Assembly (NCBI GenBank): GCA_002698985.1
Contig: PAAY01000037.1
Coordinates: 113,104 to 177,103, forward strand
Source of the DNA: Saprospirales bacterium
GTDB taxonomy: Bacteria > Bacteroidota > Bacteroidia > Chitinophagales > Saprospiraceae
Direction: 5' to 3'
Length of the DNA: 64,000 bases
Shown: piece by piece, positions 1 through 64,000 of the stretch
Numbering within the stretch: position 1 is the stretch's first letter
Layout of the letters: each line of letters begins with the position of its first letter
Made by a program: the position numbers and the translations under genes
Notes under the pieces: model-generated
The model's input: only the letters and a program-made list of their open reading frames with translations
Told to the model about the DNA's origin: nothing
Database searches by the model: none

Positions 1-546
1 CAGCGCTTTCACATTTCCACCCAGGGTAGTGAGTTGTTTTTCCTGAAGCTCACTCACTTTGCCGGAAGGGTAGAGGATTACCACGTTGATCCCAGGGGTA
101 TTGTGAAAGCCTGCAGCCACTGCCCCGCCAGTGTCTCCTGAGGTAGCAACCAGAATGGTAAGTTCCTTGTCCTCATTCCTGTTGAAATAGCTCATGAGCT
201 GTGCCATGAACCTTGCACCAAAGTCTTTGAATGCAAGTGATGGCCCGTGAAATAACTCCAAAATGTAGGTGGACTCATTGAGCTTGACCAGAGGGGCAGG
301 AAATGTCAATGCCTTTGTTACGATATTCCTTAATTCTGAATCCGGAATCTCTCCCTGGAACAATGCTTTTGAAACCTCATAGCCAATATCCGGAAGCTTC
401 ATCTGGCGCAAGGCTGTAAAAAAAGACTCCGGCAGTTGAGGAATCGTTTCAGGCATATAAAGGCCATTGTCTTCCGGGAGTCCTTTCATCACAGCCTCCT
501 TCAGTGAGACATACCTGGATTTGTTTTTCGTACTATAAAGCTTCAT
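1..546 (-). CDS. thrC: threonine synthase, N-terminal part (gene runs off the window start)
   Basis: Minus-strand reading MKLYSTKNKSRYVSLKEAVMKGLPEDNGLYMPETIPQLPESFF..., typical threonine synthase N-terminus; directly downstream of thrB/thrA. Confidence 0.88.
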   Translation of the reverse strand, partial: MKLYSTKNKSRYVSLKEAVMKGLPEDNGLYMPETIPQLPESFFTALRQMKLPDIGYEVSKALFQGEIPDSELRNIVTKALTFPAPLVKLNESTYILELFHGPSLAFKDFGARFMAQLMSYFNRNEDKELTILVATSGDTGGAVAAGFHNTPGINVVILYPSGKVSELQEKQLTTLGGNVKAL

Positions 547-552
547 GTGTCT

Positions 553-1491
553 CTACAATTTTACAGCTCCTTCGTGATTGATAGCTGATATGTATAGATT
601 GGATTCGATTTTAGCATCGTGGTAGATTCGCTGCATGGCCATGCCAACATTCTCAGCTATCAGGCTATTCTGGCATAAAGCGAAGATGGAGGGCCCTGCA
701 CCTGAAATGCTGCAGCCCAGTGCTCCCTCATTCAAGGCTGCTTGTTGTGCCGAAGAAAATTCAGGGATGAGACTTTGACGCTGTGGTTCTATGATTACAT
801 CCTTGAGGGATCGTGCTATCAGCTCAAAATTTGAATTGTACATTCCGATGATGAACCCGCCGAGATTGGCACTTTGCTGTATGTGCTTTTTGAGCGGCAC
901 TGCATCACTCAGCATTTTTCTGGCTGCTTTGGTCAGCACCTCAACATGGGGGTATAGCACGGCAACATATAGCCCTCTAGGCGATGGAAGTCTTTGAATA
1001 TCAGGCTGTTGTCCACTTGAGCAGAGTAGTATCCCCCCCAGCAAGGAGGGGGCAACGTTATCTGCGTGCATTCCACCTGATGCGAGAAACTCACCTTGCA
1101 TTGCGAAGGGAAGCAGTTCTTTTTTCTCCAGGGGTCTCTTGAGCAGTTCATTCACGGCCATTACGCCGGCAACGGCACTTGCGGCACTGCTGCCCAAACC
1201 ACTTCCTATGGGCATTTTTTTATGAAGCTCAAATTCAAAGCCCAGTTTTTCCTCTCCAAGATGCTTAAGAAGTTGAAGGGCTGCATAGCCGGCGGTGTTT
1301 CTTAAGGGGTCTTTCGGCAACTTGCCTTTGGCTCCGGTAATGGCGGTTATTTGAATTCCGGGTTTGTCAGAAAATCTGGCAATCAGTTCATCGCCAGGTT
1401 TTTCGAGGGCAAGCCCCAATATGTCAAACCCAACTGCCAGGTTTCCTACGGTGGCGGGTGCAAATACTTTTATTCCTGCTTGTTTACTCAT
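553..1491 (-). CDS. thrB: homoserine kinase (GHMP family)
   Basis: MSKQAGIKVFAPATVGNLAVGFDILGLAL...PIGSGLGSSAASAVAG GHMP motif; start chosen at MSKQ. Confidence 0.93.
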   Translation of the reverse strand: MSKQAGIKVFAPATVGNLAVGFDILGLALEKPGDELIARFSDKPGIQITAITGAKGKLPKDPLRNTAGYAALQLLKHLGEEKLGFEFELHKKMPIGSGLGSSAASAVAGVMAVNELLKRPLEKKELLPFAMQGEFLASGGMHADNVAPSLLGGILLCSSGQQPDIQRLPSPRGLYVAVLYPHVEVLTKAARKMLSDAVPLKKHIQQSANLGGFIIGMYNSNFELIARSLKDVIIEPQRQSLIPEFSSAQQAALNEGALGCSISGAGPSIFALCQNSLIAENVGMAMQRIYHDAKIESNLYISAINHEGAVKL

Positions 1492-1495
1492 GGTG

Positions 1496-3952
1496 TCAGG
1501 TAAGGTAGTTTCCAATTTTAATGATCTCAGCAAAAACACCCGCAGCGGTAACTTCAGCTCCGGCTCCCGGGCCTCTTACCACCAGTGGTCTTTCGTTGTA
1601 TCGTTCGGTGGTGAAAACGATCATGTTGTCCGAACCACTAAGTCCGTAAAAGGGGTGGTCCTTTCCTATTCCCTTCAGTGCAATACTTGCATTTCCATTT
1701 TCAAGTGTGGCAATCATGCGCAGCACTTTTCCTTCTTCAGCTGCCTGTTGGTATAGTTTCTCAAAATGCGAGTCCAGCTTTCTCAATTCTTCGAAAAATG
1801 AATCCACATCCGGAGCCTCCATGGCCTCTTTTGGAAGAATATCTTCAATGATAACATCCTCACTGTCAATGGGTAATCCGGTTTCACGGGCAAGGATCAG
1901 AATTTTTCTCCGGACATCAGCGCCGCTTAGGTCTTCTCTCGGGTCTGGCTCTGTGTAGCCTTTTTCCCTGGCTTCAGCCACGATTTCAGAGAATGGTCTT
2001 GTTCCATCGAAGTTGTTGAAAATGAATGACATAGACCCGGAAAGGACTCCTTCAATTTTCAAAATCCGGTCTCCGCTGACCAACAAATCATTCAAGGTTG
2101 AGATGACTGGCAAGCCGGCCCCGACATTTGTTTCGTAAACAAATTGGACGCCTCGCCTGGCGGCAATGTTTTTCAAACGCTGGTATTGCAGAAAAGAAGA
2201 GGAAGTAGCGATTTTGTTAGGGGTGGAGATAGAAATGCTGCCCTCGAGGATTGATTCGTAAAACCGGGTGACGTTTTCGTTGGCGGTGTTGTCAACAAAG
2301 ATGCTGTTGGACAAATTCATGTCTTTCATGATGCCAACGTATTCGGCAAGGTTCATGGGGTCGCCTTTCTTTTCGAGTTGCGCTTCCCAGTTGGCCAGAT
2401 TGATGCCCTCTGCGGCAAACAACATCTTTTTACTGTTGGCGAGGCCAACCACCTTTACCTCCAGGCTTCTTTGTTCTTTTAAAAATGCAGCTTGTTCCTG
2501 AATTTGCCTGATCAGTGTCTTGCCGATCAATCCGACCCCGACCATAAAAAGGTGCAACTCTTTGGTATCAGAGAGGAAAAAGGCCTCGTGGAGGGCGTTC
2601 ATGGCTTTTGCCTCATCGGCAGAAGATACCACCACTGAAATATTCAGCTCCGAGCTGCCTTGTGCAATGGCAACAACATTCACCCCGTTTTTGCCCAGCG
2701 CCTGAAACAACCGTCCGGCAATTCCTGGCCGGTAGCGCATGTTCTCGCCAATGATGGCAACAACAGATAGCTCGTTTTCAATTTTGATAGGATCCACCCT
2801 GCCTTTTTCCAGTTCATAGGCAAAAGCTTCTTCAACCTGCTTTTTAGCTTTTTGGGCCACATCGGGTGAAACGGCAAAGGTGATAGAGTGCTCAGAACTT
2901 CCCTGGGTGATGAGAATAACGCTGATGCCTGCTTCGGCAAGGCTGCTAAAAAGCCGGGCAGCAATGCCTGGCACACCAAACATGCCTCCTCCCTGCAAGG
3001 TGAGCAATGCAACGTCGCCAATTGAACTGATTCCCGTAACGGCACGTTCATGCTTGCTTTTCTCTTTGGAAATATAAGTGCCGGGAAAATCAGGCTTGAA
3101 GGTGTTTTTGATCCGAAGTGGAATACCCTTTTTAAGTGCCGGTTGCAAAGTAGGTGGATAAATGACCTTCGCTCCAAAATGCGACATTTCCATCGCCTCG
3201 GCATAGGTCATTACGGGTATGGAGAAGGCTTTGGGCACTTTCCTGGGGTCTGCCGTTAGCACCCCATCTACGTCGGTCCAGATTTCTATCTCTTCGGCAT
3301 CCAGCGCAGCCGCAATGATGGCCGCCGTGAAATCAGAACCACCGCGACCCAGCGTGGTGGTAACTCCTTCCGGGGTGGCGCCAATAAATCCTGTAACGAC
3401 CTGAACTTCAGGGTTTTGCCGGTAATGCTTCTGGATTTTTTCGAAGCTGACTGCCAGGTCAACATTGGCGGCGCCAAACTTGTCATCCGTTTGAATGATT
3501 TGGCGGGCATCGAGATACCTTGCCGGTATTCCTTCCTGATTCAGCGCTGTTGCAATGATAAAGTTGGAACTGCGCTCGCCAAAGCTCACAATGTAATCCA
3601 GGGTGCGCGGCGAAGCTTCTTTGACCAGGTAAACCCCATTGAGTACATCCTCCAGTAAATCGTGCTTTTCTTTCAGTTTTTGAAGGGCGACCTTCAGGGG
3701 GGTACCTGTAACCAGTTCCCTGACTGCATCTTCGTGTCTGGTGCGGAATTCTTCCAACAGGTTTTTATAGTCGGAATTTCTGTCACTGGCCATTCGGCCC
3801 ATTTGCAGCAAAGCATCCGTTGCTCCGCCAAAAGCAGAGAACACCACGGTGAACTTCTCACCTTTGCTGTAGTATGACTTCAGGATTTTGATGATGCCTT
3901 GGATCCGCTCAGGAGTAGAGACCGAGCTGCCACCAAACTTGAGGACGCGCAT
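1496..3952 (-). CDS. thrA: bifunctional aspartate kinase / homoserine dehydrogenase I
   Basis: MRVLKFGGSSVSTPERI aspartokinase start, two ACT-like segments, C-terminal homoserine dehydrogenase; ORF could extend to 4126. Confidence 0.93.
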   Translation of the reverse strand: MRVLKFGGSSVSTPERIQGIIKILKSYYSKGEKFTVVFSAFGGATDALLQMGRMASDRNSDYKNLLEEFRTRHEDAVRELVTGTPLKVALQKLKEKHDLLEDVLNGVYLVKEASPRTLDYIVSFGERSSNFIIATALNQEGIPARYLDARQIIQTDDKFGAANVDLAVSFEKIQKHYRQNPEVQVVTGFIGATPEGVTTTLGRGGSDFTAAIIAAALDAEEIEIWTDVDGVLTADPRKVPKAFSIPVMTYAEAMEMSHFGAKVIYPPTLQPALKKGIPLRIKNTFKPDFPGTYISKEKSKHERAVTGISSIGDVALLTLQGGGMFGVPGIAARLFSSLAEAGISVILITQGSSEHSITFAVSPDVAQKAKKQVEEAFAYELEKGRVDPIKIENELSVVAIIGENMRYRPGIAGRLFQALGKNGVNVVAIAQGSSELNISVVVSSADEAKAMNALHEAFFLSDTKELHLFMVGVGLIGKTLIRQIQEQAAFLKEQRSLEVKVVGLANSKKMLFAAEGINLANWEAQLEKKGDPMNLAEYVGIMKDMNLSNSIFVDNTANENVTRFYESILEGSISISTPNKIATSSSFLQYQRLKNIAARRGVQFVYETNVGAGLPVISTLNDLLVSGDRILKIEGVLSGSMSFIFNNFDGTRPFSEIVAEAREKGYTEPDPREDLSGADVRRKILILARETGLPIDSEDVIIEDILPKEAMEAPDVDSFFEELRKLDSHFEKLYQQAAEEGKVLRMIATLENGNASIALKGIGKDHPFYGLSGSDNMIVFTTERYNERPLVVRGPGAGAEVTAAGVFAEIIKIGNYLT

Positions 3953-4137
3953 GGGAGGTAGAGGTTTTTGTGGATGAATATTACTGTCCTGTCCTTTCAG
4001 TGCCAGGCAAGCCATTTCCCGAAGGAAAACACTTGCAAAAATGCTTATATGCCAAATACCTAAATGGGTGCCAAAAGTAGCCATTTTACAAGGCTGGCGA
4101 TTATTTTTGTTCGATTCCTCCACCAACCCTGAAGACT

Positions 4138-4842
4138 ATGGAAAACTACCCTACCTCTAATTCCCTGCCCATAACTGCCTGGGCGGAAGACGACCGGCCA
4201 AGGGAAAAATTGCTGAACAAAGGCCGGCAGGCACTTTCCGACGCTGAGTTGCTGGCAATTGTCATCGGCTCCGGCTCACGCTCCGAAACCGCAGTTTCGC
4301 TCGCAAAACGAATTCTTGCATCAGCCTCCAACAACCTGAACGAGTTGGGCAGGTTCTCTCTGGCCGACCTGATGAAATTCAAAGGCATTGGTGAAGCAAA
4401 GGCCATCTCCATTGCCGCTGCCCTTGAACTTGGCCGTCGCCATCATGCTTCCATTAATTTGGAAAAGCCGGTTGTGCGCAGCAGCAAAGATGCCTTTCAT
4501 GCGCTTTATCCCCTGGTTGCCGACCTGCCCCACGAGGAGTTTTGGATGCTGCTGCTCAACAAGGCCAACAAAATCATCGGGACTGAAAAAGTGAGTGCCG
4601 GTGGCACCGATGCCACACTCGTTGATTCCAGGGTGCTGTTCCGTAAGGCTATCGAGAGTCAGGCTGTTGCAGTTATTCTTTGTCATAATCACCCTTCGGG
4701 CAACCTGAAGCCAAGCCCTGCGGATGTGCAATTGACGAAGAAGCTAAAACAAGGCGGCGAAATCGTCGGAGTGCAGGTGCTGGATCACCTCATCATTGCC
4801 GAAGGAAAATATTACAGCTTTGCCGACGAAGGCGCCATGTGA
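4138..4842 (+). CDS. radC: RadC family JAB-domain protein
   Basis: ...VILCHNHPSGNLKPSPADVQLTKKLKQGGEIVGVQVLDHLIIAEG JAB/RadC signature. Confidence 0.93.
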   Translation: MENYPTSNSLPITAWAEDDRPREKLLNKGRQALSDAELLAIVIGSGSRSETAVSLAKRILASASNNLNELGRFSLADLMKFKGIGEAKAISIAAALELGRRHHASINLEKPVVRSSKDAFHALYPLVADLPHEEFWMLLLNKANKIIGTEKVSAGGTDATLVDSRVLFRKAIESQAVAVILCHNHPSGNLKPSPADVQLTKKLKQGGEIVGVQVLDHLIIAEGKYYSFADEGAM

Positions 4843-5967
4843 TCAATCGGCCCAGAACAGTTCGGATTCAATGAAATCCGCAAGGAGTTTTCCTTTTTTA
4901 CTCAAAACCAGCGTATCACCTGTTCGAATGACCAGGCCATTCTCCAGAAAGGGGTACACATTAGTTAATATATAGTCATGAAACTGTGGGCCCATTTTCC
5001 GAACCTTGTTCAGGTCGCAACCCCAGCTGGTACGCAGTGATGTCATCACATATTCATTGTATCGCTCCGCAACTGAAAGGCTTTCAGACTCCAGGGGCAA
5101 TACCCCTTGCTGAATGGCTTTGATGTACCGGGCATTGTTGGCCACATTCCAGTACCGTTGCTCACCATCGAAAGAGTGGGCGGATGGACCGATGCCCAGG
5201 TAGGGCTCCCCCAGCCAGTAAGCGGTGTTGTGCTTTGAATACATCCCGGGTTTTGCGAAGTTGGAAATCTCGTAATGGTCATAGCCTGCCTTTTCCAGCC
5301 GATCCATCAGGTATTCAAACTGGCTGGCTGCGGCTTCTTCATCAGGAGTGGCCACTTTGCCGGTTTTTACGAAATGGGCCAGGGCCGTTTTTGGTTCCAC
5401 CGTCAGGCAATAGCAGGACAAATGCGGTATGCCCATTTCAACCGCCGTTTCAACATTTGCCTCCCACATTTCCATGTTGGTGGTTGGCGAGCCATAGATC
5501 AAATCAATGGTAAGGTTGTCAAAGCCCATGGCTCTTGCGTCAGCGATGCATCGCCTGGCCTCTTCAGCAGAGTGTGCCCTGTTCATAAACCTCAGATCCT
5601 CTTCGAAAAATGACTGCACCCCGATGCTCAACCTGTTAACGGGGCTGTCTTTGAGCGCTCTTAATTTTTCCTTCGTCAAATCATCGGGATTGGCCTCGAG
5701 GGTTATTTCAGCCGAAGGCTGTACGGAAAACAGCGAATGGATGCTGCGGAAAAGCTGGTCGAGTTCCACATTAGTTAATAAAGAGGGAGTGCCTCCTCCG
5801 AAGTAGATGCTCTCGATAGGGGCTTGCAGGAAGTCTTTCCTCAATTCGAGTTCACGGCGAAGGGCATCGAGCAGCACATCCTTTTGCCGAAGGGAAGTGG
5901 AAAAATGAAAATTGCAATAATGACATGCCTGCCTGCAAAATGGTATGTGAATATAGATGCCTGCCAT
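4843..5967 (-). CDS. hemW: radical SAM heme chaperone HemW (coproporphyrinogen III oxidase-like)
   Basis: MAGIYIHIPFCRQACHYCNFHF (CxxxCxxC), YFGGGTPSLL, SIGVQSF. Confidence 0.92.
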   Translation of the reverse strand: MAGIYIHIPFCRQACHYCNFHFSTSLRQKDVLLDALRRELELRKDFLQAPIESIYFGGGTPSLLTNVELDQLFRSIHSLFSVQPSAEITLEANPDDLTKEKLRALKDSPVNRLSIGVQSFFEEDLRFMNRAHSAEEARRCIADARAMGFDNLTIDLIYGSPTTNMEMWEANVETAVEMGIPHLSCYCLTVEPKTALAHFVKTGKVATPDEEAAASQFEYLMDRLEKAGYDHYEISNFAKPGMYSKHNTAYWLGEPYLGIGPSAHSFDGEQRYWNVANNARYIKAIQQGVLPLESESLSVAERYNEYVMTSLRTSWGCDLNKVRKMGPQFHDYILTNVYPFLENGLVIRTGDTLVLSKKGKLLADFIESELFWAD

Positions 5968-6028
5968 GGATGTGTAATAGCTTATTCTTTAAGCCATTGA
6001 AGCACTTTGAGTTAGAGAATTTAAAGAG

Positions 6029-6059
6029 TTTGCAAGAAAACAGTTTTGTGTTACTTTTG
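6029..6059 (+). promoter_or_regulatory. Bacteroidota sigma-A type promoter upstream of hppA
   Basis: TTTG (6029-6032), 19 bp spacer, TACTTTTG (6052-6059): exact match to TTTG-N19-TAnnTTTG. Confidence 0.6.
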
Positions 6060-6201
6060 CCGGCCTAAACGAAAAACCGCTCACAATTGAAGTGATCTGT
6101 GGCGCAAGATTACACATCAGGCACCACATTGAGCTTAACCAACTCTCCGGGCGGTCCTCGCTAATTGAAAAACCATTCAAAATCCTTAAACTCGAAAAAT
6201 T

Positions 6202-8388
6202 ATGGGGCAAAATCTGATTTACATAGTTCCCGTACTCGGTGCTGTCGCCTTGCTTTACACCTTCTGGAAAACTGCCTGGGTAAATAAGCAAGACGAAGGA
6301 AGTGACAAAATGAAAGTCATTGCCAAAGCCATCCAGGATGGCGCCATGGCATTCCTCAAAGCAGAGTATCGTGTCCTTTCTATATTCGTCCTGGCCGTTG
6401 CCATCCTTCTGGCCATCAGTGGTAACAATCCCGATTCATCACCCATCATCGGTGTATCTTTCATCGTTGGTGCTTTGTGTTCAGGACTTGCCGGCTTCAT
6501 TGGCATGCGAGTGGCCACCAAAGCCAACGTCCGTACCACCAGCGCAGCCCGTACCAGCCTGGGCAAAGCCCTCGAGGTTGCTTTTGCCGGTGGTTCCGTA
6601 ATGGGCCTCGGTGTGGTAGGCTTGGGTGTATTGGGACTTGGTTCCTTGTTCCTTATCTACAGCAATACCTTTGGAATTGCCGATGCAGATTCCGTAAATC
6701 GGGTAATCACCATTATTACCGGTTTCTCTTTTGGTGCTTCTTCTATCGCACTCTTCGCCCGTGTGGGTGGTGGTATTTACACCAAAGCTGCTGACGTAGG
6801 TGCTGACCTCGTGGGTAAGGTGGAAGCCGGTATTCCGGAAGACCACCCGCTCAACCCCGCCACCATTGCCGATAACGTTGGTGACAACGTTGGTGACGTG
6901 GCCGGTATGGGTGCTGACCTCTTCGAATCTTATGTAGGTTCCATCATTGGTACCATGGTGTTGGGTGCTGCCTTCATGACTTCAGCCCAGGTTGCCGGCG
7001 GCGCCTGGACCGACGAGTTTGGAGGCCTCTCAGGTGTACTTCTTCCATTGGCCCTTGCAGGTACCGGAATCCTTACCTCTATCTTCGGAACCTTCTTCGT
7101 GAAGGTCAAGGAAGGTGGAAACCCACAGAAAGCCCTCAACATGGGTGAGTTGATCTCATCTATTTTGATGCTGGTGGCCACCTGGTTCATCGTAAAAGGA
7201 ATGCTTCCTGAAAGCTGGAGCATGGGTGAAAACCTCAACTATGGTAGCACCGGTGTTTTTGTTGCCGTGATTCTCGGCCTGTTCGCCGGTCTAGGCATCG
7301 GCTACATCACCGAATTCTACACCGGTACCGGTACCTCTCCTGTCAAGTCAATCGCAAAACAATCACTCACCGGTTCCGCAACCAACATCATTGCTGGCCT
7401 CGGTGTGGGTATGCAATCCACTGCCATTCCGATCATCATTCTGTGTATCGCCATTGTCGGCGCCTACCACTTTGCTGGTTTGTATGGAATTGCCATTGCT
7501 GCCGTTGGTATGCTCTCCAATACCGGTATCCAGCTGGCGGTTGATGCCTATGGCCCCATTTCTGACAATGCCGGTGGTATTGCCGAAATGAGTGAGCTGC
7601 CCAAAGAAGTTCGCCAGCGCACCGACAAGCTCGACGCAGTTGGCAACACCACTGCTGCAATCGGAAAAGGTTTTGCCATCGGTTCTGCTGCCTTGACGGC
7701 ACTGGCACTCTTTGCTGCCTTTATGGAAACTGCCAAGATCAACTCCATTGACGTATCAAAGCCGCTGGTAACCGCCGGCTTGTTCCTCGGTGGTATGCTG
7801 CCATTCCTCTTTTCTTCCCTCGCAATGGGTGCAGTGGGTCGTGCCGCCATGGACATGATCCAGGAAGTGCGCCGCCAGTTTGCCAACATCCCGGCATTGA
7901 AAGCCGCCCTGGATGTAATGAAGAAAAACGCCGGAAAAGAATTCAAAGACTGGTCAAAAGCCGATCAGGAAACCTTCGAAGCCGCTTCCGGCAAAGCCGA
8001 ATACAGCAAGTGCGTTGAGATTTCAACAAAGGCTTCCATCCGGGAAATGCTGCTGCCGGGTCTGCTCGCTGTAGTCACTCCGGTAGCTGTCGGCTTCCTG
8101 GGTGGCGCTGAAATGCTGGGTGGCCTGCTGGCAGGTGTAACCGTAGCCGGTGTGCTCATGGCTATCTTCCAAAGTAACGCCGGTGGCGCCTGGGACAACG
8201 CCAAGAAGATGTTTGAAGAGGGTGTTGAAATCAACGGCAAGATGTACTACAAAGGCTCAGAGCCCCACAAGGCTGCCGTAGTTGGTGACACCGTTGGTGA
8301 TCCATTCAAAGACACCTCCGGCCCCTCACTCAACATCCTGCTGAAGTTGATGTCAGTGGTTGCATTGGTAATTGCACCGATGCTCTGA
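6202..8388 (+). CDS. hppA: membrane-bound ion-pumping pyrophosphatase
   Basis: Multi-TM protein with [45 protein letters not shown] and [19 protein letters not shown]. Confidence 0.96.
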
Positions 8389-8411
8389 CAAGCATTTTGG
8401 CCAAATGATTC

Positions 8412-8442
8412 AAAAAGCCTCTCCGGTCCGGAGGGGCTTTTT
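8412..8442 (+). terminator. Rho-independent terminator after hppA
   Basis: aaaaagcctctccggtccggaggggcttttt hairpin with T-run, just past the hppA stop. Confidence 0.8.
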
Positions 8443-8594
8443 GCGTTTGGGGGAGCCCAATTATCCTGTTAGATTTGTAGTAATACCCCTGATCATTACA
8501 CGACACCCTATTGAATTAGAAATAGCAGATGTTGAAAATTTGTTGATTTTGGTGGGTTGATGATATTCAGGCTTCAACCCTGCTGTTTGCTTTT

Positions 8595-8819
8595 TTGATT
8601 GGTACAATGAGGATTTCACTATCAATAGTAACTATTGCATTGCTTCTGGCAATGGTTTGGGCTGCAAGCTTGCACGCTCAGGACAGACCTTTTATCCAGG
8701 CAAAGAAGTATGGAATTGAGGAAGGACTCTCGCGCCGGGATGTTAGAGGCACCGGGACAGGTTCCGGCAATTGGACTTTTTGCAGGGGACTCACTTTTGT
8801 TATGCTCAATTACAAATGA
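8595..8819 (+). pseudogene. remnant of a hybrid two-component regulator N-terminus (signal peptide plus first propeller motif)
   Basis: MRISLSIVTIALLLAMVWAASLHAQDRPFIQAKKYGIEEGLSRRDV resembles a signal peptide and Reg_prop start (Y..EdGLs...V), then breaks down. Confidence 0.45.
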
Positions 8820-11623
8820 GGTGTAAGTCGAAAGCGGAAATATTTTTCAATTGTTTTTTCTTGATAATCAGGTTTAAACCTGCCTCCTCATTTCCATTTC
8901 GTAGTGTTCCTTATTTGTGCCTACCAGTGTTAGCTTCTTTATTATTGTTGGTTCCGGAACCAGTGCAAGCACAATCCTCCCAACTTTCACAGGCGGAAAT
9001 GGAGGAAGCACTTGGTACTGCCGAAAAATACATGATCTCCAAACTTGGAGATAAGGCCCTTCCAATTACGGAAACCATAATGGCCCAGCTCAATGCAGAA
9101 GGCCTATTCGATTCACCGTTTGGGTTCAGAGTTCGCTTATTACATGCTCAAGCTTTGGTTTTTTCTTCCTCACCTGATCGGCCATTTGAATTTATTTGGA
9201 AATTGAAAGATGCAGCCAAGGAACATGAGGAATGGTCCGTTTTTGCGGCATGTAGCATAGAGATCGCCAAGTTGTTGGAATTCGGTGGTGAGCCGAAACA
9301 GGCATTTCAAAATATGCACGAGGCATTGGCTGTAATCCAACAATACCAGCTCGACTCTTTGTACCCAGCCTTTGCGGTGAGATATTCTTCGATAAACCGT
9401 TTCTATGGAATTAGGGATACCGCCGTTTATTATGCACAGGAAGCCCTCCGCACAGCACCAAAATATGGACAATTGTTTGAAGAAGCAGAAGCCAATTTGC
9501 TAATGGGGGTAATGATAGATAGCGAAAACATTGATAGTGCAATTGTCCACTTCCAGCGGGCGGCAAACTTGTATTTAAGGATAGGGGTTTATCCTTCATA
9601 CGTTGCTATGCAAAGCAATTTGGCTCGCTCCTTCCTGAAAAAGAAGCAGCCCTTCGAAGCACTGGCTCATGCAGACACGAGTATCAATATTTGTCTGAAT
9701 TTCATGAATGGAGATAAGTATTACCTGTATTCGCCGTATAAATTTAAAGGAGAAGCTTTTGAACAGATGGGGCAGATGGACTCTGCCATTTTCTACCTGA
9801 AAAAGGCACATGCGACCGAAATACAGGCATTGCAAGAGGTTCAAAAAGAAAAGCTTGTAGAGGTAGATCGAAAATACAACTTTGATAAAAAAAATGAAGA
9901 GATCGCAGCCGAACGGAAACAAAAGGGATGGCTTTTCCTTGGTATCACTTTGACCCTTCTCTTGTTAGGGTTGCTGGCATTCTTTTATTTGCAATTGCAA
10001 AAAGCCAATGCTTTGACCAAGCAGCAAAAAGAAGAACTCAAATCACTGGACAAATTCAAGTCACGCTTTTTCGCCAACGTAAGCCATGAACTGCGTACCC
10101 CTCTGACCATGGTACTGGGACCATTGGAAACACTCCTGGCTAGCAAAACCGCTGAAAGTGCCAATGAAAAGTACCTGCTAAAACTGATGCGTGAAAACAG
10201 CCGGAAGCTGCTCCGAATGGTCAATGACATTCTGGACCTGTCTAAGCTGGAAAGCGGAAAGTTGGAGTTTAAGGAAAGCCCGGTGAACCTGCAACAGTTT
10301 TTGAAACCCATACTTGCCCAGTTCGGCTCTTATGCTGAATCAAATGGAATTCAATTCGAAGAGGACAACAAAATCCCGGAAGGAACAAACCTTCTGTTGG
10401 ATGCTGACAAGGTGGAAACCATCTTGTACAACTATTTGTCCAATGCAATGAAATATACGCCGAAAGGAGGGCGGGTGAAAGTTTCTGTTTTTGAAGAAGA
10501 TGGACACATCCGCTTCGAAGTGAGTGACAGTGGATTGGGTATTCATGAAAAGGACATCAACCACATCTTCGACAGGTATTACCAGAGTGAGCATACCAAC
10601 CGTTCTCCGGAAGGTGGTACAGGCATTGGCCTTTCATTGGTGAGCCAGCTATCCGATTTAATGGGGGGCACAGTGGGTGTCAAAAGCACCTGGGGCAAGG
10701 GAAGTACCTTTTTCTTTTCCTTGCCGAAAAAAATCAGTGTTGAAAAGCCGAATGTTTTAGAGGAGGCACCCCCACCGGATCTGCCCAAAGACCAAATGGA
10801 GCCGGTGCGTCTTCTCCCGGATAGAAAAAGTTCGAAAACGGTATTGATCGTTGAAGACAATGAAGCGCTGCGGAACTATCTTGAAAAGATCATCGGGGAA
10901 TTTTACAATACCATCAAGGCAGAAAATGGTCAATTAGCTTTTGAATACCTGCAAAAATCGCTTGAGGCCGATCCGACCGGAAAACTGCTGCCGGATTTGA
11001 TCCTTTCTGACCTCATGATGCCCGTCATGGACGGCAGCCAATTGCTGAGCCGGGTTAAAAGTGATGACCTGCTCTGTTGCCTGCCATTCATCATGCTAAC
11101 AGCGCGGGTAGATGCAGGTGCAAAATTGGAAGCCCTGCGGGTAGGTGTGGACGATTACCTGACTAAGCCATTCAAAGAGGAGGAACTGTTGGCCAGAATC
11201 CGGAACCTGATAAAAAATTATGAGCGGCGGCAAGTTGTAGAAAAACAAAGTAAAAAGACCCCAAAAGAAATCAGCAAAAAATCGATACAGGTATCAGCAG
11301 AAGATCGGTCCTGGCTGGCAAAATTTGAACATTATGTGCAAGAAAACCTGACCAGTGACATGCTCACAGTGCCTGAATTGGCCAATGAATTCTCCATGAG
11401 CGAGTCCAGTTTGCTACGTCAGTTAAAGCGCCTCACCGGAATGACCCCCAAACAATACCTCCAGGAAGTACGCCTGGACCTTGCCCGCCAACTGCTGGAA
11501 AACGGCCAATACAAAACCGTCAGCGAAGTGGCCCACAAAGTGGGTTATTCCCATACCCCCAGCTTCACCCGTGGATTCAAGGATCGCTTTGGGGTGAACC
11601 CTTCTGCAATGCTTCCCGCCTGA
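8771..11623 (+). CDS. hybrid histidine kinase / response regulator with periplasmic TPR-like sensor and C-terminal AraC HTH
   Basis: TPR-like region, TM (GWLFLGITLTLLLLGLLAFFYL), HisKA FFANVSHELRTPLTMVLGPLE, HATPase GTGIGLSLVSQL, REC (ILSDLMMPVMDG), AraC tail GMTPKQYLQEVRLDLARQLL; true start uncertain. Confidence 0.92.
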   Translation: MDFLQGTHFCYAQLQMRCKSKAEIFFNCFFLIIRFKPASSFPFRSVPYLCLPVLASLLLLVPEPVQAQSSQLSQAEMEEALGTAEKYMISKLGDKALPITETIMAQLNAEGLFDSPFGFRVRLLHAQALVFSSSPDRPFEFIWKLKDAAKEHEEWSVFAACSIEIAKLLEFGGEPKQAFQNMHEALAVIQQYQLDSLYPAFAVRYSSINRFYGIRDTAVYYAQEALRTAPKYGQLFEEAEANLLMGVMIDSENIDSAIVHFQRAANLYLRIGVYPSYVAMQSNLARSFLKKKQPFEALAHADTSINICLNFMNGDKYYLYSPYKFKGEAFEQMGQMDSAIFYLKKAHATEIQALQEVQKEKLVEVDRKYNFDKKNEEIAAERKQKGWLFLGITLTLLLLGLLAFFYLQLQKANALTKQQKEELKSLDKFKSRFFANVSHELRTPLTMVLGPLETLLASKTAESANEKYLLKLMRENSRKLLRMVNDILDLSKLESGKLEFKESPVNLQQFLKPILAQFGSYAESNGIQFEEDNKIPEGTNLLLDADKVETILYNYLSNAMKYTPKGGRVKVSVFEEDGHIRFEVSDSGLGIHEKDINHIFDRYYQSEHTNRSPEGGTGIGLSLVSQLSDLMGGTVGVKSTWGKGSTFFFSLPKKISVEKPNVLEEAPPPDLPKDQMEPVRLLPDRKSSKTVLIVEDNEALRNYLEKIIGEFYNTIKAENGQLAFEYLQKSLEADPTGKLLPDLILSDLMMPVMDGSQLLSRVKSDDLLCCLPFIMLTARVDAGAKLEALRVGVDDYLTKPFKEEELLARIRNLIKNYERRQVVEKQSKKTPKEISKKSIQVSAEDRSWLAKFEHYVQENLTSDMLTVPELANEFSMSESSLLRQLKRLTGMTPKQYLQEVRLDLARQLLENGQYKTVSEVAHKVGYSHTPSFTRGFKDRFGVNPSAMLPA

Positions 11624-11676
11624 TTTTTCAAAGCCTTGAAATCCGTCATGACAGATTTTGCACCTTCAAAACCCCC

Positions 11677-11858
11677 ATTTTGACGGAAAATGCTAAGAGA
11701 TTGATGGAAAAATGCCCATGGGCCACCCACACCTTTGTGCCGTGGTCTTCGGGTAAGATTGTTTGAATCGCTCACATTGCTCATCGAGTTACTGCGGTTC
11801 TTTCCATCCCACCAGATTGCCACAGGAGGAAGCCGAAAATCCTGTAAAGAGTAGGCTT
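11677..11858 (+). repeat. conserved intergenic leader, copy A (upstream of the EGF-like lipoprotein)
   Basis: Near-identical to 12945-13125: ttttgacggaaaatgctaa.agattga.ggaaaaatg.ccatgg...cacctttgtgcc.tggtcttcgggtaagat.gtttgaatcgctca...ccacaggaggaagccgaaaatcctgtaaagagtaggc. Confidence 0.85.
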
Positions 11859-11880
11859 AGTTTTTTAAATCATTCCATAA

Positions 11881-12389
11881 TGAAAGGATTACATTTTTTG
11901 TTCTTTTTCTATCTGATCATTGGGTCTGTCATTATTGTTCCGGGGTGCGAGCAACCTTGCGACGGGGTAAACTGTCTCAATGATGGCACATGTGTAGATG
12001 GAGATTGTCAATGCCTTCCTGGATCATCGGGTGAGCATTGTGAAAATGTCTGGAGAAGTGCCTTGTTAGGACAGCATTCGGGTACAGAGTTTTGCATGTC
12101 ATCCTATGATTTCTATGATTATGACATTAATATTGAAAATGGTCTTGGGGGGTTGAAGGAGATCAGAGTTGAAGGGTTGTTTGGTATAGAAGAGTTAGGG
12201 TGGTTTGCCACCATGAGCAGTCCTGACAGTTTCACATTTAGCCCTGATCAACAACAATTTTCTAATGGGGGGGTCCTTTATTATTTGGTGTCTGGCACAG
12301 GCTCAATCACTGGAAGTGAGGTAGAGATTAATTACATCATAGAAGCGGATTCTGAAAAATTTGAATGCGGATATGTCTTTAAGCTGTAA
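11881..12389 (+). CDS. secreted lipoprotein with EGF-like domain
   Basis: Lipobox ...IIVPGC; EGF-like CDGVNCLNDGTCVDGDCQCLPGSSGEHCE. Confidence 0.75.
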
Positions 12390-12423
12390 AGGAAATTCTT
12401 CATTTCACCCAATGGTAAAATAT

Positions 12424-12525
12424 ACTCAAAACAAAGTGGTTTGGTTGGCGTACGCCAACCAAACTCCCCATCTTCACTGGTCTTAAGAGCCTGGATTTGC
12501 TCAAACCACTTCGCATTGGGTATAG
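12424..12525 (+). repeat. dispersed intergenic repeat, copy 1 (with 26-bp perfect palindrome at 12439-12464)
   Basis: actcaaaacaaa...ctccccatcttcactg...ctggatttgctcaaaccacttcgcattgggtatag, shared with 32053-32126. Confidence 0.6.
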
Positions 12526-12670
12526 TTTATAAAATTTCAGGACTTTATATCAGAAGGATAAAGGGGTTTGGGCGACTGCTGCCGCCCAAACTTTCTTGAT
12601 TAAAGTATATGCCGTCTAAAATGGGCTATAAGATCACCTACTGTCTCCATTCCAATTAGACAATGACACT

Positions 12671-12898
12671 TTGAGAGAATCCACTCTGCTCCGCAAATTG
12701 AAAAGCCTCCCCGGAATAACTCCCAAACAATACCTCCAGGTACTCCGCCTCTGCTTAGCCCGCCAGCTTCTGGATTCCGGAACCTGCAAATCTGTGAGCG
12801 AAGTGGCGGACAGAGTGGGCTTTACCCGCCTCAAAGCCTTCTCACGAAGTTTCAAAGAACGCTTTGACACCGCTCCTTCTGAATACCACTCTCACTGA
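12671..12898 (+). pseudogene. orphan AraC-family HTH tail, copy B
   Basis: STLLRKLKSLPGITPKQYLQVLRLCLARQLLDSGTCKSVSEVADRVGFTRLKAFSRSFKERFDTAPSEY parallels the C-terminus of the 8771-11623 ORF; no kinase or REC upstream. Confidence 0.75.
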
Positions 12899-12944
12899 CG
12901 CTTCTCCCCTGTTTGGGGGATAAAAAACCCCATTTTACCTCCCA

Positions 12945-13125
12945 TTTTGACGGAAAATGCTAACAGATTGACGGAAAAATGTCCATGGCCCACCCACACC
13001 TTTGTGCCATGGTCTTCGGGTAAGATCGTTTGAATCGCTCATCTTTCATTTCTAGTTGCTTTGGTTCACAACATCCCACTAGGTGGCCACAGGAGGAAGC
13101 CGAAAATCCTGTAAAGAGTAGGCCC
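12945..13125 (+). repeat. conserved intergenic leader, copy B (upstream of the T9SS protein)
   Basis: See copy A at 11677-11858. Confidence 0.85.
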
Positions 13126-13148
13126 ATTTTTTCATCAAATTTTCAATC

Positions 13149-13640
13149 ATGAAAAACAGATTACTTCTGTTCCTCAGCCTCTTCTGTGCAAACTGGTTGG
13201 CCGGGCAGTCGCTTTCACCACAGGTGGTGGCAACGGCAGGTGACCATTCTTACTCAGCAGATAGTGTTCAGGTGAGTTGGACCATTGGGGAACTCGTTAC
13301 CGAAACACTTGGTCAGGATTCTACGATTCTGACACAGGGATTTCATCAAACCTACCTCACAGTTACAGCCGTGGAAGACCTGGCTTCTGACATCCGGGTG
13401 GAAGTGTTTCCCAACCCGACTGCCGGACAGGTTAACGTCCATTTCCAGGATGTCACTGTTCCATTGCACATGACCCTTTCGGATGAAAGTGGTCGGACAC
13501 TGATGAAGCAAAAAGCTTCCATTCAGGAAGTGTCCAATCAATTCAATCTGGCCCGCCTGGCCGATGGTGTGTACTACCTGTACATAAGCACCGGAGACCG
13601 GCAGACCATCAAAACTTTCAAAATCGTAAAAACTCACTGA
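13149..13640 (+). CDS. secreted protein with type IX secretion C-terminal sorting domain
   Basis: Signal peptide MKNRLLLFLSLFCANWLAGQ; EVFPNPTAGQVNVHF...GVYYLYISTGDRQTIKTFKIVKTH. Confidence 0.85.
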   Translation: MKNRLLLFLSLFCANWLAGQSLSPQVVATAGDHSYSADSVQVSWTIGELVTETLGQDSTILTQGFHQTYLTVTAVEDLASDIRVEVFPNPTAGQVNVHFQDVTVPLHMTLSDESGRTLMKQKASIQEVSNQFNLARLADGVYYLYISTGDRQTIKTFKIVKTH

Positions 13641-13642
13641 TC

Positions 13643-14869
13643 ATGAAAAAGCTAACATTTACCATTTTCTCATTTTTTCTCTTCACTGTTATGGTGAGCG
13701 CACAAGTTCCGCAAGCATTCAAATACCAGGCTGTTGTCAGAGATGCCGGTGGTCAGGTCATGGCCAATCAGAGCATAACCCTTGGGGTTGACCTTCTCCA
13801 AAATGGAAACACGGTGTACTCGGAAGACCAGCCTGCCACTACCAACGATTTTGGTCTGGTCAACCTGGAGATAGGCCGGGGCACTGTACTGTCAGGCACA
13901 TTCGACCAGATTGATTGGAGCGTACCCACCACTGTTCGGCTGTGGTTGGATAGCGGCAACGGTTTTCAGCAAATAGGCGATTCCGAGTTATTGAGTGTAC
14001 CCTATGCCATGTACGCCGCCAATGGTGGCGGTGGGGCTGATGATGACCCCGACCCTACCAATGAACTTCAGACTTTGTCTCAAAATGGTTCAGAAATTAC
14101 CTTGAGTAACAACGGCGGTACGGTTTCCATCAACGATGCCGATGCCGACCCGACCAACGAGTTGCAAAACTGGAGCAACCTGCCCGGCATTCCCGCTGAC
14201 ATAGCCGATGGCGACCAGGTGGACGACGCCGATGCCGACCCGGCTAATGAGATTGAATTACCGACGGATGCAGTTGCAGGTGATATGGCCTATTACGATG
14301 GCACAACGTGGAAACGGGTACCGGATGGTAAAGGAGGCCAGACTTTGACCTTGCGCAACAACGGCAACCCGGTATGGAATGGACCATCGACTGAAGATTT
14401 GAAAGAAGTTTTATTGCCAAATGGACAACTGATTTATTGGCATCCGACTGATAATCTTCAAAATAGCTTAACAAGACCCATGGGAAGTGCTTATGTTCAT
14501 TTACCTGAAGCAGGGATTACCACCTTACAAGAAGCCATTGATGACTTGAGAGGAGAGTCAAGTACGGCATTAATGGTTGAAACTTATGGAAATGGTGCAT
14601 ATGCTGCAAAGTTTTGCCAAGATCTTGTTGCCTTCGGGTTTGATGATTGGTATTTGCCTTCTTATGGTGAAATATATAATATTTATCAGGCTTATGGTGC
14701 TCCAGGGGCAAATGAGATTACATCCGGAATATATCAAACAAGCACGGTTGATGATTCAGGGGGAGGAGTGTTCGGAAGAGTTCTGCAATTTGATTTTGCA
14801 ACAGGTCAATTTACTATTGGAACTCCTGGTGACAACCCTGAGGCACGTTGCCGATGCGTGAGGAAGTAA
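13643..14869 (+). CDS. secreted stalk-like protein with DADADPTNE repeats and C-terminal DUF1566/Lcl-like domain
   Basis: MKKLTFTIFSFFLFTVMVSAQVPQAFKYQAVVRDAGGQVMANQSITLG; repeats DADADPTNELQ / DADADPANEIE; C-terminus DWYLPSYGEIYNIYQ...RCRCVRK. Confidence 0.75.
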   Translation: MKKLTFTIFSFFLFTVMVSAQVPQAFKYQAVVRDAGGQVMANQSITLGVDLLQNGNTVYSEDQPATTNDFGLVNLEIGRGTVLSGTFDQIDWSVPTTVRLWLDSGNGFQQIGDSELLSVPYAMYAANGGGGADDDPDPTNELQTLSQNGSEITLSNNGGTVSINDADADPTNELQNWSNLPGIPADIADGDQVDDADADPANEIELPTDAVAGDMAYYDGTTWKRVPDGKGGQTLTLRNNGNPVWNGPSTEDLKEVLLPNGQLIYWHPTDNLQNSLTRPMGSAYVHLPEAGITTLQEAIDDLRGESSTALMVETYGNGAYAAKFCQDLVAFGFDDWYLPSYGEIYNIYQAYGAPGANEITSGIYQTSTVDDSGGGVFGRVLQFDFATGQFTIGTPGDNPEARCRCVRK

Positions 14870-14954
14870 ATTTTACCACTATTTGTTCTTTATTATCAGG
14901 TTGAATACATGATAAAATAAAGGATAAACCAATTCTATATGAATTTCTTTTTTG

Positions 14955-15011
14955 AATTATTGGAGCTCATAAAGTTCTTAGGTGATTGGTTCTACTTGAG
15001 CTCCAATAATT
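14955..15011. promoter_or_regulatory. perfect 15-bp-arm inverted repeat in front of the patatin gene (terminator or regulatory hairpin)
   Basis: aattattggagctca (14955-14969) and tgagctccaataatt (14997-15011). Confidence 0.65.
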
Positions 15012-15027
15012 ATAAATTTTATCAGAC

Positions 15028-16281
15028 ATGAAAAACGCAGTATTTTCGTTTTTAATGTTGCTTATGATTTTGGCGAATGGATGTGAATCAAACGTTTATA
15101 AAACAGAGGCCAAACATACAGTTGCTTTTAATGAAAAGACCATAATTCTTTCATTAGATGGAGGTGGTATAAAAGGAATAATACCGGCAATTATACTTGA
15201 TTCAATCGAAACAAGGCTGGGGAAAAAATCTTATCAGCTGTTTGATATCATAGGGGGAACTTCTACTGGGGGAATAATTGCGTTGGGTTTGACAACTCCT
15301 AAAGAATTAAATAATGATAGCTTGCCTTATTCTGCACATGACCTATTGGAAATGTACTCCACTCAAGGGCAAGAGTTGTTTGTTCCTCAGGATTGTGCGG
15401 TCATGCACTGTGCTAAATATTATTCAAGCCATGAAGGGAAGGGCATTGAGCCGTATTTGCAAAAGAAATTGAACCCTGAACTTTCATTGTCTAATGCAAA
15501 AAGAATTATTAGTCAATTACCAGGTAGCCGAGTTAAACAAGTCTTCACCACAACGTACATTGTTAACTCCAGAGGATATTCTGTGGAAAAACCTGTCTTG
15601 GGTCGTGATTACGGTCCATACTTGTTTAATTGGTTTGATGCCACATTGAAAAAGGACGACGACTATCATGTATGGGAGGCCGCTAGAGGGACAAGCGCTG
15701 CTCCTACGTATTTTCCTATAGCTCATTTAGGAGGAGGGCATTCTCGTCCAAATTCCGCTGCTTTAGAGAAATGGGTTGTTGATGGAGGAATGATGTCAAA
15801 CAATCCATCTGTCTGGGGGTTGGCTGAGGCATTCAGAACATCACTTGTTTCTAAAGTTGAAGATATAGTAGTTATATCTATTGGAACTGGAATATATGCT
15901 GGAAATGCAGGTGTGGGTATACAAAACAATCACACAAAATGGGATGATATACCAAAAAATGGTAATTGGAATTATTATCCTTGGTTAGTTTCAAAAATGT
16001 ATAATCTTGAAGGTGAAGAGAGTGACGGGACTGTGCTAAATATCATTTTGGATGCAGTACAAATGGCATCAAATAGTCAATTTCGTTCACTTCAAAAATC
16101 TGGATTAGATTATCATAGAATAGAGATACCTCTCACTTTTCATCAGTCAAAAATGGATAATATTACCCCATCCAATATTCAATCGTTGATTGACTCAACC
16201 CGTTCCTATCTGAACAGCCCACAGGGTAAGATTGCTTTCGATAACATCATTGTCGCAATTAAAGGGGAATCAAGCTTATAA
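15028..16281 (+). CDS. patatin-like phospholipase, predicted lipoprotein
   Basis: ILANGC lipobox; SLDGGGIKGIIPAIIL, GGTSTGGIIALG, VDGGMMSNNP patatin motifs. Confidence 0.9.
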   Translation: MKNAVFSFLMLLMILANGCESNVYKTEAKHTVAFNEKTIILSLDGGGIKGIIPAIILDSIETRLGKKSYQLFDIIGGTSTGGIIALGLTTPKELNNDSLPYSAHDLLEMYSTQGQELFVPQDCAVMHCAKYYSSHEGKGIEPYLQKKLNPELSLSNAKRIISQLPGSRVKQVFTTTYIVNSRGYSVEKPVLGRDYGPYLFNWFDATLKKDDDYHVWEAARGTSAAPTYFPIAHLGGGHSRPNSAALEKWVVDGGMMSNNPSVWGLAEAFRTSLVSKVEDIVVISIGTGIYAGNAGVGIQNNHTKWDDIPKNGNWNYYPWLVSKMYNLEGEESDGTVLNIILDAVQMASNSQFRSLQKSGLDYHRIEIPLTFHQSKMDNITPSNIQSLIDSTRSYLNSPQGKIAFDNIIVAIKGESSL

Positions 16282-16347
16282 ATTAACCTAATTAATAATA
16301 GTGTTATTTTTTGAAGGAATTAAACATAAGATGGTGTAGGGTGCTTT

Positions 16348-16656
16348 ATGCTTGTTGATGGCTGGAACAATTCAGAAGGTGAATTCTGCCTCGAAGTGAC
16401 CAACCTCTCCCCCAACGCCGTTACCGAAATCAGCAACACCGGCATCGAAATATTCCCGAACCCGACCACGGGCGAAATCCGTCTCACAAACGTGCAGGCC
16501 GATGCAGTGCAGGTGTACGACAACACGGGATGGCTGGTCAAGACAGTGGCGCAGCCAGGAAACAGTCTCGACCTGTCGTCCATGCCTGCGGGCCTGTATC
16601 TACTGAAAATTACCGAAAGCGGGGAGGTGTACTCCGCCCGGGTGGTAAAGGAATGA
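16348..16656 (+). pseudogene. orphan T9SS type A sorting domain (no signal peptide or cargo domain)
   Basis: NTGIEIFPNPTTGEIRLTNVQADAVQVYDNTGWLVKTV...GLYLLKITESGEVYSARVVKE. Confidence 0.75.
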
Positions 16657-16740
16657 AAGTAGCTTTTGCATAACAAAAGGTTTGGGTAAAGGCGGCAATC
16701 GTGCCAGTTTGCCGCCTCTCACCCTGCTTTTCCAGATAGC

Positions 16741-16926
16741 ATGAGCCCTATGGGGCATGGTCGAAATCACCTCCCAAAAGTGAGTCATGCCAATTGCTGG
16801 AAAACCGGCAAGTACAAAACCGGAAGCGAAGTGGCCCACAAAGTGTGTTACGCCCATACCCCAAGTTTCACCAGGGGATTCAAAGAGTGTTTCGGCAAAT
16901 TGCCCTCCGATTTCTTCCCTCACTGA
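16741..16926 (+). pseudogene. orphan AraC-family HTH tail fragment, copy C
   Basis: NCWKTGKYKTGSEVAHKVCYAHTPSFTRGFKECFGKLPSDFFPH matches LLENGQYKTVSEVAHKVGYSHTPSFTRGFKDRFGVNPS of the full gene; post-stop cactgacgcttctcc shared with copy B. Confidence 0.75.
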
Positions 16927-16938
16927 CGCTTCTCCTGT

Positions 16939-17154
16939 GTGGAATTAAAAATCCCTGCACAGGGTTTCCGCAACGAGCACTTGCCCAACCTCCGGGCCCA
17001 GTACCTTCGGGAAATGATCCGAGCATATTCCAAAAAATTTGACCCCGTCGTTTTGGAAGGTACCGTGAAGGATTTCAAAGATGAAAAGGAACGGAATGCC
17101 ATCATTTACCTGTTCATCCCTGAAGAGCTGGTGGAGGTGTATGGGGGGAATTGA
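16939..17154 (+). CDS. short hypothetical ORF, possibly a gene fragment
   Basis: 71 aa ORF, no recognised domain. Confidence 0.25.
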   Translation: MELKIPAQGFRNEHLPNLRAQYLREMIRAYSKKFDPVVLEGTVKDFKDEKERNAIIYLFIPEELVEVYGGN

Positions 17155-17251
17155 AAAACTCTGTCGGAAAATAAATCCATGAATACACTGCTTCAATCTT
17201 GTGCAGCCATGTTGAAGGTAGGGGGATTTGTGCCATGAACAGGCTGAGAGG

Positions 17252-18418
17252 TTATTTCCCTTTTGCAATCTCCCTCAGCCAATTCTCCGTGGAAGAGCAG
17301 TCCTCTCCACTTTTATGGGCCAGGGCGATGGCTTTTTTTCCAAATTTAAGGGCCTTTTTGTCCTTTCCCAGTTTGTGGTAAAGCAGCGCCAGGGTGTCGT
17401 GGTTGTAATAATTGGGATCCATTTTGATGGATTGCTTTGCCCATTTGACGGCCTGTTTCAGGTGTGACGGGTTGTCCACGGTTTCGTAAAAAAGCCATGC
17501 AACTTCGTTGAGTTCGTCCCAGTTTTCGGCTTTGTACTTTCCGTAAAAGTCAATGGCTGCATTTGCGTATTCGTCGTATTTTTCATTTTGCGCCAGGTAA
17601 CTGAGTTGCATCCTCGCAAGCATTTCCTCTGCCCGGCCGGGATGCAATATTTCCAATAATTGCTTTAGCTGCGTCTGGTCGCCGGATTTTTGTGAATTGT
17701 ATATTTCATTTTGTACAAAATATTGGATTTTTCCATTGACGGCCCGGCTTCCGAATTCTTCCTCAAAGTTAGCTTTGTTTTTCAGGAAATATTTGAACAT
17801 GGCAGAGCCGCTGGCATCGCTCGTTTTGTATATCAGGTCCAGGTTCTTTTTGAGGTTCCAGTCTTTTTGCGTTTTCAGGTATTCTTCGGCAACGGTAGGA
17901 TAATGCTCATCCTGTGCATCGTATAGCTGAAGTGCGAATTGGTAAAGGAAATCCGGATCACGGTCACCATTGTCATATCGTTGCTTCAGGGCAAAAAGGT
18001 TGTTGTCGGAATCCAGCGCTTCTTTTGCCAGCGCCAGAAAATCGTCGGGTTCGTGGTAACCGAGTCCCCTGTGCACCACTTCACCAGAAGCATTGATGAA
18101 CAGAAAGGTAGGATACGCCCGTACACTGAACTGCCGGGCTAGTGCCGGCCCTTCTCCGGCCTCCATGTCAATTTTGACGTTGATGAAATTTTCATTGAAA
18201 AAATCGCCCACCTTTCTGGTGGTGAAGACATTCCGGTCCATCATTTTGCAGGGTCCGCACCAGGTGGTGTAGGCATCCACGAAGATGAGTTTGTCTTCCT
18301 GGCTGGCTTTGGCCAGCACATTGCTCCATTTGTCTTTGATAAATTCTACGCCTTGTGCATGCGTATGGGCAATGGCCAGGATGAAGGCCAGCATCAAAGC
18401 TGTTGATAGCTTATTCAT
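17252..18418 (-). CDS. secreted thioredoxin-family protein
   Basis: Signal peptide; IFVDAYTTWCGPCKMMDRNVF. Confidence 0.88.
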   Translation of the reverse strand: MNKLSTALMLAFILAIAHTHAQGVEFIKDKWSNVLAKASQEDKLIFVDAYTTWCGPCKMMDRNVFTTRKVGDFFNENFINVKIDMEAGEGPALARQFSVRAYPTFLFINASGEVVHRGLGYHEPDDFLALAKEALDSDNNLFALKQRYDNGDRDPDFLYQFALQLYDAQDEHYPTVAEEYLKTQKDWNLKKNLDLIYKTSDASGSAMFKYFLKNKANFEEEFGSRAVNGKIQYFVQNEIYNSQKSGDQTQLKQLLEILHPGRAEEMLARMQLSYLAQNEKYDEYANAAIDFYGKYKAENWDELNEVAWLFYETVDNPSHLKQAVKWAKQSIKMDPNYYNHDTLALLYHKLGKDKKALKFGKKAIALAHKSGEDCSSTENWLREIAKGK

Positions 18419-18442
18419 AAATAGGTTTTGTTGCGGAGGGGC

Positions 18443-19609
18443 TTACGAATTGATATGACGGATAAATGTTTCGAGTGCGTGAATTGCCTCTTTGTCCTCC
18501 TGGAGGCGGGCCAGTTCCAGGGCTTTTTCTGCGGCTTCCACGGCATCATCTTTTTTGCCATTGGTCAGCAAGATGCGGGAATATAGCAGCCAATGGTTGT
18601 AATCGCTGCTGGTTTTGGCCGCCTGCCGGGCATATTTTTCAGCCAGTTTTTTGCACTTGTTGTTGTCAGAAAAGCTGTTCATCATTTCCTCGGCCAGTTT
18701 GGCCAGGTCATCGGCATTTTCATCGCCGGCCAGTTTGGCGCAGTCGTCGCAGGCATCCAAATATGCCTTGGCGTCATTGGCTGCCAGGTAAAACTTGCGT
18801 TTTGCGTCAGCCTCGAAAGCTTTGGCTTTTTCTGGGTAGTGTTCTTTCATCTTCGCAATGGCTTCTTCGAGCAAGTCGGAACTCTCGAACTCGATGGCCT
18901 TTTTCACTGTATTGCTGCAAGCCAGGGCAATGCGATCTTTCACCTTTTGATAACCTTCCAATTGGGCAATTTCCTTCTGGTATTTGATCAACAGGCCGAA
19001 AATCCTGGAGTCGGCTTCCACCGCAGCTTCCAGAATGAAACGGAGGTTGAAGGGGGTGGTGAGGTCTTCCTGAGAACGCAGGTATTCATTTGAAACACGA
19101 AGGCTGGATTTGTTGGAGCGGTTGAGTGCTTTTACATAGTTGTAGATCAGCTCCGGTTCACGGTTGCCATTTTCGTATTCTTTGGCGTATTCCCTGCTGT
19201 AGTCCACCTGGCTGAGTGCAAATTCGGCCAGTTTGAGGATACCGTTGACATCTTTGCCACCGACGGACGAATGAATCACCTCTCCTTTCTCATCGATGAA
19301 GTACAGGGTCGGATAGGCAGAAACGGGATATTTCCTCCGGAAGGAAATGCCCTCCGGCTCTTCGCAATCCATCTTGACATTGATGAAATTTTGGTTGAAG
19401 AATTCGCCGACCTTTTTGTCCTTGAAGGTGGTGGCGGCCATCCGTTTGCAGGGGCCACACCATTTGGCGTAGGCATCCACGAAGATGGGTTTTCCTTCTT
19501 TTTTGGAGAGTTCAAGCGCTTCCTCCCAGCTGCCGTGGAAGAAGTCGATTCCCTGTGCAAAAAGGCTGTGAGAAAGAAAGGTGACCAAAAGAACCAGAAA
19601 GTATTTCAT
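18443..19609 (-). CDS. secreted thioredoxin-family protein (tandem paralogue)
   Basis: IFVDAYAKWCGPCKRMAATTF; same length (388 aa) and layout as the neighbouring gene. Confidence 0.88.
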   Translation of the reverse strand: MKYFLVLLVTFLSHSLFAQGIDFFHGSWEEALELSKKEGKPIFVDAYAKWCGPCKRMAATTFKDKKVGEFFNQNFINVKMDCEEPEGISFRRKYPVSAYPTLYFIDEKGEVIHSSVGGKDVNGILKLAEFALSQVDYSREYAKEYENGNREPELIYNYVKALNRSNKSSLRVSNEYLRSQEDLTTPFNLRFILEAAVEADSRIFGLLIKYQKEIAQLEGYQKVKDRIALACSNTVKKAIEFESSDLLEEAIAKMKEHYPEKAKAFEADAKRKFYLAANDAKAYLDACDDCAKLAGDENADDLAKLAEEMMNSFSDNNKCKKLAEKYARQAAKTSSDYNHWLLYSRILLTNGKKDDAVEAAEKALELARLQEDKEAIHALETFIRHINS

Positions 19610-19700
19610 TGCTATGAATTGAGTTTACCGAAGGAGATACAGCAAAGTAAAGGAGTAAAGGCCGCTTTTGTTGAGCAATAATACTGCCGCTGCTGTGCAA

Positions 19701-20236
19701 TTATTGTTCTTCCCTGTTTTGGTTCTTGTACAGTTTGATCAATTCTTCGGGGCTTTTGCCAACAACGTTCACCAACTGCCGGACCTGCCCCGCGAGCTCG
19801 TGGTCGGGATATCTTTTCAAAAATTCCTGGTAGTACCTGACTGCCATGGTGGAATCCCGCAGGTCGTTGTCGTATGTGAATGCCTGCAAAAACAAGGCTG
19901 GAGGAGCCAGCCTGTGCTCGCCGTAATTGGTCCAGACTGATTTCAACAGTTCGGTGGCTTTGTCGTATTTACCCAGGCCTCGGGCAATCTCACCGGCTTT
20001 TACCAGCATTTCCGGAACGAGGGAATCCTGTGGAAAGGCATTGGCATACGCTTCCATCTGTTTGATGAGCTCATTGGCCGGTTTCATGTTTTTGATCACA
20101 TCCGGATCGGAGGTGATGATCTTTTCGAGGCTGTCAATTCTGGCGAGGGCCTGTTCCTTTTTGCCGGAAGCTTGTTGCTGACAGGAAGCAGTCAAAAAAG
20201 CGAATGAAATGACAAGGATTGCAATCTGGAGTTTCA
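19701..20236 (-). CDS. TPR-like lipoprotein
   Basis: MKLQIAILVISFAFLTASCQQQ lipobox; helical repeats GKYDKATELLKSVW / AVRYYQEFLKRYPDH. Confidence 0.65.
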
Positions 20237-20310
20237 TCGTCGGGATTTTTGAGCGCCAAATTACCCAACCTTGTTTACGAAGAAAAGAAGGAGAATGACA
20301 GAAGAGGCGA

Positions 20311-21054
20311 TCAAGGGGCGGAAACCCCTGAAATTTCAGGAGCAGGGTGGGGATCGGAAACCAGATTCTTATCCGGAAGCAGGCAGCAGGATTCCAGCTC
20401 CTGCAAGCTTCCTGTGAACACATTGAAATCAACGTCTCCCTGAATTCCGGGCAGACTGCCCCGGTTTCCGTATTGCCAGAAAGCCCAGTTGTTTTTGCCT
20501 TTCAGCCAGGGGCTGAACCAGGGATTGTAACGGGCGATCCACAAAGTATAGTCGTCGAAATGGCCGGCGAAGTGACGGTTGTAAAATTTCTGGTTGGTGT
20601 AAAGGATGGGCTTGACCTGGTAATGCACTTCGGCCAGTTGCAACCATCTTTTCACATTTTCACGGAGGGTCTCTTCTGAAACTCCATCTGTAACTTCCAC
20701 ATCCAGCACGGGGGCGAGGTCGCCGGGTTCCAGATCCACATAAGTGGCGAAGTTGAGGAACTGCTGGTCGGGATTGGTGGCTGGACGGAAGAAATGGTAA
20801 GCCCCCCTTTTGATCTGGTTCAGTTTGATAGCCGGCCAGTTGACGCAGAAAAGGCTGTCCTGATGGTCAGCGCCTTCGGTGGCTTTGATGAATGCAAAAT
20901 CAATGTTTTGAAGGGCAACCTGAGTCCAGTCGATGCTTTGCTGATGGTGGGATATGTCAATGCCATGCACCTCGTAACCCTCCATCCTTTCGGTTGGCCG
21001 GTTGCAACTGAACAGGGTCAGCAGGAGCATCAGGTATGTCAGGTCCTTTAACAT
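20311..21054 (-). CDS. glycoside hydrolase family 25 (lysozyme-like) lipoprotein
   Basis: HGIDISHHQQSIDW, FAFIKATEG, GAYHFFRP, LAPVLDVEV. Confidence 0.87.
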   Translation of the reverse strand: MLKDLTYLMLLLTLFSCNRPTERMEGYEVHGIDISHHQQSIDWTQVALQNIDFAFIKATEGADHQDSLFCVNWPAIKLNQIKRGAYHFFRPATNPDQQFLNFATYVDLEPGDLAPVLDVEVTDGVSEETLRENVKRWLQLAEVHYQVKPILYTNQKFYNRHFAGHFDDYTLWIARYNPWFSPWLKGKNNWAFWQYGNRGSLPGIQGDVDFNVFTGSLQELESCCLLPDKNLVSDPHPAPEISGVSAP

Positions 21055-21144
21055 TGATTTTGCTTTGCGATCCCAAGAACGAAATAAATGGGCCAATCTG
21101 CAAAAGAAAACCTCCAAATAAGGCTTTTTGGTTTCCTGTTGAAC

Positions 21145-21172
21145 AAAAAACCCCGGCTTTTGGGCCGGGGTT
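21145..21172 (-). terminator. Rho-independent terminator for the 21192-22223 gene
   Basis: aaaaaaccccggcttttgggccgggg; T-run on minus strand. Confidence 0.7.
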
Positions 21173-21191
21173 CACTTGAAATGCTTTCGTT

Positions 21192-22223
21192 TTATTGAGC
21201 AATCGGGTAATAAACCCTTGTCAACCATTTTGAGGTGTCGGGCTCCTGGCCAGGGTCGGTTACATATTCTTCGATAACCGGGGTGCCTTGTGTCAGGCCA
21301 TTTTTGGCGATGTACGCGTCCATGGCTTCATGCGCAGCACCGATGCCGTTGTAGTCTCCGTAGTATTCGATCAGCAAGGCCTTTCCAGCCGGGATTTCAA
21401 CCACCTGGATTCCGTTTCCAGAGACATTGGCTCCGTTTTCCACCGGAACAGCCGCAGCCATGTCGGTGGTGCCGCTTTCCACATCGTAGCTATAGTACAG
21501 GCCTGTAGGGTGTCCTGCCATTTGTACACCAGCCGGCCCCATGGCTTGCATGATGGCCCCAAAGCTCTGCCCCAGGAATCCGGAGATGGCATTTTCTTCG
21601 GTAAAGTTGACCTCCTTGCGGATGGTGAGGTAAGTTCTGCCGGGGAAGTCGATTTCCTGCACCGCCAGGTTGCCCCCTGGGGTGGCGTTGCTTTCGCAAT
21701 ATTTTTTCATGTCGCTCAGGCCCAGTTCAAACATGTCCATGATGTTTTTTTCCATGGCTCCTTCGGAAAAAATGGTGAAAGCATTAAAAGGATAGGGCAC
21801 GTCAAAGGCCATTCCCCAGGTGGTGTTGGTTCCGCCACCTTCGGCATCTTCCAGTTTGAACCAGCCAATGCCTCCTCCTTCACCGCCAAAATCGAGGTCG
21901 AAACAGAGGCTGTCCATGGAGCTGTAGTTCAGGGTGATGGTGCCGCTGCCGGAATTCTTGGGGTCGCCGGTCCAGTTATAGGTTCCGCCAACTCCTTCGT
22001 AAACTTCACCGTAGGTCACCTGCAGGGTGCTGTCATAGTCATCCCAGGGGCCCCAGTTTTCCCAGTTTTTCAGGTTGTTCACCTGCTCGAAGACCACCTG
22101 ACGGGGTGCTTCGATGAGTTTTGTTTTTTCATAAGAAAAGTGCGTGGGCTGGATCAAGCCCACAACGAGGGTGAGTACGATCAATACACCCAGGACAATC
22201 AGTACGGGTTTCAAGATTTTCAT
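21192..22223 (-). CDS. SRPBCC / GyrI-like domain protein
   Basis: N-terminal SRPBCC-like region and C-terminal GyrI-like region (GKALLIEYYGDYNGIGAAHEAMDAYI). Confidence 0.7.
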   Translation of the reverse strand: MKILKPVLIVLGVLIVLTLVVGLIQPTHFSYEKTKLIEAPRQVVFEQVNNLKNWENWGPWDDYDSTLQVTYGEVYEGVGGTYNWTGDPKNSGSGTITLNYSSMDSLCFDLDFGGEGGGIGWFKLEDAEGGGTNTTWGMAFDVPYPFNAFTIFSEGAMEKNIMDMFELGLSDMKKYCESNATPGGNLAVQEIDFPGRTYLTIRKEVNFTEENAISGFLGQSFGAIMQAMGPAGVQMAGHPTGLYYSYDVESGTTDMAAAVPVENGANVSGNGIQVVEIPAGKALLIEYYGDYNGIGAAHEAMDAYIAKNGLTQGTPVIEEYVTDPGQEPDTSKWLTRVYYPIAQ

Positions 22224-22334
22224 GCTGAGAGTTTTTAATCAAAAAAAAAGTTTAGCGGACAAAGATATTGTTTGATATTTAAAACAAATTATTTCAAGTA
22301 AAGAATTTTTCAAAATGAAACCTGGCAAAAAGAA

Positions 22335-22365
22335 AACAGGAGCTATCGTTGAGATAGCTCCTGTT
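22335..22365 (-). terminator. Rho-independent terminator for dnaN
   Basis: aacaggagctatc-gttga-gatagctcctgtt, 13-bp perfect arms, downstream of dnaN. Confidence 0.7.
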
Positions 22366-22409
22366 ATGGGGAGCTGACCGGATGTCAGCTCTGAATTCCG
22401 CATAAAACA

Positions 22410-23543
22410 TCATGCTCCCAGCATCACCGGCATTACCAGCATCAAAATGCTTTCGTTGTCGGGTTCGTCCACCGGAACGAGGATGCCGGCTTTTTGTGGG
22501 TTGGAGAGCTCGAACCTGACCTCATCCGAATCGAGGGCTGAGAGCATTTCGATCAAAAACTTTCCATTGAACCCGATCGTGAATGCAGGTCCGTCGTAGG
22601 TGCAGATCAGCTGCTCTGCTGCCTCGTTGGAAAAATCGAGGTCCTGGGCAGAAACGGTGAGACTGTTGGGGGCTATGTCAAAGATGACCTGGTTGGTGGT
22701 CTTGTTGGCGTAAATGGCTATCCTGCGCAGGGAGTTAAGCAGGTCGGTGCGTTTGATGGTCAGGTGGTTCGGATTGTTGACCGGGATCACCGCATTGTAG
22801 TCGGGATAGCGGGCATCGATGAGGCGGCAGGCCAGGGTGGTGTCGCCAAAGGTGAAGAAGGCATTGGCCTTGTTCACGGCCATCAGAACACCGGCATCAT
22901 CGTCAGCGGAGGCCACCACGTTCTTGAGCTGGTTCAGCGATTTTTTCGGAACGATGAAGCTGGACGAAAGCTCACTCGGAATGCCGGAAAAGGTATAGCG
23001 CACCAGCTTGTGGGCATCGGTTGCCACAAAGGTCATGCTGCTGAAATCGATGTTGAAATAAACACCTGTGAGCGAGGGCCGCAAATCGTCGGTGCTGGTG
23101 GCGAACAGCGTTTTGGTGATGGCTTTGCTCAGCACACTTGCCGGCACGTTCACCGAATCGGCATCTTTTGCCTCAGGCAGCTCCGGAAAATCCTGGCCGT
23201 CTTCCCCGGCGAGGCGGTATTTGCCATAGGCAGAAGTGATGGAAATGGCAAAGGTCTGCTCATCTACGGTAAAGGTGATGGGCTGGTCGGGCAAGGCTTT
23301 CAGGGTGTCCAGAAGAATCCTCGCAGGAATGGCCACTTTTAGTTCGCTCGCTTTTTTGTCGGGGTTGACTTCCAGCTTGGTGGTGATGGAAGTTTCCAGG
23401 TCTGAAGCGGCTATCGTGAGTTGGTTGTTCTCGAGGGTAAAAAGAAAGTCATCGAGAATTGGAAGCACCGGATTGCTGGAAATGGCGCCGTTGGCGATGG
23501 TCAGGTGTTTCAACAATTCAGAAGAAGCTACGCTGAATTTCAT
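22410..23543 (-). CDS. dnaN: DNA polymerase III subunit beta (sliding clamp)
   Basis: MKFSVASSELLKHLTIANGAISSNPVLPILDDFLF...; C-terminal ILMLVMPVMLGA. Confidence 0.95.
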   Translation of the reverse strand: MKFSVASSELLKHLTIANGAISSNPVLPILDDFLFTLENNQLTIAASDLETSITTKLEVNPDKKASELKVAIPARILLDTLKALPDQPITFTVDEQTFAISITSAYGKYRLAGEDGQDFPELPEAKDADSVNVPASVLSKAITKTLFATSTDDLRPSLTGVYFNIDFSSMTFVATDAHKLVRYTFSGIPSELSSSFIVPKKSLNQLKNVVASADDDAGVLMAVNKANAFFTFGDTTLACRLIDARYPDYNAVIPVNNPNHLTIKRTDLLNSLRRIAIYANKTTNQVIFDIAPNSLTVSAQDLDFSNEAAEQLICTYDGPAFTIGFNGKFLIEMLSALDSDEVRFELSNPQKAGILVPVDEPDNESILMLVMPVMLGA

Positions 23544-23726
23544 AGAAGGGCCTTTGAGTTAGTTGGTATGTTTGTTTTCAGAGCTGGCGTTGGATGCCTC
23601 AAAGAGGCGGGTGCGCAAAAATAACGGTTGGCTGCTTATTGTACTCAAAAAGTAACCAACAGGTTGTGGATAAATGGATGATTTATCGCAGGTTGTGAAA
23701 TACAGCCTGCACCGGTTGATTCCGGC

Positions 23727-24314
23727 TCATTTCCGGCAAATGCAGCGCGTCACGTCAGCCTTGCCTTTGTGATGCTCACCCTCATTCAAAGAAAGGGTCT
23801 CCTCCCAAACTTTTACAGAAGTGAAATCTCCCAGAAGCTGTTTCAACTCGTCTGCATTTACCAGCAAGTCGGGATTCTGAGGGCCTCCGGAGCGGTTGCC
23901 GAGTTGTTTTTTATTGAACAGTTCCACAATCAGCCAGCCACCTGGCTTCAGATAGGAAAAGAGCTTTTGATAGTGTTGCTGCCAATTGGGTGTGTGGGCA
24001 TAGATGAGCGCCAGGGCATCGAAGGAATGCTCGGGAAATTTGCAATGCTCATAGTCTGTCAGAAGGTATTCGATGTTGACACCGTATTTCATGGCCAAAA
24101 GGAGGGCTTTCTCTTTTGCAGTTTCGGCGTAATCAAAAGCCACCACCTGCCAACCTTTTCTTGCAGCATAAACGGCATTTCTTCCTTCGCCCTCAGCGGG
24201 CAACAAGAGGACACCCGGCGCTAACCGGTCCAACTGCGCTTTGAAAAAAGCATTGGGCTCCGTGCCGTAAACGTACTCTTCCCGTCCATACCGCTCATTC
24301 CAGAATTCTTTCAT
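23727..24314 (-). CDS. class I SAM-dependent methyltransferase (TehB-like)
   Basis: FWNERYGREEYVYGTEPNAFF...VLLLPAEGEGRNAVYAARKGWQVVAFDYAE. Confidence 0.85.
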   Translation of the reverse strand: MKEFWNERYGREEYVYGTEPNAFFKAQLDRLAPGVLLLPAEGEGRNAVYAARKGWQVVAFDYAETAKEKALLLAMKYGVNIEYLLTDYEHCKFPEHSFDALALIYAHTPNWQQHYQKLFSYLKPGGWLIVELFNKKQLGNRSGGPQNPDLLVNADELKQLLGDFTSVKVWEETLSLNEGEHHKGKADVTRCICRK

Positions 24315-24318
24315 CGGC

Positions 24319-24915
24319 TCACTGTGTCCATTTAAAAGTCTCGATCATGTGCAGCACATCTTCTTTCACGAAGTTGTAAACCGGTGCCAGGCTGTCGGGC
24401 TGTGCTTTTGCATAGAAGTACAGGGCTCCGCGCATGAAGTGTTTTTGTTCCAGGCTGTCCGTCATGTAAAACTGCATTTGCGAAGCGACGGGTCCTTCCA
24501 CTTCAAACAGCATCCCTTTCACGCCGTTGGGATTCAGGAAAGGTCTTTCATCGATGTAGGTGGCTTTCTTGTTGTGCCAGTCGGTCATTTTGAAGGCATC
24601 CGTTTTGAGCTTGTCAAGTGGAGCCTCCGCGGTGATGGGCACGTAGCTGCAATGGATCCTGCACTCAAAGTCAGGGAAATAAACATTGAACCAACAGGGG
24701 TGGGCGGGCTTTTCGTCAAAAAAGGCCGTGTCCTGCTGAATGGTGGCGTACACCGGATATTCAAAAGTGAAATCGCAATAGTTCTCGGTGAAAGGCTGGT
24801 AGCCACGCTCAGGATAAACCACTTTGGGATAGGCACGGGGCTTTGGCACCAGCGCCGGTTCTTCACAGGCCTGTACCATCATTGCGAAGAGAAAAAAGAA
24901 AATTGTAAATCTCAT
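24319..24915 (-). CDS. gldD: gliding motility lipoprotein GldD
   Basis: Lipobox FAMMVQAC; PKPRAYPKVVYPERGYQPFTENYCDFTFEYPVYATI, HPCWFNVYFPDFECRIHCSY. Confidence 0.88.
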   Translation of the reverse strand: MRFTIFFFLFAMMVQACEEPALVPKPRAYPKVVYPERGYQPFTENYCDFTFEYPVYATIQQDTAFFDEKPAHPCWFNVYFPDFECRIHCSYVPITAEAPLDKLKTDAFKMTDWHNKKATYIDERPFLNPNGVKGMLFEVEGPVASQMQFYMTDSLEQKHFMRGALYFYAKAQPDSLAPVYNFVKEDVLHMIETFKWTQ

Positions 24916-24994
24916 GGGAGCTGCTTTGGTGGCAGAAATAACAATGCCTTCTGCAAAACGCAAGTTCAGCAGAAGGCATTATGTAATTCAACAA

Positions 24995-25435
24995 TCAGAA
25001 AGGAAGATCTCCTTCGGGTGCATCTGTAGCGTCGTCTTCAACGGTTGGGGCGGGTTCTTTGGCGGGCGCATCCGGGTCTGGCGGGAAATATCCGCTGGAT
25101 GATCCGCTGTCTTTGCGCTCCAGCATTCTGAAATCATTGGCAACTACCTCGGTGATGTAGCGCTTTTCGTTGTCTTTGTTAGTGTACTCGCGGTGGGTGA
25201 GCTTACCTTCTACATAGATCAGCATGCCCTTGCGGAGAAACTTCTCGGCAACTTCGGCCAAACCGCGCCACACCACCACATTGTGCCACTCGGTTTGCTG
25301 TACCTTGTTCCCTTCTTTGTCTTTGTAGGATTCGTCAGTGGCCAGGGAGAATTTGGCTACGGCGGTGCCGCTTTCCAGCCTTCTGACGTCGGGGTCCTTG
25401 CCTAAGCGACCAACGAGAATTACTTTGTTTACCAT
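24995..25435 (-). CDS. ssb: single-stranded DNA-binding protein
   Basis: MVNKVILVGRLGKDPDVRRLESGTAVAKFSLATDE; acidic tail ending DLPF. Confidence 0.94.
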   Translation of the reverse strand: MVNKVILVGRLGKDPDVRRLESGTAVAKFSLATDESYKDKEGNKVQQTEWHNVVVWRGLAEVAEKFLRKGMLIYVEGKLTHREYTNKDNEKRYITEVVANDFRMLERKDSGSSSGYFPPDPDAPAKEPAPTVEDDATDAPEGDLPF

Positions 25436-25588
25436 AGTATTTGAATTTTAAGGTTACAGAAAGCGTTTGAATGATCTGGATGCGCCTATTCTCAAACAAG
25501 CGTTTGGGAGGTATTTGCCGACCAAACTACCTTATCCCTTGAAAGAAACGGCTTGGTCTATCGAAACACCAATTCATTTCAAGCCTGT

Positions 25589-26692
25589 TCAACAGCGTTC
25601 TAAAGATAGCGCTTTCTGTTGTAAATAATTAAGTATCAATTTCGGAAAAGCAAAATCCGGCAAATCATTCAAGCTTACCCTTTGCCAACATTCCTTTTCC
25701 GGGGCACAAAAGTCATCATTCACACGCAGCTCGCAAAATACAGCTTCGATTCGCTGGTGGGTCAGTTCATGGCGGCAGCGCTCAGTGATCCGGATTTCCG
25801 GCAGCAAATCCGGCCCAAGCCAGGGAACCAGCCGTTTCAGTTGCCGTGCATTTTTGAGCGGCTTTTGCAATTCGATCAGCGGTAATTCGTACAGGTTTTT
25901 CCAGATGTCCTTACCGGTGCGTTGCCGGATGTAAAAGCCGTCATTATGGTGGATCATCAGGTACACGAAATGGCGGGTTTTGCGCTTCAGCTTTTTGGAC
26001 TTTACGGGCAGACTGCTTGCCTGGTCATTTTTCCTCGCTTCGCAACCGGCTGCCAGGGGACAGGCTTCGCAATCGGGTGAGGAGGGTGTGCACAGCCCGG
26101 CGCCGAGGTCCATCATGGCCTGGTTGAAATCCGCCGGACGTTGGGGGTCTATCAGCATGTTGGCCAGCGCTGCAAAACGCCTTTTGCCGGCAGCGGTGTC
26201 GATGGGGGTGCCGTCGGCAAAATACCGTGACAGCACCCGGTACACATTGCCATCCACCACGGCATGCGGCAGGTCAAAAGCGAAAGAGGCAATGGCAGCG
26301 GCGGTGTAATCACCCACCCCTTTCAGTTTCCTGATGTCGTCGTAGTTGTCGGGAAACACGCCGTTCAGTTCGTTGGCGATGTATTTTGCCGAGTGGTGCA
26401 GGTTGCGGGCGCGGGAGTAATAACCGAGGCCTTCCCAAAGCTTCAGCACCTCGTCTTCGCTGGCGCTGGCCAGGTCCTGCACGGTTGGAAACCGCTCTTT
26501 GAAGCGCTCAAAATAGGGAAGCCCCTGCTCCACCCTAGTCTGTTGCAGAATGATCTCCGAAAGCCAGACCAGGTATGGATTTTTTTCGCCCTTCCAGGGC
26601 AATGGCCGGTGGTGGTCCCGGTGCCACCTGAGCAGGGCCTTGCGAAAAGCTTCGCATTGCCGTGAAGTAAGATCAGGAAGGGCTTTGTCCAT
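25589..26692 (-). CDS. mutY: A/G-specific adenine glycosylase
   Basis: LPWKGEKNPYLVWLSEIILQQTRVEQGLPYF; HhH; Fe-S Cys motif CTPSSPDCEACPLAAGC. Confidence 0.94.
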   Translation of the reverse strand: MDKALPDLTSRQCEAFRKALLRWHRDHHRPLPWKGEKNPYLVWLSEIILQQTRVEQGLPYFERFKERFPTVQDLASASEDEVLKLWEGLGYYSRARNLHHSAKYIANELNGVFPDNYDDIRKLKGVGDYTAAAIASFAFDLPHAVVDGNVYRVLSRYFADGTPIDTAAGKRRFAALANMLIDPQRPADFNQAMMDLGAGLCTPSSPDCEACPLAAGCEARKNDQASSLPVKSKKLKRKTRHFVYLMIHHNDGFYIRQRTGKDIWKNLYELPLIELQKPLKNARQLKRLVPWLGPDLLPEIRITERCRHELTHQRIEAVFCELRVNDDFCAPEKECWQRVSLNDLPDFAFPKLILNYLQQKALSLERC

Positions 26693-26736
26693 TCAGAAAA
26701 GCGGTGTCGTGTTTGGGCCGAAGGCCCGAAGGTAAC

Positions 26737-29700
26737 CTAAAAGTCCATTCCGATGGAGAAGTAAAGTCTGGGGTCCTGCACGGCCCTCGTTTCGATGCCC
26801 CAGGCGTAGTCCAACCTGACGAAGTATCCGAACAACAGGGTGCGCATCCCCACTCCGTAGCCCATCACGATGGGATCCCGGAAGTAGTTCACGCTGATGG
26901 TCACGTTGTTGTTGGATTCGGTCCAGGTATTCAGCGGGCTCTCTTCGTTGAACGGGTTGATACCCTGCCAGGCAGTGCCGGCATCAAAAAATCCGATCAT
27001 CTGGAAGTTCCGAATGAAGTTGGACTGGCTGCGGCGGAAGAGGTAGCGCAAAACCGGGCTTCTGAATTCGGCATTGAAGAGCGCGTAGCTGTTGCCGTTG
27101 CGGGCATTCATCAGAAAGCCCCTTGCATTGGTGGCAATGGAGCGGTAAACGAAGTCTTCGCCTGCCGGCAATGGTATGGTATTGTCAAAGCGGGGCACCA
27201 GCCAGTTGTCTGTGCCGCCCAGCATGTACAGGATCTTCTCTTTGCCGAAGGAAGTGGCACCGGCCAGCCGCCCGGCCAGTATGGAGTATTTGAGTACCCG
27301 CTGGTAATGGCGGACGTCAAGGCCCACCAGGGTCATAAAGCCTTCGTTGGCGCTGAAGCTGGTGCCGTTGGCCAGGCTGATCTCGAAGCTCTTTATCATC
27401 TCGGCGAAGACCTTGTAGCGGGTGCCGTTTTTGATGTTGAGCGACACGTCGAGCGTGTTGTCGAAAACGTATTCTGCCCGCAGGCCAAAGCGCTGGGATT
27501 TTTGCGGAGGCACCTCCAGGGTGTTCAGGTCGGTGGCCAGGGTCTGCGTGTTGTCCATGCGCAGGGTGGCCGTGCCCCGCAGGCTGGTGAAAACGTCGAG
27601 CGGATAGCGCACCTGAAACTGGCCCAGTACGATGATGTTGTCGTATTTGACCGTAGGCGGTGTCGGATCGGCGGTGAAGCGGAGCCTCCTGCGGTACACG
27701 GCGTAGTGCTTATCGAGGCGTTTCTTGCGGTCTTTGAAAACGACGAAATATTCTGCCCCGTTGAAGGAGGTAGGCACTCGCACGCCCGCTTCAAACTCAT
27801 AGTCTTCCAATAGGTCTTTGAAATTGGCTTTCAGCAAAATGCCTGGAGGCGGGTAGCCAAAATCCTGCGGCACGCCGGCATAGCTGTTCAGGCCGTCGAA
27901 GAGCAGGCTGTTGTCGAGCTGCGTAGTCACGTAATCCGTCCTGAATTTGAGCCGGTAAGGGGTGATGCGGCCCGGCCTGAAGCGGTGCACCTTGTTCTCC
28001 TTTTGCTGATCGGCATAGACAGGCACGTACACCGGTGGCGGCATCACCACTTCGGGCTGCTTTTCTTCTTTGCCTTTCGTCGGAACCTCCGTGTCGTCAA
28101 ACTCGCTCTGGAAGAGGTAATTGTCGATGTCAACCTTGCCGGTGTCCTGTTTTTCCTGTGGCAGTGTTTCCACATCCACCGGCTCTTTGTCCACTTCTTT
28201 CATCACCTGCTGCGGTTTGTTGGAAGCAGGGTCGAAAGCGGGTTGTTTTTTGACGATGAGTTTTTGTTGCCGGAATGTGGTCAAAACCGGTGCCACGGGG
28301 CTTGTTGAAAGCGCTGCCCCGTAATAGATCCTGGGTTTGTTGCCATCGTAAAACAGCTGCACGAAGCGGTCATTCCGGCTTGCCTTGTGGTGCAGCGCGA
28401 TGTTGCGGTCGTAATTGGTGGTGAAATGGGTTACCGCCCGCTGTTTGATGACGGGCACCAGCTTGATGGAGTCGATGTGCGACAGGGCAACACTATCCAG
28501 TTTTTCGGTGATCATGCTGTCGGAATGGAGGCGCATCTGGTTTCCGTCGTCGAAAAAGATCAGGTTGTCAAAGTGGTGGAGGTAATTCTCCAGGTAGCCG
28601 ACTTTGCGGTTGCTGATGCCCGATTCATTGCTGACGAATGCAAACCAGGTGGTGTCCACGGCGATGGGCATGCGCTCATCGGCGAGGGGGGTGTTGGTCA
28701 CCTGCACCAGTTCCGGGCTGCCAATGCTGTCAAGGTTGAGGTAGAAAATGTCGTAGTCGCCAACGGGGAGGATGGAATCGAGCACGGAAATCACATTCAG
28801 TGAATCCGGCCGGTTGGAGGCAAAGAGGATGCCTCGCTGCCCATGCACCTGCACGAAGCTTGCATCCAGGTCATCCCAGAAATCCGTCGTCAGCCGTTGT
28901 GATTGCCGGGTTTTGATGAAGTAGCGGAAGATGTCCGACTGACCCCTTACAGCAGCCGAGAACACCAGTTCGTTAGGGTTGATGAAATCCATGCTGTACA
29001 CCCGCTGGAACTGGTTGATGAGCTCGTCTTCTGTTTTTTCCTTCGTCAAAACATTGTACAGGAGCAATTTGGGAACATCCCGTTTTTCATACAGCACCGC
29101 CAGTTCCATGTTGTTGGGGTTCCAGGCAATGAGCGGATAGTTGTAGTCAGTGGCCTGGATGGCATTGCGGAAGCCGCCTTTGTGGACCAGTGTGCGGTCA
29201 TCGGTGGCGAGGTCGTGCACATATACCCTTATTCTGCCGATCTCATTCAGCACATAAGCGACTTTGGTACCGTCGGGGCTGAGCTTCAGGGCGGTGAGCG
29301 GAACATTGCGCTTGTTCTTGATTTTTAGCTCCCGCAGGTTGGCAGAGTCCGGAGAGGTGGTAAGTTGTTTTTCAGCCGTGTACCGCTTGATGAAAAAATC
29401 TTTCCATGCCTGGGTGGTTCTTTCATACGTGCTGCCCAATACGAACAGGAACCCACTGTCCACACTGCGGTGGATGCGAGTCAGGTAAATCAGGTTGGAA
29501 ACCGTTGGCGTTCCGTAATGCGAAGCGATGAAGTACCACAGGGAGTGCCCGGCCAGTTGCGGGTGCTCTTCGGCCAGGTCGTCAAAATTTTCATACTGGC
29601 CGGAGAGGAGGAGATTTCTCAGGTCGTTGTCAAGGTCGCTATTCCATTCCTCACCAACGAAGGCTACCAGGCCATCCCGGAACCAGGCAGGCAGGTTCAT

Positions 29701-30192
29701 CATCACGGCGTTCTGCACGATTTCCTGGAGGTTGGAGCCAAAGAGCATGGCATTGAGATAGACAGAAGCAATGCCACTGCGGATCTGCTTGCGAAGGTGG
29801 TTGTGATCGCCATTGAAATAAACGAACATCTTGTTTCCGACGATCTTGGTTTGCCCGCCGGTGTTGACGAAGGCCTCCTCGCTGCCGATGTTGCTTTGTT
29901 TGAGGTCTGTGAGGTCTTTGTAAACGATGATCTCGATTTTGTCATTCATCCGGTAATCGACGATGCCCTGGATTTCCTGAAAATCGTACTCTGCCAGTTG
30001 CACCACGGATTGACCAATCAAACGGCCTTCACCATACCAGTAAGTGATGAAGTTGGGACTCTCGTATTGCGACCAGTCGGCAAAATCCTGGTTGAATTGC
30101 ACCCTGTTTTTGCCAAACTCCGTCTGAGTAGTTTGGCCGGAGGCCAGAAGGGAGAAAAAAGAAAGGATGCAAAAGGTGTAAAGAACACGCAT
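26737..30192 (-). CDS. large outer-membrane-associated protein with WD40/PD40-like propeller and C-terminal beta-barrel-like region
   Basis: Signal peptide; LSPDGTKVAYVLNEIGRIRVYVHDL repeats; C-terminal MGYGVGMRTLLFGYFVRLDYAWG barrel end. Confidence 0.75.
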   Translation of the reverse strand: MRVLYTFCILSFFSLLASGQTTQTEFGKNRVQFNQDFADWSQYESPNFITYWYGEGRLIGQSVVQLAEYDFQEIQGIVDYRMNDKIEIIVYKDLTDLKQSNIGSEEAFVNTGGQTKIVGNKMFVYFNGDHNHLRKQIRSGIASVYLNAMLFGSNLQEIVQNAVMMNLPAWFRDGLVAFVGEEWNSDLDNDLRNLLLSGQYENFDDLAEEHPQLAGHSLWYFIASHYGTPTVSNLIYLTRIHRSVDSGFLFVLGSTYERTTQAWKDFFIKRYTAEKQLTTSPDSANLRELKIKNKRNVPLTALKLSPDGTKVAYVLNEIGRIRVYVHDLATDDRTLVHKGGFRNAIQATDYNYPLIAWNPNNMELAVLYEKRDVPKLLLYNVLTKEKTEDELINQFQRVYSMDFINPNELVFSAAVRGQSDIFRYFIKTRQSQRLTTDFWDDLDASFVQVHGQRGILFASNRPDSLNVISVLDSILPVGDYDIFYLNLDSIGSPELVQVTNTPLADERMPIAVDTTWFAFVSNESGISNRKVGYLENYLHHFDNLIFFDDGNQMRLHSDSMITEKLDSVALSHIDSIKLVPVIKQRAVTHFTTNYDRNIALHHKASRNDRFVQLFYDGNKPRIYYGAALSTSPVAPVLTTFRQQKLIVKKQPAFDPASNKPQQVMKEVDKEPVDVETLPQEKQDTGKVDIDNYLFQSEFDDTEVPTKGKEEKQPEVVMPPPVYVPVYADQQKENKVHRFRPGRITPYRLKFRTDYVTTQLDNSLLFDGLNSYAGVPQDFGYPPPGILLKANFKDLLEDYEFEAGVRVPTSFNGAEYFVVFKDRKKRLDKHYAVYRRRLRFTADPTPPTVKYDNIIVLGQFQVRYPLDVFTSLRGTATLRMDNTQTLATDLNTLEVPPQKSQRFGLRAEYVFDNTLDVSLNIKNGTRYKVFAEMIKSFEISLANGTSFSANEGFMTLVGLDVRHYQRVLKYSILAGRLAGATSFGKEKILYMLGGTDNWLVPRFDNTIPLPAGEDFVYRSIATNARGFLMNARNGNSYALFNAEFRSPVLRYLFRRSQSNFIRNFQMIGFFDAGTAWQGINPFNEESPLNTWTESNNNVTISVNYFRDPIVMGYGVGMRTLLFGYFVRLDYAWGIETRAVQDPRLYFSIGMDF

Positions 30193-30312
30193 GGCTTACA
30201 AATTATGGCGAATGAGACGCTGTTTGGGGTTTTTGACTGAGCCTAGTAAAAGTACCAAAGATTTTTACAGGCTGGCAAAGTAGCGGACTGTAATTAAAAG
30301 ATTGTCAGGCGC

Positions 30313-31281
30313 CTAATGTTTTAGCGCCTTCTTTTTTATGACTCCACCGGCAATGTCCCGGACAGGCGAGGCCACCAAAAAGGCCGTGGGGTCAATGGTG
30401 TCGATGTTTCTTCTCAACCGGGCAAATTCAAGTCTGGTGATAACAGTGAAAACCACCGGCTGGTTGCGCAAATCTTTCTGGCTCGTGCCATAACCGCCCT
30501 TTGCTTCGTAAATGGTGGCCCCTCTGCCCAGTTTCTGAACGATCATCAGCCGGATGGCCTCGTAGTGCGGGCTGATGATGGTGATGCCCATGTATTCATC
30601 CACGCCTTCCACGATGAAGTCCACAGTTTTTGATGCGGCCAGGTAGGTGAGTATGGAGTAAAGCGCCGTTTCAATGGACAGCAGGTAGGCGGCTACCGAG
30701 AAAATCATGATGTTGAACAACAAAATGACATCGCCGATGCTGATGCTGATTTTCCGTGACAGCCAGACGGCCAGCACTTCCGTTCCGTCCAGCACTGCTC
30801 CTCCTCTTACTGCAAGACCTATGCCTGCACCGAGGAAGAAGCCGCCAAAGGCAGCCACCAGCAATTTGTCGGAGGTTACGACGGGGTACTCCACGGTGGC
30901 AACTACGGTGGCCAGCAAAAGAATGGCAGCAATACTCTTGATACCGAAGGCCTTGCCCAACTGGTAGAATGCCATCAGAATAAAAGGAGCATTGATGAGA
31001 ACGAGGAGCAAGGGCAATTTGAGTTTGGTAACCAGTGCCGTAAGCAGGGAGATACCCGTGACACCACCATCGATGAAATCGTTTGGAAGCAGGAAACCTT
31101 TCAGGCCAAAGCCTGCGGCAAAGACTCCTGCTGCAATGAGCAGAATATCTTTGATGTTATGTATGATGAGTACCTCAAGCCGCTTGACCTCCTTCTCCAG
31201 CAAAGCATCAGAAACATAATTTTTTTCTGTTTCCTTTCGCTTGCGCAACGATTCGTAAATGATGTTGTGAAAAATGCTCAT
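30313..31281 (-). CDS. YitT family membrane protein
   Basis: GVFAAGFGLKGFLLPNDFIDGGVTGISLL; DUF2179-like C-terminus. Confidence 0.85.
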   Translation of the reverse strand: MSIFHNIIYESLRKRKETEKNYVSDALLEKEVKRLEVLIIHNIKDILLIAAGVFAAGFGLKGFLLPNDFIDGGVTGISLLTALVTKLKLPLLLVLINAPFILMAFYQLGKAFGIKSIAAILLLATVVATVEYPVVTSDKLLVAAFGGFFLGAGIGLAVRGGAVLDGTEVLAVWLSRKISISIGDVILLFNIMIFSVAAYLLSIETALYSILTYLAASKTVDFIVEGVDEYMGITIISPHYEAIRLMIVQKLGRGATIYEAKGGYGTSQKDLRNQPVVFTVITRLEFARLRRNIDTIDPTAFLVASPVRDIAGGVIKKKALKH

Positions 31282-31404
31282 CGATTATTAGTTGTGGGTT
31301 ACTTCTGAGCATTGACCTTGCTACTTTCGCAAGCGCAATGGCTCAGAACTTATCAGAAATTGCCGCTCCAATATTCGCATTTTTTACCGCCAAATCATCC
31401 AGAA

Positions 31405-32049
31405 ATGTCTAAAGCCTCGGTAGCCGTCCTCACCTTTAACCCCTTTCAGGAAAACACCTATGTCGTTTACGACGATACAAAGGAGTGCGTCATTTTTGAC
31501 CCCGGCTGTTTTGACGACAACGAAAAAGAAAGCCTGAAAAAGTTTATCGAAGACAGTGGCCTGAAACCCGTCAGGCTCATCAACACCCACTGCCACATCG
31601 ATCATGTTTTCGGAAACCTGTTTGTGAGCAATACCTGGGGACTCGACCTGGAAATCCACAAAGGCGAGCTGCCGGTGCTGGAAGCCGTTCCGGCAGTCAG
31701 CCAGTTTTACGGCATACCCGCAGGAGACCCCTCGCCGGCCCCCGGCAGGTTTATCGAAGAAGGTGAAGAAATCGCATTCGGCAACACCACGTTGAAGGCA
31801 TTGTTTACACCCGGCCATTCACCGGCAAGCCTGTCCTTTTATTGCGAAGCGAGCGGCTTTGTCATCGCTGGTGATGTGCTGTTCCGTGAAAGCATCGGTC
31901 GCACCGATTTGCCGGGAGGCGATTTTGACACCTTGATCCGGAGCATCAGAACCCAATTGTTCTGCCTCGACGATGATGTGGTGGTGCATCCCGGACACGG
32001 CCCCTCAACCACCATCGGGCACGAGCGCAGGTTCAATCCTTTTCTTTGA
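31405..32049 (+). CDS. MBL-fold metallo-hydrolase
   Basis: INTHCHIDHVFGN, FTPGHSPASLSFY, VHPGHGPSTTIGHER. Confidence 0.92.
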   Translation: MSKASVAVLTFNPFQENTYVVYDDTKECVIFDPGCFDDNEKESLKKFIEDSGLKPVRLINTHCHIDHVFGNLFVSNTWGLDLEIHKGELPVLEAVPAVSQFYGIPAGDPSPAPGRFIEEGEEIAFGNTTLKALFTPGHSPASLSFYCEASGFVIAGDVLFRESIGRTDLPGGDFDTLIRSIRTQLFCLDDDVVVHPGHGPSTTIGHERRFNPFL

Positions 32050-32052
32050 TAG

Positions 32053-32126
32053 ACTCAAAACAAACTCTCCATCCTCTCTGAAATGACAGGCTTGGATTTT
32101 CCCAAACCACTTCGCATAGGGTATAG
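32053..32126 (+). repeat. dispersed intergenic repeat, copy 2
   Basis: actcaaaacaaactctccatcctc...cttggattttcccaaaccacttcgcatagggtatag, related to 12424-12525. Confidence 0.6.
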
Positions 32127-32130
32127 AAGC

Positions 32131-32164
32131 AAAAAAAATGGGCTGGTGAAAATCTCACCAGCCC
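32131..32164 (-). terminator. Rho-independent terminator for the AP2/HNH gene
   Basis: A-run then gggctggtga-aaatc-tcaccagccc. Confidence 0.7.
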
Positions 32165-32200
32165 AAAGTGTCTTTGCGTTTCCCGGATGAGTTTATATCA

Positions 32201-32779
32201 TCATTGGCTTGTGCGCAATCCATTTTGCATGGCCTGGCGCTTGGCTTTGGATTTTATCACGTTCTGCTTGCCGTGTTCACCGAAGATTTCCCTTGACTTT
32301 TTGTTGTAAGCCAAAGCTGCCTCCTCGGGGGTATCGTACATGCCGATGTGCACCGGTTTACGGTTGATGGAGATCATCGCCCGGTATTTGTTGTTTTCCT
32401 TGTACACACCGGTGTAGCCGGTTTTGCTGGTTGTCTTGCGTTTCCGGCTTGCCACAGCCCTTGACCGGTAGGCCAGGTTCTCGAGCCTGCAGTCCAGTTT
32501 GTTGCCGTTGATGGCACCTACCAGGTTTTTCTCTTCCGTTTTCTGGTCGGAAAGAAAGCGCTCGGCAATCAGCTTGTGCAGGTAAATAGTTTCTGTCTTG
32601 TAGCCATTGTCAGCTTTCTTCCAGGTTTTCTGAAAGAATGCACAACCACTGGAATGTTTGCGAAGATTATTGATGAAATCGACCTTTACCAGGTAGGGTT
32701 CGGTTGTCAGCCAGGAATAAACCTCTTCATCCAACAGGACGTATTCGTCCGCATTTTTGAGTTTCACTTTGTACAGCAT
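32201..32779 (-). CDS. AP2-domain protein with HNH-like N-terminal region
   Basis: YLHKLIAERFL...VGAINGNKLDCRLENLAYRS then GYTGVYKENNKYRAMISINRKPVHIGMYDTPEEAALAYNKKSREIFGEHGKQN. Confidence 0.78.
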   Translation of the reverse strand: MLYKVKLKNADEYVLLDEEVYSWLTTEPYLVKVDFINNLRKHSSGCAFFQKTWKKADNGYKTETIYLHKLIAERFLSDQKTEEKNLVGAINGNKLDCRLENLAYRSRAVASRKRKTTSKTGYTGVYKENNKYRAMISINRKPVHIGMYDTPEEAALAYNKKSREIFGEHGKQNVIKSKAKRQAMQNGLRTSQ

Positions 32780-32913
32780 AGCATTTCAAATTGTTAGGAG
32801 CGCGTAAATTGGATCAAATGGGCGGGGAATTTTTGGCTTGCTGTGCAAAAGTCAATACTGTCTGGCGTATTACCGTCAGGGGAAAAAGCAAATCAAAAAA
32901 TTACGGGATTCCC

Positions 32914-33573
32914 TTAGTCTTTATCGAGGCCGTTCTCGACAGCGTACAATACGAGGCCAACGATGTTCTTGGAGCCTGTTTTTTCTATCAGGTTGCGTTT
33001 GTGCACTTCCACTGTCCTTGGGCTTATGAAAAGTTTTTCGGCTATTTCCTGGTTGGTAAATTCCCTGGTGATCAGTTTCAATACTTCCATTTCTCTTTTG
33101 GTGAGTTCTACGGGGTAAAACCTGGGGGCTTTTAGTTTCGTGCGGGGGGTCATTGCCTCCATGACGGATTTCATGACGTCTTGTCCAAAATAGGTTTCAC
33201 CCTCACAGATGGTATGTATGGCCTTGAGCAGTTCCTTCTGGCTGCAACTCTTTAACAGGTAGCCTTCAGCGCCGGCCCTGAGCATCTGGCGCACGTACTG
33301 GGTTTCATTGAGCATGGTCAGGGCCAGCACTTTAACCTCTGGGTATTTGCTTTTAACTTGTTCCGCAACGACTACCCCGTCCAGTCCTGGCATGTTGATG
33401 TCGAGCAACAGGAGATCGACTTCGTAGTGTGACAATAAATCAATTGCGTCATCTCCGTTGTCTGCTTCGGCAACCACCAGGATGTCAGGATCACTTTCCA
33501 GGTAACCTTTGATACCATCCCGGACCAGTTTGTGGTCGTCAGCAATCAGCACTTTGATTTTACCGTCATTCAT
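32914..33573 (-). CDS. NarL/LuxR-family response regulator
   Basis: REC VDLLLLDINMPGLDG; LuxR HTH TKREMEVLKLITREFTNQEIAEKLFISPRTVEVHKRNLIEK. Confidence 0.94.
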   Translation of the reverse strand: MNDGKIKVLIADDHKLVRDGIKGYLESDPDILVVAEADNGDDAIDLLSHYEVDLLLLDINMPGLDGVVVAEQVKSKYPEVKVLALTMLNETQYVRQMLRAGAEGYLLKSCSQKELLKAIHTICEGETYFGQDVMKSVMEAMTPRTKLKAPRFYPVELTKREMEVLKLITREFTNQEIAEKLFISPRTVEVHKRNLIEKTGSKNIVGLVLYAVENGLDKD

Positions 33574-36500
33574 GGATCAATGGTATTTGAAGCGCGATGA
33601 TGGTTCCGTTGCCCGGCCTGCTATCTATGTCCAACCGGGCACCGATGGTCTCTGACCGTATGGCAATGTTGCGCAAGCCAATGTGGTTTTTACTGTCAAC
33701 GGCAGCTGGGTCAAAACCTGTTCCGTCGTCTTCAATGGTCAGTATGAGCATTTCCGGATACTTCATCAGTTGAACCACGCCGGATTGGGCCTTTGAATGT
33801 TTCACGATGTTGGTGACGGCTTCCTGGGTAATGCGGTACAGGTTTCTTTCCAGTATTGGAGACAGGCGCCCTTCCCGGAAATTGGTGAAGAAAGAAAGCT
33901 GAACATCCGAGGCTTCGTTCAGGGAGTTGATCAGTTGTTCCACAGCCAGGGAATAGCCGAAGTCCTTGATTGTCTTGGGCATGAGGTTGTGGGAGATCAT
34001 CCGGGTTTCATCCAGAGCGGTCTTTATGGTTTCCAATGCTGTTTTATAGTTCCGTCTGGCTTTTTCATCTAGTTGTTTGACGGAAGCTTTCATGGCACCC
34101 AGGTTCAGTACAGAGCTCGAAAGAAGCTGACCCAGACCATCGTGCAATTCTGCAGCGATCCGCTGTCGCTCTCTGTCTTCACTTTCGGTAGCGCTGATCA
34201 ATGCCAATTCATGGGCTTTCTTTTGTTCGGTGATGTCAATCGCAGTTACGACGATTGAATTGTGATCGGTCAATGGCATCCGGCCTACCCGGCACCTGAC
34301 CCAGCGGAAATTCCCGTCTTTTCTCCTGAACCTGAACTCCAGCAGGATGGGTTGAGTCAAGTCATATTCCTTAAATCTCTCTAGTTCCTCCATATCCTGT
34401 GGATGGACGAGGGCCAGCATGCTTTGGCGATCCATCTTGTAGATCTCATCTTTGCTGTACCCCAGCAGCTCAACGTAGGCATTGTTGAAATACCTGACCT
34501 TCCCATCTACCATGATGAGAATGCCCTGCAGGGAGTATTCAACCAGGGAGCGGTATTTTTCCTCAGACTCACGGATGGCCCTTATCATCTGCATTTTTTC
34601 CGTAACATCCCTGACGATTCCTTGAACCAACAACCTTCCCTGGAAGTGGATGGCGGAGAGAGAAACTTCGGCTTCAAAGGGCGTTCCATCGGCACGGCAG
34701 TGTATCCAACTGAATTTTAGCCTTTCTCCTTCAATGGCTCTTCGTATGTATGCCAACCCTTTTTCCCTGGACAAACTACCATCAGGTTGCATTTCAGGTG
34801 AGAACGACCACGGCGTTTTTCCAATGATCTCGCTTTTATCGAGGCAACCAAAAACATCCAGTGCTGCCCTGTTAATATCAACGAAAACGTCGTTTTCGAC
34901 GATCACGATTGCATCGGAGGCGGCATCGTGCAAGGTCCGCCACCGGGCTTCACTTTCTTTTAGTCTTTCTTCAGCAAGTTTTTGATCTGTTATATCGCGG
35001 GCAAAGCCGAGCAACAAGCCGGCAGGATAGTCCTTGGTTCGCATGAACAAGGCTGAGCTGTAAACTCGCTTTATTCCTTCTGGTGTCTCATATTCTGCTT
35101 CCGATTCGAAAAACGAAGTGCTTTCCTGTGAAGCCATGCTGTTTTCGAGCAATGATCGAAGGTGGGTATAATTGCCTTCAACCAGCCTGTTTTCCATAAA
35201 CGAAGTGCTCACCACATTGGGTTTTGAACCCAGGCCCAACATTTCACTGTAGGCTTCGTCCAGGTATAAAAAGTCCTCCGCCATGTTCCACTTGTAAAAA
35301 CCCAGCTTGGAGGCTCTGAGTGCCAGTCGGTATTCCCTGTCTTTCTCCAGCAGCTTTTTCTGAGTTTCTTGCAATTGGGTGATATCATGAGCAGACCACA
35401 AGAGGTAGGTCACCTGGCCACCTTCCACAATAGGCGTAAGTGAAGATTTGAGGTGTATCCACGAACCATCAGGTCGCTGCACTTCTTCATCATGGCTTGT
35501 TTGCTGGCGAGTACTCACCAGTTCGTCCATTACCTTGAGTTTTTCAACGACATGGACTTCAGGTAAACCGACTTTGTTCAGCAGGTAATCTTTCAGATCA
35601 CGGTTCAGTATATCTTCTTTCTTAATGTCAGCTACAAAGTATTTCTGCAACTCAAACGCAGTGTCATTGAAGGAATCGATGATGTACTTTCCGGGACCCT
35701 CAACCCTGTAAAGCGTGATATAATCACGAATGTTTTTGAAAATGAGGCTTTGCTTGATCCGCGTGTTTTCCAATTCCTCATCCATCAACTTTTGTCGGGT
35801 TACTTCCTGTACGATACCCGACAGTTTATACGGTGCACCTTTTTTTGAAATTTTGAGTTTGCTCAAAACCCTGAAGAACCTTGGCTCTCCATCGATGATG
35901 AGTTGATGGGTCGTTTCAATTTCAGAACCGGAGCGGTACAAGGCTTCGAAATGCCCTTTGAGCTGCTGCCAGTTGGAAGCACCCAGGTTTCGCAGAACTT
36001 GCTTCAAAGAATGGGCTGGGAGTTTTGATTCAAGACCAAAGATCTCATCAAACTGTTCAGATGTTCGCAGCCTTTTCGTTCTAAGGTCGAATTCCCAGCT
36101 TCCCATTTGTGCCATTCTTTCAGCTTCCTGAAGAATGCCTGCCTGGATTTTCAGCGCTTTGAAGGAGAGGAACCTTGTTACTGCCGTGTATAGGTAAGAG
36201 CATATAGCCTGGATGGTCTCGAGGTCTTTTGGTTGCCAGTCAATGTTGCCTTTCTCTTTTCCAAAGCCAATCCAGCCAAGCAGAACATTCCCCTTTTTCA
36301 GCGCAACAAAAAAAGAAGAGGCATAACCAAATTCGAGGAGGAGGTCTTTTGGCTTATTGGCATCGCCTGGCAAGTCTGTTTCGATGTTTTCTAAATACAA
36401 GTATTCATTTTGCGACAGATGGTCTAGAAGCCAGGTATAGGAGTCAGGATCAAAACTCCCGTATGGAGCTCTATTGGTTTTTTGGTTGTCAGTTACTCCT

Positions 36501-36721
36501 TCACCTAGCCATACGAGGTGCTGCTGCTCAGGATGCACGAGGGCAAAATGACACCGGTCGACGCCCATGGTTTTGGAAATATTGTCGAGTGCGCTTTTGA
36601 CTGCTTCGTTTTTCTTGTCTGTTGGGGCATCGAACAAGTGGACCACAACCCACTGAAGTAAGTCCTTTAAGGTCTGAGTAGAATGGGAGGCTGTTGTTGC
36701 TATTTTATTTTCAAAGTTCAT
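33566..36721 (-). CDS. GAF/multi-PAS sensor histidine kinase (HisKA_3)
   Basis: Repeated PAS/PAC segments; ESEDRERQRIAAELHDGLGQLLSSSVLNL; overlaps the response regulator start. Confidence 0.93.
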   Translation of the reverse strand: MNFENKIATTASHSTQTLKDLLQWVVVHLFDAPTDKKNEAVKSALDNISKTMGVDRCHFALVHPEQQHLVWLGEGVTDNQKTNRAPYGSFDPDSYTWLLDHLSQNEYLYLENIETDLPGDANKPKDLLLEFGYASSFFVALKKGNVLLGWIGFGKEKGNIDWQPKDLETIQAICSYLYTAVTRFLSFKALKIQAGILQEAERMAQMGSWEFDLRTKRLRTSEQFDEIFGLESKLPAHSLKQVLRNLGASNWQQLKGHFEALYRSGSEIETTHQLIIDGEPRFFRVLSKLKISKKGAPYKLSGIVQEVTRQKLMDEELENTRIKQSLIFKNIRDYITLYRVEGPGKYIIDSFNDTAFELQKYFVADIKKEDILNRDLKDYLLNKVGLPEVHVVEKLKVMDELVSTRQQTSHDEEVQRPDGSWIHLKSSLTPIVEGGQVTYLLWSAHDITQLQETQKKLLEKDREYRLALRASKLGFYKWNMAEDFLYLDEAYSEMLGLGSKPNVVSTSFMENRLVEGNYTHLRSLLENSMASQESTSFFESEAEYETPEGIKRVYSSALFMRTKDYPAGLLLGFARDITDQKLAEERLKESEARWRTLHDAASDAIVIVENDVFVDINRAALDVFGCLDKSEIIGKTPWSFSPEMQPDGSLSREKGLAYIRRAIEGERLKFSWIHCRADGTPFEAEVSLSAIHFQGRLLVQGIVRDVTEKMQMIRAIRESEEKYRSLVEYSLQGILIMVDGKVRYFNNAYVELLGYSKDEIYKMDRQSMLALVHPQDMEELERFKEYDLTQPILLEFRFRRKDGNFRWVRCRVGRMPLTDHNSIVVTAIDITEQKKAHELALISATESEDRERQRIAAELHDGLGQLLSSSVLNLGAMKASVKQLDEKARRNYKTALETIKTALDETRMISHNLMPKTIKDFGYSLAVEQLINSLNEASDVQLSFFTNFREGRLSPILERNLYRITQEAVTNIVKHSKAQSGVVQLMKYPEMLILTIEDDGTGFDPAAVDSKNHIGLRNIAIRSETIGARLDIDSRPGNGTIIALQIPLIHE

Positions 36722-37026
36722 TTTCGTTTCTTTGGATCAGTCTGATACGAATAAGGGAGGTTAGCAGTTTCTGATTGGGAGCTAAATTATCCCTGTGAAG
36801 AGTTTCAAAATTAGAGGTATTGAATCCATTAGCCATTTGAAAGCATCCATAATTCCTTAAAAGCTAACGCTTTTCAAAATTTTCCTTCGCAATACCCGAA
36901 CACGCATTTACTTTTGCACGCTCTTTTTCACGTTGGTGAAGATGAGATCCTTTGAAGAATCAGTGTCCTCCACCTCCAACTTGTGTTCGTTTTCGAATGG
37001 GCACAGGGCATCACACAGGTAAATAG

Positions 37027-38433
37027 ATGATCAAAAACACCTATTTCGACCTCATCGATCAAACCTTTTACTTTCCGCAGGAAGGGTTTGATATTGAAGA
37101 TGGCAACCTGATCTTTAACGGCGTTCCGCTCCGTTACCTCATCGACAAGTATGGCACGCCCATCAAGCTCACCTACCTTCCGAAGATAGGGACACAGATA
37201 AAAAGGGCCAGAAACCTGTTCAATAAAGCCCGAAAAACGCTGGGTTACAAGGGTAAGTACGTCTATTGCTATTGCACCAAGAGCAACCACTTCAGCTATG
37301 TGATAAGAGAGGTGTTGCGTCACAACGTGCAACTGGAAACCAGCTCCTCCTTCGATATTGACCTGATCAGAAGGGTCTATGAAAAGGGGTGGATTGACAA
37401 AGACCTCACCATCGTCAACAACGGCTTCAAGCCTGCTGAATACGCCTTCAAAATTTCCGAACTCATCAACGATGGCTTCAAAGGTGTAATCCCGGTGCTC
37501 GATAACCGGAAAGAATTGCAGTACTATAACAAGTGGGTCAAAAAATCCTGCAACATCGGTATCCGGGTAGCCACCGACGAAGAACCCAACTTCGAGTTTT
37601 ACACCTCCAGGCTGGGCATCCGCAATGCGGAGGTGTTGCAGTTTTACAAAGACGAAATCAAGGGCAACAAGAAGTTCAAACTCAAAATGTTGCACTTCTT
37701 CGTGGACACCGGCATCAAGGATTCCATCTACTACTGGGGAGAGTTGAAGAAGGCGGTCAAACTCTATTGCGAACTCAAAAAGATCTGCCCCTCGCTCACG
37801 GCCCTGAACATCGGTGGCGGAATGCCCATCAGAAATTCGCTTGGCTTTGAATTCGATTACAACTACATGGTTCGTGAGATCCTGAACCTGGTGCTGTCGG
37901 CCTGCCGGGAAGAGGAAATTCCGGAACCAGATATCTACACCGAATTTGGGAAATACACCGTTGGCGAGAGCGGCGCGCTGATCTTCTCCGTTCTGGAACA
38001 GAAAAAGCAAAACGACGCCGAGGTCTGGTACATGGTGGACAACTCGCTCATCAATACCATACCCGACAGCTGGAGCATCGGTGAACGCTTCATCCTGTTG
38101 CCCGTGAACAAGTGGAAAAATGAATACCGGAGGGTCAACATTGGTGGCCTGAGCTGCGACAATTCTGACTACTACAATTCAGAAGTCCACGAAAGCCAGG
38201 TTTACCTGCCCATTGTGGAACCAAAGGCTGAAGAGCCGCTGTATCTCGGCTTCTTCCACACGGGGGCTTACCAGGACGCGCTGAGCGGATACGGCGGAAT
38301 CAAGCATTGCCTGATCCCCGCCCCGAAGCACGTTTTGATCTACAAAGATTCCAAAGGAAATGTAGTGGATACGCTCTACCGCGAGGAGCAGTCCTCGGAG
38401 GAAATGCTGCGCATTCTGGGCTATGTTGACTGA
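37027..38433 (+). CDS. PLP-dependent fold-type III decarboxylase, arginine-decarboxylase-like
   Basis: KYVYCYCTKSNHFSYVIREVL PLP-Lys region; LTALNIGGGMPIRNSL glycine-rich motif. Confidence 0.8.
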   Translation: MIKNTYFDLIDQTFYFPQEGFDIEDGNLIFNGVPLRYLIDKYGTPIKLTYLPKIGTQIKRARNLFNKARKTLGYKGKYVYCYCTKSNHFSYVIREVLRHNVQLETSSSFDIDLIRRVYEKGWIDKDLTIVNNGFKPAEYAFKISELINDGFKGVIPVLDNRKELQYYNKWVKKSCNIGIRVATDEEPNFEFYTSRLGIRNAEVLQFYKDEIKGNKKFKLKMLHFFVDTGIKDSIYYWGELKKAVKLYCELKKICPSLTALNIGGGMPIRNSLGFEFDYNYMVREILNLVLSACREEEIPEPDIYTEFGKYTVGESGALIFSVLEQKKQNDAEVWYMVDNSLINTIPDSWSIGERFILLPVNKWKNEYRRVNIGGLSCDNSDYYNSEVHESQVYLPIVEPKAEEPLYLGFFHTGAYQDALSGYGGIKHCLIPAPKHVLIYKDSKGNVVDTLYREEQSSEEMLRILGYVD

Positions 38434-38435
38434 AC

Positions 38436-39428
38436 CTACAGCCAGCCTTCTTTTCTGTACCATTCTATGCTTTCGGCAACGCCTTCTTCCAGTGACCAGG
38501 CAGGCTGGAACTTGTAATCCTGGATGAGTGGCTCTATGTCGCACTTCCAGTTGAGGCTTTCCAGGATTCTTACCTTTTCCAGGTTGAGTGCGGGGTGGCG
38601 GCCGTTGCCCTTCCCGAATTGCTCCATGCACCAGGCCACTGCACGCACTGCTTTCAGCGGCACATGAAAGCGGATGGTTTTCTTCCCAATGGCCTTTTTG
38701 GCGGCATCGCCAAGTTGATGCTGGGTGTAGTATTTTCCGTCGGAAACGAAATAGCCTTTGTTGGTTTTATCAGAAAGGGTGGCGTCCAGCACCACGCGCA
38801 CCAGGTCTTTTACATAGATGAGGGCAAGTTGCTGCGGCCGTTTTCCTATGTAGGCTTCAATGCCCCTGTTCAGCAATTTGTAAAAGGTGAAAAAATCCTG
38901 GTCACGGGGTCCGTAAACCCCGCCGGGCCGGATGATTACATGCGGGAGCTTGTCGAGGGAGCGCAGGTGTTGTTCGGCGGCCAGTTTGGATTTGCCGTAG
39001 GTGTTGATGGGTTTGGGTATGCGTTCTTCATACAGGTAGTCGTTGGGGGCGTCGTTGCTGGCAGGCCCGTAAGCTGCCAGGCTGCTGATGAAGGTGAATT
39101 TCTGAGGTTGGCGGCCATCGAGAGCAGCCGTGAAATTTTTTACGTAATCAAAATTGACCCGCCAGAAATCGTCCAATCGGGCGGCATTTACCAGGCCGGC
39201 ATTGTGAATGATGTAATCGAACTCATGGTCATCCACCAGCTTTTTGAGGCTGTCCTGGTCTTCAAAATTGAGTTCCGCAAACTTGAGGTCGGGATGTTGA
39301 AGGTATTTGCGGCTGCTGGTTTTCCGGATGCCGGCATACACCTCCAGGTTCCTGTTCAGGGCTTCTTCCACCAGGTGGCTGCCCACAAAACCACTGGCTC
39401 CGGTTATCAGGATTTTTTTCATGGTCAC
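38436..39428 (-). CDS. NAD-dependent epimerase/dehydratase (candidate ceramide reductase)
   Basis: MTMKKILITGASGFVGSHLVEEALNR; SDR Tyr/Lys motif YGKSKLAAE; cluster context. Confidence 0.85.
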   Translation of the reverse strand: MTMKKILITGASGFVGSHLVEEALNRNLEVYAGIRKTSSRKYLQHPDLKFAELNFEDQDSLKKLVDDHEFDYIIHNAGLVNAARLDDFWRVNFDYVKNFTAALDGRQPQKFTFISSLAAYGPASNDAPNDYLYEERIPKPINTYGKSKLAAEQHLRSLDKLPHVIIRPGGVYGPRDQDFFTFYKLLNRGIEAYIGKRPQQLALIYVKDLVRVVLDATLSDKTNKGYFVSDGKYYTQHQLGDAAKKAIGKKTIRFHVPLKAVRAVAWCMEQFGKGNGRHPALNLEKVRILESLNWKCDIEPLIQDYKFQPAWSLEEGVAESIEWYRKEGWL

Positions 39429-39430
39429 GA

Positions 39431-40558
39431 TCAGCTAAGCTCTTTGATGAAACAGCGCCGGCGCTTGTGTTGCCGGGGCTTGTAGTTGCTCCACATGGCC
39501 TGAACGGCGGTGTTGTTTTCCAGCTCGGGGTTGGTCTCCACCTTTTTGATGCCGAAGCGGATGAAGGTGTTCCAGATCTTGTCAAACAGGAGCGCCTGAA
39601 CCCCTTTGCGCTGGTAGTCTTTTCTAACGGCCACCAGGTAAAAGTCGGCCCTGTCGTTCTTCTTCGTGGCCTTCAGTATGTGAATGAATCCGAATGGGAA
39701 CAAACGCCCCCTGGCTTTCTGGAAGGCTTTTGACATGGAGGGCATCGTGATGCCAAAACCCACCAGCTCGTCGTGCTCATTGAGTACGATGGCCACAAAG
39801 TCAGGGTTGATGAAGCCGAAATACTGGTCTGCGTAAAACTTCACCTGCTTTTCGGTCAGGGGCACGGTTCCGTATAGGTCTGCATAGGCTTCGTCCAGCA
39901 AGTCAAAAACTTTCGGTATGTATGGCTTGAACTGGTTCTTGTTCGTTGCGCCAAGTTCCCTGATTTTGAATCGCTCCGCAATTTTCCGGGAGAACTCCCT
40001 TACTCGCGGATCCACCTCATCGGGCACTTCAATTTCAAACTCTACCCAGTCCGTGCTTTTCTGGTAGCCCAGGCGCTCGAGGTGCTCCTTGTAATAGGGG
40101 TAGTTGTAATTGGTGGCAATGGTCCCCAGCTCTTCAAAGCCCTCTATCAGCATCCCTTCCCGGTCCAGGTCGGTGAAACCCAGTGGCCCGTGGATGGCTT
40201 CGGCACCTTCCGACTTAACCCATGCTTCTGCCTCACCAAACAGGGCGGCGGTAACTTCAGGGTCGTCCACAAAATCGACCCAGCCAAAACGGGCCAGCGA
40301 CCTGCCGGTCTTCTCTATTTCTTTCTGGTTGATGATGGCCGCTATGCGTCCAACTGTTTTGCCGTTTTGCGAAGCGAGGAAATACCTGGTTTTGCAAAAC
40401 TCCAGCGCCGGGTTTTTCCACAGTGCCTGGATGTCGGCAGTGAGCAGTTCAGGCACCCAGTAAGGGTTGCCTTCGTACAACTCAAAGGGGAAGTCGAGGA
40501 AACGGCGCCGTTGCTTGCGGCTCTTTACTTCCTCGATCGTTACGGTTGAAGCGGCCAT
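39431..40558 (-). CDS. large GNAT-like N-acyltransferase (candidate bacterial ceramide synthase)
   Basis: GPLGFTDLDREGMLIEGFEELGTIATNYNYPYYKEHLERLGYQKSTDWVEF; C-terminal KDYQRKGVQALLFDKIW acyl-CoA loop. Confidence 0.8.
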   Translation of the reverse strand: MAASTVTIEEVKSRKQRRRFLDFPFELYEGNPYWVPELLTADIQALWKNPALEFCKTRYFLASQNGKTVGRIAAIINQKEIEKTGRSLARFGWVDFVDDPEVTAALFGEAEAWVKSEGAEAIHGPLGFTDLDREGMLIEGFEELGTIATNYNYPYYKEHLERLGYQKSTDWVEFEIEVPDEVDPRVREFSRKIAERFKIRELGATNKNQFKPYIPKVFDLLDEAYADLYGTVPLTEKQVKFYADQYFGFINPDFVAIVLNEHDELVGFGITMPSMSKAFQKARGRLFPFGFIHILKATKKNDRADFYLVAVRKDYQRKGVQALLFDKIWNTFIRFGIKKVETNPELENNTAVQAMWSNYKPRQHKRRRCFIKELS

Positions 40559-40568
40559 GGTGTATGGA

Positions 40569-41789
40569 TTAAACTTGCTCCTTTCGTGGAATTTCCAGCT
40601 TGTCGGCCAGCTGCTGGATTTTGCCAACGGCAAATTCTATCTGCTCAAAGGTATGCGTTGCCATGAGCGAAAAGCGGATGAGGGTGTCCTCGGGTGGCAC
40701 GGCCGGGGTAATGACCGGGTTTACGAATACACCTTCGTCTTGCAGCAGCTTCGTAAAGAGGAAGGTCTTTTCCACATCCCTGACGTAAATGGGGATGATG
40801 GGCGTTTCGGAATGGCCAGTGTCGAGGCCTATCTCATCGAGCAGTTTTTTGGCGTGGCGGGTGTTGTCCCAGAGTTTTTCGATGCGCTCTGGCTCGTTTT
40901 TGATGATCTCCAGGGCGGCAATCACAGCGGCAGCATTGGCCGGTGCGATGCTGGCAGAAAAGATCAGCGAGCGGGCCGTGTGTTTGAGGTAGTTGATCAC
41001 CTCGCTGCTGGCAGCAATGAAGCCGCCAATGGTGGCCAGCGATTTGGAAAAAGTACCCATGATGAGGTCCACCTCGGGTGTGAGGCCGAAATGGTCGGCG
41101 GTGCCACGGCCGTGGTCGCCCAGAACGCCGAGTCCATGGGCATCGTCCACCATGACCTGGGCGTCGTATTTCATGGCCAGTTCCACAATCTGTGGGAGTT
41201 TGGCAATGTCGCCTTCCATGCTGAAGACTCCATCCATGACGATGAGCACCACTGACTTCTCACTGCGCTCTTTCTGAATGCGCTGGAGCACCTTTTCCAG
41301 GTCCTCCATGTCGTTGTGGCGGTACTTGCGGGTAGTGGCGAAGGAGAGGCGGGTGCCGTCAACGATGCTGGCGTGGTTGGCATTGTCGGAAACGATGTAA
41401 TCACCCCGGCCAACTACGGAGGAAAGAACCCCCAGGTTGACTTGCATGCCGGTACTGAAAACGATGGCTTCGTCTTTCTGAACGAATTCAGCCAGTTTGT
41501 TTTCCAGTTCGATGTGGAGATCGAGTGTTCCGTTGAGGAAACGGCTGCCGGCGCATCCGGAGCCGTATTTATCCACAGCTTTTTTGGCTGCTTCTTTCAG
41601 CTTTGGGTGGTTGGTGAGGCCCAGGTAGCTGTTGGAGCCAAACATGAGCACGTCCTTGCCGCCCATCTTGACCACCGTATCCTGGTCGCTTTCAACTTCC
41701 CTGAAATAAGGGTAAACACCCCTGGCCTTGACCTCTTGCGGAGCGGTGTATTTTGACATCCGTTCCTGAAGCTGGTTCTTTCTCATCAA
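40569..41789 (-). CDS. spt: alpha-oxoamine synthase, probable serine palmitoyltransferase
   Basis: DVLMFGSNSYLGLTNHPKLKEAAKKAVDKYGSGCAGSRFLNGTLDLHIELE; VDDAHGLGVLGDHGRG; MGTFSKSLATIGGF PLP-Lys. Confidence 0.87.
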   Translation of the reverse strand: MMRKNQLQERMSKYTAPQEVKARGVYPYFREVESDQDTVVKMGGKDVLMFGSNSYLGLTNHPKLKEAAKKAVDKYGSGCAGSRFLNGTLDLHIELENKLAEFVQKDEAIVFSTGMQVNLGVLSSVVGRGDYIVSDNANHASIVDGTRLSFATTRKYRHNDMEDLEKVLQRIQKERSEKSVVLIVMDGVFSMEGDIAKLPQIVELAMKYDAQVMVDDAHGLGVLGDHGRGTADHFGLTPEVDLIMGTFSKSLATIGGFIAASSEVINYLKHTARSLIFSASIAPANAAAVIAALEIIKNEPERIEKLWDNTRHAKKLLDEIGLDTGHSETPIIPIYVRDVEKTFLFTKLLQDEGVFVNPVITPAVPPEDTLIRFSLMATHTFEQIEFAVGKIQQLADKLEIPRKEQV

Positions 41790-41846
41790 TGTGTTTATTT
41801 TCTGTGGCGAATGAATGTGTATGAATCCTTTTTGCGAAGAAAAAAA

Positions 41847-42842
41847 TCAGGTAATGATCCTAGCGTACTTGTCGAGCCAGGAGTTGATCCTGGATTTCAG
41901 AATGATCTTCTCAAAAACGATGATTGTCGCTACGGCGCAAAGTGCTCCCAGCAGCACGTCAATGATGTAATGGTGACGGGAATAAACTGCCGAAAACCAA
42001 ATGCCGGCCAAAATTATCAAAAACATCCATGAAGCCAGCTTGAGCCGCTTCTTTACTGCAAAGTACAGGGTAATGAGCGGATAGGCTGAATGCAGGGATG
42101 GGATGGCTGCAAAAACGTTTGCATTGCGGGCGTACATGCCGTGAAAGAGCTGAACACCCATGATCTGATCAAAGTTTGCCAGGCCTGCCTCATTACCGGG
42201 AATGCTGAAGTTTTCCTGAAAACCGTACAACTCAACATACCAGGGCGGCGCCGCAGGGTAGAGGTAGTACAGGATAAAGCCGAAAATGTTCGTCAGCAAA
42301 AAGGCCAGCGAAAAATCCAGCAGGGTGCGTTTGTCCTTGAAATACAACCAGACCGCAAAAGCCAGCGGCACCGGAACCCAGCTCAGGTAGAAAAAACCGG
42401 ACAGCACATCCAGTACCGGATGGGTATTTTGAGCGAAGTATTCATTGGGGGTTACCACCTGTCCGTTCCAGGTGAAACCGAAAAGCGCTTTTTCCAGGTT
42501 GTAGGGTTCTGCGATGTGCACGGGGTTGAACAGGTGATTGGGGTACACCCGCATGCTGTCGTAGATGACCCAGTAAATCACAAAGAAGAAAAGTGCCAGC
42601 ACCAGTTTGCGGGAGAGCGGATGCAGGAAGTACAAACCCAGACACAAGCCCGTGAAAACCAAATGGTCGCTGCGCAATCCAACGGCCAGCCAGACCCAGA
42701 TCAGGTACACCAATGCCATTCCAAGCGCAATCAGACTTTCACGGGCCGGAAAACGCTCAAACTGCAGCGAATCTGCAAGGGCGGTGGGTTGTTTCTTTCT
42801 TGCCAATTCTTCGAAAAATTTCAGCACAAGACAGGCCGGCAA
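41847..42842 (-). CDS. PAP2-family membrane protein, Aur1/inositolphosphotransferase-like
   Basis: YLYPAAPPWYVELYGF, AAIPSLHSAYPLI, YSRHHYIIDVLLGAL. Confidence 0.82.
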   Translation of the reverse strand: MPACLVLKFFEELARKKQPTALADSLQFERFPARESLIALGMALVYLIWVWLAVGLRSDHLVFTGLCLGLYFLHPLSRKLVLALFFFVIYWVIYDSMRVYPNHLFNPVHIAEPYNLEKALFGFTWNGQVVTPNEYFAQNTHPVLDVLSGFFYLSWVPVPLAFAVWLYFKDKRTLLDFSLAFLLTNIFGFILYYLYPAAPPWYVELYGFQENFSIPGNEAGLANFDQIMGVQLFHGMYARNANVFAAIPSLHSAYPLITLYFAVKKRLKLASWMFLIILAGIWFSAVYSRHHYIIDVLLGALCAVATIIVFEKIILKSRINSWLDKYARIIT

Positions 42843-42955
42843 AGTTAGGTACTGCCCCCTGTCAAAAGCATCATTTCACCTTTTTTTCAAAATTTTGGGA
42901 AGAAAAGTCAACCTCTGAGATCTTTAATCGTATTATTGCGATTAAATAGTCAGCT

Positions 42956-43288
42956 ATGAAAGCGAGCAATGCTAATCAATACGCCGGGCATCAGTTGCAA
43001 TTGGCCAGGCTGGCCAAAGCCCTGGGCCATCCGGCTCGAATCGCCATTCTGGAACACCTGGCCAGGGTTAATGCCTGCGTGTGCGGTGACATTGTGGAGG
43101 AACTACCTCTGGCACAGGCCACGGTTTCACAGCACCTGAGGGAGTTGAAAGAGGTGGGCCTCATCAAAGGCACCGTAGAAGGCACTTCCGTTTGCTACTG
43201 CATTGACGAAGAAAACTGGAAAGCCATCAAAGATCAACTGAACAAATTTTTCCGGGAACTCGACAAGGCCTGCGACAACTGCTGCTGA
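42956..43288 (+). CDS. arsR: ArsR-family metalloregulator
   Basis: [49 protein letters not shown]; Cys-rich tail CDNCC. Confidence 0.92.
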
Positions 43289-43324
43289 GCCCCCGGTTTC
43301 TATTCATCATAAATCACTCGAATC

Positions 43325-44170
43325 ATGAAGAACGCAGAAGAGTTGAAACAACTGGTAAGGGAGAAGTACAGCGAAATTGCAAAGCAACCAAAATCAGTCA
43401 ATGAAAAGAGCTGTTGCGGTGCCGGCGATTGCTGCGGTGTGGATTACACCATTTTCAGCGACGACTATTCCCAGCTCGAGGGTTACAACCCCGATGCCGA
43501 CCTGGGCCTGGGCTGTGGCCTGCCCACCGAATTTGCGAAGATAAAACCCGGCGACACCGTGGTGGACCTCGGCTCCGGTGCCGGCAACGACTGTTTCGTG
43601 GCCCGCAGCATTGCAGGAGAAAGCGGCAAAGTCATCGGCATTGACATGACGGAGGCCATGATCGAAAAGGCCCGTGCCAACGCCGAAAAGCTGGGCTTCA
43701 AAAACGTGCAGTTTCGCCTCGGCGAAATCGAAGACATCCCCATGGGGGGCAACATGGCCGATGTGGTGGTCAGCAACTGCGTGCTGAACCTGGTGCCCGA
43801 CAAGGTGCAGGCTTTCAAAGAGATTTACCGCATTCTGAAACCCGGTGGCCACTTCTCCATTTCGGACGTGGTGATCAAAGGCGATTTGCCGGCTTCGCTG
43901 CGGGCAGATGCCGAGATGTACGCTGGCTGTGTGGCCGGTGCCATCCAAAAAGACGAATACCTCGGAATCATCGAAAAAACGGGATTTGAGGCGATCACCG
44001 TGCAAAAGGAAAAGGTGATACAAATACCCGATGAGATACTTGCTCAGTACCTCGATGAGGAAGAGCTGAAGGCTTACCACAACGGCAGTGTGGGCATTTA
44101 CAGCATTACTGTTTTTGGTCGCAAGCCTGCTGTTGATCCCTGTTGTCAACCCGGCAGCGGCTGCTGTTGA
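43325..44170 (+). CDS. arsM: arsenite methyltransferase
   Basis: DADLGLGCGLPTEFAKIKPGDTVVDLGSGAGNDCFVARSIAG; SNCVLNLVPDK; C-terminal CCQPGSGCC. Confidence 0.93.
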   Translation: MKNAEELKQLVREKYSEIAKQPKSVNEKSCCGAGDCCGVDYTIFSDDYSQLEGYNPDADLGLGCGLPTEFAKIKPGDTVVDLGSGAGNDCFVARSIAGESGKVIGIDMTEAMIEKARANAEKLGFKNVQFRLGEIEDIPMGGNMADVVVSNCVLNLVPDKVQAFKEIYRILKPGGHFSISDVVIKGDLPASLRADAEMYAGCVAGAIQKDEYLGIIEKTGFEAITVQKEKVIQIPDEILAQYLDEEELKAYHNGSVGIYSITVFGRKPAVDPCCQPGSGCC

Positions 44171-44309
44171 ATAGGCATTATTCGGATTTGTGTGCGTCAG
44201 CACACAAACCGTCCAAATTCATTGCTTTTGAAAAAGCTTCGTACAAAAGTTTTTAGAATAAAGTCTAATAATAGGCGGTGGCGGGAGCGGTTTCCCGCCA
44301 CTGTTTCTT

Positions 44310-44972
44310 TTGAATTCCATCAAAACCAAGACTAAAATGAGCAACCCATCACTCTCACCAGAATTGCAGTCCTTCCTGAAAGGGCTTGAAACAGAATTTG
44401 ACAGGATAAGTCCTGAAAGGCGGGAACTATTGAAAAGTCTGGGCAAGTGGATTGGCGAACAAGTGCAAAAGAACCAGCCTGCACACCTCATCGTCATCTG
44501 CACGCACAACTCCCGCCGCAGCCACATGGGGCAGGTCATGCTGGCCCTCGCTGCGCAATACTACGGCGTGCCGGGAGTGCACACCTGGTCAGGCGGCACC
44601 GAAGCCACCGCTTTCAACCCTCAGGCAGTGGGAGCCATGCAGCGTGCCGGAATTCCGGTGGAAAAGGTCACCAACGGCGACAATCCCCGCTACCGCCTCA
44701 ACCTGGACGGCCTTCCCGAAGCCGAACGCACCCTTTTCTCGAAGCGCTTTGACGAAACCCCGAACCCCAGTCAAAACTTTGCAGCCATCATGGTCTGCTC
44801 CGAAGCGGATGAGGGCTGTCCTTTCGTGCCCGGCGCTGCTGCCCGTTTCTCCTTCCCCTTCAGGGACCCCAAAGAATCCGACGGAACCCCACTCATGGAA
44901 TCCGTTTACGACGAAAGACTCCGGGACATCGGAAGGGAGTTTCTCTTCGCCATGAAGTGCGCAATACAGTAA
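44310..44972 (+). CDS. low-MW protein tyrosine phosphatase / arsenate reductase-like protein
   Basis: LIVICTHNSRRSHMGQVMLALAAQYYGVPGVHTWSGGTEATAFNPQAVGAMQRAG; alternate start at 44337. Confidence 0.85.
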   Translation: MNSIKTKTKMSNPSLSPELQSFLKGLETEFDRISPERRELLKSLGKWIGEQVQKNQPAHLIVICTHNSRRSHMGQVMLALAAQYYGVPGVHTWSGGTEATAFNPQAVGAMQRAGIPVEKVTNGDNPRYRLNLDGLPEAERTLFSKRFDETPNPSQNFAAIMVCSEADEGCPFVPGAAARFSFPFRDPKESDGTPLMESVYDERLRDIGREFLFAMKCAIQ

Positions 44973-45050
44973 CGGCGATTACCCGATCGCCGATTTACTG
45001 TACCGTCGATCTCCAAATCGACGGCCAAAAGATATACACACTCCCATCCT

Positions 45051-45143
45051 GATAAAACTAAACACATCTAAAAATTCTATTCCCTCCGGCTCGTCACGAG
45101 CTCTGCTCGTTGACGCATCTAAGTGGCGGCCTCCGGGCCGCCG
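45051..45143 (+). repeat. mosaic palindromic intergenic repeat, copy 1
   Basis: gataaaactaaacac...ggctcgtcacgagctctgctcgttgacgcatctaagtggcggcctccgggccgccg. Confidence 0.85.
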
Positions 45144-45225
45144 TATAGAATTTCATTAAACCAGCTTGTGAATCAGGCTTATTCATCTGTATTGGTCTGC
45201 TTCCTCAGCGATCAGGAGATCGCTG

Positions 45226-45735
45226 CTACATTCGCCGGATGGCGTAAAAAATCTCATCCTGCTTCTCCCCGTTTTTGATCAGGGTCTTTTCAAAGCGGGC
45301 CTCAAAGGTGAACCCGGCCTTTTCCAGCGCTTTTTGCGAAGCGACATTGGAGCCGAAAGGCCTGGCGAAGATCCTGTCTATTTCAAAGTTTTCGAAAGCG
45401 TATTTCACCATTCGGCGGATGGCCTCGGTCATGATACCCTTACCCCAAAGGTGCTCAGCCAGCCAGTAGCCCAACTCGGCGTTCAGCCGCTGGATGTCAT
45501 CTTGCGGATGCACCCCGATGCCTCCAACGAACTCTCCATCCACATCGATGGCCAGGATGTTTGGCGGCTTGCTGGCCATGGCATGGGCGATAAAAGCGCG
45601 CCCCGCTTCCGCGGTGTAGGGATGCGGAAACTTGTCCGTCAGGTTCTTCGCAATCTTGAAGTTGTTGGCATACCTGACCAGGCTGTCGAGATCGGTTTCC
45701 CGGAACGGGCGGAGGGTAAATTCAATTGAGGTCAT
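45226..45735 (-). CDS. GNAT acetyltransferase (RimJ/RimL type)
   Basis: FTLRPFRETDLDSLVRYANN...GYWLAEHLWGKGIMTEAIRRMVKYAFE...NVASQKALEKAGF. Confidence 0.9.
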   Translation of the reverse strand: MTSIEFTLRPFRETDLDSLVRYANNFKIAKNLTDKFPHPYTAEAGRAFIAHAMASKPPNILAIDVDGEFVGGIGVHPQDDIQRLNAELGYWLAEHLWGKGIMTEAIRRMVKYAFENFEIDRIFARPFGSNVASQKALEKAGFTFEARFEKTLIKNGEKQDEIFYAIRRM

Positions 45736-45802
45736 TGTTGATATTGTTGTACGATCTCCCAGCCAGTATCGACGAACTGGAGAGGGCCGCAACTTTCAGC
45801 TT

Positions 45803-45900
45803 GATAAAACTAAACACATTTTAAGGTTCTTTCCCCACCTGCTCGTCACGAGCTGCGCTCGTTGACGAATCTAAGTGGCGGCTTGTCCGCCTGTGGCGGG
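45803..45900 (+). repeat. mosaic palindromic intergenic repeat, copy 2
   Basis: gataaaactaaacacattttaaggttctttccccacctgctcgtcacgagctgcgctcgttgacgaatctaagtggcggc. Confidence 0.85.
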
Positions 45901-45977
45901 CCTCCCAGCGATCAGGAGATCGCTGTTACGTACTACGTACCGTCGATCTCCAGATCGACGACTGCAACCACCAGCGT

Positions 45978-46072
45978 GATAAAACTAAACGCAAATTTTA
46001 GGTCTCTTTCCCCGCCTGCTCGTCACGAGCTGCGCTCGTTGACGCATCTAAGTGGCGGCCTCCCGGCCGCCG
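45978..46072 (+). repeat. mosaic palindromic intergenic repeat, copy 3
   Basis: gataaaactaaacgcaaattttaggtctctttccccgcctgctcgtcacgagctgcgctcgttgacgcatctaagtggcggcctcccggccgccg. Confidence 0.85.
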
Positions 46073-46108
46073 TTAGTAGTTGCCAGCGATCTGGAGATCG
46101 CCGTTACA

Positions 46109-47431
46109 CTACCCCTTCGCCAAAGTCTCCGAGATGTCGGTGTTTCTCGCCTGCCAGGCCGGCAGCAGTGCCGCCACGAAACCCACCGCCAACGAACCCA
46201 AAAACAGCCAGCCTTCCTCCGGCAAAAACTTCAGGCTGGTAAACGCATAGCGGTAGGATTTCTCGAGGTAACCCGCCACCAGTGCAAGTCCGCTGTGGCT
46301 CACCACCATGCCGGCCACATAACCCAGCACGGCCAGCAGCAGGCCTTCCAGGATGATGAGCAGGAACAGCGTGCTCCGGGTGCCCCCCATTACCCGCACC
46401 AGCGCCAGCTCGTACTTCCGCTCTTTCAGCGAAGAGTACAAAGAAATGAAAACACTCAGCCCGCTCACCACCACGATGACCCAGGCCAGCCAGCGCAGCG
46501 TGTTGGCGCCCTGCCCCATGCTGGTTTGCAGGCGGGCAATTTCATTCGGCGGGCTTGCTGCCATCAGGTCGGTGTTTTCGTTGATGTTGCGGCCCATGTT
46601 CAGCGCCTGGATGTTGGTGCGTGACCGGAAGCGGATCAGGATGGAGGTGATCTGTTTGTCGCTGTGGTTCATCAGCTCCAGCCGCTGGGCCTCCGCCGCT
46701 TTGCGCAGCGAAACAGAATCCGGCATCTGTGGGGCCACCTCCACATGCTCGTGTTCGTGCTCATGCGAGTGGTCGTGAGCTTCATGTGCTGTGCTGTCGG
46801 AAGCCACGGCGCTGTGCTCGTGCGATGCCCAGATACTTTGTGTGGTGGTCAGTATGAGCTGGTCGATGACCGAGCCGGTGGGTTCCAGAATGCCTACCAC
46901 CCGGAAGTCGTGCTCGTGTTCGTCAAAGCCCTCCACCAGTCCGTGCGAGCTTTTGAAAGTGTCGCCAACGTGCAGGTGCAGCTTGCCGGCCACCGTTGCT
47001 CCCACCGTCACTTCCATGTCTTTTTCCCACAGCCGGCCCTGTGCCAGCCGGGCTTTGTACAGTTCCAGAATGTCGTAGGTGGTGCCGGCAATGCGGAAGC
47101 CCCGGTAGCTGTCGCCCAGCGAGAGTGGCACCGCCGTGGCTATCAGCGGGTGTTTCGGATTCAGAAAGGCCCGGGCGGATTCCAACGGGATGTTGCCGGT
47201 GGGATTGTCAACGTGGTACATGCTGCACAGGATGAGTTGCAGCGGACTGCCCTTGGCACCGATCACCAGGTCGATGCCTGCCAGGTTCTTGTTGAAATTC
47301 TCCTCCAGTTGGTGGTTCACGTTGAGAAGAAAAGAAACCAGGCCTACCCCCAGGGCAAAAAGCACCACACTCAACAGGAGGTTGAGGGGTTTGTAAAGCA
47401 GGTTTTTCCAGCTGAGTTTGAGAAGGTTCAT
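46109..47431 (-). CDS. FtsX/MacB-type ABC transporter permease with His-rich periplasmic segment
   Basis: Four-TM MacB-like layout; SHEHSAVASDSTAHEAHDHSHEHEHEHVEV. Confidence 0.88.
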   Translation of the reverse strand: MNLLKLSWKNLLYKPLNLLLSVVLFALGVGLVSFLLNVNHQLEENFNKNLAGIDLVIGAKGSPLQLILCSMYHVDNPTGNIPLESARAFLNPKHPLIATAVPLSLGDSYRGFRIAGTTYDILELYKARLAQGRLWEKDMEVTVGATVAGKLHLHVGDTFKSSHGLVEGFDEHEHDFRVVGILEPTGSVIDQLILTTTQSIWASHEHSAVASDSTAHEAHDHSHEHEHEHVEVAPQMPDSVSLRKAAEAQRLELMNHSDKQITSILIRFRSRTNIQALNMGRNINENTDLMAASPPNEIARLQTSMGQGANTLRWLAWVIVVVSGLSVFISLYSSLKERKYELALVRVMGGTRSTLFLLIILEGLLLAVLGYVAGMVVSHSGLALVAGYLEKSYRYAFTSLKFLPEEGWLFLGSLAVGFVAALLPAWQARNTDISETLAKG

Positions 47432-47458
47432 CTGTCGGGTTTGTGTGGTTCAGAACTA

Positions 47459-48112
47459 TCAGAGGGTGGACTGTACCTGTTGCGGCTCCAGTTCTATTTT
47501 CTTCGAAAAATGGGATTTCAGGCGGCTGTCGTGTGTCACGATCAGCAGCGTGGCGTTCACGTCGGCAGCGGTTTCCTCCAGCAATTTGGCCACCTCATCC
47601 GCATTCACATCGTCAAGCGCCGAAGTGGGCTCATCGGCCAGGATCAGGGCCGGTTTGTTCACCAATGCCCGGGCGATGGCTGCCCGCTGCCGCTCCCCCT
47701 GGCTCAGGGCTTCCGGCGGCCGGTTGGTTTTGTGGCCGATGCCGAGGCGGTCCAACAGCGATTGGATGCGGTCGTAATTCACCGGCAGGCCGGCCAGGTG
47801 CTGCGCCAGCGCCAGGTTCTCCCCCACGTTCAGCGAGCGGATGAAATGCGGCACCTGGAAGATGATGCCGATGTGCTGCCCCCGGAAGTGGTCAAGTTGG
47901 CTGGCAGAGAGCCGCTCCAGTGCCGTGCCCGCCACGGTCACAGTTCCGGCAGTGGGTGTCAGCAGTCCGCCCAGCAGGTGCAGCAGGGTGGTCTTGCCAC
48001 AACCCGACTGACCCAGGATGAGCCAGTGCTCCCCTTTCTGGCAGGTGATGTCGGGAAAGTGCAGCAGGTGTTTTCCGTCGTAGCTGTAGGTGAGGTCTTT
48101 GGTTTGTAGCAT
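47459..48112 (-). CDS. ABC transporter ATP-binding protein (LolD/MacB type)
   Basis: Walker A LGQSGCGKTTLLHLL; LSQGERQRAAIARALVNKPALILADEPTSALD. Confidence 0.94.
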   Translation of the reverse strand: MLQTKDLTYSYDGKHLLHFPDITCQKGEHWLILGQSGCGKTTLLHLLGGLLTPTAGTVTVAGTALERLSASQLDHFRGQHIGIIFQVPHFIRSLNVGENLALAQHLAGLPVNYDRIQSLLDRLGIGHKTNRPPEALSQGERQRAAIARALVNKPALILADEPTSALDDVNADEVAKLLEETAADVNATLLIVTHDSRLKSHFSKKIELEPQQVQSTL

Positions 48113-48256
48113 GTCTTAATGGTTCAGGTTTTTCCGCTTGCTTCGCAATGCAGTCAGCAAATGTAGGATTTCAGAGGAACACTATCTTTGGGCGTTGGCA
48201 TTAACCGGTCATTTCAAAGACAAGCCGGATCTATCCCGTTGATTCAACCGCTGGAC

Positions 48257-50209
48257 ATGACAAAATCAAAAAAACTGACCCGAAAAGAAAAAATTGAAAG
48301 AAACAGGCAAAAGGGCGCAGCCGGGAGGCCGACCGGCGCAGCCAAACCCATGGTCCGGGAAACCCTGCTCCTCGGGCTGTTCATCGCCTTTGTGGCCTTT
48401 GCCATTTACGCCAACACCTTCGGCAACGACTTCATCCTCGACGACTCCAACGCCATCACGGAAAATCACTTCGTCAAACAAGGCGTGGCCGGCATCCCCG
48501 ACATCCTCACCACCGAGTACCGGGCAGGCTACTGGCAGGCCCGTGGCAACCTCTACCGGCCGGTTTCGCTGGTCATGTTTGCGGTGGAGTGGCAGCTCTT
48601 CCCCAACAACCCCTTTCCGGGGCACCTCATCAACGTGCTGGTTTACGCCCTTTGCGCTCTGCTCCTTTTCCGCCTGCTCTGCCGGCTGCTGCCCGGCTGG
48701 TCCGTACTGGTGCCGGCGCTCATCACCCTGCTCTTTGTGGTGCACCCCATTCACACCGAGGTGGTGGCCAACATCAAAAGCCGTGACGAGCTCATGTCCT
48801 TCCTCTTCCTGATCGTCAGCATCCACCTCTTGCTGGACTATGTGCAAGGCAAGCGCAAACGGGCCCTCTGGCTGGCAGGCCTTTCTTTTTTCTTCGCAAT
48901 GTTGTCGAAAGAAGGCGTCATCACCATGCTGGCGGCCATCCCGCTCATGCTCTTCTTTTTTACGAAGGCAAAAAAACAGCAGATCATACGGGCCACCGCC
49001 AGCCTCGGCATTGGCGCTGCCGTGTACCTGCTCATCCGGGCATCCGTGCTCAGCGCCCAAACCGGCGAGCATTACGACCTGCTGCTCATCGACAACTTTC
49101 TGGTGGGTGCACAGAGCTTTTCCGAAAGAACGGCCACCGCTTTCAAGGTCCTCGGCAAATACCTGTGGATGCTCTTCTACCCGAATCCCCTGTCCATCGA
49201 CTACGCCTACAACCAGATCCCCATCGTCAACTGGGCCAACTGGCAGCCCATCGCATCGCTGCTGGTGTACCTCGGCCTGGCGGGCATCGTCATCCGTCGC
49301 TTCCGCAAAAAGGAGATGTGGGTCTATGGCATTGCCTTCTACCTTATCGCCATCTCGCTCTACTCCAACCTGGTGCTGACCATCGGCTCCGGCTTCGGCG
49401 AGCGCTTCCTCTTCCTGCCCTCACTGGGTTTCTGTATGGCCCTGGTGGGTTTGCTGGTCCTGCTGACCCGCAGCCCATTGAAAGACAAAAGCCTCAACCT
49501 CACCCAAAGCCTCAAAGCCGGCAAAGTGCTCGTCCTCATCCTGTTGCCGCTCTTCGCTGCTGGCGCAGCAATGACCATGAACCGCAACACCGCCTGGAAA
49601 GACCACTTCACCATTTACGAAACCGACGTGCAGCACGCCCCCAACAGCGCCCGCCTGCACTACTGGTACGGCAACGAACTAATGAAGGAAAAGGCCCTCA
49701 AAGCCCCCACACAGGAAGAAAAAATGAAATACCTGGACCTGGCCATCGCCCAATACAACGAAGCCCTGCGAATACACCCCGAATACGGCGACGCCTACGG
49801 CCAGCGCGGCCTGGCCTGGTACCGCAAAGGCGACCGCCAGCGCGCCGCCGCCGACTACCAGGAAGCCATCAACCGCAAAGTGGGAAGCTGGAAGGTGTAC
49901 AACAACATGGGCGTGATCTACGGCGAACAGTCTAACTACCCCGAAGCCCTGAAACAGTTCCAATATGCCCTCAAAGTGGACAACCGCTACCCCCTGCCCT
50001 ATAAAAACCTTGGCGCCACCTACCTCCTCATGGGCGATATCGACAATGCCCTGAAATACCTCCACCAAGGCCTCCAATACGCCACAGAAACCGACACCGA
50101 CGTCCTCCGTGAAATCTACACCTACCTGGCCGAATGCTACAACCAGAAAGGAGATCAGGTGAATTTTGAGAAGTACAATAGGTTGAAGGAGGGGCTTGGG
50201 GGGAAGTGA
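48257..50209 (+). CDS. polytopic membrane protein with C-terminal TPRs (TMTC/PMT-like)
   Basis: LFRLLCRLLPGWSVLVPALITLLFVVHPIHTEVVANIKSRDELMSFLF; TPRs AYGQRGLAWYRKGDRQRAAADYQEAI. Confidence 0.85.
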   Translation: MTKSKKLTRKEKIERNRQKGAAGRPTGAAKPMVRETLLLGLFIAFVAFAIYANTFGNDFILDDSNAITENHFVKQGVAGIPDILTTEYRAGYWQARGNLYRPVSLVMFAVEWQLFPNNPFPGHLINVLVYALCALLLFRLLCRLLPGWSVLVPALITLLFVVHPIHTEVVANIKSRDELMSFLFLIVSIHLLLDYVQGKRKRALWLAGLSFFFAMLSKEGVITMLAAIPLMLFFFTKAKKQQIIRATASLGIGAAVYLLIRASVLSAQTGEHYDLLLIDNFLVGAQSFSERTATAFKVLGKYLWMLFYPNPLSIDYAYNQIPIVNWANWQPIASLLVYLGLAGIVIRRFRKKEMWVYGIAFYLIAISLYSNLVLTIGSGFGERFLFLPSLGFCMALVGLLVLLTRSPLKDKSLNLTQSLKAGKVLVLILLPLFAAGAAMTMNRNTAWKDHFTIYETDVQHAPNSARLHYWYGNELMKEKALKAPTQEEKMKYLDLAIAQYNEALRIHPEYGDAYGQRGLAWYRKGDRQRAAADYQEAINRKVGSWKVYNNMGVIYGEQSNYPEALKQFQYALKVDNRYPLPYKNLGATYLLMGDIDNALKYLHQGLQYATETDTDVLREIYTYLAECYNQKGDQVNFEKYNRLKEGLGGK

Positions 50210-50251
50210 TAGCTCAATAGTAGGTGTGAGTGGCTGCAAGTGGCGCTACGC

Positions 50252-50743
50252 TTAAGACTTGCAGGGGCGGGGACCACTGGAGCTTGCCACAAAATTCTGA
50301 ATGTCGTATATCGAACCGTACTCAGGGATTCCGTAGATTGGCTCAAAGACCACCTTGTAGTTGTTGAAGTTGACACCACTACACTGATTCGATTCAATGA
50401 TGCCCTCGACGATGTTCTCCATCACCATGCCTTTGAAGTCCTCAAAGGTGTAGGTGTTGAGAATGCTGGCATCGAAGGGGAGGTAGAGGTACAACGGCAT
50501 CTGTTCCCGATCAAATTCGTAGAGTGACCTGTTGCTCACCGTATTGCGAATCTGATTGATTTTGACGCGTGTGGCATCAATTTGGACCTGGTCGATGTTT
50601 CCGATCATCAGACATGGCTCTGTGTCAGTGTGGTCGCACGTTGTAGTGTGTACATGTTCTTCAACCATCACCTGGGCAACAGCGCCAGGGAGATTGATGA
50701 ACACGAGAATTACGATGGAAAGAATGTACGTTATCTTGTTCAT
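50252..50743 (-). CDS. secreted hypothetical protein
   Basis: Signal peptide MNKITYILSIVILVFINLPGAVAQ. Confidence 0.6.
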   Translation of the reverse strand: MNKITYILSIVILVFINLPGAVAQVMVEEHVHTTTCDHTDTEPCLMIGNIDQVQIDATRVKINQIRNTVSNRSLYEFDREQMPLYLYLPFDASILNTYTFEDFKGMVMENIVEGIIESNQCSGVNFNNYKVVFEPIYGIPEYGSIYDIQNFVASSSGPRPCKS

Positions 50744-50828
50744 AATTTTGTCTTTTTGTATTGTGGTGAATGAAAAGGGTTTAGGGAACTACGAGCTAGG
50801 CTGTAGTCCGTGTGAAAATTTTGTTTCA

Positions 50829-51227
50829 TTATGCACGTGTAGTGCACATTTTGTCCAATGAGATGTCACGTATGTCAATTTCTATTCTGTTCTCAATTGG
50901 TAAATTCCAGTCGCCTTCCCAACAACAATAAAACTCAATACTTTCTTGAGCCGTCATTTCGGTCAGTAAGTCGATAAGTTTCTGTGGTGATTTTTTATTT
51001 TCTTCATTTACCAATTCTGCGTCATAAAAATCTTCACTACCAAATCCAAAGTCGCAAGAACAACCTGAACTTGAACCAACATAATAAATGTTTTTCTTTG
51101 AGAATTTTGGTCGTAAAGCATTTACTTCTTCGTCAGTTGGCTTTTCAAAGTATATGACTGTTTGTCCAGCAACAAACGTCCCTAACTCTAATTCCTTGTC
51201 TGTCGATATGTAAACTGCTAAACACAT
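50829..51227 (-). CDS. hypothetical protein (single-ORF accessory unit)
   Basis: MCLAVYISTDKELELGTFVAGQTVIYFEKPTDEEVNALRPKFSKKNIYYVGSSSGCSCDFGFG...; AT-rich. Confidence 0.7.
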   Translation of the reverse strand: MCLAVYISTDKELELGTFVAGQTVIYFEKPTDEEVNALRPKFSKKNIYYVGSSSGCSCDFGFGSEDFYDAELVNEENKKSPQKLIDLLTEMTAQESIEFYCCWEGDWNLPIENRIEIDIRDISLDKMCTTRA

Positions 51228-51280
51228 TTTTCTTTCTTATTCTCAATTATTTCTGATTGTCGGTTGTCGTCATAGCATTG

Positions 51281-51417
51281 GGCATAACGTTTTTGCGCTT
51301 GGCGTTCGTGCGGGATTTCAGGGCACAAAACTGTCAACCCAGCACTAAAGCCCAATTGAAAAACTGCACTTGAATTTAAGCACGTCACCCCGCATGACGC
51401 CAAACGCATGTTACCGG
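51281..51417. repeat. attC-like imperfect inverted repeat E1
   Basis: ggcataacg + stem tgcgcttggcgttcgtgcggg (51294-51314) pairs imperfectly with ccccgcatgacgccaaacgca (51388-51408) + tgttaccgg. Confidence 0.7.
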
Positions 51418-51553
51418 TTCGTGCTTCTTTTCTGTCGTGTTGTTGTCTGACCGTGTTGCAGTGTCTTTGTGCGTTGGTTTGGTGGCTCTTTTGCAAAACT
51501 TGGCTTTAGCGTTGGCTTGTGCGGTTTTGCAAATGTGCCACCAAATGCGTTGG

Positions 51554-51847
51554 TTAAAGGTTCTTTTGTTCCCACCAAGGTGGTTCATTTACATTGTTTA
51601 TTTTCTTTGTTTCTGTTGGTTTATTAATGTTCCCTTTTGTCGATGGTTTGTGATTATTATTCTTTGAATCAAGATATTTAATGAAATAAAGTCCAGTCCC
51701 TGGAATGCCAATACTAAAATATTTTCGACCTGATGGAGAAACTCCAAATCTAAAACCAGGAATACCCCAACTCATACCAACACCACCTTTTGAAAGTGTT
51801 GTCCTGAATGGTCCCGACCTAAATACTTTTCTAAATATCCAACTCAT
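51554..51847 (-). CDS. DUF4236-like protein
   Basis: MSWIFRKVFRSGPFRTTLSKGGVGMSWGIPGFRFGVSPSGRKYFSIGIPGTGLYF; ATGA overlap with the kinase stop. Confidence 0.83.
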   Translation of the reverse strand: MSWIFRKVFRSGPFRTTLSKGGVGMSWGIPGFRFGVSPSGRKYFSIGIPGTGLYFIKYLDSKNNNHKPSTKGNINKPTETKKINNVNEPPWWEQKNL

Positions 51848-53523
51848 GATTTAAACCAACTTTGAACCCAACCACCTAAAATACCACCACCAATTGCTCC
51901 TAAAAACCACAATTTTCCATTAGATGCACCGCCAATAATAGCTGCACCAATAACTGCAAAAATTATCGGTACAATACAACCATTGTTGTCACTACTGCTA
52001 GTTGAAGAACTGGATGATTTTGTTGTCTGGCTTGTACTTGTATAAGATGGTGTTGGCGGTTTATACGATGTAGTCGGTGGTTTATATGTACTAGTTGTAG
52101 GTGGAGTCTTAATTGTTGCTTTTGGCGGTGTAGAAACAGGCTTGTGTTTGTATAAGTCATTGAAAACATCAACTTCTTTGTCAATTACTTTTTTGGGTGT
52201 TACGGGTACTTGAATTGATTGTTTGGGAGTTGGTTTAAATTGAAGTCTTTGATTTGCTTCATTTTCGCTTGAAAGTATCTGTATTTGAGCAGCAAGTTCA
52301 ACTACTGTCTGAGGCTTATTGCCGTAGCTTGCTATTACACCAGTGACACTTACCCATTTTCCAACTAAAGATGACGGACTAATGCCATTGGCTTTCAAAG
52401 CAGCTAAACCTTCTTGCCAAATGACAATTGTGAATGTATGATTAGGCCATGCTCCACCAAAATTTAAGAATGTATATGGGTCACCATATTTGGTTGTAGA
52501 AGATTTGATTGCTCCAATCTTGCCTACAACTTCTATTTTCTCGCCAAAATGCTCAAGAATGCTACCGACTTTGCTTGCGTCTAAAATTAGATATTGACTT
52601 CTGTTAATTGAGATAGTACCAGCAGCAGATTTATTATAAGTAAAATTGCCACTTAAGAAGTCCTTTAAATTTGGAACCTTTTCAAAATCCAAATGGCAAC
52701 AGCCAATTAATCTTTCAATTAGTGGCTTTATTTCGGAAATAGCAGAAAGGTCACTAATCAGGGATGAGTTCTGTAAATCAGCAAAGTCTTGACTTTTAAA
52801 AAGTATGTTCTCGCTATTATCGTATTTTTTCCATAGCGATGGATTTATTGAAATCGCTTTTAAACCAATATAAATTACTAGTGATGAAAACCTATCAATG
52901 TGCTGATTATAATGCGATGCTGAACGCTTAGGGTGTTGGTAATTTATGTGACCAATTTCATTTGTTTTGAGAGTAGCTAATTCAGGAAAATACATTCCGT
53001 CATAGTCAATTAAATACAGACTGTCATTTTTTACAATTATGTTACCATGCTGTAAGTCACCATGAGCAATTCCAAATCTTTCTAGTTCATTGATTAGATT
53101 AACAAAATCGGAAAGGAGTTTTTCTACTTTCGCTTTTTGCGTATAATTTTTACTCAAGTAAATATTCAATGGCTCACCTTCTAGCCATTGCATTTTAATA
53201 ACAGGATATGGCTTTCCGTTGACTTTTATTCCGTCCGAAAGATATTTTGCTTCGACAAAGTATTTTGAATTGTTTTTACTTAGAAAGGTTCCAATTGCTT
53301 GATATCTTCTTTGTAAATCGGAAATATCTCTGTGAAAACATCTTACTGCCCAACTTTTTTGACTATTGGATAGCTTATAAGTAATTGTAAATCCGCCTGA
53401 GTATGGCTTTGGCAAACCCAATGGGGTAGTTTCTACAGAGCTCGATTTTAAGTCTGCATCATTGAAGGAAATTCTTGGGTTTTGTACCGCTACGTTATAT
53501 TCGTCACCCCTTGGTAAAAGCAT
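51844..53523 (-). CDS. atypical Ser/Thr kinase (TerY-P-triad type) with OB-like domain, Thr/Pro/Ser-rich linker and Gly-rich C-terminal membrane segment
   Basis: PYSGGFTITYKLS...WAVRCFHRDI; GIAHGDLQHGNIIV; YLIDYDGMYFPEL; VVGKIGAIKSSTTKYGDPYTFLNFGGAWPNHTFTIVIW; CIVPIIFAVIGAAIIGGASNGKLWFLGAIGGGILGGWV. Confidence 0.85.
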   Translation of the reverse strand: MLLPRGDEYNVAVQNPRISFNDADLKSSSVETTPLGLPKPYSGGFTITYKLSNSQKSWAVRCFHRDISDLQRRYQAIGTFLSKNNSKYFVEAKYLSDGIKVNGKPYPVIKMQWLEGEPLNIYLSKNYTQKAKVEKLLSDFVNLINELERFGIAHGDLQHGNIIVKNDSLYLIDYDGMYFPELATLKTNEIGHINYQHPKRSASHYNQHIDRFSSLVIYIGLKAISINPSLWKKYDNSENILFKSQDFADLQNSSLISDLSAISEIKPLIERLIGCCHLDFEKVPNLKDFLSGNFTYNKSAAGTISINRSQYLILDASKVGSILEHFGEKIEVVGKIGAIKSSTTKYGDPYTFLNFGGAWPNHTFTIVIWQEGLAALKANGISPSSLVGKWVSVTGVIASYGNKPQTVVELAAQIQILSSENEANQRLQFKPTPKQSIQVPVTPKKVIDKEVDVFNDLYKHKPVSTPPKATIKTPPTTSTYKPPTTSYKPPTPSYTSTSQTTKSSSSSTSSSDNNGCIVPIIFAVIGAAIIGGASNGKLWFLGAIGGGILGGWVQSWFKS

Positions 53524-54278
53524 TAGTCAATATTTATTAGTACGACAGAAATGTCATCATTTTTCATTTCGTTCTCCTTTATTTTGTTGAATGTCCAATT
53601 TATAAAATCTGTTTGATAGTCTTCATAGTTTAGTAAGGTTAGCAGACTTAGCCAAGGACTTTCACCTTGATTAAGGCGTTTGAAAATCCACATTGCTAAG
53701 GCATCTGATGCAAGTATTAATAAGTCTCCACTTTCAACCTGACCGTTCAAATATTTAACTGATTTTTCAAAATCTGTTTGAAACTTAGGATTCGTGGCAA
53801 ACAATGAAGGTGTATTGCCAAAGTCTTCAAAGCTAGTTATTGGGAAAGAATATATTAATTCATTATCCCGTACTTGAAATAAAGTGCAGTCGCCAATTGA
53901 AACTGCTTCAAAAGTTTTTTCTTCTAAATTTAAAGTGATACCTAAAAAAGTAGCAAAAGCACCATTTTCCAATTTTTGTTGGGCGTACCAAGGCAACTCA
54001 ATAACAAATGTTATTGATTGCCATGCTTCAGAAATAGCATTTATTGTAGATGGTAAATTAACTAAATCAAATGGTTTGTCTTTATAGCAACTCACTAAAA
54101 GGTCAGACCATTCTTTTGAAAATGATGATTCAGTTGCTCCGTCTGAAATAGCGAACTTTATTATTGGTTCACTTTCTAATTGTGAAATGGATGGAACTAA
54201 AACATTGTCTTCATTCTCATTTACCGAATTACCAACTTTTGCTATTGAAATGTATTTATATGAACACTTCAATATCAT
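53523..54278 (-). CDS. PP2C-like protein phosphatase
   Basis: NENEDNVLV, FAISDGATESSFSKEW, VSIGDCTLFQV, LASDALAMWIF, MKNDDISVVLINID. Confidence 0.87.
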   Translation of the reverse strand: MILKCSYKYISIAKVGNSVNENEDNVLVPSISQLESEPIIKFAISDGATESSFSKEWSDLLVSCYKDKPFDLVNLPSTINAISEAWQSITFVIELPWYAQQKLENGAFATFLGITLNLEEKTFEAVSIGDCTLFQVRDNELIYSFPITSFEDFGNTPSLFATNPKFQTDFEKSVKYLNGQVESGDLLILASDALAMWIFKRLNQGESPWLSLLTLLNYEDYQTDFINWTFNKIKENEMKNDDISVVLINID

Positions 54279-55117
54279 CTTAGTTGGAGACTTGGACGTG
54301 TTCCAATTTCAATTGCGGTAATAATTAAGTCAATATCACCATTGAGAACAAAGGCTTTTGCACCGTCTGATAGATTTAAACCAAATTCTTGAGCAGCTAC
54401 GTTTCTCATAAAACTTGGGAGAAGAGATGCACCATTAAAGAGTTTTTCGGAATAATGGTCGGGTAACTGAACTTCAGGGCCAGGAAATGAAATTGGATTA
54501 ACACTTCTTGCATTTGTATGCAGATTGAAAAGAATTACATTACCGTCATTTGAAGCTTGGCTTGTCAATTTATTCATTTCTTCTGTCGGGTCTCCGTCTG
54601 TACTCTCTCCGTCTGTTATGTGAATCACAACAGGGGGAAAACAGTTTGGATTTGATGAAAGCCAATCAGCAATAATAGTGTTCGCTTTTCTAAATGCTTC
54701 TGTCATTGGCGTTCCACCATTTGCAGTTGGGTCAAACCATATTGGAAATTTCACTGAAGTATCAACCAAGCCACCAGCACCGTCTGAAACTCTTTTTGTT
54801 CTTTCTTCAATTCTTGCTGGATTATTTGCAATCTCCGATATAGGAACTAAGTTTTTTCCCGATAAACTACCACCAAATGCTGGACCAACACCATTTGCTC
54901 CATATCCAATAACTCCAACATTATAGTAGTCTCTAACCCCTTCTGATTTTGCACACTTTATTACAAGTTGTTGTAACATTCGGTTAATAACGTCAGCTAA
55001 TGCTTCTGATTTAGGTTTTCCAACACTTACGTAATTGTCGGACATGGAACCTGATTGGTCAATTACAAAAAGAAAACAACTTGGGTTGTTTCTACTGATT
55101 TCTGCTGAGTATGCCAT
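54275..55117 (-). CDS. von Willebrand factor A domain protein (TerY-like)
   Basis: CFLFVIDQSGSMSDNYVSVGKPKSEALADVINRML MIDAS; TPMTEAF; IHITDGESTDGDP. Confidence 0.9.
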   Translation of the reverse strand: MAYSAEISRNNPSCFLFVIDQSGSMSDNYVSVGKPKSEALADVINRMLQQLVIKCAKSEGVRDYYNVGVIGYGANGVGPAFGGSLSGKNLVPISEIANNPARIEERTKRVSDGAGGLVDTSVKFPIWFDPTANGGTPMTEAFRKANTIIADWLSSNPNCFPPVVIHITDGESTDGDPTEEMNKLTSQASNDGNVILFNLHTNARSVNPISFPGPEVQLPDHYSEKLFNGASLLPSFMRNVAAQEFGLNLSDGAKAFVLNGDIDLIITAIEIGTRPSLQLR

Positions 55118-55302
55118 ATTATTTTGATTTTAATTGTTAGCAAATTTAATATTTAGGATGATGTTTCGTTGGGGCAAAAGCAAATGTGCTGCAACTGTGT
55201 CGGCTTGTGTGATGGGTTGCAGATCTTTTGATTTTGCTGAAGCGTTGGCTTGTCTGTTCATTTGTCCATTCGTTTTATTTTTGCACTGTCGTCTTTTAGC
55301 AT

Positions 55303-55440
55303 GACCGGTAACGGTCTCGTGTATGAGCAGTAGCGGATTTTATATGACTACTTTTCTGGCTACAATATACTCTAATAAAAAGAAAAAACGGTTCAAGTTT
55401 GCACTCAAACCGCTATTGCTTATACACAATGTTCTCTGCT
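55303..55440. repeat. attC-like imperfect inverted repeat E2
   Basis: ccggtaacggtctc + gtgtatgagcagtagcgg (55319-55336) pairs 16/18 with ccgctattgcttatacac (55410-55427) + aatgttctctgct. Confidence 0.75.
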
Positions 55441-55456
55441 GGCTTTTTTGGTTCTC

Positions 55457-55675
55457 TTAACTGATAACTTCTGCCTTGAAGCCCTTGCTTTGAACAATTT
55501 TTATCACTTCATCTTCGGATATTCCTTTGGAAATCACGGTAAGGATTTTGTCGCTGTTGTCCGTATCAACATCCCAATGACAAACCCCTGCGGCATTGTC
55601 AAGGTCTGATTGTACTTTGGATACGCAACCTCCACAATTGAGGTTTGTTTTGAATTTCAGTTCTTTATTTTCCAT
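55457..55675 (-). CDS. heavy-metal-associated (HMA) domain protein, CopZ-like
   Basis: MENKELKFKTNLNCGGCVSKVQSDLDNAAGVCHWDVDTDNSDKILTV. Confidence 0.88.
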   Translation of the reverse strand: MENKELKFKTNLNCGGCVSKVQSDLDNAAGVCHWDVDTDNSDKILTVISKGISEDEVIKIVQSKGFKAEVIS

Positions 55676-55771
55676 TGTTTTAAAAATTTTATTGGTTATT
55701 AAATAATGCAAATTTTGTTACTATTCCATTCTTTATTGTTGTACAATTTTGGAAATGATTTGTAAGATTTA

Positions 55772-57997
55772 CTATATTACTTTTTTCCATTTCAATCGCA
55801 AACTATTACTTACAACACTTACGCTACTCATTGCCATAGCTGCTCCTGCAATCATTGGATTGAGTAAAAAACCATTAATTGGGTATAAAATTCCTGCTGC
55901 AATCGGAATACCAATCAGGTTATAAATAAATGCCCAAAACAAGTTTTGCTTAATGGTAGCGACCGTTTGTTTGGATAGTTTGATGGCTTGTGGTATTTTG
56001 GTTAAGTCTGATGAAATGATGGTCATTTTAGCTACATCCATAGCAATGTCAGAGCCTTTGCCCATTGCAATACTAACATCTGCGGTTGCCAATGCGGTGC
56101 TGTCGTTTATTCCATCTCCAACCATTGCTACGGTTTTGCCCTGTTTTTGAAGTTCTTTTACAAAATCAGCTTTGTGCTTTGGCAATACTTCTGCTTTGTA
56201 ATGTTGGATGCCTGTTTGCTCGGCAATGGCTTTAGCGGTAGCTTCGTTGTCGCCTGTGAGCATATATAAATCAATGCCCATTTCCTGCATTTCTTTAATT
56301 GCTTGAGCAGAGGTTTCTTTTATTTTATCGGAAATAGCCACTACGGAAAGAGCTTGTTTACTGTCTGAAAACCAAATAACGGTTTTAGATAATTTGCTCC
56401 ATTCCTCCGCTCGTTGTTGCAATTCTTCGGGAATAGCGATGCTATTTTCAAACAATAACTTTTTGTTTCCTACAAAATAGGTTTCGTTATTATAGTCGGC
56501 CTTTGCTCCTTTTCCTGTAATGCTGTCAAAATTGGAAAGTGTTGTTGGAGTGACCTCTCCCAAATATTTTACAACCGCTTCTGCCAATGGGTGTTCAGAT
56601 TGTTTTTCAATACTCAAAAGAATATCTTTAGTGCTGTCGTCATTGTTCAACCAATGGATGTCTGTAACCTGTGGACGACCTTCAGTAATGGTTCCTGTTT
56701 TGTCCAAAATGATAGCATCTACTTTTTTGGCTAACTCCAAACTTTCGGCATCTTTAATTAAAATGCCTTGCTCGGCACCTTTGCCAACGCCTACCATAAT
56801 CGCTGTTGGTGTTGCCAATCCCAAAGCACAGGGACAAGCGATAACCAACACCGTTACTGCTGCTAATAATCCTTGAACTATAGCATTTTCACCACCAAAA
56901 ATCATCCAAACTATAAAAGTTAAAAGTGCGATTCCCATAACTACAGGCACAAAAATCCCTGCTATTTTATCCACCAATTTCTGTACAGGTGCTTTGCTCC
57001 CTTGTGCATCCTGAACCATTTTGATAATTTGGGCAAGCATTGTTTCCTTGCCGACTTTAACGGCTTTAAATTGAAAACTACCTTTTTGGTTTATCGTTCC
57101 CGCAAATACTTTTTCGTTTTTATTTTTCAATACAGGAACAGGCTCACCACTCAACATACTTTCATCTACATACGAACTGCCCGAAATGACCATTCCATCC
57201 ACTGCAATTTTTTCGCCCGGTTTTACCAAAATCACATTTCCTTCAATAACTTCTTCAATAGGCGTTTGCTTTTCTTTGCCATCTGCTTGAATTACGATAA
57301 CCGTTTTGGGTTGTAAGCCCATTAGTTTTTTAATAGCAGATGAAGTATTTCCTTTGGCTTTTTCTTCTAATAATTTTCCTAACAATATGAAAGCGATAAT
57401 GACGGCTGCGGCTTCAAAATAGACGTGGGCGTGTAATCCTCTTTGATGCCAAAAATCTGCAAATAACATATTGAACACGCTAAACACATAGGCAATACCT
57501 GTGCTTAATGCTACCAAGGTATCCATATTGGCTTTACGGTGTTTGGCTTGTTTCCACGCATTTACAAAAAAATCTCTACCCAACCACAAAACAACAGGTG
57601 TTGAAAATGCCCACATAATTTCATTGGCATAAGGCATTTCCATAAAAAACATTCCTATTATAACCACTGGCAAAGAAAGAATGACAGCCCAAATGGTTTT
57701 ATTTTTGAGTTCTTTAAACTTCTTTTCGTGAATGGCTTCAAGGGATTCCTGCTGTTTGGATTCGTCTTCAATTAATAAATCATATCCTACCCCTTGAACC
57801 GCTTTTCGTAGGTTTTCGGCATTGGTTACGTTGGATAGAAATTCAACGGTCAGATTCCCTGTAGCATAATTTACCGAAGCATTTACCACTCCCTCCTGAT
57901 GTGTTACAATACTTTCTACACTACTTGCACAAGAAGCACAAGTCATTCCCAAAACAGGGAAAGTTTGCGTAACTGTATTTTGATTTGTTGTTGCCAT
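55772..57997 (-). CDS. copA: copper-translocating P1B-type ATPase
   Basis: HMA GMTCASCASSVE; ACPCALGLATPTAIMVG; ILDKTGTITEG; MVGDGINDS. Confidence 0.95.
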   Translation of the reverse strand: MATTNQNTVTQTFPVLGMTCASCASSVESIVTHQEGVVNASVNYATGNLTVEFLSNVTNAENLRKAVQGVGYDLLIEDESKQQESLEAIHEKKFKELKNKTIWAVILSLPVVIIGMFFMEMPYANEIMWAFSTPVVLWLGRDFFVNAWKQAKHRKANMDTLVALSTGIAYVFSVFNMLFADFWHQRGLHAHVYFEAAAVIIAFILLGKLLEEKAKGNTSSAIKKLMGLQPKTVIVIQADGKEKQTPIEEVIEGNVILVKPGEKIAVDGMVISGSSYVDESMLSGEPVPVLKNKNEKVFAGTINQKGSFQFKAVKVGKETMLAQIIKMVQDAQGSKAPVQKLVDKIAGIFVPVVMGIALLTFIVWMIFGGENAIVQGLLAAVTVLVIACPCALGLATPTAIMVGVGKGAEQGILIKDAESLELAKKVDAIILDKTGTITEGRPQVTDIHWLNNDDSTKDILLSIEKQSEHPLAEAVVKYLGEVTPTTLSNFDSITGKGAKADYNNETYFVGNKKLLFENSIAIPEELQQRAEEWSKLSKTVIWFSDSKQALSVVAISDKIKETSAQAIKEMQEMGIDLYMLTGDNEATAKAIAEQTGIQHYKAEVLPKHKADFVKELQKQGKTVAMVGDGINDSTALATADVSIAMGKGSDIAMDVAKMTIISSDLTKIPQAIKLSKQTVATIKQNLFWAFIYNLIGIPIAAGILYPINGFLLNPMIAGAAMAMSSVSVVSNSLRLKWKKVI

Positions 57998-58084
57998 ATC
58001 TCGATTGTTTTAATTACAATGCAAAGTGGCAACAATGGGTAGTTTTTTTGTTGTGTAATTTTGGAAATGAGTTGTAAGATTTAC

Positions 58085-58648
58085 TTATACCTCATCCAAA
58101 GGTTTTCTTCTGTCTTCACGTATTTTTTTAAAATGACTGGGCGAAAGCCCTGTTACTTTTTTAAATTGATTACTCAAATAAGCAACACTTGAATAATTGA
58201 GTCGAAAAGCAATTTCACTTAATGATAATTCGTCATAAACCAATAGTTCCTTTACCTTTTCTATCTTTTGAGCAATAAAATATTTTTCTATGGTCGTGCC
58301 TTCTACTTCCGAAAACAGGTTGGACAGGTAGCTGTAATCGTGATGGAGTTTTTCATTTAACAACTCCGAAAGGTTGGTTTTTATATCGTTGTCCTGATGA
58401 TGAACCAAGTCGATAATGATGTTCTTTATCTGTTCAATGATACGGCTTTTTTTGTCGACAATCATTTCAAAGCCTAATGACACCAACGCTTTACTAAATT
58501 TTTCTTTTTCTTGTCCTGTGAGTTCTCTTTCAAATGTTACTTCTCCCAATTGTACATCATTCGGCTCAATTCCTAATTTATCCAATTCGCTTTTTACCGC
58601 CATAATACAGCGGTTGCAAACCATATTCTTTATAAAGAGTGTTGTCAT
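58085..58648 (-). CDS. AraC-family regulator with N-terminal HMA-like metal-binding domain
   Basis: TTLFIKNMVCNRCIMAVKSELDKLG; C-terminal AraC LSEIAFRLNYSSVAYLSNQFKKVTGLSPSHFKK. Confidence 0.88.
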   Translation of the reverse strand: MTTLFIKNMVCNRCIMAVKSELDKLGIEPNDVQLGEVTFERELTGQEKEKFSKALVSLGFEMIVDKKSRIIEQIKNIIIDLVHHQDNDIKTNLSELLNEKLHHDYSYLSNLFSEVEGTTIEKYFIAQKIEKVKELLVYDELSLSEIAFRLNYSSVAYLSNQFKKVTGLSPSHFKKIREDRRKPLDEV

Positions 58649-58714
58649 ATTTTTTCAGAATACTTCAAGTTTATCACAGGTGTTTTTTTAGCTTGCAGAG
58701 AACGCCCAAATATA

Positions 58715-58753
58715 CGCATTGCGTCTATGCACCTATACCCGCATTGCGTCTAT
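58715..58753. repeat. two 14-bp direct repeats (cgcattgcgtctat) at 25-bp period upstream of the recombinase
   Basis: 58715-58728 and 58740-58753 identical. Confidence 0.8.
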
Positions 58754-59687
58754 CAAATTGGTTCAGTTGGTAAAATTTCTGTTTAACCGTTTGGTAGTTA
58801 GTGTTTTGTCTCTTATGTTTGAAGCGAAAAAGTTTATATCCCGCAACTCTCCTGCTATGAAAACAAAGCTCACCCAGTTTCGAGACCTTTTGAAAGTACA
58901 GTGCTATGCCTACCGCACCGTCAAGTCATACTCCAATTGTGTAGCGAAGTTTCTTATGGCCTTTTCGGCTTACAAGCTTGAAGCAGTAACTGAAAAAAAC
59001 ATTGCCAACTACATCCATCACCTGGTGGAGAAAGAAGGCATCAGTGCCAGCTACCAGCGGCAGATGCTTGGGGCCATCGGAAAGTATTTTGAACTTTGCG
59101 AGGGGCGAAAACTGGACTTGAAGCACCTCTATCCGAAGCGCAATCAAAATAGGTTGCCAAAGTACCTCACCAAAGATGAAGTTCGGAAGATGTTGGATCG
59201 AACCTCCAACCTGAAGCATAGGTGTATCCTGATGCTGCTTTATGGGGCTGGGTTTCGACTGTCAGAGGTGCTCAATGTAAAGATTACGGATGTGGATTCA
59301 TCGAGTATGAGGCTGATGGTGCGTGGTTCCAAAGGAAACAAAGACCGCTTGGTTGTGTTATCTGAAACCTTGCTTTTGGAGTTGAGAAAATACTTTTTAC
59401 AATACAAGCCCAACGTATTTCTTTTTGAAGGACCAAAAGGAGGTAAGTACTCTTCGCGCAGCGTTCAGGCCATTGTCAAACAGGCAGCCCAAAGGGCCGG
59501 CATTTCAAAACCGGTGACACCACATATTCTCCGCCACAGTTTTGCTACACATCTTGTTGAATCAGGTATAGATATCCGCTATGTGCAGGAAATGCTGGGG
59601 CACAATTCCATCAAAACAACCCAGATCTATACCCACATTACCGATGTAGCCAAAGGTAATTTGAGGAGCCCACTGGATATGCTGTAA
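58719..59687 (+). CDS. XerC-like tyrosine recombinase (likely start at 58857, MKTKLTQF)
   Basis: LYGAGFRLSEVLNVKITDVD (Arg), HILRHSFATHLVESG (HxxR), LGHNSIKTTQIYTHI (H...Y). Confidence 0.92.
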   Translation: MRLCTYTRIASIKLVQLVKFLFNRLVVSVLSLMFEAKKFISRNSPAMKTKLTQFRDLLKVQCYAYRTVKSYSNCVAKFLMAFSAYKLEAVTEKNIANYIHHLVEKEGISASYQRQMLGAIGKYFELCEGRKLDLKHLYPKRNQNRLPKYLTKDEVRKMLDRTSNLKHRCILMLLYGAGFRLSEVLNVKITDVDSSSMRLMVRGSKGNKDRLVVLSETLLLELRKYFLQYKPNVFLFEGPKGGKYSSRSVQAIVKQAAQRAGISKPVTPHILRHSFATHLVESGIDIRYVQEMLGHNSIKTTQIYTHITDVAKGNLRSPLDML

Positions 59688-59691
59688 TATC

Positions 59692-60555
59692 CTATTTTGG
59701 GTAATACTCCTCCCACTCATCCTTGCCCTTTTTCAACTTTTCCACCACCGTCCCAACATCAAACACCCCCGCATCCTCCAACCTTCCCAGCTCCTCCCAG
59801 CTCAGGGGCATGGAGACGGAGGCATTGGGGGTGGCCCGGGTGCTGTAGGGCAGCACCATGAGCTGGTAGGGGTGGTTGCGGTAAATGTCGATCAGGATCT
59901 TATCCGGGCGGTCTTCTTTTTTCAGGCTTAGGGTGCAGCCGGGTATTTTTTCAATGATGGTGGTGGCCACTTCTTTGGCGGCGTTGAAGACCTGCTCAAA
60001 GCTTTGCGGGGCTGGCAATGGGCAGCAGATGTGCACGCCTCTTTTGCCGGAGGTTTTGGCAAAGCAACGGTAGCCAAAGCCCTCGATGATGGGGCGGCAG
60101 GCCAGGGCAAAATCCCTGATCTCTGGGAAGGTGGATCCGGGGGGCGGGTCCAGGTCGAAGGCCAGTAGGTTGGGCTTGTCGTAGTTTGGGGCGGCCACCA
60201 GGGCGGAGTGGAATTCGAGGCTGTCCAGGTTGACCAGCCAGAGCAAGGTAGCCAGCTTGTCCAGGATGATGTAATCCGCTTTTTTCTCCAGTCCCAGAAG
60301 GCGGCTGGTAAGCCATTCGGGTGCATTGTGGGGCTTGTTTTTCTGAAAGAAGGAATCACCGCCGGCGCCATGCGGGTAGCGTTTGATGGCCAGCGGCCTG
60401 CCCATTCCAAATTTTTTCAGGTAGGGCCATGCTGCCGTGTAATAGCGCACGAGGTCCATTTTGCTGAGGCCCGCTTCCGGGTACAGGATTTTTTCCGGGT
60501 GACTGATCTCCACGGCTATGCCTTCGGCTTCTATGATTTGCGTTTCTTTGGGCAT
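59692..60555 (-). CDS. LigD-type primase-polymerase domain protein
   Basis: ISHPEKILYPEAGLSKMDLVRYYTAAWPYLKKFGMGRPLAIKRYPHGAGGDSFFQKNKP; LAFDLDPPPG; SGKRGVHICCPL. Confidence 0.88.
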   Translation of the reverse strand: MPKETQIIEAEGIAVEISHPEKILYPEAGLSKMDLVRYYTAAWPYLKKFGMGRPLAIKRYPHGAGGDSFFQKNKPHNAPEWLTSRLLGLEKKADYIILDKLATLLWLVNLDSLEFHSALVAAPNYDKPNLLAFDLDPPPGSTFPEIRDFALACRPIIEGFGYRCFAKTSGKRGVHICCPLPAPQSFEQVFNAAKEVATTIIEKIPGCTLSLKKEDRPDKILIDIYRNHPYQLMVLPYSTRATPNASVSMPLSWEELGRLEDAGVFDVGTVVEKLKKGKDEWEEYYPK

Positions 60556-60662
60556 GGAGGTGAGGGTTTAGAGGAGTTGAGAGAGGTTGAGAGGGGTTTG
60601 TTGGGGTGGTTATTTCTAAACAAAGATAGGGCGCTGCTTTCAATCCTAAACTGCTGAAAATC

Positions 60663-62945
60663 ATGCTAAAAATCTTCGGAATAAGGCACCACGGACCGGG
60701 TTCTGCCAGCAGCCTGCGGCGGGCGCTGGAGGAATGGCAGCCGGACTGCCTGCTGGTGGAGCTGCCGGCGGATGTGGAGGGCATCGTGCAGCATGTAGGG
60801 CTGTCGGATGATGAAGTCTTGCAGCCGCCGGTGGCCATGCTGATCTACAATCCGAAGAACCTGAAACAGGCCAGTTACCTGCCTTTTGCGGCTTTTTCGC
60901 CGGAGTGGGTGGCGCTTTCCTTCGCTTCGCAAAAGGGGATTCCGGTTCAGTGCATGGACCTGCCTTTCGGGCAGCACTTGTCGTGGCAGGAGCGGCAGAT
61001 GGAGGCCCCCAAGCTGGCGCTCCATTCCGACGAAAATGATGAAGAAACAGACCCCGAGCTGCGGCAAGACCCGCTGGGTTACATTGCCCGCCTGGCGGGC
61101 TACCAGGACCGTGAGCGTTGGTGGGATGCCACCTTTGAAAGTGTACAGCACGCCCCGGAGGTTTTCGACGCCATTCTGGAAATGATGACAGCCCTCCGGG
61201 AAAAGCTGGGCGAGGAGCGGACGGAAACACTGCTGCGGGAAGCTTTCATGCGCAAGAGCATCCGGCAGGCGGTGAAAAAGGGTTACGAACGGATAGCGGT
61301 GGTTTGCGGAGCCTGGCATGCGCCGGCCCTGGCCGACTTCGGTAATTTCAAAGTAGGCGCCGACAACGCCGTGCTGAAAGGCCTGAAAAAGGTCAAAACC
61401 ACGGCCACCTGGATACCCTGGAGCTACGAGCGGCTCAGCTTTGAGAGTGGCTACGGCGCCGGGGTGGTGTCGCCGGCCTGGTACGAGCTGCTCTTCGAAA
61501 AACGACCGGAGGCAGCCACCCGATGGATGGTCAAGGTGGCCCGCATGCTGCGCAAGGAGGACATGGGTACCTCCTCAGCGCACATCATCGAGGCCATTCG
61601 GCTGGCGGAGGCGCTGGCGGCCATGCGTGGCCTGCCGCTGCCGGGCATCGATGAATTGCGGGAGGCGGCTATCAGCACCATTTGCGAAGGCGATGAGGAA
61701 AAAATGCTGCTGGTGGAGCGGGAACTGCTGCGGGGTGCCAGCGTGGGCAAGGTGCCCCCACACCTGAAACTGCCGACCGTGGCGCTGCTGCAGGACATCG
61801 AGAAAGAGGTGAAGTCATGCCGCCTGTCGAAATACTGGGAGAGCCCGGGCGAGAGCTGGCTGGGCGCTACGGCTGCCAATCCCACCGGCGGCATCGATTT
61901 GCGCAGCGAAAGCGGCAAAAGAAAAAGTGTGCTGCTGCACCGGCTGAGCCTGTTGGACATCCACTGGGGCCGGCGGGTGGAATTGTCACGCCACCACAGC
62001 GCCGGCGGCTTTCTGGAGCACTGGAAGCTGCATTGGCAACCCGACTTCATCATCCAGATCATCGAGGCGGCCACCTGGGGCAATACCCTGGAAGAGGCCT
62101 GCATCCACTACCTCAACCGCAAGGTTTTCGAACAGGAGTCGCTGCCGCAACTGACGGCCTTGCTGCAACAGGTGCTGGACGCCGACCTGCCTTCCGTGCT
62201 GCCGCCCCTGCTTCGCAAACTGGACAACCTCACCGCCCTCAGCACCGATGTTTTCGAGCTGATGGAAGCCCTGCCGCCACTGGTGTCGGTGGCCCGCTAC
62301 GGCAACACCCGTGGCACGGATGTGTCGGCGGTGGAGGCGGTGATCCGGCACCTGGTACCGAGGATTTTAATCGGCCTGCCAGCGGCCGTGGCCCAGCTCG
62401 ATGAGGATGCCTCCCACAATGCTTTCAAGTTGCTGATGGGCGTGCATCATGCGCTGGACCTGCTTCAAAATGCCGGCTTCAGCCAGGACTGGCTGGTCAC
62501 GCTGGAGAAGATAGCGCTGGCGAAGCACACGTCGGAATTGCTGTGCGGGGCCTGCACCAGAATTCTCTTCGATAAACGCCATTTTGACGAAGAAAAAACG
62601 GAAAAGCTGATGCACTACGCCCTTTCGCCGGCCACACCGCCGATGCGTGCTGCCGCCTGGCTGGAGGGTTTCCTGCAGGGCAGTGCGCAGTTGCTCTTGC
62701 ACCAACAGGAGCTTTGGAAACTGCTGGACGGCTGGGTGGCCGATCTCAACGAGGAATATTTTCCGCAGGTACTGCCTGTTTTGCGAAGGACGTTTTCACG
62801 ATACTCGGATGCCGAGAGGCAGCGACTGCTGAAACTGGCCATGCACGGACCGGTGCTTGCTGAAGGAGTGAAATCGGAGGAGTTGTTGCCGGACCTGGAG
62901 CAGGATGCGCTGGGACTGGTGCGCCTGATTCTGGGTGAGGAGTGA
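60663..62945 (+). CDS. DUF5682-like protein
   Basis: MLKIFGIRHHGPGSASSLRRALEEWQPDCLLVELPADVEGIV; VVCGAWHAPAL. Confidence 0.82.
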   Translation: MLKIFGIRHHGPGSASSLRRALEEWQPDCLLVELPADVEGIVQHVGLSDDEVLQPPVAMLIYNPKNLKQASYLPFAAFSPEWVALSFASQKGIPVQCMDLPFGQHLSWQERQMEAPKLALHSDENDEETDPELRQDPLGYIARLAGYQDRERWWDATFESVQHAPEVFDAILEMMTALREKLGEERTETLLREAFMRKSIRQAVKKGYERIAVVCGAWHAPALADFGNFKVGADNAVLKGLKKVKTTATWIPWSYERLSFESGYGAGVVSPAWYELLFEKRPEAATRWMVKVARMLRKEDMGTSSAHIIEAIRLAEALAAMRGLPLPGIDELREAAISTICEGDEEKMLLVERELLRGASVGKVPPHLKLPTVALLQDIEKEVKSCRLSKYWESPGESWLGATAANPTGGIDLRSESGKRKSVLLHRLSLLDIHWGRRVELSRHHSAGGFLEHWKLHWQPDFIIQIIEAATWGNTLEEACIHYLNRKVFEQESLPQLTALLQQVLDADLPSVLPPLLRKLDNLTALSTDVFELMEALPPLVSVARYGNTRGTDVSAVEAVIRHLVPRILIGLPAAVAQLDEDASHNAFKLLMGVHHALDLLQNAGFSQDWLVTLEKIALAKHTSELLCGACTRILFDKRHFDEEKTEKLMHYALSPATPPMRAAAWLEGFLQGSAQLLLHQQELWKLLDGWVADLNEEYFPQVLPVLRRTFSRYSDAERQRLLKLAMHGPVLAEGVKSEELLPDLEQDALGLVRLILGEE

Positions 62946-62947
62946 GT

Positions 62948-63283
62948 TTACCAGCGAAGGTCTTCATCCACGTCTTTGGAGGCCTGTTTACCGTACTTCT
63001 TTTTGGTTTCCATGCGCTGTTTCTGCCGGTCGAGTACCAGCCTGGCGAGGGCTTCGTTGGCGGGTGCTTCTTCAAATGGTGAGAGGGCGTGGTAGATCTT
63101 GTCTTCGGCAACGTCGTTGCGGTAGAGGAGGCTCATGAGGTATTCCATGTTGTGCTCGATGAGCCATGCGATGCGGTCGCTCAACTGCCTGAAGAGTTCT
63201 TCTTCGGAAATGTCCTCCCGGAGGTTTTCCAGTTCGAATTCCTGAATGATCAGTGCGGAAGTGGAATTGTTTTCTTTTTCCAT
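62948..63283 (-). CDS. hypothetical protein
   Basis: MEKENNSTSALIIQEFELENLREDISEEELFRQLSDRIAWLIEHNMEYLMSLLYRNDVAEDK. Confidence 0.6.
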   Translation of the reverse strand: MEKENNSTSALIIQEFELENLREDISEEELFRQLSDRIAWLIEHNMEYLMSLLYRNDVAEDKIYHALSPFEEAPANEALARLVLDRQKQRMETKKKYGKQASKDVDEDLRW

Positions 63284-63388
63284 TGTTTCGTTGTGTTGCC
63301 CGGTTCGCAAAGTGAAGGCTTTTGGTGGAAATGGCAAATGTTCGTGAGGGTATTTCTGGCTGGTGGTGGGAGGAAAAGAGGGGCGCCC

Positions 63389-63783
63389 GTGTAGCAGTCC
63401 GTTTATTGTGAAGATCCGCCTGGCGGCGGATGACAAAAGGGGCTAGCGAGTGATGAACGGGCTAGTGCAGTTGAGAGTGCTGGTGCCATAGCGTTTCGCT
63501 TTCTTTGGTTGCGGCCAGAGGCCGCTACGGATGTCCGTCAACGAGCGGAACTCGTGACGAGCGGTGAGGGTCATTGTTGGCGACCGTGTAGCAGGCCGTT
63601 TATTGTGGAGATCCGCCTGCCGGCGGATGACAAAAGGGGAGCTAGCGTGGGATGAGCGGGCTAGCGTAGTTTGGAGTGTTGGTGCCATAGCGTCTTGCTT
63701 CTTTTGGTTGCGGCCAGAGGCCGCTACGGATGTCCGTCAAAGAGCGGAGCTCGAGACGAGCGGTGAAGGGGCCGTTTCGTAGA
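63389..63783 (-). repeat. two tandem ~197-bp composite repeat units
   Basis: gtgtagcag(t/g)ccgtttattgtg.agatccgcctg.cggcggatgacaaaagg... starts at 63389 and 63586; core gcggccagaggccgctacggatgtccgtcaa(c/a)gagcgga.ctcg.gacgagcggtga. Confidence 0.85.
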
Positions 63784-63835
63784 GCCATCAACGAGAGTGG
63801 CTGTTGGTGGCTGGGTTTCGTTAATGAACGGCCAA

Positions 63836-63873
63836 GCTAGCGCTTTTTGTCATCCGCCGCAGGCGGATCTTCA
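63836..63873 (+). repeat. inverted fragment of the 197-bp unit
   Basis: gctagcgctttttgtcatccgccgcaggcggatcttca is the reverse complement type of agatccgcctg.cggcggatgacaaaagg.gctagc. Confidence 0.75.
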
Positions 63874-63959
63874 AAGGATACATTCTGCTTGACTGTTGCC
63901 ATAAGAGATTGAAAGGGGCTAATTCAAATACCATCTGTTCGTTCTGTTGTGCTGTGAAT

Positions 63960-64000
63960 GGCATTGTGGGCGACGGTGTAGTAGCCCGTTGGTTGTGAAG
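63960..64000 (-). repeat. start of a further 197-bp-type unit running off the window
   Basis: ggcattgtgggcgacggtgtagtagcccgttggttgtgaag resembles the unit start at 63586. Confidence 0.65.

Follow-up and report, generated by a model that had tools for sequence, protein, structure and literature searches.

In integrons, both those of the mobile classes and the sedentary ones of chromosomes, a recombinase gene lies beside an attI site and the gene cassettes form one-way arrays, in which each cassette closes with an imperfect palindrome; the head of a cassette is complementary to its own tail, the crossover falls at GTT and a promoter is likely to be located at attI. The locus described here has the same features, the promoter by inference. 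Published surveys have found almost no integrons in Bacteroidota: IntegronFinder 2.0 (PMC9024848) resulted in one complete integron in Bacteroidetes proper, that of Salinibacter ruber M1. An attC survey (PMC7370490) warned that other forms escape tools whose training relied mainly on class 1 sites. According to a classification of tyrosine recombinases (PMC8138268), the insertion carried by IntI is essential to integron function. We regard the locus as a likely integron-like platform, widespread in Bacteroidota, with a recombinase which is related to IntI and lacks the IntI insertion.

The features of the analysed stretch of DNA (64 kb, referred to as the window) are listed below from the recombinase towards the last cassette. 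The functional reading is that of the minus strand, because the genes, the breakpoints and the side of the recombinase all agree; the left-to-right orientation adopted by an earlier sequence-only reading was rejected.

58815 to 59687, plus strand: tyrosine recombinase, integrase candidate, divergent from the cassettes (Pfam Phage_integrase, 144.6 bits)
58701 to 58770, minus strand: attI-like site, crossover within GTT at about 58701-58704; minus strand ...GCGTATATTTGGGC/GTT, the slash marking the crossover
58695 to 58703, minus strand: head of cassette 1, GTTCTCTGC, complementary to the tail beside E2
58085 to 58648, minus strand: AraC-type regulator, cassette 1 (Pfam HTH_18)
55772 to 57997, minus strand: copper-type P-type ATPase, cassette 1 (Pfam E1-E2_ATPase, HMA)
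55457 to 55711, minus strand: heavy-metal-binding chaperone, cassette 1 (Pfam HMA)
55310 to 55433, minus strand: attC-like site E2 (covariance model R1, 104.8 bits, E 2e-18)
55304 to 55312, minus strand: head of cassette 2, GTTACCGGT, an exact match to the tail beside E1 and a unique pair in the window
54275 to 55117, minus strand: TerY (von Willebrand A), cassette 2 (PADLOC TerY, 343.6 bits)
53523 to 54278, minus strand: PP2C phosphatase, cassette 2 (PADLOC PP2C, 107 bits)
51844 to 53523, minus strand: Ser/Thr kinase with OB domain, cassette 2 (PADLOC STK_OB, 418.7 bits)
51554 to 51847, minus strand: DUF4236 protein, cassette 2 (Pfam PF14020)
51410 to 51418, minus strand: tail (R'' box) of cassette 2, ACCGGTAAC, matched by the head of cassette 2
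51287 to 51412, minus strand: attC-like site E1 (covariance model R1, 112.1 bits, E 5e-20)
50829 to 51227, minus strand: cassette 3 gene, 132 aa, no family match

The sequence-only reading had claimed that two attC-like imperfect inverted repeats, E1 and E2, bracket the kinase genes as an exchangeable cassette. Both repeats are real, and a cassette bounded by attC-like sites was supported by the arrays, the pairing of heads with their own tails, the exact breakpoints and a cassette replacement in the relative G003. The pairing of E1 and E2 as the two ends of one cassette was rejected, as each closes a different cassette. E1 (crossover at its low end, AACG 51286-51289, plus strand) closes cassette 2 and is the 3' site which travels with the kinase module; E2 (crossover at its low end, AACG 55310-55313, plus strand) belongs to the upstream copper cassette, cassette 1. 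To the right of E2, at a distance of 3.3 kb and beyond the part covered by that reading, lie the recombinase and attI. A test of the outcome named there as refuting, core synteny without presence/absence variation, did not bear it out; the kinase was present in 1 of the 14 genomes of the genus. The scan of the 64 kb window with covariance model R1 detected no third site. No closing site of cassette 3 was found in the window, its expected tail GTTATGCCC (plus strand) being missing, and cassette 3 is probably truncated.

Cassette 2 corresponds to the TerY-P system of PADLOC: TerY, PP2C and STK_OB, which together in a single operon define the module, gave strong matches and lie in one operon, and the activity is inferred. 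What sets it apart from TerY-P is its carriage as a cassette of the integron type and an extra gene, that of the DUF4236 protein.

E1 and E2 have a common fold, with 90.6% of cells paired compared with 67.5% after shuffling, and are members of one family of folded sites of about 125 bp. A BLAST search of E1 against its own genome returned only itself; relatives of E1 and E2 were found in 24 and 13 of 121 genomes, respectively, and no E1-type matches were obtained in phages and no E2-type matches in plasmids. A search by sequence alone misses the family, and the fold is needed. The covariance-model check proposed by the earlier reading was run with a model built from 18 members and detected further copies in 70 of the 121 relatives; the family was also present in 105 of 198 genomes sampled phylum-wide, and in none of 26 genomes outside Bacteroidota. 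Rfam holds no family matching these sites. The hairpins are intergenic and frequently located at contig ends.

Across 118 sites, 93.7% of cells were paired (60.8±0.7% when shuffled), and compensatory double changes were observed at 18 of the 20 stem pairs. The single-strand folding of E1 (z -1.7/-0.6) and E2 (z -2.9) is only moderately unusual, and the strong evidence for the fold is comparative. The use of folded single strands in recombination, as suggested previously, is inferred from covariation only. Two features distinguish the sites from those of integrons: an invariant G·T in the stem (118/118, including E1 and E2) and a long, partly conserved loop of about 75 nt. In integrons, extrahelical bases on one arm give the site its polarity; here, with the G·T in all 118 sites and an extra base in 26 of the 118, the stem is asymmetric, mostly not by way of bulged bases. 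The left-arm extra bases claimed for both sites were confirmed for E1 (an unpaired T) and are absent from E2. The outer AAC and GTT boxes, also noted earlier, are fixed; position 4 is R in 77 of 78 cases, and positions 5-7 are free. Their poor fit to RYYYAAC/GTTRRRY likewise held and is explained by each cassette setting its flanking bases, which leaves only GTTR fixed. The repeated motif AGCGTTGGCTTGT (near 51508 and about 55241) exists, but lies outside the site proper.

The sites form arrays of up to 13 in 19 kb, on a single strand throughout. Among cultured strains with arrays, Cyclobacterium xiamenense has 14 sites and Aequorivita aquimaris 5. Of 79 cassettes, with a median of 1.3 kb, 72 have their longest ORF in the canonical orientation. 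The one-way array of gene followed by attC, as expected of integrons, is present. Unlike in integrons, whole operons may be carried (8.8 kb in L137). Complementarity between the head and its own R'' box, another property of integrons, was also met, including both complete cassettes of the window: in 61 cassettes, 7.34 of 10 positions matched the own tail, compared with 3.50±0.19 after shuffling and 3.66 for the adjacent head. The match reached 63-70 of 78 at positions 4-9 and 1 of 78 at position 11; the complementarity extends over about 15 bp with a fixed mismatch included, whereas integrons have a 7-bp box. The own-circle form folded better by 6.9 kcal/mol on average (66/78, p 2e-12). Some arrays, L148 above all, follow the head/tail rule poorly.

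The integron crossover at G/TT was matched by comparison only. L040, L197 and L210 have a cassette in common (91% identity over 4.3 kb; 83-84% over 1.7 kb), the end of which falls at AAACGTT; the head that comes next differs in each of the three. In G003, 85% identity runs through the recombinase up to window position 58701, beyond which other cassettes are found. The window and G003 copies have a common attI-like motif in the alignment, and the first head in G003 matches its own tail at only 7 of 9 bases.

The requirement that attI adjoins the integrase gene was met in the window, its function being inferred. The predicted cassette head was found at 9 of 9 bases, with 16 bp separating it from the longest recombinase ORF. 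The attI-like site contains two direct repeats ATAGACGCAATGCG and a stretch, TATATTTG, similar to the Bacteroidetes -7 promoter box; its motif also occurs beside five other recombinases. Including the window, a predicted head (7-9 of 9 bases) was located 16-412 bp from the recombinase ORF at all loci examined (12 of 12 further loci). E1 and E2 could also be dispersed repeats, MITE-like elements or terminators, which flank these genes by chance. Their intergenic position and frequency at contig ends would fit, but the uniform orientation, the complementarity of ends within the same cassette, the attI-like junctions and the homology breaks exactly at GTT contradict this explanation, which is very unlikely.

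Near window-type recombinases, 33 sites were found in 585 kb, the corresponding count for Xer-type controls being 2 in 362 kb, and the recombinase lay on the same side of the sites at 12 of 13 loci. With the sensitivity of this covariance model, 27 of 40 recombinase loci had no site. The named distant recombinases had no site nearby; the three Bacteroidota genomes of that set carry sites elsewhere. At the genome level, the association of sites with the recombinase was weak (44/26 vs 21/30, p 0.026).

Real cassettes and sites could be acted upon by another enzyme, either one of the chromosomal Xer proteins or a tyrosine recombinase associated with IS91, the adjacent gene being a mere passenger. 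This is supported by the 26 of 70 site-bearing genomes without a close relative of the window recombinase (E 1e-40), by the array-linked recombinases falling into several clades rather than one, and by a site on plasmid pFM-G13 directly adjoining a recombinase-IS91 pair, an IS91-linked cousin. Against it stand the attI-like junctions with recurring motifs beside the recombinase at every locus examined and the tenfold rarity of sites at the Xer-type controls. Many of the present arrays likewise lack a recombinase inside the stretch read, but known integrons commonly show such arrays without integrase (CALIN); unlike in CALIN, the recombinase and an attI-like site are both present in the window and in no fewer than 12 loci besides. 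A check for IS91 linkage of the array-adjacent recombinases was positive only at the plasmid locus. We consider the passenger explanation unlikely; given the several clades, it is possible that the window-type family has other jobs too.

The window recombinase exceeded the cut-off of NF040815 (237 bits) and remained under that of the integron integrase model TIGR02249 (219.8 bits, cut-off 265). Like the NF040815 match, the solved structures nearest to it in sequence, an archaeal XerC-like protein and XerA, are points of resemblance to Xer recombinases. It differs from Xer in a 99%-supported branch which parts it from Bacteroidota Xer proteins, in a C-terminal SPLD.L motif in common with IntI and in the adjoining cassette arrays. 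It does not fulfil the criterion for an Xer recombinase of chromosome dimer resolution, a place among the Xer proteins of the same phylum. The IntI-specific insertion in the catalytic domain is missing from every aligned window-type sequence; residues 180-247 of IntI4 align to just 24 residues of the window recombinase.

Ordinary integrons, with a true IntI elsewhere in the genome or acting in trans, would account for the cassette rule, the one-way arrays and the GTT crossover, and Bacteroidota are listed among integron-bearing phyla (PMC8618304, PMC2426708). However, TIGR02249 was above its cut-off in only 1 of 121 relatives, G041, which has no site, and the site family is absent from the 26 genomes outside the phylum. 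This alternative is therefore very improbable.

With the window-type recombinase as the preferred enzyme, DNA would most likely be exchanged at the GTT triplet between the attI-like site and the attC-like sites of about 125 bp, the latter acting as folded single strands. Each cassette comprises a single gene or an entire operon, with its own site after it. In the circularised cassette, the head would pair with its own tail and complete the outer stem, fixed mismatch included, which should flag the site of the circle as a substrate and set its orientation. The cassettes point away from attI, probably with a promoter there. The site family with its fold, the arrays, the head/tail rule, the position of attI, the breakpoints and the cassette replacement rest on comparative evidence. 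The activity and role of the recombinase, the use of a single folded strand, the promoter and the excision of circles are inferred from sequence alone, as no circle, reads or experiment is available.

A bolder reading, which we favour by a narrow margin, is a separate phylum-wide integron lineage with structure-specific cassette recombination without the IntI insertion. Instead of extrahelical bases, recognition would rely on fixed mismatches, namely the invariant G·T in the stem and, 11 bases outside the crossover, an obligatory mismatch; canonical IntI may be an offshoot of this recombinase family.

The cargo includes TerY-P, an AriA-type ATPase, Thoeris, copper resistance operons and an aminoglycoside adenylyltransferase. 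If the interpretation is true, an unrecognised gene-capture system is present in roughly half of Bacteroidota genomes, perhaps overlooked in the whole phylum, with a recombinase devoid of a part regarded as indispensable to known integrons; whether recombination of folded sites really requires the IntI insertion would then become testable.

The two imperfect inverted repeats proposed by the sequence-only reading, E1 (51287-51412) and E2 (55310-55433), held: both are real members of one covarying site family. They were the only such sites in the 64 kb of the window searched with R1, a covariance model built from 18 family members. No second copy of E1 was found in its own genome by sequence search; sequence alone does not recover the family, for which the fold is needed. 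Relatives of both types were present throughout the order, and 18 aligned members of the E1 and E2 types formed one family, in which AACG is followed by the first arm of a ~20-bp stem, then by a ~75-nt loop that has motifs in common between members, and finally by the second stem arm and TGTT. Strong covariation in the stem was detected in this alignment, which was made without structure. With 118 sites, compensatory changes were determined at 18 of the 20 stem pairs, and one pair was G.T in 118/118 sites. The larger alignment was fitted to R1, therefore its pair counts are biased towards the model; the structure-free first alignment gives the same picture of covariation. R1 matches were present in 70/121 relatives (E<=0.01) and in 105/198 genomes sampled evenly across the phylum (E<=1e-4). 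Among genomes reached via distant recombinases, 3/3 Bacteroidota and 0/26 genomes of other phyla had matches.

The window locus comprises the following features:

58815-59687, plus strand: tyrosine recombinase, divergent from the cassettes
ending at 58701, read on the minus strand: attI-like site, the presumed entry site
minus strand, closed by E2: cassette 1 with AraC-type regulator, copper ATPase and HMA chaperone
minus strand, closed by E1: cassette 2 with TerY, PP2C, STK_OB kinase and DUF4236
minus strand, closing site missing: cassette 3 with one gene

The left-to-right orientation assumed in the sequence-only reading failed, as the cassettes are read on the opposite (minus) strand. The proposal of an exchangeable kinase cassette is supported by presence/absence variation, the kinase being found in 1/14 genomes of the genus. 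On the strand that the sequence-only reading did not use, each cassette runs from a head (GTTR...) through at least one gene in the same direction to a site whose end is ...AACGTT. The longest ORF was in the cassette direction in 72/79 cases, and the sites of an array lay on a single strand, e.g. 13 sites within 19 kb of locus L038.

The head was complementary to the flank (tail) of the site closing its own cassette, not its neighbour's, at 7.34/10 positions; the values were 3.50±0.19 when partners were shuffled and 3.66 when the adjacent head was used. The complementarity extended to about position 15, position 11 being almost obligatorily mismatched (1/78 matched), and the own-circle form was more stable than the array form by 6.9 kcal/mol on average. 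In known integrons, the head/tail relation exists because the recombination site of the circle is built from both cassette ends. In the window, the heads of cassettes 2 (GTTACCGGT) and 1 (GTTCTCTGC) pair with the tails at E1 and E2, respectively, both pairs being unique or almost so in 64 kb. In the L148 array, the repeated heads GTTGCAAGAAAAGTAG and GTTGAAACACATTCGG did not match their own tails; a different boundary or insertions beside each site are possible. A second, different hairpin near E1 (51478-51545; 22-bp arms, 91% complementary, 24-nt loop) contains AGCGTTGGCTTGT, and similar text recurs around 55241 and next to one of the sites in locus L068.

Cassettes common to different contexts break off at an identical point. 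Three loci from two genera (L040, L197, L210) have a common cassette as far as ...AAACGTT and then diverge into GTTGGCAGC, GTTATGCGT and GTTAAGCTG; in L175 and L200, cassettes present in duplicate break in the same way. Therefore, the site 3' of the gene moves with the gene, as in integrons. The contig of the relative G003 corresponds to Saprospiraceae MAG JALWSS01, and the recombinase and flanking genes on it are 85% identical to the window's. The identity ends at window position 58701, past which G003 carries a cassette unlike the window's, encoding an AriA-type ATPase. The same contig holds a second attI copy followed by yet another cassette; the recombinase gene of this second copy (L136:17133-18118) is broken into two frames.

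At the window locus and 12 others, a head was predicted from the first site, and it was located (7-9/9 bases) 16-412 bp from the recombinase ORF. For the window head GTTCTCTGC, the distance is 16 bp to the longest recombinase ORF and about 110 bp to the likely ATG. Upstream of the head, GCGTATATTTG plus 3-4 bases was found in one locus group and a TATAAACAA-like sequence in another. The -7 box of Bacteroidetes promoters is TAnnTTTG, which is matched by TATATTTG, therefore a cassette promoter with its end at the crossover is plausible, although not shown. Two direct repeats ATAGACGCAATGCG in the window attI (58712-58755) might be recombinase- or regulator-binding sites. Close to the attI of L174 there is a palindromic ATACGCAATGCGTAT.

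The cassettes of relatives carry complete Thoeris (ThsA 673 bits, ThsB 293 bits) and a streptomycin adenylyltransferase. Both were located in the 13-site array, Thoeris within one cassette (L038:6004-8063) and the adenylyltransferase in another (L038:3997-4860). As annotation covered just ten proteins, all from one array, no cargo enrichment is claimed. A second integron-like locus with an 8.8-kb copper operon as cargo is present on the window's own contig. This locus (L137:8732-18608; G000:C43:48700-58600) has a recombinase 63% identical to the window's, an attI-like site and a single 8.8-kb cassette with the entire operon, the flank of the closing site matching the head 9/9.

Site density was ~10-fold higher near window-type recombinases than near Xer-type controls, which were weaker matches from the same search and not a random draw. 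The recombinase was on the same side of the sites in 12/13 loci. On a Myroides plasmid (pFM-G13, L249:7810-10022), an E1-type site adjoins genes for a tyrosine recombinase and for a transposase of the IS91 family. The window recombinase exceeds the cut-off of profile NF040815 (XerA/integron integrase) and is below that of the integron-integrase profile; canonical IntI was over the cut-off in 1/121 relatives. A quick tree set the recombinase group apart from Xer with 99% support and placed two IntI sequences inside it on a long branch. The support for this placement was modest, therefore the branching order is unsettled. The alignment of IntI4 to the window recombinase is interrupted exactly at the IntI insertion, which was called essential for integron function (PMC8138268). 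The insertion was absent from all window-type proteins aligned, whereas the IntI of relative G041 has it.

IntegronFinder 2.0 reported one complete integron in Bacteroidetes proper, that of Salinibacter ruber M1 (PMC9024848). In the open-access literature searched, neither this family of sites nor an integron with a recombinase of this kind was found described; subscription journals and preprints were outside reach, therefore priority is uncertain. With one defining feature, the IntI insertion, absent and two site features without a clear outcome, the locus is not counted among IntI integrons but is classed as a variant within the integron kind. Judged by comparison, with recombination itself being inferred, the locus very likely behaves as an integron, as it did in all comparative tests run.

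Follow-up and report, generated by a model that had tools for sequence, protein, structure and literature searches.

The window analysed here, 64,000 nucleotides from a Saprospirales bacterium (Bacteroidota), carries four minus-strand genes that encode, in order, a VWA (TerY-like) protein, a PP2C-type phosphatase, a Ser/Thr kinase with a predicted OB fold and a small DUF4236 protein (Table 1). Neighbouring genes overlap at their start and stop codons, as ATGA between VWA and PP2C (54275-54278), TAATG between PP2C and kinase (53521-53525) and ATGA again between kinase and DUF4236 (51844-51847). An earlier note had placed the overlaps at these positions, which the open reading frame coordinates bear out, and the three overlaps together support its proposal that the four genes form a single translational unit. 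The kinase/DUF4236 junction is again an overlap of 1 or 4 bases in related loci L027-L031, and all four frames are open in a 98.5% identical copy (L172). Inverted repeats, conserved in L027 and L028, lie at both ends of the operon and have CACATTTGC and GCAAAAG motifs in common. The downstream repeat, directly 3′ of DUF4236, occurs once in the genome and shows an apparent compensatory change in L027 (GGTGGC/GCCACC versus GCAAGC/GCTTGC). The span given in the earlier note, 51554-55117, takes in the four genes and stops short of the ends of the mobile unit in which they lie (51288-55312); the gene cassette described below had been missed.

Table 1. Features of the four-gene operon and of the adjoining array, in window coordinates.
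Feature	Position	Strand	Remarks
VWA (TerY-like)	54275..55117	minus	280 aa; PADLOC TerY 343.6 bits
PP2C-type phosphatase	53523..54278	minus	251 aa; PADLOC PP2C 107 bits
Ser/Thr kinase with predicted OB fold (STK_OB)	51844..53523	minus	559 aa; STK_OB 418.7 bits
DUF4236 protein	51554..51847	minus	97 aa; PF14020 58.9 bits
Upstream inverted repeat	55165..55250	minus	5′ of VWA gene
Downstream inverted repeat	51478..51545	minus	directly 3′ of DUF4236
TerY-P gene cassette	51288..55312	minus	~4.02 kb; exactly four genes and two inverted repeats
attC-like site, TerY-P cassette	51285..51418	minus	stem score 14.5
First cassette of array	55312..58703	minus	3.4 kb; AraC-type/HMA regulator, P-type metal ATPase, HMA chaperone
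attC-like site, preceding cassette	55312..55442	minus	stem score 15.5
attI-like site	58700..58758	minus	two direct repeats CGCATTGCGTCTAT
Tyrosine recombinase	58860..59684	plus	275 aa; faces away from array; related to integron integrases

The VWA protein scored 24.5 bits against Pfam VWA (cutoff 23.8) and 26.6 bits against VWA_2 (cutoff 27), its PADLOC TerY match spanned 1-277 of 277, and its MIDAS site is intact, with D20, S22, S24, T136 and D169 invariant in 10 relatives. The phosphatase reached 23.2 bits against Pfam PP2C_2, slightly under the cutoff of 24, with a PADLOC PP2C match over 8-239 of 242. Residues D24, D46-G47, G129-D130, D192 and N240-D241-D242 are invariant in 10 relatives, the metal-binding D46, D192 and D241 among them. 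For the kinase the Pfam Pkinase match was weak and below cutoff, and the PADLOC STK_OB match covered 3-499 of 562. Its catalytic residues, HGD (154-156), N161 and DYD (173-175), are invariant among relatives. At the position of the VAIK lysine it carries Arg61, and we call the kinase atypical because the usual ATP-binding lysine is arginine in most members; given this substitution, kinase activity is not certain. In an AlphaFold2 model the kinase domain is followed by a beta domain resembling an OB fold and then by a disordered linker, and two helices form the C-terminus. The predicted protein-kinase fold was confirmed by structure comparison with the PDB, the only part of the model so matched to a solved structure, and the OB assignment (predicted at ~325-420) combines the STK_OB match with the modelled beta domain. 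The linker (433-515) is rich in Pro, Ser and Thr and contains a conserved VFNDLYK helix, and the terminal helices (517-533 and 539-558) are predicted membrane helices, consistent with membrane insertion; the C-termini of OB-type kinases are commonly hydrophobic or amphipathic. Across Bacteroidota kinases the linker helix extends to KExDxFNDLYKxKP (residues ~448-460), and Chloroflexi kinases have LY-containing motifs at a similar position. The conserved helix is possibly a docking motif.

The near full-length matches to the TerY, PP2C and STK_OB models support the earlier assignment to a TerY-P-type triad and place it in the stand-alone OB-fold type. The window triad is an additional member of an already known system, with the same three families in the same order in a stand-alone operon; VWA-PP2C-kinase order was kept in nearly all of 80 relatives from many phyla. 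New relative to known TerY-P are the fourth gene, which overlaps the kinase and encodes a DUF4236 protein with a PWWxQKxL tail, and the integron-like cassette on which the unit rides; the two C-terminal membrane helices of the Bacteroidota kinases are a further difference from the OB type. The CoCoNuT/tellurite TerY-P triads have the VWA, PP2C and kinase order in common with the window, but theirs is a zinc-ribbon kinase, whereas the window kinase carries an OB fold and gave no match to a zinc ribbon. The more distant locus L083 and its relative L061 resemble that group, with a DUF4236 protein of the window's subfamily; in the L083 kinase a zinc ribbon and a helix-hairpin-helix are weakly predicted. 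The OB type is uncommon in Bacteroidota: among 396 genomes the only full-length match was in the window's own genome, and a class sample yielded one further, nearly full-length match.

The earlier note mentioned TerY-P as an antiphage candidate; the word candidate is outdated, since activity has been published (PMC7699616, PMC10889362, PMC11090510). OB-type modules are described as stand-alone antiphage systems, citing Gao et al. 2020 (PMC11090510), the same work is summarized as showing activity against T7-like phages (PMC7699616), and TerY-P is reported to protect P. aeruginosa from Autographiviridae (PMC10889362). By analogy, the window copy would act against phages. Relatives were found neither in viral contigs searched with the kinase or with the tail-type DUF4236 nor in phage records searched with the kinase, giving no sign of a phage-borne module or a phage-borne tail-type DUF4236 subfamily. 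Plasmids yielded distant kinase matches only, none with DUF4236.

The TerY-P cassette begins with GTTACCGG (a GTT start), and its attC-like site, a perfect match to that start, begins with CCGGTAAC and closes at GTT. Single-stranded, this site folds as an imperfect hairpin (z −2.3). A 4,029-bp block (window 51285-55313) is 98.5% identical to L172, a locus from another family, without a gap and with the same ends, which demonstrates that the four-gene unit moved whole. There the cassette abuts the same attI-like sequence as in the window, with no recombinase next to it, and a thioesterase-like cassette (GTTAGTGGC ... GCCACTAAC) follows the same cassette rule. In a Saprospiraceae locus, L028, these four genes, at 73% DNA identity, likewise make up a single cassette, with an unrelated attC (GTTATGCC ... 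GGCATAAC); a recombinase search of that genome found none. In all, attC sites were matched to their cassette start for two cassettes each in the window and L172 and for one in L028. Because the sites are bulged, an ungapped search misses them, and we used a gapped palindrome scan; the stems scored 14.5-16, and control loci gave 2 matches scoring 12 or more in 1.12 Mb. On the array, Rfam produced nothing above chance-level matches. A truncated third cassette starts with GTTATGCCC at 51287, no matching attC was found for it, and its ORF (50829-51227, 132 aa) has no family match above cutoff.

The first cassette, with start GTTCTCTGC and attC GCAGAGAAC ... GAGACC/GTTA, is devoted to metal transport, and its presence beside the TerY-P cassette bears on whether the module might be a switch for metal or tellurite stress in general rather than a phage-defence system. 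This older Ter-system reading draws on the description of TerY-P triads in tellurite resistance, where they were hypothesised to be metal-sensing switches (PMC11090510), as well as on the adjoining metal ATPase and on the metal bound by a VWA MIDAS site. We regard it as improbable: the neighbouring cassette is independent, with an attC of its own, and is missing beside the TerY-P cassette in L172, and the stand-alone OB-type triad is the type for which antiphage activity is reported.

Comparison with a same-genus genome identified the attI-like site as an insertion point. On the recombinase side the two genomes stay alike (85%) until exactly 58701, and on the far side conservation reaches 50273; between the equivalent positions that genome has other cargo, and the recombinase is kept. 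The arrangement resembles chromosomal integrons in that the recombinase faces away from the array beside an attI-like site with direct repeats, cassettes start with GTT and end in palindromic attC-like sites matching each cassette start, and cassettes are exchanged between genomes. It differs from them in its attC ends, which agree with the usual consensus at the GTT/AAC core alone, and in the recombinase itself, which passed NF040815 but scored 220.7 against TIGR02249, below the cutoff of 265. Residues 178-202 of the recombinase align across 180-247 of IntI4, so that ~43 residues are missing and with them the IntI-specific domain, which PMC9668308 gives as defining for integron integrases. 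We therefore rejected a canonical IntI integron. Judged from its sequence organization, the array appears to work like an integron, with a recombinase that lacks this defining domain. As it stands, the integron-like array occupies 50273-58703 and 58860-59684 of the Bacteroidota chromosome, with two matched cassettes and a truncated third. Recombinase copies number two in the window's genome, and the same-genus genome (G933) has one full-length and one interrupted copy (three matches). In the latter genome, the cargo of a recombinase locus (L186, 7875-17118) includes an AAA-ATPase-like protein (510 aa) and a SNF2-type helicase (1470 aa), both named by eye, and the interrupted second copy has its own attI-like site.

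The proposal that DUF4236 is a dedicated fourth component was examined by its co-occurrence with the triad. DUF4236 is the next gene after the kinase in 9 of 80 related loci (L027-L031, L035, L036, L061 and L083), and lies directly behind it in the six nearest relatives, including the L172 copy. The sources of L027-L031 are Bacteroidota and one MAG labelled Chlorobiota. L035 and L036 are Paenibacillus, with a long form (~370 aa) that does not have the PWWxQKxL tail, and L061 and L083 belong to a distant clade of kinases without an OB fold, the DUF4236 gene being interrupted by TGA in the former and placed ~350 bp after the kinase, without overlap, in the latter. L042 may have a degenerate copy behind its kinase, and L050 has another DUF4236 type upstream. 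Most other TerY-P loci among the 80, several of which end at contig edges where absence is uncertain, do not have the gene. Nor do the close relatives L032-L034, which shows that the triad as such does not require it. The association and a subfamily signature thus stood, but as a general rule the proposal failed.

These distributions also bear on whether DUF4236 is a passenger, caught once in a cassette beside the triad and co-transcribed with it while serving a function of its own. Unrelated genes can be bundled in cassettes, and the family is common without the triad: 40 of 396 Bacteroidota genomes have it, usually with no triad nearby, and apart from the window's own gene none of the fetched Bacteroidota DUF4236 genes has a triad kinase within 1.5 kb. 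Its absence from most TerY-P loci, L032-L034 included, fits this explanation as well. However, the same subfamily tail is linked to two distant kinase types, which argues for gene transfer with a triad-attached function; DUF4236 stands separately beside the Paenibacillus triads; the overlapping start is retained in the six nearest relatives; and the gene is under purifying selection (dN/dS ~0.15 versus L028). The chance that a random gene is DUF4236 is ~3e-5, so that three independent placements in 80 loci would have a probability, roughly estimated, of ~2e-9. The trait changes seven times on the kinase tree, and DUF4236 was therefore gained or lost repeatedly. On this sequence evidence we consider the passenger explanation rather unlikely and DUF4236 to be more than a bystander, in a subset of TerY-P systems only.

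The DUF4236 protein matched PF14020 well above the cutoff of 27. Its model is a six-strand beta meander (1-59) followed by a disordered linker, and the protein ends in a conserved tail, PWWEQKNL. The fold had no PDB match with E < 0.001, a sequence search came back empty, and the model resembled only phage DUF4236 models. The TerY-P-linked short forms, Paenibacillus excepted, have the PWWxQKxL tail in common; every other ORF in the loci fetched lacks it. The order was sampled with 379 genomes, in which four DUF4236 genes bear the tail, each of them behind an STK_OB kinase. The window form is thus short, with a tail found only beside TerY-P, whereas most other members of the family stand alone. 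One stand-alone gene (L164, on contig 1 of genome G814) is like the TerY-P-linked subfamily without the PWWxQK tail; the same genome carries a near-identical TerY-P cassette.

A hydrophobic segment follows the domain in 27 of 55 DUF4236 proteins examined, which weakly suggests a role of the family at the membrane. Together with the two membrane helices at the kinase end, this would accommodate a model in which DUF4236 is a toxic effector that the triad controls through a phosphorylation switch, leading to abortive infection via the membrane. Such a model seems very unlikely to us, since the tail-bearing protein has neither a membrane segment nor evident catalytic residues and most TerY-P systems have no DUF4236; moreover, in P. 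aeruginosa most cells with TerY-P are reported to stay alive after infection, whether the phage dose is low or high (PMC10889362).

We assign a probability of about 0.6 to the reading that the four genes make up an OB-type TerY-P system for phage defence, that the fourth protein is dedicated to it, and that the unit is a single gene cassette on an integron-like platform. Our best reading of how it would operate is a membrane-tethered phosphorylation switch in which DUF4236 is a partner of the kinase or of VWA in the window's branch; that phosphorylation controls the switch, as the earlier note proposed, we infer from the domains. The two C-terminal helices would tether the kinase to the membrane after its long flexible linker, and its OB fold would detect the nucleic acid or the replication complex of a phage. 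Once activated, the kinase would phosphorylate target proteins, PP2C would hold the signal off or reset it, and VWA could serve as a metal-dependent scaffold tying the components together. DUF4236 would be a small non-enzymatic partner, docked via its PWWxQKxL tail, that supplies a substrate or membrane targeting in the window's branch; other TerY-P branches would have other neighbours, or none, in its place. More tentatively, the tail-bearing DUF4236 could mark a TerY-P subtype of its own, in which it would be an indispensable fourth subunit acting as adaptor or sensor; the subtype would spread as a four-gene cassette on a class of Bacteroidota integron-like platforms whose recombinase works on attC without the IntI-specific domain. 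We put this forward as a possibility against the odds.

A small conserved partner with a short docking-like tail offers a concrete handle on TerY-P, which is among the less understood phage-defence systems; the literature found, in the portions available, holds no description of its trigger and targets. We found no published description of the four-gene TerY-P and DUF4236 form in the open-licence literature, and one may exist elsewhere; the only paper there to mention DUF4236 is a Salmonella population study. A complete four-gene defence operon in one ~4 kb cassette shows how such systems can move whole. The array itself is possibly a platform of integron-like type, and complete integrons had very rarely been found in its phylum (PMC9024848).

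We also considered a variable effector slot 3′ of the kinase, occupied by a NERD nuclease in L063 and by a 249-aa gene of unknown function in L045, and rejected it as too scattered. In L063 (7479-8258, Lentisphaerae-labelled), the NERD nuclease has a zinc ribbon, and its gene overlaps an OB-type TerY-P kinase gene at the end of the latter. A Nocardia genome (L104, 6884-12968) carries a tandem pair of TerY-P triads.
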